Assembly (NCBI GenBank): GCA_019745975.1
Contig: JAIESQ010000001.1
Span: 1-46,526, forward strand
Reading direction: 5' to 3'
Origin: Pirellulales bacterium
GTDB taxonomy: Bacteria; Planctomycetota; Planctomycetia; Pirellulales; JAEUIK01
Length of the DNA stretch: 46,526 bases
This document shows, in pieces, positions 1 to 46,526 of the stretch; position 1 is the stretch's first letter; each line of letters opens with the position of its first letter. The position numbers were made by a program, and so were the translations under genes. Under the pieces are notes generated by a model, which was not told the origin of the DNA, made no database searches, and worked only from the letters and a program-made list of their open reading frames with translations.

Positions 1-3000
1 CGGGTGATTGATTCGCCATCGGCCGGATCGAGCCAGTTCTCGGCGGTGCGGCGATCGAGCGGGTCGTAGTCGAAGGTGCGCACCTGCCCGAGCCGATCGG
101 TCTGGCGGGTGAGATTGCCGGCGGCGTCGTACTGGTAGAGGCGCGAGTTGCCCAACGGATCGGTGTCGACCGACAAGCGATTCAAGCGATCGAAGGCCCA
201 GCGGTTGACGTTGCCCGCCGCGTCGGTGAGCGAGGTCTGGTTGCCGACGGCGTCAAAACCGAAGCGGGTGACCCCCTCGCGGGCGTCCATGATTGCGGTC
301 GCGCGGTTCAAGGCGTCGTAGGTGGTGACGGTGATCGCCCCGATGGGGTCGGTCACTTTGGTCTGGTTGCCGACGGCGTCGTAGCGGAACGACGTGACGA
401 TGTCGTGGTCAGGGTCGTAAGTGCCGCGCGGGGAGATGACCGTCTTGGTGGTTTGCCGGCCCAGGTAGTCGTATCCGTACGTCGTCTCCAGGTTCATCTG
501 GTCCTTGAAGCTCGTGAGCTGGCCGGCCAGATCGTACGAGTACGTGAGCGCCGTGCGATGCGCGGAGGCATAGCTGCCGTTGGTGTACGACTCGGTTACC
601 TCGGGCTGCGTCTCGCGGAGCACGCGCCCGGCGGCGTCGTAGTCGTAATTGGTGTCGATAAACTGGCTGGTGCCCGGCTCGGGCTGGCGGACTTGCACGA
701 GTTGGCTGCGATTGTCGTAGCCGTAGGTGGTGAGTTGCCCGGCGGAGCCGCCGAGGGTGGTGGGGTCGGGATCGCGGCGGCTGGCGCGGCGGCCCAGTCC
801 GTCGTAGCGATAGGCGGTGACGCGCGACAGGGGATCGGTCACCGACGTGACGTTGCCGGAGTCGTCGTAAGCGTAGGCCGTATTCGGGCGCGTGGAGCCG
901 CCGCCTGGCTGGGCGATCGTGGGCTGCGCGACATCGGTCAGCCGGCCGAGCTTGTCGAACGTGTAGTCGGTGACGCGCTGCAAGGGATCGGTGTACGTGA
1001 CCAGGTTGCCGGCCGCGTCGTACTGGTACTGGTACTCGGGCCGGGCGGTGCCGCTGTAGCCGGCCTGGCCCGGCAACAGTGGATTGGCCTCGGTGACTTT
1101 GCGCAACTGATCGAGCGCGTCGTACTCGAAATCGGTGCGGCGCCCCAGGGCGTCGGTCTGGCTCGTCTGCCGCGAGAGCGGATCGTAACCCAGCAAGCTC
1201 ACGCCGCCGGCCGCGTCGATCTGGTGGGTGAGGCGGCCGGCCGTGTCATAGCGATACTGCGTGCTGCGCCCCAGCGGATCGGTCTCGACGAGCAGGTTGT
1301 CCGCAAGATCGTAGGCGTAGACGTACTTGGGCCGCGCGGCGCTGGTAAGCGACGTGTCGCCGACACTAGCCGGATTGGCTTCGACGACCTTGCTGAGATT
1401 GCCGCGGCGGTCGTACAGGTAGTCGGTGCGGCGGCCCAATTCGTCGACCACGCCGGTGCGGCGCCCCAGGTCGTCGTAGGCGTAGTCGACTTTCGGAGCC
1501 GCGCCGGAATAATCGGTCGTCGGGTTGGGGAGCGTGACCCGGGTGAGGTTCGACTGCGTGTCGTAGCCGTAGGTGGTGGCGAGCGCGGCGGTCGGCGCGC
1601 GGCCATCGAGCGGCGTGACGCCCGACGCCGGCTCGGTCAGCGAGACCAGGTTGCCGACCTGGTCGTATTGGTAGCTGGTAAAGATCGGCGAGCTGGCCAA
1701 CTGCCCATCGACAGGCTTGCCCGAGGTGATTTTTTTGACGCGGCCCAGACCGTCGTATTCGTAGAAGGTGTGCGGCGTGATCGTGCCCGAGGGACCAAGA
1801 ACCGTGGGGCCGATGATTTCTTCGAGCTCGCTGGCGAGCGTGTACTTGTACTGGGTGGCGGGGCCGAGGGGGGCGTCGTTGCCGTCGACCGAGTTGCCCG
1901 AGCTCGCGTTGGGATCGTAGCGGCGGATGAGCCGGCCACGGGCATCGTAGCGGGAGTCGGTCTTGGCGCCGCGCGGGTCGGTGGTGCGCAGCAGGTTGCC
2001 GTTTTTGTCGTAGCTATAAGCGATCGTGGGGGCGGAGTTCAGGCCGGCCACCAGCGGCAGGGTCACCAGCACCAATTGGCCCAAGGCGTTGTAGTCGTAC
2101 GTTGTGGTGGCAAAGGGGGTCGTCAAATTGCTGGGCAGGAAGCGCGATTCGGTGATTCGCAGTTCGCCGTCGGACTGCGGGGTGTAGGTGTAGCGGGTGA
2201 CGGCGCCGGCGGCGTCGGTCGTTTCGACGACGCGATTCAAGGAATCGTAAGCGTAATTGATCGTGCCGCCAGCTTGATCGGCCGGCGCGACGATGGTGAA
2301 AGCCATGATGACGCCGGCGTCGAGCCCGCTCACCAGGTTGGCGTCGATCGCCAGGTGGTATTCTCCGGGGGCGTTTTGCGCGGCGGGGAGCGAGATCAAG
2401 TACTGCGTCGTGCTGATCCGCGCGGCGCTGAAGCCGGTGGTGAGCGACGAGCCGTCGGGCTTGGTCAGGCTGACCGCCGACAGATTGAGCGTGGAGGCCA
2501 TCGTCTTGTTGAACGTGACGAGGATGCTGTCGACCGCGCCGATGACCGCCTGCCCTGGCGTGACCGACTCGATTTTCAGAACGGCCGGCTCGCTGTCGAG
2601 TGAATACGGCAGCCTGGCGAGCGTGGCCATCACGTCGGCCTGGCCGCTGGAGACCTGCGTCCAGGTCATGAAGACGCCGCCGCCGGGCCCGCTGACGATG
2701 TCGACGTCGCTCGTCGTCGCTGCGCTGGCGGCAGCTTCGACCGCGACCGGGGCACCGAAGCGGTCGTATCGCCGGGTGTAGATTTGGATTCCGCTCGACT
2801 GATCGCTGTACCAGGCGACGACGAAACCGCCGTCGGGCGTGCCGGCGACGCTGGGGCGTTCGTGCGAAACGCCGGTCGGAATATCGGGGCCCGCGCTAAT
2901 CACAAATTCGCTCGAGGCGGGCGTACCGTCGGCGGCGAAGCGGCGCCCCTTGATCACGGCGTCGCTGCCGGCCGTGGCCTGATCCTGCCAGACGACGACC

Positions 3001-6000
3001 AGCCCGCCATCGCTGGTGGCGGCGTAACTCGAAATGTCGTTGGTCAGATCGACGCGGGTTTCGACCCAGGGAGCCGTGCCGTTGGCCTGGAAGCGGCGCA
3101 GGAAAATGGCTGTTGTCGCGGTTGACGTGGAGCCGAAGCTGCCGTCGCCATCCCAAGCGATGATGAACCCGCCATCCTTGGTGGGGGCGATCGACGGACG
3201 CTGCTGCGCGCCAGGCGAGGCGGGGTTGGCGCGAAACGCATTGCTCACGGCGTTTCCCTCGGCGTCGACGACCTGCCCGTAGACGTCGTCGCCCAGGCTC
3301 GTCACGCCGCGCAGCGCCCAGGTGACGACGTAGCGCGAGTCGGGAAGTTCGTCGGTCGGCAGCAGCCGGGCGATGGCCGGCCCGCCCAGCGGCACGGCGA
3401 TGTTCGACCAGTACGACTTTTCGGCGCTCGCGGCGTTGCCGGAGTGGTCGAAGGTTCGCCAGCGGATTTGCGCGGCGGAGGAGTTGACGTAGTCGTACCA
3501 GGCGACGGCGAAGCCATCGTCGGAGGCGGCGACCATCGGCTTGCCTTGCTCGCCGGACGTGGAGGTGTTGACGAGTGTTTGGCCGCCGACCTTGTTGCCG
3601 CTAGAGTCGAAGCGCTGGAACCAGATGCCGGAGTCGTCGGTGCCGCTGGGGCCGGCCCCTTCCCAAACGATGACATAGCCCGAGCCATCGGCGAAGGCGG
3701 CGACCGAGGAGTTCTGCTGGTCGCCGGCGGTGGTGGTGTTGACGGTTTGCGCCGAGGTGTTGACGGTCGACCGCGTGACTTCGATCTCCAGTTCGCTCGA
3801 CAGGCCGGCGGTGTTGGTCGCGCGCAGGGTGACGGTGGCGCTGCCGGCGCCGATGAATTCGGCGTATTCGAGAATCAGTTGCCGGCCGCCGTCGGCAGCA
3901 AAGCGCAGCGATTTGAAGAAACTGGCGGGACTGTTGACCGCGACGATCTCGTAACGCAGCGCGCCGTCGGCGTCGACCGTATCGACGAAGGCGGCCGACG
4001 CGGGATTGGCGGGATCGAACAGCGTGACCACCGACTGCAAGTCGAGCTCGGTTGCCTCGACCTCGGCCAGCGCTTGCGGCGTGGGAGCGGTGCGCGCGGC
4101 GGCGCTCGGCCGCGTAACCTGCGTCAGCCGGCCCAGTTGGTCGTAGATATAGGAATAGACCGGCGCCGGGGCCCCGCTGGCGGCGGCCGGTAACTTGACC
4201 GTGGCGACCTGGTCCAGATCGGTGTACGTGTACTCGGTTTCGTTGCCCAAGGCGTCGGTCGCTTTGACGAGGCGGCCGAGCACGTCGTAGTCGTAGATGG
4301 TTTGGATGACCGCGCCGCCCGACTCGCGCGGGGTTTCCTTGACGGTGAGCGTGCGATCGTTGTTCGAGTAGTTGTACTCGGTCCAATGGGCCTCGCGCGT
4401 GCCGGCGCCGGGAGCGTCGGGATCGGGATCGGTCTGTTTGGCGAGCCGCCCCAGCGTGTCGTACGCGAAGGTGGTGATCGGGCGGCCGAGATTGTCGCCC
4501 GGATCGGCGTCGGGCTGGGTGATGCTGATGGTGCGGTTTTGGGCGTCGTAGGCGTAGTCGGTCGTGCGCGCCAGTTCGTCGGTCTGCGACGTCAGGCGGC
4601 GACGCGTGTCGTAGCCGAATGAGACCGTCGCCTCGTCGGTCGTGTTGACGGCGTAGGTAATCGACTGCAGCAGGCCGACGCGATCGGCGTCAACCGTTCC
4701 TGCGCCAGCTTCGCTAGAGTCGGCGCGGTAGTAGGTGTATTGCGTGACGTTTTCGAGCGGGTCGGTGATCTTGGTGACCAGCCCGCCGGGCAGGCGCGTG
4801 CCGGGCGTTTGGCCGGTGGGAGCGGCCGTGTATTCGTACCGCGTGAAGAGGTCGTCGCCTGGGTTTTCCAGCGTGTTCGGCGCGCCGACGACTTGCTGCA
4901 TGTAGTTGACGTTGCCGCGGTCGTCGAGGTTGTAGATCGTCTGCCGGCCCAGTTCGTCGGTGAAGCCCGACACCTGGTTCTTGGCGCCGTAGGTCCACGC
5001 TTGCGATTGGCCGTTGGGCAACGAGATGGTTTCGAGATTGAGGCCGCTGTCGTAGTCGTAGATCGTCACCGGCGACGCCAGCGGGCCGGCGCCATCGGGA
5101 TCGGCCTCGATCATCCGCCAGACCAGGCCGTCGGCGTTGCGGTGGTAGACGGTCGTGGCCGCGTCGGCGGTGCCTGGCGAAATGGTGCGCGAGGAAATCT
5201 GCTGGAAGCCGTCGATGGTGAACGTGCTTTCGCGCCACTCGGTGGCGCTGATCTGCTCGCTCTTCGACCCTTGCGGGGCGCCAATCGCGCGCAGCGGGGC
5301 GGGGTTGTCGATGGTTCCCTGCGCATAGTTATTGTTGTCGACGATCGTGGGATCGGCGGCCCCCCAGCGCTGGGCGGCGAACAGTTCCATTGACGAAGCG
5401 CCGGAGTTTGAGCCCGTCCCGCTGCTACGCATGACCGATGTGACCGTGCCGGAGGGCAGATGATACTCGTACGTAGTCTGCTCGTAGGTGGTCTCGGTCG
5501 GCGTCAGCGGGCTGACGATGTCGCGCTTGACGATTTCGACCAGGTCGGTGCCTTCGACATACTCGATGGCGGTGACTGGCGCGGGCAGGCCGGAGCTGGG
5601 ACTGCCGTCGGCGTCCTCGCCGGTGATCGAGAGGAGGTGGCCGTTGGCGTCGACGTCCAGCCAGGTCGAGGTGCCGCCGGAGCCGTCTTCGAGCGCGTTC
5701 TCGATGATCCGCGAGACGTAACCGCCTTCGTACTCGAACTTGGTGCGGCGGCCGTTGGGGTAGAGGATCGCCAGCAGGTTGCCCGTGCCGCCCGAGCCCG
5801 AGTATACGTAGACGGTTTTGTTGTCGTTGCGGTCGACGTACTCGAGCAGGCGGCCGGCGCTGGAATAGGAGTACTTCGTTCCGAACTTGTCGGTGTAATC
5901 GATGCCAACGCTCGTGCTGCTGAGCGTGAGTCCCTCACCGCCGACGCCTGAGTCGTATTCGCCGATCGAATTCTCATAGAAGGCGCGGGCATTCTGACCT

Positions 6001-7373
6001 TGCCGCAGGGCGATCTTCTTGCCGCCATCCTGCACGGTCAGGCTGGGAGCCTCGCTGAACTGCCACCCTTTGCCGAAGACGCTGTCGGAGTCGTTGAGGA
6101 TGAACTGCCAGCCTTGGAGATCGGCACCGCGTTCCTCGACGCTGCCGTCGGCCCAGTGGTACTTGACGTTCATCCGCCATTGGTAAACGCCGGTCGCAAG
6201 GCTGCTGGCGTCGGGCGTCAGGGCGTACTGCACGCCGCTGTTGGTGCCGAATTGCGCCCCGTCGTAATCGGTGGCGAAGAACGACGTGGCTCTCGTGGAT
6301 ATGAGCTCGTCGTAGAAACCGCTCGACAAGTTCAATTGATAATATGAGGCGGTGACTTCGACCGTTTTTGGCGGGCCGTATTTGAGGACGTCATTGGAAT
6401 CGTAGTGTGTGCCGTCGAGCGTGTCGTAGCCGCGCAGGGTGGGCGACGTGACCGCGGCGCTGTTGTACGACAGCACGCCCAGCGGCGGCGCGCTCGCGTC
6501 GTTTGGATTGCCTTGATCGCTGCCACTGAGCTTGTGCGTGACCGTGGCCGCGCCGTTTTCCTCCTTGACGTCGGCCTCGGTCTCGCCGGGGTAATGGCAA
6601 CCGCAATCGCAGTCGACAACGGGCGGAACGTTGGGCGTGCTTGGGTCCGAGGCCCCGCGGAAGTACGCCACGCGCGTGGCGAGGTTGTACCAAGTCTCGA
6701 ATTGTGTATATGCGGTCGAGTATTCAATTGGCGCGTTGTAGCCAGGGGAACCTGGCACGTCATAGTCGTCGGAATCGAGCAGTGTCACACGGACGTAGTG
6801 TTCCTCGTTCTCTTCAAGGTCGCGCAGGAACTTGATGTCGAACGCTGCGATGCCGTCTTCAACGGTCACCGCGCCATTAAGGTCGTCGATCTCCTCCCCC
6901 GCACTTCCGTAGGCATAGACGTAAAGTCGATAGTCCACACCTAGCTGCATGTCTGATTCGATGCTGTAGTGCAGATCGAAGCTCTGCGTAAAAAGAGAGA
7001 AGTCGCCCAAGAAGGATTCACCAGATGCAAATACCCTCACGGGCGTCGACATCTCCAGAGTGTTCGGGTAATACGCCGGACCGATTCGCCCGCCAAACTG
7101 GCTGTCGGCGTAATCGAGACTGATATCGACTTGCTCCCCATCCAGCATCTCGCGCCGTTCCAGCCCTTCCATGCGCAGCGACTTCGGTCGCCTGGCGAGG
7201 CCGTGCTTGGCGCGGCGCTTGTGCCAGGGCGTGCCGCCCGCCAATCCGCCGAGCTGCGACAGGATGTTCTTGAGCGCCGGCGCACCCGATCGTGTGCGCG
7301 GCGAACCCAACCGGCTCGAGCGGCTGGTCGAGTGGTGCCTGGCGGAGATACGGCGACGGCGCAAGCGGCGCAT
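1..7373 (-). CDS. Giant RHS/YD-repeat secreted protein, C-terminus beyond window (partial)
   Basis: An open frame runs from an ATG at 7373 to the left edge (about 2457 codons, no stop seen in the parts translated). The start has an AGGAG Shine-Dalgarno (7382-7386, 8 nt spacing). Residues 1-70 are very Arg/Lys-rich and end in LERREMLDG (71-79), which resembles the LEPR-xLL motif near the N-terminus of giant exported planctomycete proteins. A non-repetitive beta-rich region follows. YD/RHS repeats (for example YTDKFGTKYSYSSAGRLLEY, YRYDTAGRLTHQ) begin near residue 460. They are interrupted at roughly residues 1200-1600 (DNA about 2600-3770) by a propeller-like segment repeating GGFVVAWxD and NTSTxGEQ motifs, then resume to the edge. 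RHS repeats normally build a beta-shell that encloses a C-terminal cargo or form a long surface filament; the C-terminus that would decide this lies outside. Probably extracellular. The family is certain, the role unknown. Confidence 0.93.
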   Translation of the reverse strand, partial: MRRLRRRRISARHHSTSRSSRLGSPRTRSGAPALKNILSQLGGLAGGTPWHKRRAKHGLARRPKSLRMEGLERREMLDGEQVDISLDYADSQFGGRIGPAYYPNTLEMSTPVRVFASGESFLGDFSLFTQSFDLHYSIESDMQLGVDYRLYVYAYGSAGEEIDDLNGAVTVEDGIAAFDIKFLRDLEENEEHYVRVTLLDSDDYDVPGSPGYNAPIEYSTAYTQFETWYNLATRVAYFRGASDPSTPNVPPVVDCDCGCHYPGETEADVKEENGAATVTHKLSGSDQGNPNDASAPPLGVLSYNSAAVTSPTLRGYDTLDGTHYDSNDVLKYGPPKTVEVTASYYQLNLSSGFYDELISTRATSFFATDYDGAQFGTNSGVQYALTPDASSLATGVYQWRMNVKYHWADGSVEERGADLQGWQFILNDSDSVFGKGWQFSEAPSLTVQDGGKKIALRQGQNARAFYENSIGEYDSGVGGEGLTLSSTSVGIDYTDKFGTKYSYSSAGRLLEYVDRNDNKTVYVYSGSGGTGNLLAILYPNGRRTKFEYEGGYVSRIIENALEDGSGGTSTWLDVDANGHLLSITGEDADGSPSSGLPAPVTAIEYVEGTDLVEIVKRDIVSPLTPTETTYEQTTYEYHLPSGTVTSVMRSSGTGSNSGASSMELFAAQRWGAADPTIVDNNNYAQGTIDNPAPLRAIGAPQGSKSEQISATEWRESTFTIDGFQQISSRTISPGTADAATTVYHRNADGLVWRMIEADPDGAGPLASPVTIYDYDSGLNLETISLPNGQSQAWTYGAKNQVSGFTDELGRQTIYNLDDRGNVNYMQQVVGAPNTLENPGDDLFTRYEYTAAPTGQTPGTRLPGGLVTKITDPLENVTQYTYYRADSSEAGAGTVDADRVGLLQSITYAVNTTDEATVSFGYDTRRRLTSQTDELARTTDYAYDAQNRTISITQPDADPGDNLGRPITTFAYDTLGRLAKQTDPDPDAPGAGTREAHWTEYNYSNNDRTLTVKETPRESGGAVIQTIYDYDVLGRLVKATDALGNETEYTYTDLDQVATVKLPAAASGAPAPVYSYIYDQLGRLTQVTRPSAAARTAPTPQALAEVEATELDLQSVVTLFDPANPASAAFVDTVDADGALRYEIVAVNSPASFFKSLRFAADGGRQLILEYAEFIGAGSATVTLRATNTAGLSSELEIEVTRSTVNTSAQTVNTTTAGDQQNSSVAAFADGSGYVIVWEGAGPSGTDDSGIWFQRFDSSGNKVGGQTLVNTSTSGEQGKPMVAASDDGFAVAWYDYVNSSAAQIRWRTFDHSGNAASAEKSYWSNIAVPLGGPAIARLLPTDELPDSRYVVTWALRGVTSLGDDVYGQVVDAEGNAVSNAFRANPASPGAQQRPSIAPTKDGGFIIAWDGDGSFGSTSTATTAIFLRRFQANGTAPWVETRVDLTNDISSYAATSDGGLVVVWQDQATAGSDAVIKGRRFAADGTPASSEFVISAGPDIPTGVSHERPSVAGTPDGGFVVAWYSDQSSGIQIYTRRYDRFGAPVAVEAAASAATTSDVDIVSGPGGGVFMTWTQVSSGQADVMATLARLPYSLDSEPAVLKIESVTPGQAVIGAVDSILVTFNKTMASTLNLSAVSLTKPDGSSLTTGFSAARISTTQYLISLPAAQNAPGEYHLAIDANLVSGLDAGVIMAFTIVAPADQAGGTINYAYDSLNRVVETTDAAGAVTRYTYTPQSDGELRITESRFLPSNLTTPFATTTYDYNALGQLVLVTLPLVAGLNSAPTIAYSYDKNGNLLRTTDPRGAKTDSRYDARGRLIRRYDPNASSGNSVDGNDAPLGPATQYKYTLASELEEIIGPTVLGPSGTITPHTFYEYDGLGRVKKITSGKPVDGQLASSPIFTSYQYDQVGNLVSLTEPASGVTPLDGRAPTAALATTYGYDTQSNLTRVTLPNPTTDYSGAAPKVDYAYDDLGRRTGVVDELGRRTDYLYDRRGNLSKVVEANPASVGDTSLTSAARPKYVYAYDLADNLLVETDPLGRSTQYRYDTAGRLTHQIDAAGGVSLLGYDPLSRQTSQTDALGRRTDFEYDALDQLRKVTEANPLLPGQAGYSGTARPEYQYQYDAAGNLVTYTDPLQRVTDYTFDKLGRLTDVAQPTIAQPGGGSTRPNTAYAYDDSGNVTSVTDPLSRVTAYRYDGLGRRASRRDPDPTTLGGSAGQLTTYGYDNRSQLVQVRQPEPGTSQFIDTNYDYDAAGRVLRETQPEVTESYTNGSYASAHRTALTYSYDLAGQLTSFKDQMNLETTYGYDYLGRQTTKTVISPRGTYDPDHDIVTSFRYDAVGNQTKVTDPIGAITVTTYDALNRATAIMDAREGVTRFGFDAVGNQTSLTDAAGNVNRWAFDRLNRLSVDTDPLGNSRLYQYDAAGNLTRQTDRLGQVRTFDYDPLDRRTAENWLDPADGESIT

Positions 7374-8141
7374 GGAAGGTACTCCTGGGGGAGAGGATGC
7401 GGCCGCGCGAGGAGTAGGCGAGCGTGCGCGTACGAAGCGCCAAGGAGAGGCGCCCTGCGCGCGCTAACTGGCCGAGCTAGCTTCGCGAGCCACGGAGTTT
7501 TGCCAGCAACCCACCACGACCGTCGCCCAAATCGATCGCGGCCGCCGCGCGAGCCTTGCTGCCACGCACGGCGTGATGAACGAAACCAGCGCGCGAGATT
7601 CCTTGTACCTGCAGCGACTAACGCCGCAAACGTACTGCGGCGGTAGTACCGCAGCGGCCAATCCGCGCGCCATACGATCCGAATGCCGGTCGACGCTGCC
7701 GTAGATGGACAGAGCAAAAACTGCCCCTGGCGACACGGACTCGACCCAGCAGAGCGCCGCCGATCGCAGCGGCCGACACGCCACAGCACACTGCAAACGT
7801 CACAGGCAGTGTGCCCGCGCTGGTTCGTGTCGGCGATCACGCTCGGCGATGCTGACGACACTCTAGCGAAGCGCGACCACAATTCAAGTCATTTGTGGCC
7901 AATAAAACAAAATCGCGAATCGGTCCAAATACCCATTGCACCTGGCCGGTATGACACACTGTTGTCATCCCGCGTCGGATGCCGTGCGGCTACGGCAGTG
8001 TGCACACCGTGCCGTGGTTACCGCCAGCGAGACCGACGCCGCCGCGATCGGGTCAGCGCCAATCGACCGCGTCCGTTTCACCCGGCGCGTCAACGACCGG
8101 AGCGTCAAAGACTGCGCCGCTGCAGTGGTCCCTTGGCGCAG
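7374..8141. other. Intergenic region without a convincing gene (768 bp)
   Basis: Several overlapping frames are open here on both strands, but all translate to Arg/Ala/Cys-rich sequence with no recognisable domain, as expected of GC-rich noncoding DNA. Visible structure is limited. There is a perfect palindrome GCGGTAGTACCGC at 7640-7652 (6-bp arms around one base) inside a larger hairpin (7635-7654), a near-palindrome at 7463-7481, and an AT-rich island at about 7870-7930 that stands out from the GC-rich surroundings. The island could hold the promoter of the RHS gene, which would imply a leader of about 500 nt, but no good -35/-10 pair is visible. Confidence 0.5.
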
Positions 8142-8152
8142 TTACCACTGCA
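8121..8152 (-). terminator. Hairpin overlapping the stop of the DprE1-like gene, possible terminator
   Basis: Nine-base arms TGCAGTGGT (8121-8129) and ACCACTGCA (8144-8152) flank a 14-nt loop, and the second arm overlaps the TAA stop of the upstream gene. There is no T-tract on the minus strand after it, so intrinsic termination is uncertain; it could instead be a transcript-end stabiliser. Confidence 0.35.
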
Positions 8153-9539
8153 ATCGCTCGGCCAGTCGCGAACGAAAGCGCGACGCGGGGCACCAGTGCC
8201 GGACCACCGATCGCCAATGCGAGAATTCGGGGTACATCTGGCGAAAAACGTCGGGTGCTAGCCGGGCGTCCTTCGACAAGGCCACTCGTCCGCCATGTTC
8301 GAGCACGATGCGATCCATGGTCGGTAGCAGTTCCGTCAGGCCTGGCAGGCGGCGCGACAGATCGACGCCGAACGTGTAACCCGGCTGAGCGAAGGGAAGC
8401 AGCACCTCGTCTCGTGACATCGATTTCAGCCCGGCTACAAAAGAACTGGCACCGGCGTGCGCGAGCGCTTCCAAAAGGCGCCCAATGCCGCGTACCGCAT
8501 CGCGTTCGTGCGGCAGGACGCAATGGTACTGCACGAAGCCCTGCGTGCCATAGAGTCGATTCCAATCGACAACACCGTCGAGCGGATAGAACCAATCCGT
8601 CAACGGGGTCAACGTGCGCTGTCGGCGAGGCCCATGATATTGCCAGGCGTTGAAGGCCCAGGCCGTCGCACGATTGAGTCCCCCGCCCGGCAACCATTGA
8701 GGAACCCGCCAGGCGCGGCGACGCGGGAGCCGCAAACGAGAGGGCTGCAATCGTGGACTTAATTCATCCGCTCGGACGTGGCGGCCCAACAGGGCCCAAC
8801 CGCGGCCGAGCTGGCGGCGCGGAGCCGACGTGTCGATCCAGGCAATGCTGTACTCTTCGTCGTCCGAGGCCGTGTCGAGCAGCTTCAGAACTTCTTCGAG
8901 ATTTGTTCCACGCAGACTTCGTACGTCGATCCAGGCGGTTTCAATGGGCCGCAGTCGGAGCGTTGCCTCACGAATCAGGCCCGTCGCGCCGAACCCCCCC
9001 AGCGTGGCACGGAACAATTCCGACTGCGTGGCTGGACCACACTCTTGCTCGCCCCGTTCCGTCAAGACAGTCAGCCGCTCGACAAAACCCGAAATGGCGC
9101 CGCTGCGGTGATGATTCTTGCCATGCACGTTGGCGGCCAGGGCGCCCCCCAGGGTGACGTCCTGCGTACCGGGCGTAACTGGGAAGAACCAACCTGCGGC
9201 TACCAGCCGCGGCAACATCGCGCGCAACGAAATGCCGGCCTGGGCCCGCACAATTCCGCGCGTCTCATCGAAATCGAGCCAGGCGTCGCATGCTGTGGTT
9301 TCGAGAACCAGCCCTCCAATCGCTGGCAACGCCGCGTCGCCGTAGCTGCGCCCAAGCCCTCGTGGCGTGAGCGGCGCGTCGTGAAACACCTCGCGTAGGT
9401 CGTGGAGCGATTCGGTGAGCGGCCAAACGTGGCAATCGACGCGAGGGTAGCCCCCAAAGCCCGAGAGCCGACGCACCTCGAACTCGTTGCCCGCTGGCGA
9501 GCTGGTCTGTCGACCTGAGCTGACTAATGAGCTTTCCAC
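8142..9539 (-). CDS. DprE1-like FAD-dependent oxidoreductase
   Basis: The 465-residue protein has the vanillyl-alcohol-oxidase/PCMH fold FAD domain in the N-terminal half, with RGLGRSYGDAA and PGTQDVTLGGALAANVHGKN (FAD pyrophosphate-binding loops). The C-terminal substrate domain carries WFYPLDGVVDWNRLYG and GFVQYHCVLP. These match the family of decaprenylphosphoryl-ribose 2-oxidase (DprE1) and sugar-lactone oxidases, which oxidise a sugar hydroxyl with FAD. Near the end, LSKDARLAPDVFRQMYP also fits DprE1, including the conserved lysine region. In actinobacteria DprE1 works with the reductase DprE2; no partner lies here, so the substrate is open (a polyprenyl-linked or free sugar). The start used is GTG, with no clear Shine-Dalgarno, and a second in-frame GTG lies 21 codons inside. 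Confidence 0.85.
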   Translation of the reverse strand: MESSLVSSGRQTSSPAGNEFEVRRLSGFGGYPRVDCHVWPLTESLHDLREVFHDAPLTPRGLGRSYGDAALPAIGGLVLETTACDAWLDFDETRGIVRAQAGISLRAMLPRLVAAGWFFPVTPGTQDVTLGGALAANVHGKNHHRSGAISGFVERLTVLTERGEQECGPATQSELFRATLGGFGATGLIREATLRLRPIETAWIDVRSLRGTNLEEVLKLLDTASDDEEYSIAWIDTSAPRRQLGRGWALLGRHVRADELSPRLQPSRLRLPRRRAWRVPQWLPGGGLNRATAWAFNAWQYHGPRRQRTLTPLTDWFYPLDGVVDWNRLYGTQGFVQYHCVLPHERDAVRGIGRLLEALAHAGASSFVAGLKSMSRDEVLLPFAQPGYTFGVDLSRRLPGLTELLPTMDRIVLEHGGRVALSKDARLAPDVFRQMYPEFSHWRSVVRHWCPASRFRSRLAERLQW

Positions 9540-9803
9540 GCCTCGCGCGCCAAATCCTTAGAAAGGAAGCCAGGCTGTCTACGAGATCAGTGCCTGTTCG
9601 GCGCCGCTCGGACGACGTTCTGACCTTTGTGGCAAGAAACGGCCGCGACGGTCTTCCGAACGCATGGCACTTGCTGACGATCGGGCGATACGTCGATGCC
9701 CCCTTGAGCGTAGTCGGTCGCGCGCGTCATCGCCACCCGGGCCTCGGCACGGCGATTCATCGAGCTGGTGAAAGGCGGCTCGACACCGTCAGAACCCAAG
9801 CCG

Positions 9804-10628
9804 TCAGTAGAGATCGGTCATCGATTCGGTCCAGCCGACGACCGGCGTTTCCGGCGGCATCACGAAAATCTCCACGCGACGGTTACGCGCCCGATTCTGC
9901 CCCTCATTGGGCGCGACCGGCTGATTCCCGGCGAAGCCAGCGATGCCCATGCGGTCCTCCGGCAGGCCGGCGCGACGCAAGAACTCAGCCACGGAGAGCG
10001 CGCGGGCCGTGCTGAGCTCCCAATTCGTGCGGAAGCGATTCCGGGCCGGCTTCTTGCTGATGGCCAGATCGTCGGTGTGGCCAACGATCATGATCTTCAA
10101 GTCGCGGGCGTCCTCGGCCTGAAAGACCGCCGCGAACTCGCGCAGCAGGGCTTCGGCATCGGTGGCCAGCGTGGCGTCGGCCGTGGCAAAGAGCACATCT
10201 TGATCGAACTTCGCCACGCCCGCCTCTGCATCGTACCGCAGACTAGGGTTGCGGCGGGCAAGCTCCGCGAGTCGAGCGCTAACGCCCAGGGGCACCCGGC
10301 CAACACCCTCGCCAGCCAGGCCGCCAATCTGCCGATGCAGCACCTTGCGTTCGCGCTCGTAGTTGACGACCTTCTGGCGGTCTTCGCTGGATTCCTCATC
10401 GAGCAAGGCCAGGTCTTCCTCGGCGCGGCGGACGCGATCTTCCATGTGCCGCAGATGCGTTTTGCTGTTCTCTAGCTCCGCCAGCAGCGCACGGTTTTGT
10501 TCGGCGAAGCTGCGCGCCTGCGTTTCGCACGAGGTAAGGTCGTTCTTGGGGACCCAGGAGCAGCCTGTCGCGCACAATCCGGCCGACAGCAGCAGCAGCC
10601 CGCAACACGCGGTGAAACCCGCACGCAT
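9804..10628 (-). CDS. OmpA/Pal-like peptidoglycan-binding lipoprotein
   Basis: The start is placed at the ATG at 10628 because AGGAG lies 7 nt upstream (10636-10640) and the protein then opens with a signal peptide and lipobox-like CATGC (Cys23; Ala at -3 is slightly atypical). A longer frame upstream is not supported. Residues 30-110 are charged and predicted coiled coil (SFAEQNRALLAELENSKTHL). The C-terminal ~120 residues are an OmpA_C domain with GHTDDLAI, NWELSTARALSVAEFLRRAG and NRARNRRVEIFV, which contain the Asp and Arg that bind diaminopimelate in peptidoglycan. The expected role is to tether the outer membrane to the cell wall. It is 274 residues long and sits 71 nt after the membrane-anchored HTH gene, probably in the same operon. 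Confidence 0.88.
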   Translation of the reverse strand: MRAGFTACCGLLLLSAGLCATGCSWVPKNDLTSCETQARSFAEQNRALLAELENSKTHLRHMEDRVRRAEEDLALLDEESSEDRQKVVNYERERKVLHRQIGGLAGEGVGRVPLGVSARLAELARRNPSLRYDAEAGVAKFDQDVLFATADATLATDAEALLREFAAVFQAEDARDLKIMIVGHTDDLAISKKPARNRFRTNWELSTARALSVAEFLRRAGLPEDRMGIAGFAGNQPVAPNEGQNRARNRRVEIFVMPPETPVVGWTESMTDLY

Positions 10629-10699
10629 GATTCGACTCCTTTCGAATCGCCAATCCCGGCATGCTCGCGCGGTGTAGGGACCGCGGCGGACGGCAGCGA

Positions 10700-11938
10700 T
10701 TATCCCCCGCCGCCGAACATATTGAGGATCGCGTCCATGATCGTGCTGTTGACGGCATAGGGAGAATCCCAGCTCCACATGTGCCGCATCAAGTCGTACA
10801 TCATCATGCCGCTGAACATCAGGAACAGCGAGCACGTCACCAAACCGGCGATTTGCCAGGCGCTGTACTGTTGTTCGCGGGGCATCACCGGCACCATGCC
10901 AGCGGGCGCCAACCCCGCGCCCGGCAGGCCACCGGCCATGCCGGCGGTGTCGTAGTCCTCGACGAGCATCCCCCCCGAATCAGCACTGGGCACTTCTTCG
11001 AATAACGAATCGCCCCCCAGCCCGCTATCGGCATCCAGCGCGATCACCTGGCTACCGGAATCTTGTGACGATTCCTCACCGCCGGCTTCTTCGAAGGGCG
11101 TGAGCAGGAAATTGTCGTCCGAGCTGCCGTCGGCCGCTTCGCCCACCGCTTCGGCGCCACCAAGCTCGAACGACTCATCGGTGGGCGCCGACAGTTCAAG
11201 CGGGTCTTCGAGCGACAGGCCGCTATCGGAAGGCGAGGCCAATGAGATGCCACTATCGGCCGCGCCCATGGTGATGTCGCTGCCGCTGGAAAGAACCAAC
11301 TCGTCGTCGTCGAGATCGCTTCCCCCCGAACCGCCAAGCACCAGGTCGACGTCTTCAAGCGCTGATTCTTCAGCCAACGCGATGTCGCTCCCTCCCGGGG
11401 CGGGAATGCGCGGCGCGCTATCGCCGCTCAGTTTCAGGTCGCTGCTGCTGCTCGACGGCGAGATCTCGATGGAGAATTCCTCGCTGGCGCCCAGCCGCAG
11501 ATCCGTGTCGGCGTCGGGCGAAACCGTCATTTCGTCGACGAGCTGGACATCGGAGCCACCAGCGCCAACCGGCTCGGCTTCGGCCGTTACGAGCTTGACG
11601 TCGCTCTCTTCCGGACGCATGGTGCCGGGCTTACCGATGATAGTGCTCGACGTACCGGTGTCGGATTGGCCGAGTTCGAGGTCGCTCAAGAGCACCATGT
11701 CGTCGAGGTCGTCGCTACCCGCGTCCACCGGAAGCAGATCGTCCTCGCCCGCGACGGACGAGACGGCACGATCGGAGAGTTTCTCGCGCAAACGCTCGAG
11801 GTCTTGTTCTTTGAATTTCCACGATGCACCATCGCGGTAGCCTGAGATCTCGCGCTCTTCGCGCAAGCGCGTAAGCTCTTCGATCGAGACGCCCAACTTT
11901 TGGGCGGCATCTTCCAAGCTGACCAGCTTTAGCGCCAT
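10700..11938 (-). CDS. HTH-domain protein with acidic SD-rich repeats and a C-terminal membrane segment
   Basis: The 412-residue protein starts with a MerR/excisionase-like helix-turn-helix (residues 3-60: LVSLEDAAQKLGVSIEEL, then SWKFKEQDLERLREKL). The middle (about 65-345) is acidic, low in Lys/Arg and built of degenerate repeats of the form G/S-S-D-(V/L/I)-x-L (GGSDVQLV, SSSDLKLS, GGSDIALA, GSDITMG). One hydrophobic segment (about 361-383, WQIAGLVTCSLFLMFSGMMM) follows, then a short tail ending in GGGG. This layout suggests a cytoplasmic HTH tethered to the membrane by an acidic linker. No function is known to me. It lies between the secreted 114-residue protein and the OmpA lipoprotein with short gaps, so a role in envelope biology is a guess. 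An AAGGGGG stretch upstream serves as ribosome binding site. Confidence 0.8.
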   Translation of the reverse strand: MALKLVSLEDAAQKLGVSIEELTRLREEREISGYRDGASWKFKEQDLERLREKLSDRAVSSVAGEDDLLPVDAGSDDLDDMVLLSDLELGQSDTGTSSTIIGKPGTMRPEESDVKLVTAEAEPVGAGGSDVQLVDEMTVSPDADTDLRLGASEEFSIEISPSSSSSDLKLSGDSAPRIPAPGGSDIALAEESALEDVDLVLGGSGGSDLDDDELVLSSGSDITMGAADSGISLASPSDSGLSLEDPLELSAPTDESFELGGAEAVGEAADGSSDDNFLLTPFEEAGGEESSQDSGSQVIALDADSGLGGDSLFEEVPSADSGGMLVEDYDTAGMAGGLPGAGLAPAGMVPVMPREQQYSAWQIAGLVTCSLFLMFSGMMMYDLMRHMWSWDSPYAVNSTIMDAILNMFGGGG

Positions 11939-11982
11939 CGGGCGCCCCCTTGCCTGTTCTTGTTACCAGCTTTGCGGATTGC

Positions 11983-12327
11983 CTAGCGGTTCTGTTCCAA
12001 TAGTTTTCGGATATCGGCCGGCAGGGGGGACGTGCCGTTGAATTGGACCATTTCCATGTCCCATTCGAATTTACGCACGCTTTTTAGTTCGATCGTTCCT
12101 TCTTCAGGCTCGATGTGATAGACGGTCATGACCCGCTTCGCGGGGTCGATAATCGTAACCTGCTGCCGATTACCCGCCGCGGTGTGTGACAAGGCGATGA
12201 GTGATCCGGGGACGGCCGGAATCGCTCCAATCGTTTGCTGGGCGGCAACCTGCTCGGCCGCCGACGGCAACCAAGCCAGTGCCAACACCACCGCGCACAC
12301 CAGCGCGCCACCGAGCGCCGATCTCAT
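11983..12327 (-). CDS. Small secreted protein of unknown function (114 aa)
   Basis: A signal peptide (residues 1-30, ALGGALVCAVVLALAWLPSA then AEQVAAQQ) precedes a mature domain of about 85 residues (SLIALSHTAAGNRQQVTIID, RVMTVYHIEPEEGTIELKSV). The mature part looks like a short beta-sheet domain. I do not recognise the family. The start has a good AAGGA 6 nt upstream. The HTH/acidic gene begins 44 nt downstream on the same strand, so the three genes from here to the OmpA lipoprotein probably form one operon with this gene first. Confidence 0.75.
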   Translation of the reverse strand: MRSALGGALVCAVVLALAWLPSAAEQVAAQQTIGAIPAVPGSLIALSHTAAGNRQQVTIIDPAKRVMTVYHIEPEEGTIELKSVRKFEWDMEMVQFNGTSPLPADIRKLLEQNR

Positions 12328-12791
12328 GACAATCCTTTGGTTTAGATACTGGCGCGCCGGTGTCCGAATTCCATGATAAAAGGGGGTCGGCGCAATGCAA
12401 AGAAAATCCCGCCGGCACGTGCCGGTCTGGTCGAGTCATTCACGCAGCTTTGCCGGCACAAACGATATGCTTGTACCGACACGTCCGCGTTGGACAAACC
12501 TCGTGACGGAACCGTCGGCGGCTTGCCAGACGTGGCCTTGGAACGCAAGCCGCCTGAAAATGGGTCGGAAGTCTAACCGTGCCCCGAAATGCCAGCAAGA
12601 TCAGCCTAGGGCTCCTGAGCTAGCAGATGGTACGGCCCGAGATTCGCCGGAAGAATTGTCCTAGCTAACCGTGGCCCGGCGAGCGTAAGTCGTGTGAAGA
12701 TTTCGACTTGCTGCGCAATGGAGCGGCGAGGTGCGACCTTGGGATCGCTTATCGCTAGCAATTCACATCTCGAGGTGCGGGCGTTCCCCGA
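12328..12791. other. Intergenic region upstream of the envelope cluster (464 bp)
   Basis: No frame here looks coding. The segment nearest the 114-residue gene holds a candidate minus-strand promoter (12373-12400) and, 11 bp beyond its -35 element, the perfect 14-bp palindrome CCGGCACGTGCCGG (12412-12425), placed where an activator or repressor could bind. The remainder (about 12430-12791) shows no structure I can name. Confidence 0.5.
12373..12400 (-). promoter_or_regulatory. Candidate sigma-70 promoter for the envelope cluster
   Basis: On the minus strand TTGCAT (12395-12400) and TATCAT (12373-12378) are separated by 16 bp. The -10 matches consensus at five of six bases, the -35 at only three. 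The start codon at 12327 would lie about 40 nt after the predicted start point. Confidence 0.3.
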
Positions 12792-13985
12792 CTAGATCCG
12801 CAACTGCTTGGCGATGATGTCGTACATCACCTCGGTCGCTCCGCCGCCGATGCGGTCGAGCCGGATATCGCGGTACGCCCGCTCGATCAAGTACTCCGAG
12901 AAGTAGCCGTAGCCGCCGTGCAACTGCAGGCAGTCGTCGATGATGCGGAACGCGGCCTCCGAGGCGAAGGCCTTGGCCATGGCCACTTCCTTGAGGCTGG
13001 GCATGCCGTGGATCACGCGCCAGGCCGTGGTGTAGACCAACTGTCGGGCGGCCTCCAGCTCCATGTAGCTTTTGGCCAGCCGCTGCTTGGTGACTTGCAT
13101 GTCGGATAAGTGGCCGATTCCGAAAGGACGCTCCTGGGTGTAGCGCACCGTGCGCTCGAGCGCCGCTACGGCGGCGCCGATGCAGCCGGCGGCGATCGTG
13201 AGCCGCTCGTTCTCAAAACACTGCATGATCTGGTAGAAGCCGCGGTTTTCCTGGCCAAGAAGTGCGTCGGCCGTAAGCGGCAAATTGTCGAACGTGAGCA
13301 GTCCCGTGTCGGAGGCGCGGCGACCGAGCTTGCCTTTCATCTCCTCGATCGTAAAGCCCGGCGACTCGCGCGGGACGAGAAACATGCTGATGCCACGATG
13401 CCCGGCCCCAGGATCGGTCTTGGCGGCGATGAAGAACAGGTCGGCTTGAGTCGCGTTGGTGATGAAGATCTTCGATCCGGTGAGTGACCAGCCGTCGGCC
13501 GTGCGGCGCGCGACGGTGGCCATGGCAGACACATTGCTGCCTGCCCCCGGCTCGGTGATGCCTAGCGCGGCCACCTTGCGGCCGGCTACCAGATCGGGGA
13601 GCCAGCGGCGCTTCAGCGCATCGGTTCCGAAACGCGTCAGATGGGGCATCGCGATCTCGCTGTGAGCGCCGAACGCCATGCCCAGACCACTCGTGCGTGC
13701 CAGCGCGAACTCTTCGGCCAACACGATGGCCATACGGCAGTCACCCCCGATGCCGCCATACTCCTCACTAACGCAATGGCTAAAGAAGCCAAGCGCGCCG
13801 CCGCGCAAGTAAAGCGACTTGGGTACGCGACCCGCCTCCTCCCACTCGTCCGCGTGCGGATCGACTTCGCGAGCGACAAATTGACGCACCGTGCGGCGCA
13901 ACTGCTCGTGCTCTTCCGCGAAGAGAAAGTGCCCGAGGCTGGCCGTACTCGCAGCGGTAGTGCGGTCGTCGGTAGCGGAGCTCAT
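12792..13985 (-). CDS. Acyl-CoA dehydrogenase (isovaleryl/long-chain type active site)
   Basis: The 397-residue flavoprotein has all three acyl-CoA dehydrogenase regions: N-terminal helices (20-130), the beta domain with ITEPGAGSN (143-151) and FITNATQADLF (174-184), and the C-terminal helical domain with LQLHGGYGYFSEYLIERAYRD region. It oxidises acyl-CoA to enoyl-CoA, passing electrons to ETF. The usual catalytic Glu near the C-terminus (in a YEGT-type motif) is replaced: the sequence reads RIGGGATEVM. A glutamate in FENERL (Glu260) matches the alternative base of isovaleryl-CoA and long-chain acyl-CoA dehydrogenases, so the enzyme is probably active with that geometry and may act on branched or long chains. 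AAGGA upstream supports the start. No partner genes are adjacent. Confidence 0.93.
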   Translation of the reverse strand: MSSATDDRTTAASTASLGHFLFAEEHEQLRRTVRQFVAREVDPHADEWEEAGRVPKSLYLRGGALGFFSHCVSEEYGGIGGDCRMAIVLAEEFALARTSGLGMAFGAHSEIAMPHLTRFGTDALKRRWLPDLVAGRKVAALGITEPGAGSNVSAMATVARRTADGWSLTGSKIFITNATQADLFFIAAKTDPGAGHRGISMFLVPRESPGFTIEEMKGKLGRRASDTGLLTFDNLPLTADALLGQENRGFYQIMQCFENERLTIAAGCIGAAVAALERTVRYTQERPFGIGHLSDMQVTKQRLAKSYMELEAARQLVYTTAWRVIHGMPSLKEVAMAKAFASEAAFRIIDDCLQLHGGYGYFSEYLIERAYRDIRLDRIGGGATEVMYDIIAKQLRI

Positions 13986-14068
13986 GGCGGGTATCCTTCT
14001 GTGAGATTCGGTCTTTGCCGATGGGCTGGATAGGCAAACCGCTGCGAAACCGGCCGACCGAATTGACC

Positions 14069-14099
14069 ATCATAGCCGATCGCCGCCTGGGCGGTGCAA
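14069..14099 (-). promoter_or_regulatory. Weak candidate promoter for the acyl-CoA dehydrogenase
   Basis: TATGAT on the minus strand (14069-14074) lies 19 bp after TTGCAC (14094-14099). The spacer is long, so the -35 is doubtful. A palindrome GTGAGC-GGC-GCTCAC (14101-14115) directly upstream could be an operator for a fatty-acid type regulator. Confidence 0.25.
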
Positions 14100-14130
14100 G
14101 GTGAGCGGCGCTCACGGACAACGCATGCGC

Positions 14131-14166
14131 AACAAAAAGAGCCACCGCGCGTGTGCGCGGTGGCTC
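14131..14166 (-). terminator. Rho-independent terminator after rpoD
   Basis: A perfect 12-bp stem (GAGCCACCGCGC at 14139-14150 and its complement at 14155-14166) closes a GTGT loop. On the minus strand it is followed by TTTTTGTT (complement of 14131-14138). It starts about 30 nt after the rpoD stop, making it a textbook intrinsic terminator for the dnaG-rpoD transcript. Confidence 0.92.
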
Positions 14167-14196
14167 GTAGATGACTGCACGATTCGGCGGCGCCGG

Positions 14197-15864
<1,668 letters not shown>

Positions 15865-15972
15865 GGAAGACCCTCCTGGAGCGCGGGCCGCGCGCTGCCA
15901 AACGTGATTATGGTCTCGGCCGACGACACGGTTCAACCGCGCCGCCGGACTTCGACCTCGGCAACCGCACCC

Positions 15973-17841
15973 TCACCCCTCCGTGGGCTCAGTCATGCAG
16001 TGCCGATTGCGTTCCTGCTCAACGACGCGCGCCAGCAAGGCCAGCGCTTCGTCGTCCCCCACATGGCGTTGACGAACGGCGTCGACTTGCAACCGGCGTG
16101 CCAGCTGCTCGTGCCGACGCCGCCAGCCTTCGAGCAAGCATGCACGCCGCTCTTCACGCGTTGCCGACGCCTTGGCTCGCCCCCGTTCATCCAGATCGAC
16201 GAGAAATGCCTTCAGCTCCGGTTCGTCGAAGTGGCCAAGGAGGCGTTCGAAGGTCGCTTCGCCTTCGATTTCGTGCAGATCGCGACAGGCTTCGACGATC
16301 TGCCTGGCGATCGCCGATGGCAATTGCTCGACGCCCAGCACCGTGAGCGCCTCGGCCACCCAGCTTGGATCCTCGACCAGCAGCTCGAGCAGTTCCTGCT
16401 CCCAGGAATCGAGCCGGGGCAGTTCCAGGGGCGTGGCCGGCGCCACCTGCGGCGCGCTCGGTTTGCGGGCCGCTGAGCGACGCAACTGGCTCAATCGGCC
16501 ACGTAAGAGTTCTTCGGGCACGCCGAACTGCCGCGAAAGCTGGTGCAGCACCTGGTGTTCGCGTACACGGGCGCTGGTCGGCGTGTCTTCCCGCAAGCGC
16601 GGCGCCTTGGCCAGCACTCCAAGCACTTGCTCGATCGCCTGGTTCGCCGCATGCATATCGCCGTGTGCAACGCCGGTAGTAGCCTGCCGCACCAGATGGC
16701 CAAGCGCATCGATGGCAGTATCGAGCAAATGATTAAAGGCATCGGCCCCGCGCGCGAGGAGAAAATCGCACGGGTCGAGCTTGTCGGGAAGCGTGAGCAC
16801 GCGCAAATCGACCTGTTCGGCGACGAACAACTCGAGCACCTCGTTGGTGCGACGCTGCCCCGCTTCGTCGCCATCGAGGACTAGAATGATCTGATCGGCG
16901 TAGCGACGCAAGAGTCGCACGTGTTTTTCGCCCAGCGCGGTACCGAGTACGGCCACGGTGTTGCGGAAGCCAGATTGATGGGCGATCACCACGTCGGTGT
17001 AGCCCTCGACCACCAGCACACGCTTGGCTTCAGCTTGCCGCAGGGCTTCCTTAGCGGTATCAAGCGCGTAGAGCAGGCTGCTCTTGGAGAAGAGCGGCGT
17101 TTCGGGGGAATTGATGTACTTGGCCGGGCTGGTTTCGGCCAATGACGGGAGAATGCGTCCTCCCAGGGCCACCGGCCTGCCTTGGGTATCGTTGATCGCG
17201 AACAGAACTCGTCCGCGAAAGCGGTCGTAAACACTGCCAGCCCGCTCGCCGCGCGTAACGAGCCCGACGGTTTCGAGCGTCTTGGCGCTGATCTGCGCTG
17301 CTCGCGCCCGCTCAAGCAGCCAGTCCCACCGATCGGGGGCAAACCCGAGGCGGAACTTGCGGACGCTCTCGGTCGTGATGCCACGATCGGCCAGGTACTC
17401 GCGGGCGACGTCGGCTTGCGGCGACGTCTGTAGATTGTTCGAGTATTGCTCAACCGCCCAGGCCATCGCTCGATATAGTTCGGCTTTGGGATCGGCCGAC
17501 GCCCCGGCCGATTCACCGCTCGCCGACAAGCCGCCACGCGGCGTCGGCCGCAACGAAATGCCAGCTCGATCTGCCAAAAGCTGCATCGCCTCGGGGAAAG
17601 ACACCTTTTCGGCCTGCATGACGAAGCTGAAGATGTCGCCCCCCAAGTCGCATACCCAGCACTTAAAGGTCTGCCGCTCCGGGTTCACCTGCAGACTGGG
17701 TCGGCGGTCGTCGTGCCAAGGGCACAGCCCGACGTAGTTACGCCCGCTGCGACGCAACTGAATGTAGCTCCCCACGAGATCGACAATATCGATCGCGCGG
17801 CGCAGCTCATCCTTGGCGTCAAAAGGCACTGGGCCGGCCAC
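15973..17841 (-). CDS. dnaG: DNA primase DnaG
   Basis: DnaG makes the RNA primers for replication. From the GTG at 17841 the 622-residue protein has the CHC2 zinc finger at its usual distance (Cys40, His43, Cys61, Cys64; GLCPWHDDRRPSLQV and TFKCWVCDLGGDIFSFVM), then the RNA polymerase core domain, with Toprim at about 273-340 (RVLVVEGYTDVV with Glu279; LVLDGDEAGQRR with Asp323 and Asp325). A helical C-terminal region follows, expected to bind the DnaB helicase. The start is uncertain. The frame stays open to an ATG at 18015, but the extra residues do not look like primase. A strong AAGGAGG (complement of 17912-17918) precedes an in-frame CTG (17904) by 7 nt. It forms an operon with rpoD. Confidence 0.93.
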   Translation of the reverse strand: MAGPVPFDAKDELRRAIDIVDLVGSYIQLRRSGRNYVGLCPWHDDRRPSLQVNPERQTFKCWVCDLGGDIFSFVMQAEKVSFPEAMQLLADRAGISLRPTPRGGLSASGESAGASADPKAELYRAMAWAVEQYSNNLQTSPQADVAREYLADRGITTESVRKFRLGFAPDRWDWLLERARAAQISAKTLETVGLVTRGERAGSVYDRFRGRVLFAINDTQGRPVALGGRILPSLAETSPAKYINSPETPLFSKSSLLYALDTAKEALRQAEAKRVLVVEGYTDVVIAHQSGFRNTVAVLGTALGEKHVRLLRRYADQIILVLDGDEAGQRRTNEVLELFVAEQVDLRVLTLPDKLDPCDFLLARGADAFNHLLDTAIDALGHLVRQATTGVAHGDMHAANQAIEQVLGVLAKAPRLREDTPTSARVREHQVLHQLSRQFGVPEELLRGRLSQLRRSAARKPSAPQVAPATPLELPRLDSWEQELLELLVEDPSWVAEALTVLGVEQLPSAIARQIVEACRDLHEIEGEATFERLLGHFDEPELKAFLVDLDERGRAKASATREERRACLLEGWRRRHEQLARRLQVDAVRQRHVGDDEALALLARVVEQERNRHCMTEPTEG

Positions 17842-18092
17842 GCCTGGCTCCGCGAGAATGTTGGAGAGGAGGATCTCAAGCTGCCGGCAGAACCACCGGC
17901 ACAGACCGACCCCTCCTTGGGTCAATTGCGCTACATCCAGAGACCAACGCCGGCCCTTGTTCGGCGATCGATTCGTCGACACCCACTTGCGGGCGGACGC
18001 TTCACGCGAGCACATGGCAACGGCGTGAAGCGGCCGGTTGTTCCTGCGGGAATTTTGGGGCGACGGCGATGTCTGCCGAGCAAGCGTGGCGG

Positions 18093-18121
18093 ATTATAGG
18101 ACGCTAAAAAAAACGGGTCAA
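18093..18121 (-). promoter_or_regulatory. Near-consensus sigma-70 promoter of dnaG-rpoD
   Basis: On the minus strand TTGACC (18116-18121) and a perfect TATAAT (18093-18098) are separated by exactly 17 bp, with a run of eight T in the spacer. It is the best promoter in the window, points at dnaG, and would start RNA near 18085, giving a leader of about 180-245 nt depending on the dnaG start codon. The region 17842-18283 otherwise holds no gene. A GC-rich 8-bp hairpin (18218-18237) lies just after the HtrA stop, without a T-tract. Confidence 0.78.
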
Positions 18122-18283
18122 GCGCGCGTTACGCGAGCGATTTTTTGCCAGCATCTCGCAAAAACTTCTTGCGTTGCTGCGACTTGCAGCGCAGCCAAAT
18201 TGCCATCGACAACCAGCGCGAGCGCGCGTGCGCTCGCGGCGCGGCAGTTTTTGTCGAGTCCATTTCCGCTGTGCACACCGATG

Positions 18284-19585
18284 CTATCGCGGTCTCAACT
18301 GGTTCTCGGGGGGCCGTGGCTCGAGTTTGACCGATACCGTCATCTCCTTTTCGCCACGCTTCAGCTTGAGCGACACCGTTGAGCCAATTTTCGACCCGGC
18401 GACACTAATGGCCAATTCCGAGGCATTTCGCACCTCTTCCCCCTCAATGGCCACAACGACATCGCCAGGCTGAATGCCTGCCTTGTGGGCCGGCGCCCCT
18501 TGAACGATTCCTGTTATCACCACTCCCTGCACGGCCGTGGTATTCAATTGAGCCGCCAGTTCGGGGGTGAGATCTTGCAGCGAAGCACCCAACCAAGCGC
18601 GTGCGACGCTCCCCGACTTGCGCAGCTTCTCGTAAACATCGCGGGCCATCTGGCTGGGAATGGCAAAACTGACTCCTTGAAACGACTGCCCGACGATCGC
18701 CGTGTTGATGCCGACGACTTCGCCTTTAAGATTGACCAACGGTCCACCGCTGTTGCCGGGATTGACGGCTGCGTCGGTCTGCAAAAAATCCTGAAACAGG
18801 CTGCCATCCACGACGCCGCGGCGCCCTTTGGCACTGACGATGCCCGCCGTGACGGTGCGGTCGAGACCAAACGGATTTCCAACCGCCAGCACCCAATCTC
18901 CCACCTTGAGTTGGTCGCTGTCGCCCCAGGGCGCCGCGATCAAATTGGCGGCATTGATTTTCAACACGGCCAGGTCGGTCGCTTCGTCGTTGCCAACAAT
19001 GGTAATTTCCGAAACCACGCGCCCGTCGCTGAGGCGCACGCTTAGCCCAGACGATTCGACTCCCGCCACGACGTGATAATTCGTCAACACGTAACCCGCC
19101 GCGTCGACGATCACCCCCGAACCAGTGGCCGAGAGTTTCCGCGGAGGCGAGAATCCCCAGTCGGCGATGCGGCTGCCGCGTCGCACGATCTGCTCGGTGT
19201 CGATGTGGACGACACTAGGGCCAACGCTTTGGGCGACGAAGCGGAAGGCCTCGGTGGTGTCCTTCAGGCTAGCGGCTGCTTGACGCGCGACCTCGACCTC
19301 GGCCAATTCGCGCCCAAGCGTCGCACGATACTGATACTGCTGTACGATTCGCGGACCCGCGAAAAAGGCCAGCAGCAACATCAGTAACACAATCAGCCGC
19401 GAACTGACCGCGGTGGCAGCAGGGCGGCGTGGTGGTGCTGATCGCGGGGAGGAGCTCGTTGGCGTCGCCAGCCACGGCCTACCCGCAGGACTCGCGCTTT
19501 CCGGTGAGTTGGGCGGTCGATCGGCCGGCGAAGTTGGCGGGATGTTCGGTGGTGACGCAGATGACGGCGACCAGTAATCAGACAT
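18284..19585 (-). CDS. HtrA/DegP-type trypsin-like serine protease with one PDZ domain
   Basis: From the ATG at 19585 the protein has 433 residues. A Pro/Ser-rich cytoplasmic tail (1-60) precedes one membrane segment (63-78, RLIVLLMLLLAFFAGPRI), so the protease domain should face the periplasm. The catalytic triad is His171 (TNYHVV), Asp204 (ATDLAV) and Ser279 (NPGNSGGP). A single PDZ domain occupies about 330-420 (GVVITGIVQGAPAHKAGIQP). This is the DegS/HtrA layout of a membrane-anchored envelope stress protease, shorter than two-PDZ DegP. A TTG-started extension of 35 residues upstream is rejected. The dnaG promoter lies just downstream on the same strand, so dnaG need not depend on read-through. 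Confidence 0.9.
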   Translation of the reverse strand: MSDYWSPSSASPPNIPPTSPADRPPNSPESASPAGRPWLATPTSSSPRSAPPRRPAATAVSSRLIVLLMLLLAFFAGPRIVQQYQYRATLGRELAEVEVARQAAASLKDTTEAFRFVAQSVGPSVVHIDTEQIVRRGSRIADWGFSPPRKLSATGSGVIVDAAGYVLTNYHVVAGVESSGLSVRLSDGRVVSEITIVGNDEATDLAVLKINAANLIAAPWGDSDQLKVGDWVLAVGNPFGLDRTVTAGIVSAKGRRGVVDGSLFQDFLQTDAAVNPGNSGGPLVNLKGEVVGINTAIVGQSFQGVSFAIPSQMARDVYEKLRKSGSVARAWLGASLQDLTPELAAQLNTTAVQGVVITGIVQGAPAHKAGIQPGDVVVAIEGEEVRNASELAISVAGSKIGSTVSLKLKRGEKEMTVSVKLEPRPPENQLRPR

Positions 19586-19707
19586 CGTCGAGTTGCGCAG
19601 GTTTGCCAGGGCTTCAGCGTCGCAATTGCAGTTGCGGATGCCGTGATTATAGACGACGCGCGAAGGCGATCCCAAGTCGCGAAAGCGCAAATGCCGCGAG
19701 TTGATTG

Positions 19708-20829
19708 TTACCGCGCCGTGAAACAGACGGATCGCGAGCCGAATCGCAAGCGCGGACTTCGCCCGGCAGCCACGTCGAGCAACGCTGTGGCAAGATTGTC
19801 GTGCGCCAGCTTACGCAACCCAAGATAGGAGGTCGTGAGTCGAGGATTAATCTCGATGACAACATCGTCACCGCCGTCTGGGCGTTCGCCGAGGACCAAA
19901 TCGACGCCCACGTAGCCCCACAGCCCTGGCAAGACCGCCACGGCTTGGCGCGCGAGTCGCTCGGCGCGCGCGGCCAGCGCGGGCTCGATCGGAGTACTTC
20001 CCCCCAGATAGGCGAACCGACCATCGCTGCTCAAATGCTGTTGGCAAGGCGGTAGCGCGTAAGTAGCAGCAGTTTCAAATCCTGGTGTGGGTGCCACTGC
20101 TGGCTTGCCCAGCAGTGCAGGGCTCGATACGGCACTGCTAGACGAGCTAGCAGTGGCACACAGGGCTGCAGCATCGTCGGTTTTGAAACTGCTACTCGTG
20201 TTTGCTCCGACCAGCAGGGCCACGCTCGCAGCCAGGCCGGGGCAATAGCGTTCGAGTCGCTGCGGAGTGGTCCGGCGCGGCCAGGTGATCGCGTCGGATC
20301 GCGAATGCAGCAGGATGACATCTTGCGACCCAGCCCCGTCGCACGGCTTGAGGACCGCGGGAAAGGGGAAACCCACAGGCGGTAATTCGTCGGCGCCCAA
20401 CGAGACACCCTCGGGCACGGGCACGCCTGCCGCCAGCAGCGCTTCGGCCGTGGCATGCTTGTCCGACGCCACGCGGATGGCCTCGAGCGATGAACCGAGC
20501 CAGCGGCCCTGCGCTGCGTCGACCGCGCGGTGGCAGTTTGTCAATGCGCCACCGATTTCAGGGGCGATCGCCAGCGTCCAATCGGCATCGTGGGCCAGCT
20601 TATGGAAAACAGCCGTTCTGGTGGCCGCGTCGCCAGTCCTCACGACCCGAGCCGGAAACGCGGTTAGCGAATCGACGCGATCCGCAAGCACCGTCACGAC
20701 GTCGTGGCCCGCCGCGGCGAAATCCTCGACAATCGCGACCAGCATCGCGCGGCCTTCGGCCAACAAGCTTGCAGGGGCCTGCGGACCGAAGCCTCCGGCC
20801 ATCAGATGCTCGTAAACAAACAGCCGCAT
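19708..20829 (-). CDS. ATP-grasp ligase (MfnD-like) carrying an in-frame palindromic-element insert
   Basis: The 373-residue protein opens MRLFVYEHLMAGGFG and has the ATP-grasp core: FPAVLKPCDGAGSQDV (157-171, ATP-binding lysine), PPCQQHLSSDGRFAYLGG (260-277) and VIEINPRLTTSYLGL (324-338, metal ligands). It resembles the ATP-grasp family of tyramine-glutamate ligase (MfnD), whose homologues occur with tetrahydromethanopterin C1 genes in planctomycetes and methylotrophs. The product would be an amide or peptide bond, substrate unknown. Residues 212-256 (Ser/Ala-rich) are encoded by a 135-bp palindromic element at 20062-20196. Removing it leaves 328 residues and joins LLVGAN to TYALPPCQQ, giving a natural strand-loop-strand. 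The reading frame is kept, so the gene is probably functional. The Shine-Dalgarno is weak. Confidence 0.82.
   Translation of the reverse strand: MRLFVYEHLMAGGFGPQAPASLLAEGRAMLVAIVEDFAAAGHDVVTVLADRVDSLTAFPARVVRTGDAATRTAVFHKLAHDADWTLAIAPEIGGALTNCHRAVDAAQGRWLGSSLEAIRVASDKHATAEALLAAGVPVPEGVSLGADELPPVGFPFPAVLKPCDGAGSQDVILLHSRSDAITWPRRTTPQRLERYCPGLAASVALLVGANTSSSFKTDDAAALCATASSSSSAVSSPALLGKPAVAPTPGFETAATYALPPCQQHLSSDGRFAYLGGSTPIEPALAARAERLARQAVAVLPGLWGYVGVDLVLGERPDGGDDVVIEINPRLTTSYLGLRKLAHDNLATALLDVAAGRSPRLRFGSRSVCFTAR
20062..20196. repeat. REP/BIME-like palindromic element inside the ATP-grasp gene
   Basis: Terminal inverted repeats AGTAGCAG(CAG)TTTCAAA (20062-20079) and TTTTGAAACTGCTACT (20181-20196) bound the unit. 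Inside are two hairpins of the same design: CACTGCTGG/CCAGCAGTG (20095-20103, 20109-20117) and CACTGCTAG/CTAGCAGTG (20133-20141, 20147-20155), each with a 9-bp stem and 5-nt loop. The length of 135 bp is a multiple of three. The GTGCCACTGCT core recurs at 36937-37030. No clear target duplication is visible. Confidence 0.85.
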
Positions 20830-20837
20830 GTGCTTCT

Positions 20838-20971
20838 GTAGGGTGCGTGGAGCAAGCCGCCGCCAGTGGTACGTTGCGCACGCTGGACTCGTTCGTCGCG
20901 TAACGGTCCGTTAGTGTGGCAACCGCTTGCGCAACGCACCAAACTTGTGATGCGTGCTCCACGTACCCTAC
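20838..20971. repeat. MITE-like element with nested inverted repeats
   Basis: The ends are 17-nt inverted repeats with one mismatch (GTAGGGTGCGTGGAGCA at 20838-20854; complement of GTAGGGTACGTGGAGCA at 20955-20971). A second, inner inverted repeat pairs GGTACGTTGCGCA with TGCGCAACGCACC. At 134 bp it has no coding capacity. It fills the gap between the sufT stop (20991) and the ATP-grasp start (20829), beginning 9 nt upstream of that start codon. Confidence 0.8.
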
Positions 20972-20990
20972 GCCTCAAGCTGCATTCCGA

Positions 20991-21305
20991 CTAGAAGATG
21001 CCCAACTGGTCGCGGGCCTCTTCCGTCATGCGGTCGGGAGTCCACGGCGGGCTCATTACCAGCTTGACGTCAACCGCGCCGGCACCCTCCAATCGCGAGA
21101 GCACGTCCTTCGATTGGCCGACGAGCTGCGGACCCGCCGGGCAGGCAGGGCTGGTCAGGGTCATCTCGATATTGATGTTCGTCTTGCCTTCGGCCTCTTC
21201 AACGTTCACGGCATACACGAGCCCCAAGTCGATCACGTTGACGAACAGCTCGGGATCGACGACCTGCTTGAGGGCTTCGCGAATGGCGTCTTCGGCGATG
21301 GGCAT
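20991..21305 (-). CDS. sufT: SufT-like MIP18/DUF59 iron-sulfur assembly factor
   Basis: The 104-residue single-domain protein matches the MIP18/PaaD-like family: ALKQVVDPELFVNVIDLGLV at the N-terminus and MTLTSPACPAGPQL (about 48-61) with the conserved cysteine of the CPxxxxL motif. Members deliver or mature Fe-S clusters on target proteins. It is the last gene of the suf cluster, downstream of the Rieske gene on the same strand, which supports the SufT assignment. A palindromic repeat lies between the two genes. The start is ATG at 21305; no strong ribosome binding site is seen. Confidence 0.88.
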   Translation of the reverse strand: MPIAEDAIREALKQVVDPELFVNVIDLGLVYAVNVEEAEGKTNINIEMTLTSPACPAGPQLVGQSKDVLSRLEGAGAVDVKLVMSPPWTPDRMTEEARDQLGIF

Positions 21306-21338
21306 GGGATGGACCCCGGGAAATAGGTTCGCTCAAGG

Positions 21339-21369
21339 GTTAGCCGCGGAGCTTGCTCCGCGCGCTAGC
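21339..21369. repeat. Single arm of the GTTAGCCGCGG...GCGCGCTAGC repeat family
   Basis: This 31-nt unit starts GTTAGCCGCGGAGC and ends TCCGCGCGCTAGC, and can itself fold (CGCGGAG/CTCCGCG). Two near-identical copies in opposite orientation make up the element at 36437-36549. It sits between sufT and the Rieske gene. Confidence 0.8.
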
Positions 21370-21419
21370 TGGTTTGACGACACCTCTCGATAGTCTAGCA
21401 AACTTCGCGCCGCCGCCAC

Positions 21420-21734
21420 TCACTCTACCAGCCGCACGAAGACTTGCCCGTCTTCGATCTTGACCTCGTGTGAGCGCGTCGGCTGCGTGGCCGGCATCGT
21501 GATGGCCCGACCGTCGCGGATATCAAACTTGGCCCCGTGCCTTGGGCAGGCAATCTCGTATCCGCACAATTGCCCTTCGGCCAGCGGGCCGCCGTCGTGC
21601 GTACAGACATCGTCCAGGGCGTAGAACTTGCCGGCGACGTGGAACAGCGCGATCAATTGATCGTCGACCTCGACCAGCAGTTTGCCGGGGTCGGAAACCT
21701 CGCTCACGGCGGCCACACGTTGAAAATCGGACAT
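21420..21734 (-). CDS. Rieske [2Fe-2S] ferredoxin-like protein
   Basis: The 104-residue protein is a free-standing Rieske domain with both ligand boxes: Cys44-Thr-His46 (DVCTHDGGPL) and Cys63-Pro-Arg-His66 (ACPRHGAKFD). It lacks a signal peptide and membrane anchor, so it is a soluble cytoplasmic electron carrier of the NirD/BphF kind. Its ATG (21734) lies 2 nt after the sufD stop, which indicates translational coupling and a role linked to Fe-S assembly, perhaps supplying electrons or being a client. A longer frame up to 22280 overlaps sufD and is not real. Confidence 0.92.
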   Translation of the reverse strand: MSDFQRVAAVSEVSDPGKLLVEVDDQLIALFHVAGKFYALDDVCTHDGGPLAEGQLCGYEIACPRHGAKFDIRDGRAITMPATQPTRSHEVKIEDGQVFVRLVE

Positions 21735-21736
21735 GA

Positions 21737-23044
21737 TTACGTGTACTCGCGAATTCGCCGGCCGATTGCTTGACCCAGCGCCTCGCGCACGCTCTCGATC
21801 GTGATCCGGTCGAACACCTGCTGGAAGAAGCCGGCCACGATCATCCGCGTCGCTTCCTTGCGCGTCAGGCCGCGGCTGCGGGCGTAAAAAATCTGCTCGT
21901 CGTCCACCCGGCCCGCCGTGGCCCCGTGCGTGCAGCGGACATCGTCGGCTTCGATCTCCAGGCCGGGGATGGAGTCGGCCCGGGCTTCTTCGGAAAGCAT
22001 CAGGTTGTCGTTGCGCTGGTAGCCGTCGGTCTTTTGCGCGCCGGGGGCGACCTTGATCATGCCGCGCCACACAATGCGCGACGAGTCTTGCAGCGCACCC
22101 TTGTAGAGCAGATCGCTGCGGCAATTGGGCGCTTCGTGGTACTGCAGCGTGTGATACGCCAGATGTTGCTTGCGCTCGGTGAACATCACGCCGTTCACCT
22201 GAGCCTGGGCGTCGGAACCAACCAGCGAAACGTACTGATCGACCTTCGCCAGTCGGGCTCCCAACGCGCCGATCGTCCACTGCAGCGCCGCCTCGCGCTC
22301 GACGACCGACTTCTGGTGGGCGAAGTGCCAGACGCCCGATCCCCAGTTCTGCAAGCTCACGTAGCGCAGCTTGGCGCCGGGACCGACGAACACTTCGGTC
22401 GCCCCGCAGTGCAGGCCGGGCTCGTCGCCGCTGGCGGTCTCGGCCAGCAAGGTGACCTCGGCCCCTTCGCCCAGCACGACCAGTGTGTGACCGAAATCGA
22501 CCCCACCGGCGGCCAGGCCCGAGAGCATATGGAGCGGCCGGTCAATCACCACTCCCGGCGGCACGTACAACAGGGTTCCGCCCGACATAAAGGCCGTGTG
22601 CAGTGCCATGAACTTGTCGGCCACCGGATCGACAGCGCGCGTGAGCAGGTGCGTCCGCACGAGGTTTTCGTGCTCACAAGCCAGCCGCTCGAGATTGCCG
22701 AACAGCACGCCGCGCTGGCCGAGCGCCGGATCGAACTCGTCGACCAGCGTGTGACCGTTGACCGCCACCGTACGGCCCGCCGTTTCAACCCCGGCGGTGA
22801 GGAGCGCTGCGGGAGCCAACGCGGCATCGGGCCGTTCGGCCGAGAGCGCGAACCGATCGAGCCGCAATAATCGAATATCGGTCCGTCGCCAGGCGTCGTC
22901 GTCGCGCGACGGCGGCGGCAGCGTCTCGAACGCCTGCCAGCCCCGACGACGCAGCGCCGTGAGCCACACAGGCTCTTGTCGCCCTGGCAGAAACGACTCG
23001 AAAACGTCCTTGCTGAATCCGGCAGACTTGGTGGCAGTCGACAT
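21737..23044 (-). CDS. sufD: Fe-S assembly scaffold subunit SufD
   Basis: The 435-residue protein has the SufBD beta-helix core and typical C-terminal signature RSRGLTRKEATRMIVAGFFQ, with TLQYHEAPNCRSDLLYKGAL and CTHGATAGRVDDEQIFYARS upstream of it. SufD pairs with SufB and the SufC ATPase to build Fe-S clusters. It starts at the ATG at 23044, 54 nt after the sufB stop. The N-terminal ~120 residues (FLPGRQEPVWLTALRRRGWQ) are more variable, as usual in SufD. Confidence 0.95.
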   Translation of the reverse strand: MSTATKSAGFSKDVFESFLPGRQEPVWLTALRRRGWQAFETLPPPSRDDDAWRRTDIRLLRLDRFALSAERPDAALAPAALLTAGVETAGRTVAVNGHTLVDEFDPALGQRGVLFGNLERLACEHENLVRTHLLTRAVDPVADKFMALHTAFMSGGTLLYVPPGVVIDRPLHMLSGLAAGGVDFGHTLVVLGEGAEVTLLAETASGDEPGLHCGATEVFVGPGAKLRYVSLQNWGSGVWHFAHQKSVVEREAALQWTIGALGARLAKVDQYVSLVGSDAQAQVNGVMFTERKQHLAYHTLQYHEAPNCRSDLLYKGALQDSSRIVWRGMIKVAPGAQKTDGYQRNDNLMLSEEARADSIPGLEIEADDVRCTHGATAGRVDDEQIFYARSRGLTRKEATRMIVAGFFQQVFDRITIESVREALGQAIGRRIREYT

Positions 23045-23098
23045 GCGAAGCAGGCAGCAAAAAGCCAGAACTGAAAAAATATCGAAGATCGGGCGAGG

Positions 23099-24517
23099 CT
23101 AGCCGACGGTCCCTTCCATCTGCAGTTCGATGAGTCGGTTCATCTCGATCGCGTACTCCATCGGCAGCTCTTTGACCAAGGGTTCGATGAAGCCGTTGAC
23201 GATCATCGTGCTGGCTTCGGCTTCGGTCAGGCCGCGGCTGCGCAGATAGAACAACTGCTCTTCGCCGATCCGCGAGACGCTGGCCTCGTGGCCGATCGAC
23301 ACGTCCTGCTCGTCGATCTCGATATAGGGATAAGTATCGCTGCGGCTCTTGGGGTCGAGAATCAAGGCGTCGCACACCACATTCGACTTTGAGCGGTGCG
23401 CCCCGTTCTCGACCTTGACCAGCCCGCGATAGCTCGCACGGCCGCCGTTCTTGCTGATCGACTTGGAAATGATGCGGCTCGAAGTGTGCGGCGCGGCGTG
23501 CACCACCTTGGCCCCCGCATCTTGATGTTGCCCGGCCGAGGCAAACGCGATCGAGAGGATTTCGCCCCGCGCGCCGGGTTCGAGCATGTACACGGCCGGA
23601 TACTTCATCGTCAGCCGACTGCCGAGGTTGCCGTCGACCCATTCCATCACGGCCGCTTCGTGCGCCACGGCCCGCTTCGTCACCAGGTTGTAGATATTGT
23701 TGGCCCAGTTCTGGATCGTGGTGTACCGGCAGCGGGCGTGCTTCTTGACGATGATCTCGACGACGGCCGAGTGCAGGCTTTCGCTCGAGTACATAGGGGC
23801 CGTGCAACCTTCGACGTAATGAATCTGCGCTCCCTCGTCGACGATGATCAGCGTCCGCTCGAACTGCCCCATGCTTTCGGCGTTGATGCGAAAGTAGGCC
23901 TGCAGCGGAAACTCGATCTTGACCCCCTTGGGGACATAGATGAACGAGCCGCCCGACCAGACCGCCGAGTTGAGCGCGGCGAACTTGTTGTCGGCTGGCG
24001 GAATGATCGTGCTGAAGTATTCGCGAACCAGGTCGGGATGCTCGCGCACCGCGCTATCGGTGTCGGTGAAAATGACGCCTTGCTTTTCCAGGTCTTCGCG
24101 CAGCGAACCGTAGACAACTTCGCTCTCGTACTGTGCCTTGACGCCGGCCAGGAACTTCTTCTCGGCCTCGGGGATGCCGAGCTTGTCGAACGTGCGCTTG
24201 ATGTCCTCGGGCACGTCGTCCCAGGTGCGTCCCTGGCTTTCCGACGGCTTGATGTAGTAGTAGATGTCCTGGAAGTTGATCCCGTCGAGCGCGCCTCCCC
24301 AATGAGGCATTGGCTTGGAGTTGAAGATCTCCAGGCTGCGCAACCGGAAGTCGCGCATCCACTGCGGCTCGTTCTTCATCTCCGAGATCTGATTGACGAT
24401 CTGGGTGTCGAGCCCTTTGCGGCTCTTGAATACGTACTTTTCCTCGTTGCGGAAATCGTACTTATTGATTTCGCCGAGCCCGACGTCGAACTGTTCGGCT
24501 TTCGTGTCGGTGGCCAT
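23099..24517 (-). CDS. sufB: Fe-S assembly scaffold subunit SufB
   Basis: From the ATG at 24517 the protein has 472 residues. It shows the well-conserved SufB blocks [60 protein letters not shown] (the cluster-scaffold cysteine region) and [20 protein letters not shown]. SufB is the main scaffold of the SufBCD complex. A TTG-started version four residues longer is less likely. The gap to sufC is about 105 nt. Confidence 0.97.
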
Positions 24518-24622
24518 GGTTATGCTCAATTTCGTTGAAGTTCTGTAGCCAGCCTCTGTGAGGCCGGAAGCGTTCGCGTATTTCGACCGGGGTCAAACAT
24601 CCCGGCCACAATTCGATCTTCG

Positions 24623-25462
24623 TTAAGTGGCCACGGCCTCGGCCTTGGCGGCCCGCATGGCGTCCTCGTCGGCCGCCGCCTCGGGATACTTCGCCCGCAC
24701 GCGGTCGTAGCCGTGCTGGTGAAGCTCGATCGCCAGGCTGGCGTCGCCCGTTTCGACGATCCGGCCACCCAGCATCACGTGCGTAAAGTCGGGGTGGTTG
24801 TGCTCCAGCAGCTTGTCGTGGTGCGTGATGATCAAAATGCCCATCTCGGCGCCGCCAATCTCGGCGATGCTCTGGCTGGCCAGCCGCACCGCGTCGACAT
24901 CTAACCCACTATCGGTCTCGTCGAGGATCGCGAACTTGGGGCGGAGCATGGCCATTTGCAAAATCTCGGCCCGCTTCATCTCGCCACCCGAAAAACCGTC
25001 GTTCACGTAGCGTTTGGCGAACTCGGCGTCCATCTTTAGTTGATCCATCTTGGCCCGCAGCTCCTTGCGGAAGTCGCGCATCGGGATCAGCTCTTCTCCC
25101 TCCTTGCGCTGCGGATTGCGGACGTTCGTCGTGGCATGCCGCAGGAAGTCGGCCATCTTGACGCCTGGCACCGCCATCGGCCGCTGGAACGCCAGGAACA
25201 ACCCGGCTCGGGCCCGTTCGTCGGGCTCCATCTCCAAAACGTTGTGCACCTTTCCGTCGGTGTCGGTGAGCTCGATCGAGCCGCGCGTCACTTCGTAGCC
25301 CGGGTGCCCCATGATGGCGTAGCCCAGCGTGCTCTTGCCCGAACCATTGGGGCCCATCAGCGCGTGGGTTTCGCCGCGGCGGATAACGAGGTTCACTCCC
25401 TTGAGGATCTCCTTGCCGTCGATGGCGACGTGCAGGTCGCGAATCGCGAGCGTTTCGGTCAT
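24623..25462 (-). CDS. sufC: Fe-S assembly ATPase SufC
   Basis: This is an ABC-type ATPase of 279 residues from the ATG at 25462, with another ATG six codons upstream at 25480. It has Walker A GPNGSGKST (38-46), ABC signature FSGGEMKRAEILQ, Walker B with FAILDETDSGLDVDAV, and the switch histidine in IITHHDKLL. SufC powers the SufBD scaffold and has no membrane partner. The C-terminus carries about 30 extra Ala/Glu-rich residues (AAADEDAMRAAKAEAVAT) beyond the usual end. It opens the sufCBD-Rieske-sufT run. Confidence 0.96.
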   Translation of the reverse strand: MTETLAIRDLHVAIDGKEILKGVNLVIRRGETHALMGPNGSGKSTLGYAIMGHPGYEVTRGSIELTDTDGKVHNVLEMEPDERARAGLFLAFQRPMAVPGVKMADFLRHATTNVRNPQRKEGEELIPMRDFRKELRAKMDQLKMDAEFAKRYVNDGFSGGEMKRAEILQMAMLRPKFAILDETDSGLDVDAVRLASQSIAEIGGAEMGILIITHHDKLLEHNHPDFTHVMLGGRIVETGDASLAIELHQHGYDRVRAKYPEAAADEDAMRAAKAEAVAT

Positions 25463-25518
25463 GCGATTGTCTCGAAACATGGCATCAATTGCGCCTTGTC
25501 GGATACAAGATTCGCGCG

Positions 25519-26157
25519 TTATCCCGTGATTTTCTGATGGTCGAACAGCGGCTCGTCAGCGGGTGCCTCGACGTAACCCGAGTGATGGGGAAGCGGCAAC
25601 TCGTCTTCAACCTGCTCACCAGCCGAGCCCGCGGTCGTAATCCAGTGCAGCATGCCCGCGCCGCTCCGCTTCTTGGCCATGCGGTGCCCCTTGATCTTGT
25701 CTTGCACGCGCATCAGCCCTTCGAGCAGTGCCTCGGGGCGCGGTGGGCAGCCCGGCACGTAAACGTCGACCGGCACCACCAAGTCGACCCCCTTCACGAC
25801 GTGGTATCCGTACTTGAAGTAAGGCCCGCCACCAACCGTGCAGGCCCCCATCGCAATCACGAACTTGGGGTCGGGCATCAAGTTGTAGAGCCGGCGTACG
25901 CGGCTGGCCATTTTGTACGTTACCGTGCCGGCGACGATCATCAGGTCGGCCTGGCGCGGCGTTGCCCGAAACGCGCCGGCCCCAAACCGATCCATATCGA
26001 AGCGGCTGGCCCCGGTCGCCATCATTTCGATCGCACAGCAGGCCAGGCCGAACGTCATTGGCCAGATGCTCGACTGGCGGGCCCAGTTGATCGCCTGCTC
26101 GATCGTCGTGGTGATGACGTTTTCTTCGAAGCGGCCTTCGATCCAGGGCTTTGACAT
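25519..26157 (-). CDS. nuoB: NADH-quinone oxidoreductase subunit B (NuoB), isolated from other nuo genes
   Basis: The 212-residue protein is NuoB/NDUFS7-like and keeps all four ligands of cluster N2: Cys40-Cys41 ([12 protein letters not shown]), Cys106 (MGACTVGGG) and Cys137 (VPGCPPRPE). It belongs to the peripheral arm of respiratory complex I at the quinone site. No other nuo gene is in the window. It lies between the sufR-like regulator (gap about 89 nt) and sufC (gap 56 nt), all on the minus strand, so it is probably co-expressed with the suf genes. The C-terminal 40 residues after [12 protein letters not shown] are Pro/His-rich and extend past the core. A second ATG lies four codons upstream. 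Confidence 0.93.
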
Positions 26158-26246
26158 GGCGGTTGGCATTCCTGCGTAGAGACTTAATCGCGATTCGCGC
26201 TCGACCCAGCGGTCCGTTGCGACAAGCCCCTCACTATATCCGTACG

Positions 26247-26858
26247 CTAGTTGGTTTCAAATTGGCAGCAGGCGTGACCATCGAGCCGGCATTGCGACAA
26301 TTGCAGGCCAGCTCCGGCCAGCCGCGAAAACAGCATCCGCTCGACCGCGCAAATCCCGCGATCCTGTTCGGCCAGCGCCGGATACGGGCAATCGAGCACT
26401 GTCAGCGAGGCCCGGCCGGGGGGCCCCTCGACAACCGACGATGGCACGCGCCGCTCGGTAAGCACGGTTTGTACGTCGCGCATTCGCTCGGCAACCGTTG
26501 CCCCCTCAATGCGGCCGGCATACTCACTCGCTAATGCACCAGCGATCCGTTCCAGCAGGCCGCGACGCGTCTCCGAGTCCTTGACAGCACGAATCTCACC
26601 CCACAGCACCATCGCCAAATCGGCGAAGTTATCACCCACCTGACGCCGTGCCTGGGAGGTCAGGGCGTATTCGTGTCGTGGCCGGCCGCGCCCGTCGCGA
26701 ATCGCCCGCCGCTCGACCAGCCCTTGACGCATCAACCGCGAAAGCCGCTGACGCACGGCGGTGGCCGTCACCTCGGTCTCGGCGGCAATCTGCGATATGC
26801 TCTGCGGTCCAGTCAGACGCAGGAGCTCGATCAGTCGCGAATCGGAGGTTTCTCTCAT
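26247..26858 (-). CDS. sufR: SufR-like winged-helix repressor with Fe-S-binding cysteines
   Basis: The 203-residue regulator has an N-terminal winged helix (residues 5-70: [20 protein letters not shown], recognition helix [12 protein letters not shown], wing [16 protein letters not shown]), as in SufR. The C-terminal part has Cys157, Cys170, Cys190, Cys197 and Cys198 ([32 protein letters not shown]), the arrangement that binds a [4Fe-4S] cluster in SufR. In cyanobacteria and actinobacteria SufR with its cluster represses suf and releases it when clusters are short. Its place at the head of the cluster fits autoregulation and suf control. nuoB follows in the same direction. Confidence 0.85.
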
Positions 26859-26896
26859 AACGCAAGCCGAGCACGTGCGAGTTGTCTGCCAACAGA

Positions 26897-26924
26897 ATCA
26901 TACCTAGCCCGACAATTTTGACAA
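26897..26924 (-). promoter_or_regulatory. Candidate promoter of the sufR-nuoB-suf cluster
   Basis: On the minus strand TTGTCA (26919-26924) and TATGAT (26897-26902) are 16 bp apart, each matching consensus at five of six positions. The sufR start codon at 26858 would be about 32 nt after the start point. Confidence 0.5.
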
Positions 26925-26931
26925 GCCAGCA

Positions 26932-26945
26932 TGCGAAAATTCGCA
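26932..26945. promoter_or_regulatory. Palindrome between divergent promoters, candidate operator
   Basis: TGCGAA-AA-TTCGCA has perfect 6-bp arms around a 2-bp centre. It lies just upstream of the sufR -35 element and upstream of the symporter -10, so one bound regulator could act on both directions. Whether SufR binds it is unknown. Confidence 0.35.
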
Positions 26946-26952
26946 CTCGCCG

Positions 26953-26981
26953 TAACACTAGTTTTCACAAAATGTTATGAT
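26953..26981 (+). promoter_or_regulatory. Candidate extended -10 promoter of the AGCS symporter
   Basis: TGTTATGAT (26973-26981) is an extended -10 element with a poor -35 (TAACAC, 26953-26958, 17-bp spacer). It overlaps the first possible ATG at 26977, which argues for translation from the next in-frame ATG at 27025. Confidence 0.35.
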
Positions 26982-27024
26982 CTATAAATCACGTGCGAAC
27001 GCTATTCCGCTGGTCAAGTTCCGC

Positions 27025-28653
27025 ATGCAGGCACTTCAAACCGTGACCCCGTTGCCATGCTTCGAAGCGGTTGCTCGGCGGAAGTTCTGCATTCGAATTG
27101 TGTTCGCCGCGCTAATCTGGCTAGTGGCAAGCCCGAACAACTGCCAAGCCAGCGCAGAGGCACCCAAGCAAGGCACGACGGACTGGCAAACCGTCGTTGA
27201 TGACCTGTTCGGTCGCGTCCTGGTAGATCCGCTCGACGCCGTATTGTTTTTCGATCTCGGCCGCCCGTACGCATGGCTCACAGGCCAGGAGTTGTCGAGC
27301 GAAGTCCCGTTCGTCGTCTTCTGGTTAATCGCCGGCGCCGCGTTCTTCACCCTGCGTATGTCCTTCATCAACTTCCGCGGTTTCTGGCACGCGGTGCGAC
27401 TCACGAAGGGAGACTATGACGACCCGCACGACCAGGGCGAAGTTTCCCATTTTCAGGCGCTGTCGTCCGCGCTCTCCGGCACGCTTGGGCTGGGCAACAT
27501 TGGCGGTGTGGCGATCGCCATCGCGGCGGGCGGACCAGGCTCGATTGTCTGGCTGATCGTCGCCGGCCTGCTAGGTATGGCCAGCAAGTTCGCCGAATGC
27601 ACGCTTGGCCAGATGTACCGAACGATCGACCCGTCGGGTGTCGTTTCGGGCGGGCCCATGCGTTACCTGCACGCTGGGCTCGCCGATCTCGGCTGGCCTC
27701 GCACGGGCCGGCTATTGGCCATCGCGTTCGCAGTCATGTGCATGGGCGGAGCGGTTGGCGGGGGCTGTGCCTTCCAGGTGGGCCAGTCGCTGGGCCTGGT
27801 GCGCGAACAGTTGCCTGTCTTCGATCGCCTGCCAGTTCTGTACGGCGCCGTGATGGCGCTGCTGGTCGGCGTTGTCATCATCGGTGGAATCCGCCGCATC
27901 GCCGCCACGGCCGAACGCGTCGTGCCGTTCATGTGCGGTCTTTACATGCTGGCCGGGCTGGCGATCATCCTCGTCAATGCCCAGCGAGTTCCCGCCGCCA
28001 TCGAAGAAATCGCGCGCGGCGCGCTGCAACCCGCAGCGATGTACGGCGGCTTCCTGGGCGTGATGGTGGTCGGCATGCGCCGAGCGGCCTTTTCGAACGA
28101 AGCGGGCATCGGCTCCGCCTCGATTGCTCATGCCGCCGCGCGCACCGACGAGCCAGTTCGCGAAGGACTCGTGGCCCTGCTGGAACCATTTATCGATACG
28201 GTCGTCGTCTGCACGCTCACCGGCGTGGTGATTGTCGTCACGGGCGTTTACGACGACCCCGAATTCGCCGCCGTTCCCCCGGCCGAACAAGGTGCCCGAC
28301 TCACTTCGGCCTCGTTTGCCACCGTGGCCTCTTGGTTTCCCGCGTTGTTGACCGTCGCCGTCGTGCTGTTTGCCTATTCGACAATGATCACCTGGTCGTA
28401 TTACGGCGAGCGCTGCTGGTCATACCTGTTCGGCCAACGCTCCTCGCTGGTGTATAAACTCTTGTTCCTGGGCTTTGTGCTGTTAGGATCGATCGTCACC
28501 GCCGGCAAGGTGCTGGAATTCAGCGACCTGATGATTTTCTCGATGGCGATACCAAACCTAGTGGGCGTGGTGCTGCTAAGCGGCCGCGTGCGCCGCGCAC
28601 TCGACGCCTACTGGCGGCGCTATCGCGCGGGAGAGTTTCAGCCGCGGCATTGA
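27025..28653 (+). CDS. AGCS-family sodium:amino-acid (alanine) symporter
   Basis: A polytopic membrane protein of about 542 residues. After a signal-like N-terminus (FCIRIVFAALIWLVASPNN) it has around ten hydrophobic segments and AGCS motifs: FQALSSALSGTLGLGNIGGV, AAGGPGSIVWLIVAGLLGM, MRRAAFSNEAGIGSASIAHA and VVLFAYSTMITWSYYGERCW. Family members import alanine or glycine with Na+. The start is uncertain: an ATG at 26977 overlaps the likely -10 box, and neither start has a clear Shine-Dalgarno. A palindromic repeat follows the stop. Divergent from the sufR-like gene; no functional link is evident. Confidence 0.92.
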   Translation: MQALQTVTPLPCFEAVARRKFCIRIVFAALIWLVASPNNCQASAEAPKQGTTDWQTVVDDLFGRVLVDPLDAVLFFDLGRPYAWLTGQELSSEVPFVVFWLIAGAAFFTLRMSFINFRGFWHAVRLTKGDYDDPHDQGEVSHFQALSSALSGTLGLGNIGGVAIAIAAGGPGSIVWLIVAGLLGMASKFAECTLGQMYRTIDPSGVVSGGPMRYLHAGLADLGWPRTGRLLAIAFAVMCMGGAVGGGCAFQVGQSLGLVREQLPVFDRLPVLYGAVMALLVGVVIIGGIRRIAATAERVVPFMCGLYMLAGLAIILVNAQRVPAAIEEIARGALQPAAMYGGFLGVMVVGMRRAAFSNEAGIGSASIAHAAARTDEPVREGLVALLEPFIDTVVVCTLTGVVIVVTGVYDDPEFAAVPPAEQGARLTSASFATVASWFPALLTVAVVLFAYSTMITWSYYGERCWSYLFGQRSSLVYKLLFLGFVLLGSIVTAGKVLEFSDLMIFSMAIPNLVGVVLLSGRVRRALDAYWRRYRAGEFQPRH

Positions 28654-28661
28654 AGGGGTCT

Positions 28662-28728
28662 GTCCCAATTTTTGCTCGGCGAACACGGCTGCCCCACCGA
28701 TTTTCGTATGTCCGAGCAAAAATGGGAC
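28662..28728. repeat. Palindromic element after the symporter gene (GTCCCA-TTTTTGCTCGG type)
   Basis: Arms GTCCCAATTTTTGCTCGG (28662-28679) and CCGAGCAAAAATGGGAC (28712-28728) pair with one bulged base around a 32-nt loop. It starts within 10 nt of the symporter stop and may double as a terminator. The GGGAC-plus-TTTTT layout resembles the element at 36342-36416. Confidence 0.8.
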
Positions 28729-28767
28729 TGTCCTCGGCCCTAGAGTTCACGACTTGAAAGGTTCTAC

Positions 28768-29196
28768 ATGTCCTGGCTGCCTAAACAAAGCGTCGTCGTG
28801 CCAATCGATTTCTCGGACCAATCGCTGGCGGCGGTCGATGCCGCGTTGGAGCTGGTCGCCGATGCCTCGCATCTGCACGTTATCTACGTACTGGCGGTGC
28901 TCGAACCTGCCGAGCCGGGCGTCATCTGGAACACCGTCGATGACGTCAGCCGCAAGCATCACGCCGAGAAAGCGATTAAAGAACGCCTGCCAGAGAATAA
29001 GTACTCTGGCGTCAAGATCGAGGTCGCCTTCGGCGATCCCGGGCACGAAATCACCGATTACGCCGTGAAAGCCAACGCCGACTTGATCGTGCTCCCCTCG
29101 CACGGCCGCACGGGCTTGACCCGCTTGCTCGTCGGTTCCGTGGCGGAACGGGTGGTCCGTCTGGCGCATTGCCCGGTGCTCGTGCTTAAGCATTAA
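28768..29196 (+). CDS. Universal stress protein (UspA family)
   Basis: A single 142-residue USP domain: N-terminal SVVVPIDFSDQSLAAVDAAL, central PGHEITDYAVKANADLIVLP, and the nucleotide-binding loop SHGRTGLTRLLVGSVAERVV near residues 110-130, which marks the ATP-binding subclass. It is cytoplasmic and usually induced by stress or starvation. GAAAGG lies 6 nt upstream of the ATG. The Nudix gene follows after 18 nt, so the two may be cotranscribed. Confidence 0.93.
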   Translation: MSWLPKQSVVVPIDFSDQSLAAVDAALELVADASHLHVIYVLAVLEPAEPGVIWNTVDDVSRKHHAEKAIKERLPENKYSGVKIEVAFGDPGHEITDYAVKANADLIVLPSHGRTGLTRLLVGSVAERVVRLAHCPVLVLKH

Positions 29197-29214
29197 TGTC
29201 GAAAAACTCGCGCG

Positions 29215-29643
29215 ATGCCCGACAAGCCAAAACCAGCAAAGGTCTCCTCCGGCATCCTCCTCTATCGCCGAGTCACTGATCAACTCGAAGTGCTGCTTGT
29301 CCACCCGTCGGGCAACTACAACCGCCACAAGCCTTGGAGCATTCCCAAGGGATTGCCAGACGAAGGCGAATCGGTCGAAGCCGCGGCGCGCCGCGAGACG
29401 CTCGAAGAGGCCGGGGTCGATGTCACCGGTCCGCTCGTCGAGCTGGGCACGATTCGCTATCAGAAGAGCGGCAAGCTGATCCACTGCTTTGGCGCCGCGG
29501 CGCCAGACGATTGCGCGCCGCATTGTGCCTCGTGGGAAGTCGACCGCGCCGAGTTTGTCTCGCTGGCCGAAGCCCAGCGGCTGATCCACCCCGATCAACG
29601 GCCGTTTCTCGACCGGTTGGTGGAGCACATCGCGCTCGGGTAG
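29215..29643 (+). CDS. Nudix hydrolase (Ap4A hydrolase-like)
   Basis: The 142-residue protein has an intact Nudix box, GLPDEGESVEAAARRETLEE followed by AGV (about residues 46-68), with the REUXEE metal-binding helix. KPWSIPKG before it and the short length resemble bis(5'-nucleosyl)-tetraphosphatases and related NUDT2-like enzymes, but the substrate cannot be read from sequence. It hydrolyses a nucleoside diphosphate linked to another group, typically as housecleaning. It ends 25 nt from the convergent HD-domain gene. Confidence 0.92.
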   Translation: MPDKPKPAKVSSGILLYRRVTDQLEVLLVHPSGNYNRHKPWSIPKGLPDEGESVEAAARRETLEEAGVDVTGPLVELGTIRYQKSGKLIHCFGAAAPDDCAPHCASWEVDRAEFVSLAEAQRLIHPDQRPFLDRLVEHIALG

Positions 29644-29668
29644 CTGAAATTCGTGGAACTTTCGCGCT

Positions 29669-30199
29669 TCACAGCCATAGATCACGCACAAGGTTGGACG
29701 TAGCGCGCGACTCAGCACGTCGCCGCGCCCAGGTAAGCAGCGATCGAGCTGCATCCGTACACAGCCGTTCCGCGGATGGCGTAATGCCCACGCGCCCCAG
29801 ATCGAGCCGGTCGGCATCCCAGCACGTTTGCAATGTCACGTCACCGTCGAGCAGGCCGTCGGTGTGCAGGCGGCAGGCCTCGGTCAATAACTCGAACGCT
29901 GTGTCCGAAAGCGCGGGGAGCGAGGAGCGCATTCTTATGGCGAGCTCGGCGCCGCGTTGTCCGTGCCCCTGGTCCCAATCTTCGTTGACGCGCCGCGAAT
30001 CGTGAAACAGCGCGAATAGCACGACAACGTCAACGTTCGCGCCTGTCTTGGTCGCGAGCTGCAAGCCATTTTCCAGCACGCGGCCCCAGTGCCCGACGCC
30101 ATGGATTCCATGAGTCGGGAGCGGATAGCCGGCGAGAATCTCGCGCACGATCGGTGCTGTGTATCGCAACGCTTCGATGTTGATAGTTGGCACGGTCAT
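29669..30199 (-). CDS. HD-domain metal-dependent phosphohydrolase-like protein
   Basis: The 176-residue protein carries a spread HD signature: His33/His37 (HGVGHWGRV), His66-Asp67 (FALFHDSRRVNED), His112 (CRLHTDG) and Asp128/Asp130 (CWDADRLDL). HD proteins hydrolyse phosphoesters of nucleotides or related compounds with bound metals. The substrate is unknown. It is the second gene after the beta-propeller gene on the same strand, 48 nt downstream of it. Confidence 0.85.
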   Translation of the reverse strand: MTVPTINIEALRYTAPIVREILAGYPLPTHGIHGVGHWGRVLENGLQLATKTGANVDVVVLFALFHDSRRVNEDWDQGHGQRGAELAIRMRSSLPALSDTAFELLTEACRLHTDGLLDGDVTLQTCWDADRLDLGRVGITPSAERLCTDAARSLLTWARRRAESRATSNLVRDLWL

Positions 30200-30247
30200 G
30201 GCGATGACGCGCGAACTTGATAGCGCTTGCCGAAACGGTATACGGAA

Positions 30248-31534
30248 TTACTTCACCGCGGCGGTTTGCTTCGCGCCGGCTTCGATGCGATACAAGTGGC
30301 CTGCGGTGCGCAAGACGAGCGCGTCGCCGACGATCGCCGGTGAAGCCATGATGCGCTCGTCGAGCGTGTTCTCGGCCAGCAGCTCCGCCTTGCGCCCCGC
30401 GGCCAGCACGCTCGTCACGCCATCTTCGTTGAAGGCATAGATCCGCCCTGGCGCCGCCAAGAGCGAGGACGAATAGCCCCCCGGCAATCGTTTGCGCCAC
30501 AACTCGCTGCCAGTTGTCGCGTCGACGCACGTCATGATTCCCTGGTCGGAGAGCACGTACAGTTCGCGATCGACCAGCACCGGCGAAGGATTGGCCGGCG
30601 CTTGTTTGGTCATCTTCCAAACCACGTGCGACGCGGTCACGTCCCCCTCGCCGCCGGGCCGCAGGGCCCACAACTGCGGCTGCATGTAGCCCGTGCAAAT
30701 GTAGACCAGCCCGTTGTCGAACAGCGGCTTGGGCACATTCGAGAAACCTTCGTAGTTGACGTACCACAACTCGCGGCCGGTCGCCGGGTCGTAGGCGATC
30801 ACCCGGCTCGCGCCCGGGCTGATCAATTCTTCGCTGCCGTTGGCCAAGCGCACCACCAGCGGCGTGCAATACGCCTTGCAATAGTCGGGCGTGTCGCTGA
30901 TCGGCAGGCGGCGATTGGTTTTCCAGGCCAGTTGCCCGGTGCGCTTGTCGAGCGCCGCGACATATTGCACGTCGGTGCCGTCGCAGTTGACGATCAGCAG
31001 GTCGCGCCACACGATCGGCGAACTGCCGGGCCCTTCCTTATGATCGAGCTTCAGCTCCTGGTTGCGCCACAGAACTTTTCCCGTTGCTGCGTCGAGGCAG
31101 GCCGTTCCCGACGTGCCGTAGTGTACGTAGAGCCGGTTCCCTTCGAGCACGGGGCTGGGGCTAGCGGGGCTGTTCTTGGCGTTCAAGGTCGGCGGGTTGG
31201 CGATCTTGAAGACTTCGATGTCGCGCACGATCTTTCCGCTCGACAGCTCGACGCACACCGCCCGCAACGAGCGTCCCTCGTCGATCGCCGTGGTCAGCCA
31301 AATTCGACCGTCGCCGACAACTGGACTTGACCAGCCGCGTCCTTCGATTGGCGTCTTCCAGGCGATATTCTCCGACTGACTCCAGGTCAGTGGCAGATTG
31401 GCGGCCGAGGTATGCCCCTGCCCGTCGGGCCCGCGGAACTGTGGCCATTCCTGCGCAGTGGTGGACCGCGCCAGAAGTATTCCAACCACTAGCAATGCAA
31501 TCGTTCGCACGAAATCAGCTCCAATGCGTGGCAT
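30248..31534 (-). CDS. Secreted PQQ-like beta-propeller protein
   Basis: From the ATG at 31534 the protein has 428 residues: a signal peptide (FVRTIALLVVGILLARSTTA, cleavage before QEWPQFRGP) and an eight-blade type propeller made of PQQ-like repeats (ACLDAATGKVLWRNQEL, VIAYDPATGRELWYVN, MTCVDATTGSELWRKRLPGG). No dehydrogenase active site is seen, so it is more like the BamB/PQQ_2 group of scaffolds than an alcohol dehydrogenase. Such proteins are abundant in planctomycete periplasm. A longer TTG or similar frame upstream to 31630 adds residues before the signal peptide and is rejected. Confidence 0.9.
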   Translation of the reverse strand: MPRIGADFVRTIALLVVGILLARSTTAQEWPQFRGPDGQGHTSAANLPLTWSQSENIAWKTPIEGRGWSSPVVGDGRIWLTTAIDEGRSLRAVCVELSSGKIVRDIEVFKIANPPTLNAKNSPASPSPVLEGNRLYVHYGTSGTACLDAATGKVLWRNQELKLDHKEGPGSSPIVWRDLLIVNCDGTDVQYVAALDKRTGQLAWKTNRRLPISDTPDYCKAYCTPLVVRLANGSEELISPGASRVIAYDPATGRELWYVNYEGFSNVPKPLFDNGLVYICTGYMQPQLWALRPGGEGDVTASHVVWKMTKQAPANPSPVLVDRELYVLSDQGIMTCVDATTGSELWRKRLPGGYSSSLLAAPGRIYAFNEDGVTSVLAAGRKAELLAENTLDERIMASPAIVGDALVLRTAGHLYRIEAGAKQTAAVK

Positions 31535-31768
31535 GTGTGGATGTCTAGTAAACCATCTACCGACACCGGTGACCAGACAGGGACTCGCAGCAACAACGCG
31601 AAGCACTGCCCGTCCCTTCTTCTGAATCAAGCGGCGACGTGGCGCGCCACCCCTACAGGGCAGGGGGGAGCCAATGGTATGATTCGTGCGACGAAGAGGG
31701 ACGCGAATGATGGAACTTGGCGACCATAACTCTTACCGCGCGGGGGCGCGGCGGAAACCATCTACGCT

Positions 31769-34657
31769 ATGAGCGACAGCCAGACCAATGTTGGCAGCTT
31801 GAGCCTGCCCTTCGTCGAGGAGCTGTACGCGCAATACGAGGCCGATCCAACATCGGTCTCGCCCGAGTGGCGACGGTACTTCCGCGACCTTTCAAACGGT
31901 GTTGTCGCGGCGCCGGAGGAGGTCGGAGACCAGGATGGAGCTGGCGCCCAGGTTTACCCCGCCGTGGCGCAGGGTAACGGCAACGTGGCGCCTACCTTGC
32001 CCCCAGCGGCCGAGGAAGCCGATCAGCTTGTCGCTCGGGCCGCGGCCGACGTCGTGAGCGCGGCCGCCCTGACCGATGCCGTGCTGGAGCGCGATCGACT
32101 GCTGGCCCTGCTGCAGGACCGCGTCGACCAGTTGATTCGCGCTTATCGCGTGCGCGGCCACATGATTGCGCAAATCGATCCGCTCGGGTTCCCCCGACCC
32201 CGACCGCGCGAGCTGGAGCTTGACTACTACGGATTGACGGCGGCGGATCTCGATCAGCCGTTTTCGACCGACACGATCCATGGGGCCGCGGCCTTGCCCT
32301 TGCGCAAGATTCTCGAACGCCTGCGCAACACCTATTGCCGGCGGATTGGCGCCCAGTTCATGCACATGGACGATCTGGCGGTGCGCAACTGGCTGCAGGA
32401 TCGCATGGAGTCGAGCGAAAATCGGCTCAAGCTCTCGCGCGAGGAGCAGTTGCGCATCTTCACGCGGCTCACCGACGCGGTGATCTTCGAGGAGTTTCTG
32501 CAGAAGCGGTACCTGGGCGCGAAGACCTTCTCGCTCGAAGGAGCCGAGAGCCTGATTCCGCTATTGGAACTGGCGATCGAGCATGCTGGCAGCCTGGGGA
32601 CAGAACAGATCGTACTGGGAATGGCACATCGCGGACGCTTGAACGTGCTCGCGAATATCATGGGCAAGAGCGCGCGGAAGATCTTTCGCGAATTCGAGGA
32701 CGCCGATCCCGAGCTGCACCTCGGTCGACATGACGTCAAGTATCACCTCGGGCACAGCAGCGACTGGGTCACCAGCGCTGGGCGAAGCATACACCTCTCG
32801 CTGTGTTTCAATCCCAGCCACCTGGAGTTCGTCAATACGGTGGCCCTCGGCCGCACACGGGCGAAGCAGGATCGCATGCACGACACCGCGCGGCAGCGAG
32901 CGCTGGCGATCTTGATCCATGGCGACGCCGCATTTGCCGGCGAAGGCGTCGTGCAGGAGACTCTCAACCTCAGCGAGCTGCCCGCCTATACAGTCGGCGG
33001 CACGATCCACATCGTCGTCAACAACCAGATCGGCTTCACGACTTCACCTCACGAAGGGCGCAGCAGCACCTACGCCACGGACGTGGCCAAAATGCTGCAA
33101 ATCCCGATCTTTCACGTCAACGGCGAAGATCCCGAAGCCGTTGCGCAAGTGGTACGGCTCGCGCTAGATTTCCGCCTCACGTTTCGCCGTGACGTCGTGA
33201 TCGACATGTACTGCTATCGCCGCCGGGGGCACAACGAGGGAGACGAGCCGTCGTTCACGCAACCGCTGATCTATCGCGCGATCGAAGAACGCGATTCGGT
33301 CCGCGACCACTACCTCGAGCACTTGCTCCTCTTGGGCGGCGTCAGCGTCGACGAGGCGGAACAAATTGCCCGCCAGCGCCGCGAGCACCTCGAGCGCGAG
33401 CTATCCGAAGCACGGCGCGAAGACTACGTGGCGTCAGCGGAGTTTCCCCCGGGAATTTGGAGCGGGTACTCGGGAGGCTCCGAAGCCAGCGCAGCGGATG
33501 TCGAGACCAGTGTGCCTAGCGAACGCCTGGCCGCGATTCTCGAACGCCTCACGCAGTTGCCCGAGAACTTCAAGCCACATCCCAAGATCGAGCGGCTGCT
33601 AGAACTCAGGCGCGAGATGGCCGCCGGCAAACGCCCCTTGGATTGGGGCGCCGCCGAAGCGCTGGCCTGGGGCACACTGTCGCTGGAGGGAGTGCGCCTC
33701 AGGGTAAGTGGTCAAGACACGCGCCGCGGAACCTTCAGCCACCGGCACGCCGTATTGTACGACTTTCAGACCGGCGCCCCGTACACGCCGCTGGCACATC
33801 TGAGCGACAAGCAGGCCCCAGTCGAAATCTTTAACAGCCCGCTCTCGGAGACTGGCGTGCTCGGTTTCGAATATGGCTATAGCCTCGACTACCCGGATGG
33901 CTTGGTCTTGTGGGAGGCACAATTCGGTGATTTCGCCAATGCGGCGCAGGTGATCATCGATCAGTTCATCGCCAGCGCCGAAGACAAATGGCGGCGGTTG
34001 AGCGGGCTCGGCTTGCTCTTGCCGCACGGATTCGAAGGGCAAGGGCCCGAGCACTCGAGTGCCCGTCTGGAACGCTACTTGTCGTTGTCGGCCGAAGACA
34101 ACATGCAGATCGTTTATCCGACGACCCCGGCACAGTACTATCACCTGCTGCGGCGCCAGGCGCTGCGCCGCTGGCGCAAGCCGCTTATCGTGCTGACGCC
34201 CAAGAGCCTGTTGCGACATCCACAAGCTGTTTCGGCGCTCGATGATTGCGCGCGAGGAACGTTCGAACGCGTGCTGCCCGACTCCAATCAATCGACTGGC
34301 GCCGCGCGCATTTTGCTGTGCACGGGCAAGCTCTATTACGAGCTGGTTCAAGAGCGTCAGGAACGCAAGCGCGACGACGTCGCCATCGTGCGCGTTGAGC
34401 AGTTGTACCCGCTGCCATGGGAAGGCCTGCGCAAAGCGCTGGTCGGCTATAGCGACGGCACGCCCGCCGTTTGGGTGCAGGAAGAGCCCGAGAACATGGG
34501 AGCCTGGAGCTTTCTGCGCGGCCATTTCGGCGATCGGTTGCTGGGGCGGTTTCCGCTATCGGGACTGAGCCGGCCAGCCTCGGCCAGCCCAGCAACCGGC
34601 TCTCACAGCAGCCACAAACTAGAGCAGAAGGCACTCCTAACGGCCGCCTTCAAGTAA
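31769..34657 (+). CDS. sucA: 2-oxoglutarate dehydrogenase E1 component
   Basis: The 962-residue thiamine-diphosphate enzyme decarboxylates 2-oxoglutarate in the TCA cycle. The N-terminal E2-docking segment ([20 protein letters not shown], 14-33) is present. Core motifs are [60 protein letters not shown] and the ThDP/Mg-binding [11 protein letters not shown]. The C-terminal transketolase-like half ends with [16 protein letters not shown]. Neither sucB (E2) nor lpd (E3) is adjacent, although they usually follow sucA. glyS begins 60 nt downstream and may be cotranscribed. A Shine-Dalgarno is not obvious before the ATG. Confidence 0.96.
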
Positions 34658-34717
34658 TCAATCAGAACCTCGATCCGATCCTCCCAATTTCTACGGCTCG
34701 AAAGGAAGCATCCACCC

Positions 34718-36337
34718 GTGGCAGTCGAAATGGACAAAGTCGTCTCGCTCACCAAGCGCCGCGGCTTCCTCTTTCAGTCGAGCGAAATCTACGGCGGCCT
34801 CAACGGCTTCTGGGACTACGGCCCCCTGGGCGTCGAGCTCAAGCGGAACGTCAAGGAATGCTGGTGGCGCGACATGGTCACCTCGCACGACGAGCTGGCT
34901 GCCCCCCCGGGCGCGCCGATGCCCTACGAAATGACCGGCCTCGACTCCACGATCATCATGCACCCGCAGATCTGGAAGTGCTCGGGCCACTACGACTTGT
35001 TCCACGACTTCATGGTCGATTGCCGCGAGTCGAAAAAACGCTACCGCCATGATCAGGTCAACGGCCGTTGGGTCGACGCTCGCGGGCAGCGGTTCTTCGT
35101 CACCACGCAGCTCGGCGGCACCGAAGGCGAAGACGAAACTCAGCAGCGGGCGCTCAAGTTTCTCAACCTGCGGGCGAAAGACGCCCCCTCGCTCGCTTGG
35201 GACGGTCCGCTCGTCTCGCTTACCACCGTGGCCGATTTTTCGCAGGTGCTCGGCCCCGACGCCAAAACGCTCGGCACGCTCACCCCGCCGCGCGAGTTCA
35301 ACCTGATGTTCAAGACCTACGTCGGCGCGCTCAGCGGCGAAGAAGGAGCCGCTTTCCTCCGCCCCGAAACCGCACAGGGCATCTTCGTCAACTTCAAGAA
35401 CGTGGTCGACAGCAGCCGCGTGCGAGTGCCCTTCGGCATCGCCCAGATGGGCAAGAGCTTTCGCAACGAGATCACGCCGCGCAACTTCACCTTCCGCTCG
35501 CGCGAATTCGAGCAAATGGAGATCGAGTTCTTCTGCCAACCGCAATCGTCGCCCGAGTGGTACCAGTATTGGCGCGACCGCCGTTACCGCTGGTACACCG
35601 AGCTAGGCCTAGCGGGCGAGCGCTTGCGCATGCGCGAGCATCATGCCGAAGAACTCAGCCATTACTCGTGCGGCACCGCCGACATCGAGTACGCTTTCCC
35701 GTTCCTGCCGCCGGGCGAATTCGGCGAGCTCGAAGGGGTCGCCCATCGCGGCGATTTCGATCTCCGCAGCCACATGGAAGGCAAGCTCGTGCGCCAGGGG
35801 AACGACCTGGTCGTCGAGCTCGGCCCCGATGGCAAACCGCGCCACCCGGGCAGCGGCCGCGACCTGTCGTACTTCGACGACTTCACTCGCGAGCGCTTCG
35901 TGCCGCACGTGATCGAGCCCTCGGCCGGCGCCGACCGCGCCACCTTGGCGTTTCTCTGCGAAGCCTATCAAGAAGACTCGGTCCCCGACGAGAAAGGAGA
36001 GCCGCGCACCCGCGTCTACCTCAAGTTCCATCCGCGGTTGGCGCCGATCAAAGCGGCTGTGTTTCCGCTGGTCAAGAAAGACGGCATGCCCGAGATCGCC
36101 GTTGACATTTACCGCGCCCTCAAGCCGCACTTCAACGTCTTTTACGACGAGAAGGGCTCGGTCGGGCGCCGCTACGCTCGCCAGGACGAGGCCGGCACGC
36201 CCTACTGCATCACGGTCGACAGCCAGACGCTCGCGGACCAGACGGTCACCTTCCGCGATCGTGACACGCTCGAGCAGACGCGCGTGCGCGTCGACGATTG
36301 CGTTGAAGAAGTACGGCGCAGGTTGACGGGGAATTAG
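34718..36337 (+). CDS. glyS: Glycyl-tRNA synthetase, dimeric alpha2 type
   Basis: The 539-residue class II synthetase is the single-chain archaeal/eukaryotic-type enzyme, not the bacterial alpha2-beta2 GlyQ/GlyS pair. It has RGFLFQSSEIYGGLNGFWDY near the N-terminus, motif 2 FGIAQMGKSFRNEITPRNFT, EFEQMEIEFFCQP, motif 3 region VAHRGDFDLRSHM, and the C-terminal anticodon-binding domain (KFHPRLAPIKAAVFPLVKKD). The start is GTG at 34718 with AAGGAAG 9 nt upstream. A palindromic element begins 5 nt after the stop. Confidence 0.96.
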   Translation: MAVEMDKVVSLTKRRGFLFQSSEIYGGLNGFWDYGPLGVELKRNVKECWWRDMVTSHDELAAPPGAPMPYEMTGLDSTIIMHPQIWKCSGHYDLFHDFMVDCRESKKRYRHDQVNGRWVDARGQRFFVTTQLGGTEGEDETQQRALKFLNLRAKDAPSLAWDGPLVSLTTVADFSQVLGPDAKTLGTLTPPREFNLMFKTYVGALSGEEGAAFLRPETAQGIFVNFKNVVDSSRVRVPFGIAQMGKSFRNEITPRNFTFRSREFEQMEIEFFCQPQSSPEWYQYWRDRRYRWYTELGLAGERLRMREHHAEELSHYSCGTADIEYAFPFLPPGEFGELEGVAHRGDFDLRSHMEGKLVRQGNDLVVELGPDGKPRHPGSGRDLSYFDDFTRERFVPHVIEPSAGADRATLAFLCEAYQEDSVPDEKGEPRTRVYLKFHPRLAPIKAAVFPLVKKDGMPEIAVDIYRALKPHFNVFYDEKGSVGRRYARQDEAGTPYCITVDSQTLADQTVTFRDRDTLEQTRVRVDDCVEEVRRRLTGN

Positions 36338-36341
36338 CGCC

Positions 36342-36416
36342 GGGGACAGGTACATTTTTCGGCGTGCGATTCGGCGCCAATCAACCCGCGCCGGCCGAAA
36401 ACATGTACCTGTCCCC
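36342..36416. repeat. Palindromic element GGGGACAGGTACAT type after glyS
   Basis: The left arm GGGGACAGGTACATTTTTCG (36342-36361) pairs with the segment ending CATGTACCTGTCCCC (36394-36416) with one or two mismatches around a loop of about 30 nt, which contains a smaller GGCGCC-type palindrome. Its position right after a stop codon parallels the element at 28662, and it could act as a two-way terminator. Confidence 0.82.
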
Positions 36417-36436
36417 TTCGGCAGCTCGCGCGATGC

Positions 36437-36549
36437 GTTAGCCGCGGGATTTATCCCGCGCGCTAGCTTGTGCCGCCTCGCTAGTTGATTCGCCGCCTTA
36501 CGAACCAGTACCGATCACGCTAGCGCGCGGAGCAAGTTCCGCGGCTAAC
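36437..36549. repeat. Inverted pair of the GTTAGCCGCGG...CGCGCTAGC repeat
   Basis: Two 31-nt arms (36437-36467 and 36519-36549) lie in opposite orientation about 50 nt apart and differ at only a few bases in the middle. A third copy, single, is at 21339-21369. Together with the preceding element it fills the gap between glyS and the CDGSH gene. Confidence 0.82.
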
Positions 36550-36580
36550 AAATGCTCGATGTCGCTGCGAAGCTCTCTGC

Positions 36581-36793
36581 TCACTCCGCCGGCGCCGACT
36601 CGGCCGCGACAAATCCGCACGTCTTGTGAGCGCCATCGCAAAACGGCTTGCGCTGCGAATGTCCACACCGGCACAGCGCCACGTTCGCCTTCGAGGGGTC
36701 GATCGCAAACGGCTTCCCGTCGTGATCGACCACGGTGACGGGCCCTTCGATCACAAACGGCCCGTTCGGCCGGCAACGAATCACGAGCGACAT
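36581..36793 (-). CDS. CDGSH iron-sulfur domain protein
   Basis: A 70-residue protein from the ATG at 36793. It has the CDGSH (zf-CDGSH) signature CRCGHSQRKPFCDGAH, with Cys41, Cys43, Cys52 and His56 as ligands of a redox-active [2Fe-2S] cluster. A short beta-strand region (SLVIRCRPNGPFVIEGPV) precedes it. There is no membrane anchor, unlike mitochondrial mitoNEET. The function in bacteria is unclear; electron or cluster transfer is likely. It is a single small gene with repeats on both sides. Confidence 0.92.
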   Translation of the reverse strand: MSLVIRCRPNGPFVIEGPVTVVDHDGKPFAIDPSKANVALCRCGHSQRKPFCDGAHKTCGFVAAESAPAE

Positions 36794-37141
36794 ACGTGTG
36801 GTTCCCAAGTTAGTAGAAGTGTGGCAACTGCGCCGGGGGGCTGTCTAGCTCCTAGGCATTCAACGCAAGTGCGCCACTGCTTGGTAGTCGGCTGAAAGGG
36901 AATTGCTATATCGATGCAGGTCGGTGCCGACGAACAAGCAGTGCTGGCCACTGGCAGAAACTCAGCACTGCTTGCCGGTGTATGGATCACGCGAGCTTCA
37001 CCGTCGATCGACCGGCAAGCAGTGGCACACCAGCAATGGCTTGTCCGCCTCTTGCCGACTGCCGCACATACTTTACGCTATTTCCTGCGAATCACCGACC
37101 AACAACTCTCCCGACGCATCATCATACAAGGACGTTACCCC
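36794..37141. other. Divergent intergenic region with palindromic repeats (348 bp)
   Basis: The region lies between the CDGSH gene (minus) and the methyltransferase (plus). Its left part has two partial GTGxGCCACTGC-like cores (about 36817-36875), its centre a full palindromic unit (36937-37024), and its right end AAGGA 9 nt before the methyltransferase ATG. A frame open from 36914 merges with the methyltransferase but translates repeat DNA and is not believed. No clear promoter could be picked. Confidence 0.55.
36937..37024. repeat. REP-like palindrome with CACTGCTTGCCGG arms
   Basis: Fourteen-base arms CACTGCTTGCCGGT (36966-36979) and ACCGGCAAGCAGTG (37011-37024) surround a 31-nt loop. A competing hairpin forms from AGCAGTGCTG (36937-36946) and CAGCACTGCT (36963-36972). 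The CACTGCT core and flanking GTGTGCCACTGC match the element inside the ATP-grasp gene at 20062-20196. Confidence 0.75.
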
Positions 37142-38143
37142 ATGAGCTCCGCTGAACAAAACCTCCAACGCCTTCTGACCGGCACCTGGATCTCGCAAAT
37201 GCTCTACGCCGCAGCCAAGCTCGGCGTGGCCGATCATCTGGCCGGCGAGCCGATGTCGGCCGAAGACCTCGCCGCCGCCGTCGGCGTGCAAGCCGAACCG
37301 CTGTACCGTTTGCTGCGCGCCTTGGCCAGCGAAGGCGTGTTCGAGGAAGACGATCACCACCGCTTCTCGCTCACGCCGATGGCCGACTTGTTGCGCAGCG
37401 ACGTGGCCACCAGCAAGCAAGCCATGGCGATCATGCTCGGCGAAGAGCATCACGCCGCCTGGGGGCAGATCATCTACAGCTTGCAGACGGGCAAGCCGGC
37501 ATTCGATCATGTCTATGGCAAGCCGGTGTTTGGTTACCTGGCCGAGCATCCCGAGGCTGCCCGCAACTTCGACGCCGCCATGACCGCCGTACACGGCAGC
37601 GAAACTGCCCAAATGCTGGCCGCCTACGATTTCTCCGATTGCAAAACTCTGGCTGATATCGGTGGCGGCAACGGCAGCCTGATCACCATGGTGCTGCAGC
37701 GCTATCCCAAGCTCAAAGGCATCTTGTACGACCTCGACCATGTTGTCGCCCGGGCGAAGCCACGACTGGAAGCGGCCAGCGTGGCCGACCGCTGCCAGGT
37801 GATCGCCGGCAGCTTCTTCGAAAGCGTGCCGTCGGGCGCCGACACGTACCTGATGCGACACATCATCCACGATTGGGACGAACCTCGTTGTATCCAGATC
37901 TTGAAGCACTGCCGCGCCGCGCTGCCGGCCGGCGGCAAAGTCCTCTTGATCGAAGCGGTCATCCCGCCGGGCAACAAGCCCTCGTTCGGCAAGCTGATTG
38001 ACATCAACATGCTGGTGATGCCCGGGGGCAAGGAACGCACGGCGGCAGAATACAAATCGCTCTATGCGGCGGCGGGCTTGAAGCTCTCGCGGATCGTGCC
38101 GACCGCCGGCGCGATGAGCCTGATCGAAGGGGTGGCAGCGTAG
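37142..38143 (+). CDS. SAM-dependent O-methyltransferase (acetylserotonin/hydroxyneurosporene type)
   Basis: The 333-residue protein starts at the ATG at 37142 with AAGGA 9 nt upstream. An N-terminal winged-helix dimerisation domain (10-90: ISQMLYAAAKLGVADHL, LYRLLRALASEGVF) is followed by the SAM-binding domain with LADIGGGNGSLI (170-181) and the catalytic histidine motif MRHIIHDWDEPRC. This is the O-methyltransferase family 2 that methylates hydroxyl groups of small aromatic or carotenoid-type metabolites. No biosynthetic partners are adjacent, so the substrate is unknown. Confidence 0.9.
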   Translation: MSSAEQNLQRLLTGTWISQMLYAAAKLGVADHLAGEPMSAEDLAAAVGVQAEPLYRLLRALASEGVFEEDDHHRFSLTPMADLLRSDVATSKQAMAIMLGEEHHAAWGQIIYSLQTGKPAFDHVYGKPVFGYLAEHPEAARNFDAAMTAVHGSETAQMLAAYDFSDCKTLADIGGGNGSLITMVLQRYPKLKGILYDLDHVVARAKPRLEAASVADRCQVIAGSFFESVPSGADTYLMRHIIHDWDEPRCIQILKHCRAALPAGGKVLLIEAVIPPGNKPSFGKLIDINMLVMPGGKERTAAEYKSLYAAAGLKLSRIVPTAGAMSLIEGVAA

Positions 38144-38333
38144 TGGCACTTGATCGTGGTGTCGTCGGTGTCACAGCCCCCTCGGGCAACGTTCTTTCTT
38201 TGCGCGAGGCACAGTCCGCCTCGGGAATCGCGTGGCTCGGCGATCCATTTCTCGGCCAGCATGGCGCGGTCGTGCGAACCGATGCGGCCTTTCCGCTGCG
38301 CGACGCCCACGGTAGAACCCGATTGACGTGACG

Positions 38334-41054
38334 ATGCCCTGGATGCCCCCAACCGCCGTTGCCCGGATGCTGACACCACGCAGCGTGGCTGTCGTGGGCG
38401 CGAGCAATACGGCCAGTAAAGTCGGCGCCATCACCTTCCGGAACCTTGTGCAGGGTGGCTTCGAGGGCCCCGTCTACCCCGTCAATTCGCAACACGGCGT
38501 GGTTCAAGGGACCAAGGCGTATCGCTCGCTCGCCGAACTGCCCGGACCCGTCGACCTGGTGGTCGTTTGCACGCCGGCCGCGACCGTGCCGGCGATCGTG
38601 CGTCAAGCTGGCGAAGCGGGTGTTGGCGGTTTGATCATTCTCACAGCCGGTTTTCGCGAGAAGGGGTCGGCAGGACATGCCCTCGAGGAGTCGCTCAAGC
38701 AGGAACTACGCCGCTTTCCGGAGCTGCGCGCCATTGGTCCCAACTGCCTGGGAGCGATCGTACCGGCGGCGAAGCTGAACGCCAGTTTTGCGGCGTCGAT
38801 GCCCTTACCAGGTCGCGTGGCATTTGTCTCGCAGTCGGGCGCTTTGTGCACGGCGATGCTCGATTGGGCCCGTGAAAGGAGGCTCGGCTTCTCCTGCTTC
38901 GTGTCGATTGGCAACATGCTCGATGTCGATTTCGCGGACCTGTTGGACTATCTGGCCGAAGACCCCCAGACCGAGGCGGTGATTCTCTATCTTGAGTCGA
39001 TCACCAACGCCCGGCAATTCATGTCGGCGGCGCGGGCTTGCGCGCGACGCAAACCGATCCTGGCCTACAAGGCCGGGCGCTTCGCACTTTCGGCCCAGGC
39101 CGCTGCTTCACACACCGGCGCCATGGCGGGAGTCGACGCTGTCTATGACGCGGCGTTCGAGCGGGCCGGCATCGTGCGCGTGCTTCGTCTCGACGACCTG
39201 TTCGACTGCGCGCAGTTGCTCGCCGGCCGCAGTCGCTTGAGTGGCGAGCGCTTGGCGATTGTCACGAATGCTGGCGGTCCCGGCGTCATTGCCTGCGATG
39301 CACTGCTGGCCGCCGGCGGCACGCTGGCTTCGTTGCACGAGACCACCTTGAAGCGGCTCGATGAAGCGTTGCCAGCCTGCTGGTCGCACGGCAATCCTGT
39401 CGACGTGCTGGGTGATGCCTCACCGGAGAGATTCGGCCGGGCCTTGGAGATCGTCGCGCACGATGACCATGTGGACGCGGTCCTGGCCATCCTGACGCCA
39501 CAGGCGATGTCCGATCCCACGGCCACGGCCGCAGCGCTTGTCGAAGTCGCCGCGCGTACCGCAGAGCCGCTGCTGGCTTGCTGGATGGGGGGTGACCTTG
39601 TTCAAGCCGGAGTAGAAATCTTGAATGCGGCCGGCGTGCCGACGGTGGCCACGCCCGACGACGCCGTCTCGGCATTCATGCAACTCGTGCGTCACAAGAA
39701 GAATCTGGAACTGCTGTACGAGTTACCGCGCGAGATTCCCGTCGAATTCGCCGATTTGTCACAGCGAAAACGCGAGCAACTCCACGAGCTCTTTCAGACC
39801 GAGCGGGAGCTACTCTACGAATCCGAGGCGAAGACGTTACTCGCCGCGTACGGGGTGCCAGTCGCCGAAGTACGCAAGGCACAGACGGTCGATGGCGCTG
39901 TGGCCCTGTCGCGTTCGATGGGATTTCCCGTCGTACTCAAAGTCGTTTCGCCGCAAATCACTCACAAAACCGATGTTGGCGGCGTGGAACTGAATCTGGC
40001 CAACGAGCAGCAGGTGCGCACCGCCTACGAGCGGATTGTATCCCGTGTGACAGGCGCGCGACCTGACGCCGAAATCACCGGCATAAGCGTGCAGCCCATG
40101 GTTAGCCTTCCCGGTGGCATCGAGCTGATCTTGGGAGCGAAGAAGGACCCCGTGTTCGGGCCCGTCATCATGGTGGGATGTGGTGGCATCGCGGCCGAGT
40201 TGTTTCACGATCGCGCCCTGGGGCTGCCGCCGCTCAACGAGCGCTTGGCACTGCGCATGCTTGAGTCGTTGCAAGTGTGGCCGCTGCTAACGGGATATCG
40301 CGGCCGCAAGCCGGTCGCCCACGTCAACCGTCTCATCGAAACCCTGTTGCGTTTTTCCGCGCTGGTCGCCGATTTTCCAGAGATCAGCGAGCTGGATGCC
40401 AATCCCGTGTTGGTGCGCGACGATCAAGTAATCGTCTTGGACGCGCGGATCGCGATTGACCGCGCGGCCGTCGAACGGCCGGCGCCGCCCTTCGCGCACC
40501 TGGCGATTCGGCCCTATCCGAGCGACTTATCGGAACAGCATACGCTGCCAGACGGAACGGCAATCGTGTTGCGGCCGATCAAGCCCGAGGACGAACCGCT
40601 TTGGCATGAACTGCTGGCGAGTTGCTCAGCGGATTCCTTGCGCGCTCGTTTTCGCTTTATGTTCAGAACCGACACGCACGAAGCCGCCATTCGTTTTTGC
40701 TTCGTTGACTATGATCGCGAACTGACGGTCGTCGCCGAGACGCAGCTCGATGGCCAGAGAAGGCTGTTAGGCGTGGCCCGGCTGGTGAGCGAAGTCGGTC
40801 GCCCGCGCGGCGAGTTCGCCGTGCTGGTGGGCGACGCGTGGCAAGGCCGGGGGCTGGGGACGCTGTTGACCGACTACTGTGTCCGACATGCCGACCGGGT
40901 TGGAGTCGAAGAGATCTATGCGATCACCGGTCGCGAGAATCAACGCATGGTGAAGATCTTTAAGAGCCAAGGATTTGACGTCGTCGCCGACGTGGACCCC
41001 ACGGTTTTTCGAGCGATTCGACGTCGCGGCGATCAGGCCGCGGCCGCCAATTGA
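38334..41054 (+). CDS. ADP-forming acyl-CoA synthetase fused to a GNAT acetyltransferase (Pat/PatZ-like)
   Basis: About 906 residues from the ATG at 38334 (a GTG lies two codons upstream). Order: CoA-binding Rossmann domain (PRSVAVVGASNTASKVGAIT), ligase-like domains with GPNCLGAI and SQSGALCTAMLDW, an ATP-grasp domain (about 490-710: LLAAYGVPVAEV, GFPVVLKVVSPQITHKTDVG), then a C-terminal GNAT domain (about 745-890) with acetyl-CoA motif DAWQGRGLGTLLTDYCV. The layout matches the lysine acetyltransferases Pat/PatZ/YfiQ. The phosphorylatable histidine of true ADP-forming acetyl-CoA synthetases is present (SHTGAMAG, His262 counting from the GTG), so the synthetase part may be active. It converges on the hydrogenase operon. 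Confidence 0.9.
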   Translation: MPWMPPTAVARMLTPRSVAVVGASNTASKVGAITFRNLVQGGFEGPVYPVNSQHGVVQGTKAYRSLAELPGPVDLVVVCTPAATVPAIVRQAGEAGVGGLIILTAGFREKGSAGHALEESLKQELRRFPELRAIGPNCLGAIVPAAKLNASFAASMPLPGRVAFVSQSGALCTAMLDWARERRLGFSCFVSIGNMLDVDFADLLDYLAEDPQTEAVILYLESITNARQFMSAARACARRKPILAYKAGRFALSAQAAASHTGAMAGVDAVYDAAFERAGIVRVLRLDDLFDCAQLLAGRSRLSGERLAIVTNAGGPGVIACDALLAAGGTLASLHETTLKRLDEALPACWSHGNPVDVLGDASPERFGRALEIVAHDDHVDAVLAILTPQAMSDPTATAAALVEVAARTAEPLLACWMGGDLVQAGVEILNAAGVPTVATPDDAVSAFMQLVRHKKNLELLYELPREIPVEFADLSQRKREQLHELFQTERELLYESEAKTLLAAYGVPVAEVRKAQTVDGAVALSRSMGFPVVLKVVSPQITHKTDVGGVELNLANEQQVRTAYERIVSRVTGARPDAEITGISVQPMVSLPGGIELILGAKKDPVFGPVIMVGCGGIAAELFHDRALGLPPLNERLALRMLESLQVWPLLTGYRGRKPVAHVNRLIETLLRFSALVADFPEISELDANPVLVRDDQVIVLDARIAIDRAAVERPAPPFAHLAIRPYPSDLSEQHTLPDGTAIVLRPIKPEDEPLWHELLASCSADSLRARFRFMFRTDTHEAAIRFCFVDYDRELTVVAETQLDGQRRLLGVARLVSEVGRPRGEFAVLVGDAWQGRGLGTLLTDYCVRHADRVGVEEIYAITGRENQRMVKIFKSQGFDVVADVDPTVFRAIRRRGDQAAAAN

Positions 41055-41102
41055 ATGGCCGATCGAGCCGAGGTGGCCCCCCGGCAGTCGATCGCGCCGT
41101 CG

Positions 41103-42401
41103 TCACGGTTGCCGCACCGTGGTGACCTTGAGGAAATGAGCCGAGCAACTGATGCAAGGGTCGTACGATCGCACCAGGCGCTCACAGGCGTCGGCAATTT
41201 CCGCGTTGGACGAATCCACCACCGACGGCAAGTATTGCGCCAGGTCGTCCTCGATCTGGCTTTGGTTCTGTGAGGTCGGCGGAACAATGTTCGCCGCCGC
41301 GATCAGTCCCTCATCGTCCATTCGATATCGATGATATAGCAGCCCACGTGGCGCCTCGGTGGCGGCCGCCCCCTCGCCGGCACGCCGCTGATACGGCACG
41401 CGAGAGACTTTCGGCGGGCGGTAATCCTGCAAAACGGCCAGCGCAACTTCGTAAGCGTGCACGATCTCGATGCTCCGCGCGACGATGCTCTTAAAGATGT
41501 TCCGACAAGGGTGCTCGAGCCCGACGTCGTCGGCCAGACGGCGGGCCAGCGGCGCGAGTTGCGCGCGGTTGAGATTCAAGCGCGCGAGAGGGCCCACAAG
41601 ATAGGTGCGGCCGGTATCGCGGCGCACGCCCTGCAGGGCCGTCGAGTGCGGCACTTGCCGCTCGTGAAACGTCTGCTCGAAGTCGGCCGCGGCGATGTGC
41701 AGCCCATCGCTGCCGGAGATGAAGCCCGCGCACATCGCGTATTCGTCTGGGTGCTCTAGCGCGACAAAGTCGTAAGGGCGCTCGAATGTGGGAAAGTCGA
41801 AACCGGCGACCCAGCGCGTGGCCGCGATCGCCAGCTCCAGCCCCCGCTGGAAGCTCGGCACGAGCGGCTCGATTTCGTCGCGGCGCGGCGCGCGATGAAA
41901 GCCACCGACGGACACATTGACGGGATGAATGGCACGGCCGCCCAGTGTTTCGAGCAATTGATTGCCGTACTTCCTGATTTCCAGACCGCGCTGAAACTCC
42001 AGGGGATACTCTTTGGCCATCGCTAGCGCGCTGTCGTATCCAAGAAAGTCCGGCGCGTGCAGCATGTGCACGTGCAGGGCATGACTTTCGATCCACTCTC
42101 CGCAATACAGCAGCCTGCGCAGAACCTGAAGTTCCTCCGGCATCTCGATGCCCAACGCTGCCTCCAGAGCGTGCACGGAGCTCATCTGGTAGGCCACCGG
42201 GCAAATGCCGCAAATGCGCGCCGTGATATCGGGCACGTCCTCCAGCGCGCGGCCGCGAAGAAAGGCCTCGAACAAGCGCGGCGGCTCGTAGATGTTCAAG
42301 CGCACGTGTTCGACGGCGCCGTCGCGCAACTGCAGATGCAAAGCGGCTTCGCCCTCGACTCGGGTGAGTGCTTCGACGCGGATCGTCCGCCGCTGGCTCA
42401 T
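41103..42401 (-). CDS. hydA: NiFe (sulf)hydrogenase large subunit, group 3b-like
   Basis: The 432-residue catalytic subunit has both metal-binding pairs for the NiFe site: Cys64 and Cys67 (ARICGICPVAYQMSS) and Cys416/Cys419 (DPCISCSAH). The ~10 residues after His422 (FLKVTTVRQP) are the expected C-terminal peptide removed by a maturation protease. The gene order and subunit types match cytoplasmic NAD(P)-linked hydrogenase/sulfhydrogenase (HydBGDA of Pyrococcus). No hyp or protease gene is in the window. The ATG overlaps the hydD stop (ATGA). Confidence 0.93.
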   Translation of the reverse strand: MSQRRTIRVEALTRVEGEAALHLQLRDGAVEHVRLNIYEPPRLFEAFLRGRALEDVPDITARICGICPVAYQMSSVHALEAALGIEMPEELQVLRRLLYCGEWIESHALHVHMLHAPDFLGYDSALAMAKEYPLEFQRGLEIRKYGNQLLETLGGRAIHPVNVSVGGFHRAPRRDEIEPLVPSFQRGLELAIAATRWVAGFDFPTFERPYDFVALEHPDEYAMCAGFISGSDGLHIAAADFEQTFHERQVPHSTALQGVRRDTGRTYLVGPLARLNLNRAQLAPLARRLADDVGLEHPCRNIFKSIVARSIEIVHAYEVALAVLQDYRPPKVSRVPYQRRAGEGAAATEAPRGLLYHRYRMDDEGLIAAANIVPPTSQNQSQIEDDLAQYLPSVVDSSNAEIADACERLVRSYDPCISCSAHFLKVTTVRQP

Positions 42402-43195
42402 GTCGACTGATCTCCGCTTTGTTCCGCCGCTAACCGGTCTCCCTCGCTACGAAACTCGGGTGAGAAGCCATTGAAGCTACCCCGCAAGCCGCGAATCGTT
42501 GTCCGGGTATCGACATGCAGCAGGCGAAGCTGCGCAGTAAGGCTGGCCGCGTTGGGCTGTTGGGAAGGCCCGAAACAACCATAACAACCGCGGTCAAAGC
42601 TTGGGCAGAGCGCCCCGCAGCCATCGTGCGTGATCGGTCCCAAACACGGCGTGCCCTGCGCGACCATGACGCAAACCGTGCCACGTCGCTTGCACTCCAA
42701 GCAGACACTATGCACCGGCGTCCTTGGGCGGCGCCCGGCCAGCAGTGACTGCAGCACCTCCAACAGTTGTTGCTTGTTGATGGGGCACCCCCGCAGCTCG
42801 AAATCTACCGCAACGTGGCTCGCGATCGGCGTCGACGTGGCCAGCGTCTGAATGTATTGCGGGCTGGCATAGACGGTCGCCAGAAACTCGTCGCAGTCGG
42901 CCCAGTTTCGCAGGGCCTGAATGCCACCTGCCGTCGCGCACGCGCCGATTGTCACCAGGAACTCGGCATCGCGTCGTACCTGCCGAATGCGCTGCGCGTC
43001 GTCGGCCGTGGTGATCGAGCCTTCGACAAGCGCAATGTCGTAGGGACCAGGCTCCACGCGACTGCTGGCCTCGAGAAAGAACACGATATCGATCTTGTCG
43101 GCCAAGGCGGCCAGCTCGTCCTCAAGCGATAACAACGAAAGCTGGCAGCCATCGCACGAGGCAAACTTGAACACGGCTAGCCGCGGACGGGGCAT
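42398..43195 (-). CDS. hydD: NiFe (sulf)hydrogenase small subunit
   Basis: From the ATG at 43195 the protein has 265 residues. It starts without a signal peptide and reaches the proximal-cluster cysteines Cys14 and Cys17 at once (FKFASCDGCQLSLLSLE). Further ligands are in TIGACATAGGIQ, SVCLECKRRGTVC and GCGALCPSFDRGCYGCFGP, consistent with three [4Fe-4S] clusters passing electrons from the NiFe site to the flavin subunit. The lack of a Tat signal fits a cytoplasmic enzyme. It overlaps hydG by 1 nt and hydA by 4 nt. A longer frame up to 43516 overlaps hydG and is not real. Confidence 0.93.
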   Translation of the reverse strand: MPRPRLAVFKFASCDGCQLSLLSLEDELAALADKIDIVFFLEASSRVEPGPYDIALVEGSITTADDAQRIRQVRRDAEFLVTIGACATAGGIQALRNWADCDEFLATVYASPQYIQTLATSTPIASHVAVDFELRGCPINKQQLLEVLQSLLAGRRPRTPVHSVCLECKRRGTVCVMVAQGTPCLGPITHDGCGALCPSFDRGCYGCFGPSQQPNAASLTAQLRLLHVDTRTTIRGLRGSFNGFSPEFRSEGDRLAAEQSGDQST

Positions 43196-44055
43196 TACAA
43201 ATCCTCGACGTCGAGATAGGGCTCGATCTTGTCGTAGCGGAAGACTGGTCCATCCTGGCAGACAAACGCCGGGCCAAGCTGGCAGTGACCGCAGAGCCCC
43301 ACCGCGCATTGCATGTTGCGCTCCAGTGACACCCAAATTTGCTCCTTGCGCACCCCGCGTGCCAGGGCGCTGCGCACACTGTATCGCATCATTACTTCGG
43401 GCCCGCATAGAAACAGCGCACAGTTGGCCGGCGCGATTCCCGACAGGCGATCCACCAACAGAGGTACTGCTCCGACGTGTCCGACCCAAAGCCGGTGCGG
43501 CCGATCGACCGTGCACTGCAAGTGAAGCCCCCGGCCAGTCCAGCCGGCGAACTCCCGATCATAGAGCAGCACGTCCGGCGAGCGGGCTCCATACAAAAGC
43601 GTGGTGGACGCACGGGGACTCGGGCCGTCGAGCCGGGCTTCGACAACCGCCCGCAGCGGGGCCAGGCCGATGCCGCCGGCAACTAGCACAATGTCGGCGT
43701 CGCGCGTCTCGTCGAGCGGCCAGGCCGACCCATACGGCCCGCGCAATGCCAGCGAGTCGCCTTTTCCGAGGCGCGCCAGGCTCTGAGTCACGTTGCCAGC
43801 CACGCGCACCGTATGGGCCAGCCCTTCGCGCGACGCCAATCCGCCGCTGATGCTGATGGCGATTTCGCCGACCCCCGGCACGTACAGCATGTTGAATTGA
43901 CCGGGCGCATAGCCATAGCTCGTCGCCCGAGCGGGCTCGTCGAACTGCAGATAGTACGTGGCCACGCCGGCGAACTCCGTGACGACGTCGGCGATACGAA
44001 CGCTCGCGGCCAGCCAGGGATTGTCGGCAATCGCCGCGGATGCCAGCGCGCTCAT
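43195..44055 (-). CDS. hydG: Hydrogenase/sulfhydrogenase FAD-NAD(P) subunit gamma
   Basis: The 286-residue flavoprotein has a ferredoxin-reductase FAD domain (GYAPGQFNMLYVPGVGEIAI), the NAD(P)-binding half (IVLVAGGIGLAPLRAVVEAR, 122-141; LFLCGPEVMMRYSV) and a C-terminal [2Fe-2S] site with Cys250, Cys255, Cys258 and Cys266 (QCAVGLCGHCQLGP, FVCQDGPVF). It exchanges electrons between the hydrogenase module and NAD(P)H. The same family includes dihydroorotate dehydrogenase PyrK and sulfite reductase AsrB; the operon decides in favour of hydrogenase. It is coupled to hydB by an ATGA overlap. Confidence 0.92.
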   Translation of the reverse strand: MSALASAAIADNPWLAASVRIADVVTEFAGVATYYLQFDEPARATSYGYAPGQFNMLYVPGVGEIAISISGGLASREGLAHTVRVAGNVTQSLARLGKGDSLALRGPYGSAWPLDETRDADIVLVAGGIGLAPLRAVVEARLDGPSPRASTTLLYGARSPDVLLYDREFAGWTGRGLHLQCTVDRPHRLWVGHVGAVPLLVDRLSGIAPANCALFLCGPEVMMRYSVRSALARGVRKEQIWVSLERNMQCAVGLCGHCQLGPAFVCQDGPVFRYDKIEPYLDVEDL

Positions 44056-45185
44056 ACGGGCGTCTCGCGAATGGCGGCCACTTCCTCGGTTAAATCAATG
44101 CCCACGGGGCACCAGGTGATGCAGCGGCCGCATCCGACACAGCCCGAGACGCCGAACTGGTCGACCCAGGAGGCGAGTTTGTGCGTGAGCCACTGGCGAT
44201 AGCGCGAGCGAATCTGGTCGCGCACCACGCCACCGTTCAGGTAACTGAAATCCCAATTGAAGCAGGTATCCCACTCGCGCACGCGCTCCACGTGCTCCAC
44301 ATCCAGGTCGCTGACCTCTTTCACGGAGCTGCAGAAGCAAGTGGGGCAGACCATCGTGCAATTCGTGCACGACAGGCAGCGCGTCGCGACCTCCGACCAA
44401 CGCGGATGCTCGAGGTTATTGAGTAACAGGTCGCGCAGGTCGTTGGTATCGAGCTGTTTGGAGATATCATCGACCGCGTGCTGTCTGGCGATTTCTGCCT
44501 GCCGGAGCGCTTGAGGGTCGGCGGGCCTCGTCGGCAAGAGCGCCGCCAACGCAGCGCCTTGGGGACTGCCAACTTCCACAGTGAAGCAATCGGGCAATTC
44601 GGTGAGCGCTAGATCGAAACCACTCGAGCAGCGCGGGCCGGTATTCATCGACGTGCAAAAACACGTGCTCGCGGCCTGCGTGCAATTGACGGCGATGATC
44701 AACGCCTGTTCGCGGCGGCGGCGATAGATCGGATCGCTGTACCGCGCATGCATGAAGGTGCGATCCTGCACGGCAATGGCCGCCAGGTCGCACGCCCGCA
44801 CCCCCAAGAGTGCGACGGGTGGCTCGTCGTCCGGCACGTCTCGCATGCGCCAGGCGTCGCCATCTCGGTCGGCCGCGACGACCGTAACCCGCGACGGAAA
44901 GAAGTGCTGCTTCGGCGAATGCGGCCCGACCACGAAACCGAACCAGGCATCGTCTTCACGGCGCTTGAGCCGATACTCTCCGCCGCTTTGCTCGTCGGTC
45001 CAGCCCCGCGGCAAATCGTCAATCGCCCGAATTTCGCCGAAAACGATCGCCGCCTGCGACACGGTCGGGCCGAGCACGCGGTAGCCTTGGTCCCACAGCA
45101 GATCGACGAGCTTCTGGAAATCCTGCTTGTCGAGCAATCGCGTCTCGTGCATTGACGGCGACGATTCGCGGTCGTGTTGCGTCAT
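44052..45185 (-). CDS. hydB: Hydrogenase/sulfhydrogenase Fe-S subunit beta
   Basis: The 377-residue protein resembles anaerobic sulfite reductase subunit A and hydrogenase HydB. Two ferredoxin-type cluster motifs are near the C-terminus: Cys270, 273, 276, 280 (CLSCTNCTMVCPTC) and Cys349, 352, 355, 359 (CVGCGRCITWCP). The N-terminal part has LLGVRACDLAAIAVQD and NCTQAASTCFCTSM. It passes electrons through the enzyme and is the site linked to polysulfide reduction in sulfhydrogenases. The start is uncertain: the ATG at 45185 is 5 nt from a MITE end and has no good ribosome binding site, and an ATG at 45152 (MHETRLLDKQ) is equally good. First gene of hydBGDA. Confidence 0.9.
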   Translation of the reverse strand: MTQHDRESSPSMHETRLLDKQDFQKLVDLLWDQGYRVLGPTVSQAAIVFGEIRAIDDLPRGWTDEQSGGEYRLKRREDDAWFGFVVGPHSPKQHFFPSRVTVVAADRDGDAWRMRDVPDDEPPVALLGVRACDLAAIAVQDRTFMHARYSDPIYRRRREQALIIAVNCTQAASTCFCTSMNTGPRCSSGFDLALTELPDCFTVEVGSPQGAALAALLPTRPADPQALRQAEIARQHAVDDISKQLDTNDLRDLLLNNLEHPRWSEVATRCLSCTNCTMVCPTCFCSSVKEVSDLDVEHVERVREWDTCFNWDFSYLNGGVVRDQIRSRYRQWLTHKLASWVDQFGVSGCVGCGRCITWCPVGIDLTEEVAAIRETPV

Positions 45186-45190
45186 GGATT

Positions 45191-45493
45191 AGAGCCTATC
45201 CCAAAACCGCTCGCGCGCGGCGTTTGGCCGACAATGGGCCGGACGCCAGGAAGAACGACGAGACGTATTGAAAGGAAATCCATCGAGGAGTGATGACGCA
45301 GCAGACGGCCCGTTGTATGGCCAAACCCTTCGGGACCGCAAATCTGCTGCGCGGAGCGCAGGCGGGCTTTCGGCCGCCGGCGGCGTCGCTCCGACTCCGT
45401 GGATCGGTCTATTGGATACACGTCGTCGTCGCTCCTGGCCGGACGGCCGAAATCCCCACGGTCGCCGCCGCGATGGGTTCTGGGATAGGCTCT
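45191..45493. mobile_element. MITE-like element with 17-nt terminal inverted repeats
   Basis: AGAGCCTATCCCAAAAC (45191-45207) and the complement of AGAGCCTATCCCAGAAC (45477-45493) differ at one base and bound 303 bp without a coding frame. The termini look like those of IS5-group insertion sequences, so it is probably a non-autonomous derivative. A target duplication is not clear (short T-rich flanks on both sides). It occupies nearly the whole 338-bp gap between hydB and the cNMP-binding gene and starts 5 nt upstream of the hydB ATG. Confidence 0.8.
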
Positions 45494-45523
45494 TTAGTCT
45501 CATGGCGAAGTCGCCGGTGCCGC

Positions 45524-46000
45524 TTAAGTACTTTTCGCCGGCATCGTCTCGGCAAACAAATCGAGCAGTTGCAATCTCGTGCACACCAGTCGATTTGCCA
45601 GTGCCCGGGCCGCGGCGTGCATCAGTTGATATCCCAATTCGGGGTCGGCCTGGCAGAGTTGCTGAAACGCGCTGGCCGGGATCGCAAACACGCGCGTCGC
45701 TTCGAGGGCGGTAGCCGTGGCCGTCATTTTTCGCTGCCCCAGCAGCGCCGACCAGGCCAACAGATCGCCCGGCCCCAGCGACTGAATGCGCACCTCGCCG
45801 CGGCGAGGCACGCGCATGTCCAAGGCGATGCCCCCCGAGCAAATGAACATCAGATCTTCGTTCTGCCGACCTTCGCGAAACACCACCGTGCCGGCGGGGT
45901 ACGCGCGCTCGCTGGCGATCGCGGCGAGCCGCTCCACGCCGGCTGGAGACAAGTTCTCCGCGAAGGACAACTTCGCAAAGTCAGCAGGCGAAACCGGCAT
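45524..46000 (-). CDS. Cyclic-nucleotide-binding domain protein without DNA-binding domain
   Basis: From the ATG at 46000 the protein has 158 residues, just one CRP-like cNMP-binding domain: LSPAGVERLAAIASERAYPA, GTVVFREGRQNEDLMFICSG, and SLGPGDLLAWSALL in place of the phosphate-binding cassette RxE. It ends with the dimerisation helix (LMHAAARALANRLVCTRLQL) and lacks the Crp/Fnr helix-turn-helix. It is therefore not a transcription factor by itself. It lies upstream of hydBGDA on the same strand, so a regulatory or structural link to the hydrogenase is likely. A 100-residue upstream extension of the frame is not believed. Confidence 0.85.
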   Translation of the reverse strand: MPVSPADFAKLSFAENLSPAGVERLAAIASERAYPAGTVVFREGRQNEDLMFICSGGIALDMRVPRRGEVRIQSLGPGDLLAWSALLGQRKMTATATALEATRVFAIPASAFQQLCQADPELGYQLMHAAARALANRLVCTRLQLLDLFAETMPAKST

Positions 46001-46222
46001 GATGCGCAATCCAGCTACTTGTCCGCTACTACGCGCAGCTTGCGTGGCCTCCGCCACTCTGGCCTTTGGACAGCGCTCGCAAGCCTGTACGTTATCCGAT
46101 TGAATCGAGGTTGCCCAGCATGGGCCATATTCGAGCGATCCTCCTCGGTATGCTTTGCACAAGCCTGGCGCGTGATCGTAGAATCTTGATAGAACCATGC
46201 AGACCCGCCGTGGAGCAGCGCC

Positions 46223-46471
46223 ATGTCCATCTACCCACCCGATCTTGAGCTCTATGTTCAACAGAAGATCGCCAGCGGCGAGTTTCAGTCGGCCGAGCAA
46301 TTCGCTGCCGTCGCCGCTCGCCTTTACCGTCGCTTGGAACGGCGCCGGGACGAATTGAAGGCTTCAATTGACGCCGGCCTGGCAGAACTCGATGCAGGCG
46401 ACTGTGCGCCGCTGGATATCGAAGCCATCAAGGCAGAATTGATCGCGGAACTAGACCTCAATCAAGCATAG
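46223..46471 (+). CDS. ParD-like type II antitoxin
   Basis: The 82-residue protein resembles ParD/CopG-type antitoxins: a ribbon-helix-helix-like N-terminus (MSIYPPDLELYVQQKIASGE, then FQSAEQFAAVAARLYRRLER) and an acidic C-terminal helix (LAELDAGDCAPLDIEAIKAE) that would bind a toxin. GGAG lies upstream of the ATG. Only 55 nt remain to the right edge and no ParE-type toxin starts in them, so the partner is either just outside or absent. Confidence 0.78.
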   Translation: MSIYPPDLELYVQQKIASGEFQSAEQFAAVAARLYRRLERRRDELKASIDAGLAELDAGDCAPLDIEAIKAELIAELDLNQA

Positions 46472-46526
46472 TCGGGCGGCTTGGGAAGGCAGCGGGCGCA
46501 AAAAAACTCGAAATCCTTCGGCGTTT

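Follow-up and report, generated by a model that had tools for sequence, protein, structure and literature searches.

A probable IS5-type MITE with a REP doublet, lying in frame within genes of a Pirellulales bacterium

Bertels and Rainey are said to have described the REPIN in 2011 as two inverted REPs with a spacer, together with the RAYT. Among the elements that are found within reading frames, the RPE is a palindromic repeat of approximately 150 bp which, according to PMC10969869 and PMC3733652, lies in frame in numerous unrelated genes and is apparently tolerated. It is also regarded as conceivable in PMC10969869 that MITEs change proteins in other prokaryotes. In-frame REPs have been described in R. 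conorii, O. terrae, Thauera and others, where the inserts may occupy flexible loops (PMC3733652). The QMITE2 of Coxiella is a MITE of 150–190 bp with an internal GTAG REP and direct repeats of 7–11 nt, according to PMC5896051. Most of its copies are in 3′ UTRs or between genes, but a few interrupt an ORF in its middle part and keep it in frame, two hypothetical proteins being named.

The present analysis concerns a segment in the window, a stretch of 46,526 nucleotides which is contig C152 of the draft genome of a Pirellulales bacterium (G000; 6.98 Mb in 204 contigs). Judged from its sequence, the segment is a MITE of IS5 type with a REP doublet as cargo, the centre being different in different genomes. 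Like the RPE of Rickettsia it has in-frame copies in unrelated genes (13 in 12 ORFs), but it occurs in another phylum, has IS4/5-type ends and a REP doublet as its centre, and is found together with RAYT-like genes, features that set it apart from the RPE. The original prediction had drawn the comparison with the RPE and knew of no case in this lineage. The resemblance in behaviour (in frame, in other genes) stands, but REPs within coding sequences had already been reported in the same superphylum, from a verrucomicrobium (PMC3733652). The GTAG/CGTC REPs and REP dimers of that report likewise lie inside ORFs of several species, including those of the verrucomicrobium O. terrae, with two inserts in some ORFs, as in an ORF of contig C193 here. 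However, the translated unit here would be a whole MITE, and the foot of its REP reads GGGTGCC, with no conserved GTAG or CGTC tag recognised by eye. The REPIN/RAYT systems share with it the two inverted REPs, the spacer and the placing of the same REP around RAYT-like genes, but the unit here is conserved past the REPs and has IS-type ends. From the QMITE2 of PMC5896051 the present element differs in its 13 in-frame copies, whose 12 host ORFs include several that belong to known families, and in that its arms pair with various centres.

Among the papers listed for planctomycete repeats, REP/RAYT and MITEs, no title or abstract opening describes this element, and an IS5-type MITE with REP cargo read in frame is found in none of these titles and abstract openings. 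Within this scope, the element, its modular make-up, its phase rule and its one-sided use of frames are new; in-frame REPs and MITEs as such are already known from PMC3733652, PMC5896051 and PMC10969869.

The insert in the ATP-grasp gene

The product of the host gene matches PF02655 ATP-grasp (E 2e-23) and preATP-grasp_3, and resembles the tyramine-glutamate ligase MfnD, far under the cut-off of that model. The claim that a 135-bp palindromic unit lies within this coding sequence is upheld by two inverted arms of 31 nt (20088–20118 and 20132–20162), which are 84% complementary, and by the DNA fold of the unit. Its energy is −40.8 kcal/mol, whereas 200 shuffled sequences average −24.1 ± 2.6, none of them folding as well (z −6.5). 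The parts of the element and their positions are given in Table 1.

Table 1. Features of the insert, its host gene and a diverged REP pair in the window
Feature	Position	Strand	Basis or remark
ATP-grasp protein gene, host of the insert	19708..20829	-	ORF and Pfam; 373 aa
Whole repeat, CTAG to CTAG by consensus, 136 bp; GTAG..CTCG in this copy	20063..20198	+	Alignment of 40 copies
Putative mobile unit, 130 bp	20066..20195	+	Adds 132 bp (44 codons) net, given duplication of the 2-bp TA
Left TA flank, presumed target duplication	20064..20065	.	Left TA in 48/80 copies
Right flank dinucleotide, TC in this copy	20196..20197	.	Right TA in 43/80 copies
Left terminal arm, consensus GAAGCAGTTTCAAAACC	20066..20082	+	Common to IS4/5-type elements of other genomes
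Right terminal arm	20179..20195	-	Found in arm search with 1 mismatch
REP hairpin 1, consensus GGGTGCCACTGCTGGCTTGCCCAGCAGTGC	20089..20118	+	Inverted-arm search, copy alignment
REP hairpin 2, inverted	20132..20161	-	Inverted-arm search, copy alignment
Diverged REP pair of another subtype (CACTGCTTGCCGG), outside this element family	36937..37030	.	Sequence comparison

Orthologues of the host protein were searched for in 77 genomes including its own, 63 of which gave a match, and the best 29 loci of the 62 matching relatives were aligned. The segment is missing in all 29. The window protein has 60 residues between fixed columns of the alignment, compared with 16 in 28 of the 29 orthologues and 17 in the remaining one; the net gain relative to the 28 is 44 codons, or 132 bp. 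The insert had been thought to add exactly 45 codons, and it is indeed in frame, but the alignment sets the count at 44. This gain is compatible with a duplication of TA or of CTAG alike. An old native loop of the ATP-grasp protein, palindromic by chance, might be argued for from the genomes searched, which include no second species of this genus. However, the 44 residues are absent from 29/29 aligned relatives, the alignment brings together 40 places with this DNA and most of the 89 classified copies lie outside a single coding frame. The native-loop reading is already refuted by the repeat family and has next to no probability left.

In an AlphaFold2 model built from the window protein and six relatives (7 sequences; mean pLDDT 80.5, pTM 0.82), residues 212–252 are the sole stretch of at least three residues with a pLDDT below 50, and sit between strands 199–207 and 256–266. 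As modelled, the insert is probably a Ser/Ala-rich disordered loop of 44 residues at the turn of a β-hairpin.

Terminal arms and REP centre of the repeat family

The family membership that had been proposed for the unit is confirmed by the copies in its own genome. A search with the 135-bp unit scored at least 40 copies (280 candidates); besides the window copy, the best 40 of the 280 candidates comprise 39 copies at 83–92% identity, one of them aligned across 95 bp only. The 19-nt REP core, with up to 2 mismatches, has 266 occurrences against 0 for its reversed control, and the 17-nt terminal arm has 197 against 1. The own-genome stretches that were analysed contain at least 89 full, 19 partial and 38 short copies in 510 kb, and at least 101 near-full-length copies in 564 kb; they were picked because each has a core, an arm or a Y1_Tnp place, and are a sample, not a census. 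The copies diverge by 10–12% on average from the consensus over 130 bp. The end pattern GTAGCAGTTTYAAA, copied from the window copy, was found in only 4 places in the search, as the window copy has an atypical end.

Within the window, a 136-bp profile found no partial or short match besides the full copy. The last feature of Table 1, originally adduced as a further occurrence of the core, turned out not to be another copy of the unit, with which it has a core of 9–10 nt in common. A second palindromic repeat, GTTAGCCGCGG..CCGCGCGCTAGC, is located at 21339–21369, 36437–36470 and 36516–36549, with copies up to 97% complementary, and is perhaps a second REP-like family. Numerous repeats of ~30–60 nt occupy positions 79–5880; we take these to be reminiscent of RHS/YD-repeat genes.

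The outer arms were followed through 296 genomes of the order. With at most one mismatch they occur in 40 of these, the own genome included, and the reversed control in 13; since the control also matches by chance, lone one-mismatch arms mean little. The arm-rich genomes are G037 (15), G045 (8) and G191 (5). In G157 and G260 the arms bound elements of 918–920 bp. The ORFs of these elements occupy two frames and have matches to PF13340, a putative transposase of the IS4/5 family, and to PF01609, and similar ORFs lie inside single arms in G045 and G098. In G037 and G021 (L261, L262, L263, L220, L221) the arms enclose another palindrome pair, of the GGGGACAGTCCCC type; measured between the TA flanks, these elements span 104–121 bp, a length that is not in every case a multiple of three. 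No palindrome pair is enclosed by the arms in G016, G169 and G185. The terminal inverted repeats are thus held in common with the IS4/5-type elements of G157 and G260, as would be expected of an IS5-type MITE. It is because the arms elsewhere bound such elements, another palindrome pair or none that the unit is read as an IS5-type MITE with a REP doublet. The earlier label of a REP/BIME element is incomplete: a plain REP/BIME it is not, as the ends are IS4/5-type inverted repeats of a MITE.

An autonomous IS with these arms was not found in the own draft, which in its 204 contigs may lack a copy; the single PF13340 place has other ends. This place, L272 (G000:C203:75673-75891), is surrounded by an inverted repeat around AAGAACAAGTCTTC, which marks a different IS element. 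None of the 162 arms in the 564 kb of pre-selected stretches is a solo arm forming the end of an autonomous IS. An IS630/Tc1 origin was also considered for the TA/CTAG ends. Two PF13358 places have nearby arms only with 4–5 mismatches, the one locus examined showed no inverted repeat recognisable as the arm, and this candidate was dropped after the IS4/5-type elements were found.

The inner 73 bp of the element consist of the two inverted REPs. With two places scored in each genome, this doublet has matches in 92 of the 296 genomes of the order, the present one among them, most of the strong matches being without arms. The own genome holds 15 Y1_Tnp places, 14 of them above the Pfam cut-off. 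Three of the 15 have GGGTGCCACTGCTGGCTTGTCC or TTGCC REPs on either side, placed as inverted copies, several other loci being cut by contig ends, and these three genes carry MPEHVHL. This is presumably the HUH-type motif. In two RAYT-like genes (L088 1249-1935 and L092 1231-1887) the open frames cross the flanking REP and would code for GATAGLSSSA near the N-terminus. In a relative, too, a REP doublet is open in a frame whose sequence is coding-like to its left and right (G093 L200; 1 of 11 loci checked in relatives, with the codon table of the present genome).

Two inverted REPs and a RAYT-like gene flanked by the same REP are what a REPIN with its cognate RAYT would have, and the whole 136-bp unit could then be a long REPIN/BIME moved by the RAYT, its arms being extended REP. 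The doublet alone is widespread, and all 162 arms in the 564 kb of own stretches lie within 120 bp of a REP core, which makes the two modules inseparable within this genome. However, the mobile unit does not end at the REPs: conservation reaches 23 and 34 bp beyond them, to the IS-type ends, and elsewhere the arms are the ends of IS4/5-type elements or of mini-elements that contain either a different palindrome pair or no pair at all. Movement of the whole unit by a RAYT is considered improbable on these grounds.

Copies within genes, reading frames and encoded peptides

Flanks of the copies were scored by codon usage, for which 250 long ORFs from the same stretches served as the training set of the model. 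Two of the 89 full copies lie at edges; among the 87 classified, both flanks are coding on one strand in one frame in 11 and in different frames in 6, the flanks are coding on opposite strands in 10, one flank is coding in 42 and neither in 18. In the larger set (564 kb), the flanks of 15 copies score above 10 on the left and on the right in a single codon frame, and 13 of these copies are free of stops through the element, the exceptions being copies on C138 and C97.

These 13 are spread over 12 coding-like ORFs; other copies do lie inside genes, a point that the original prediction had put forward for checking. Besides the ATP-grasp gene of the window, recognised by codon flanks above 10, they comprise mnmE (L123), for which Pfam cut-offs were passed and two NCBIfam mnmE models matched below cut-off, and genes with family matches to purQ (L119), TIGR03123 (L030), TIGR00275 (L031), an MFS transporter (L032), a PQQ propeller (L019), two TPR proteins (L037, L139) and a DUF6454 protein (L116). 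One further ORF (L013) is without a family, and so is another, on C193, which holds two in-frame copies, as L015 and L210 overlap in one frame of 1984 codons. A weaker set of 16 further rows, with the weaker flank scoring 5–10, has 7 with stops and 9 stop-free, the latter including three in frame −0, one in +2 (the opposite strand of a counted copy) and one in −1. A Y-family-polymerase-like ORF (L146, PF00817) belongs to this weaker set, outside the count of 13. Two of the insert-bearing genes show methanofuran or C1-transfer likeness, the ATP-grasp gene (MfnD) and the TIGR03123 gene at L030:1587-2756 (MfnF), with both model matches under cut-off.

The loop at the insert is of 75 residues in mnmE against 19–88 in 19 relatives, one truncated mnmE sequence giving 0, and of 82 residues in purQ against 26–63 in 19 relatives. 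As the loops of the relatives vary in length, the exact gain is not readable at these two genes. Three of the mnmE relatives (L166, L167, L176) have long extra loops at the same site, with 46, 88 and 43 residues between anchors, which are perhaps other inserts.

The target duplication of IS5-type elements is short: TA, or YTAR in some groups. Among 80 copies (9/89 were dropped, the arm not being recognised), TA stands on the left and on the right in the proportions of Table 1 and on both sides in 32. The flank match at k=2 is 0.644 compared with 0.589 in shuffles, a value reached by 3/500, and no clear excess of a longer duplication (k = 3–9) is seen in these 80 copies. A duplication of TA at insertion is weakly supported by these figures; the right TA of the window copy reads TC. 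The six junction bases are more diverged in the in-gene copies (0.45) than in the other copies (0.27; p 0.002, 13 and 59 copies of exact length, other full copies left out), which makes the targets of the in-gene copies uncertain.

Stops in the consensus are confined to frames +1 and −1, whereas +0, +2, −0 and −2 can be read through. As the first base of the element after the TA is G, a TAG results at the junction, and the closed frames are those with this TAG in frame. Thus, one of the three codon phases is a stop. All four remaining frames are open in 71/20000 palindrome-preserving simulations and in 18/20000 shuffles. As 132 bp is divisible by three, the reading frame is kept, and the net gain together with the four stop-free frames explains the tolerance of genes for the element.

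We infer that an IS5-type transposase would act in trans on the non-autonomous MITE, with insertion into the ATP-grasp gene at a TA, preferably within CTAG, and duplication of the TA (130 + 2 = 132 bp). Where the TAG falls in the in-frame phase, the gene would be truncated and the insertion lost; the two other phases, by the consensus, are stop-free in both orientations. The protein would then be made with an extra loop of 44 residues and keep its function, and the peptide itself may be under selection. A MITE with IS4/5-type ends and a REP doublet, inserted by a transposase in trans, translated as a loop and leaving function intact is, taken as a whole, the account that we hold to be likely, with good confidence.

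An alternative fate for such genes is that the insertions inactivated them, so that they are young pseudogenes with frames yet to decay. A long palindrome in the mRNA could hinder translation, and stops occur in the two copies noted above despite their coding-like flanks. However, copies with this degree of divergence from the consensus cannot be recent arrivals, and still 13 of them have kept an open frame, and codon use is coding-like on both sides of all 13, mnmE and purQ among them. Inactivation is accordingly very unlikely as a general explanation, and translation of the insert in functional genes is preferred.

Among the 13 strong in-gene copies, frame −2 is used in 11 and +0 in 2 (two of the 13 being in one ORF). 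A rough, hand-computed probability of 13/13 in −2 or +0 is 6e-4; it is post hoc and assumes use proportional to openness in 67 copies of 136 bp (−2 in 60, +0 in 58, −0 in 55 and +2 in 37). The consensus peptides of −2 and +0 have no Cys or Trp and net charges of +1 and −2, against 5 and 3 Cys/Trp and charges of +8 and +6 for +2 and −0; the window copy itself has one Cys in frame −2. Frame use and peptide make-up suggest selection on the encoded peptide, the tests being post hoc.

A more far-reaching idea is that the element has been shaped by selection so that its insertions in genes survive, being translated as its survival strategy. This would bundle a length divisible by three, stops only in the phase already forbidden by the TAG, a neutral Ser/Ala/Pro-rich linker in one orientation, and a MITE frame with different REP cargos per genus. 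A general design is spoken against by the mini-elements that these arms bound in other genomes: their net lengths are 79, 102, 103 or 119 bp, and most of these values are no multiple of three. Such shaping is entertained only tentatively and is on the whole doubtful.

Implications

The element would be an RPE-like, protein-invading element in the Pirellulales, reaching genes as central as mnmE and purQ. It joins classes that are usually kept apart, namely the IS4/5-type IS, the MITE and the REP doublet. It also offers a simple and testable rule for the survival of its targets, a net gain of 132 bp with the TAG phase excluded. If the frame bias, by which all 13 strong cases fall into two of the four readings that are open, holds genome-wide, the family would amount to a natural experiment on which peptides are tolerated within proteins.
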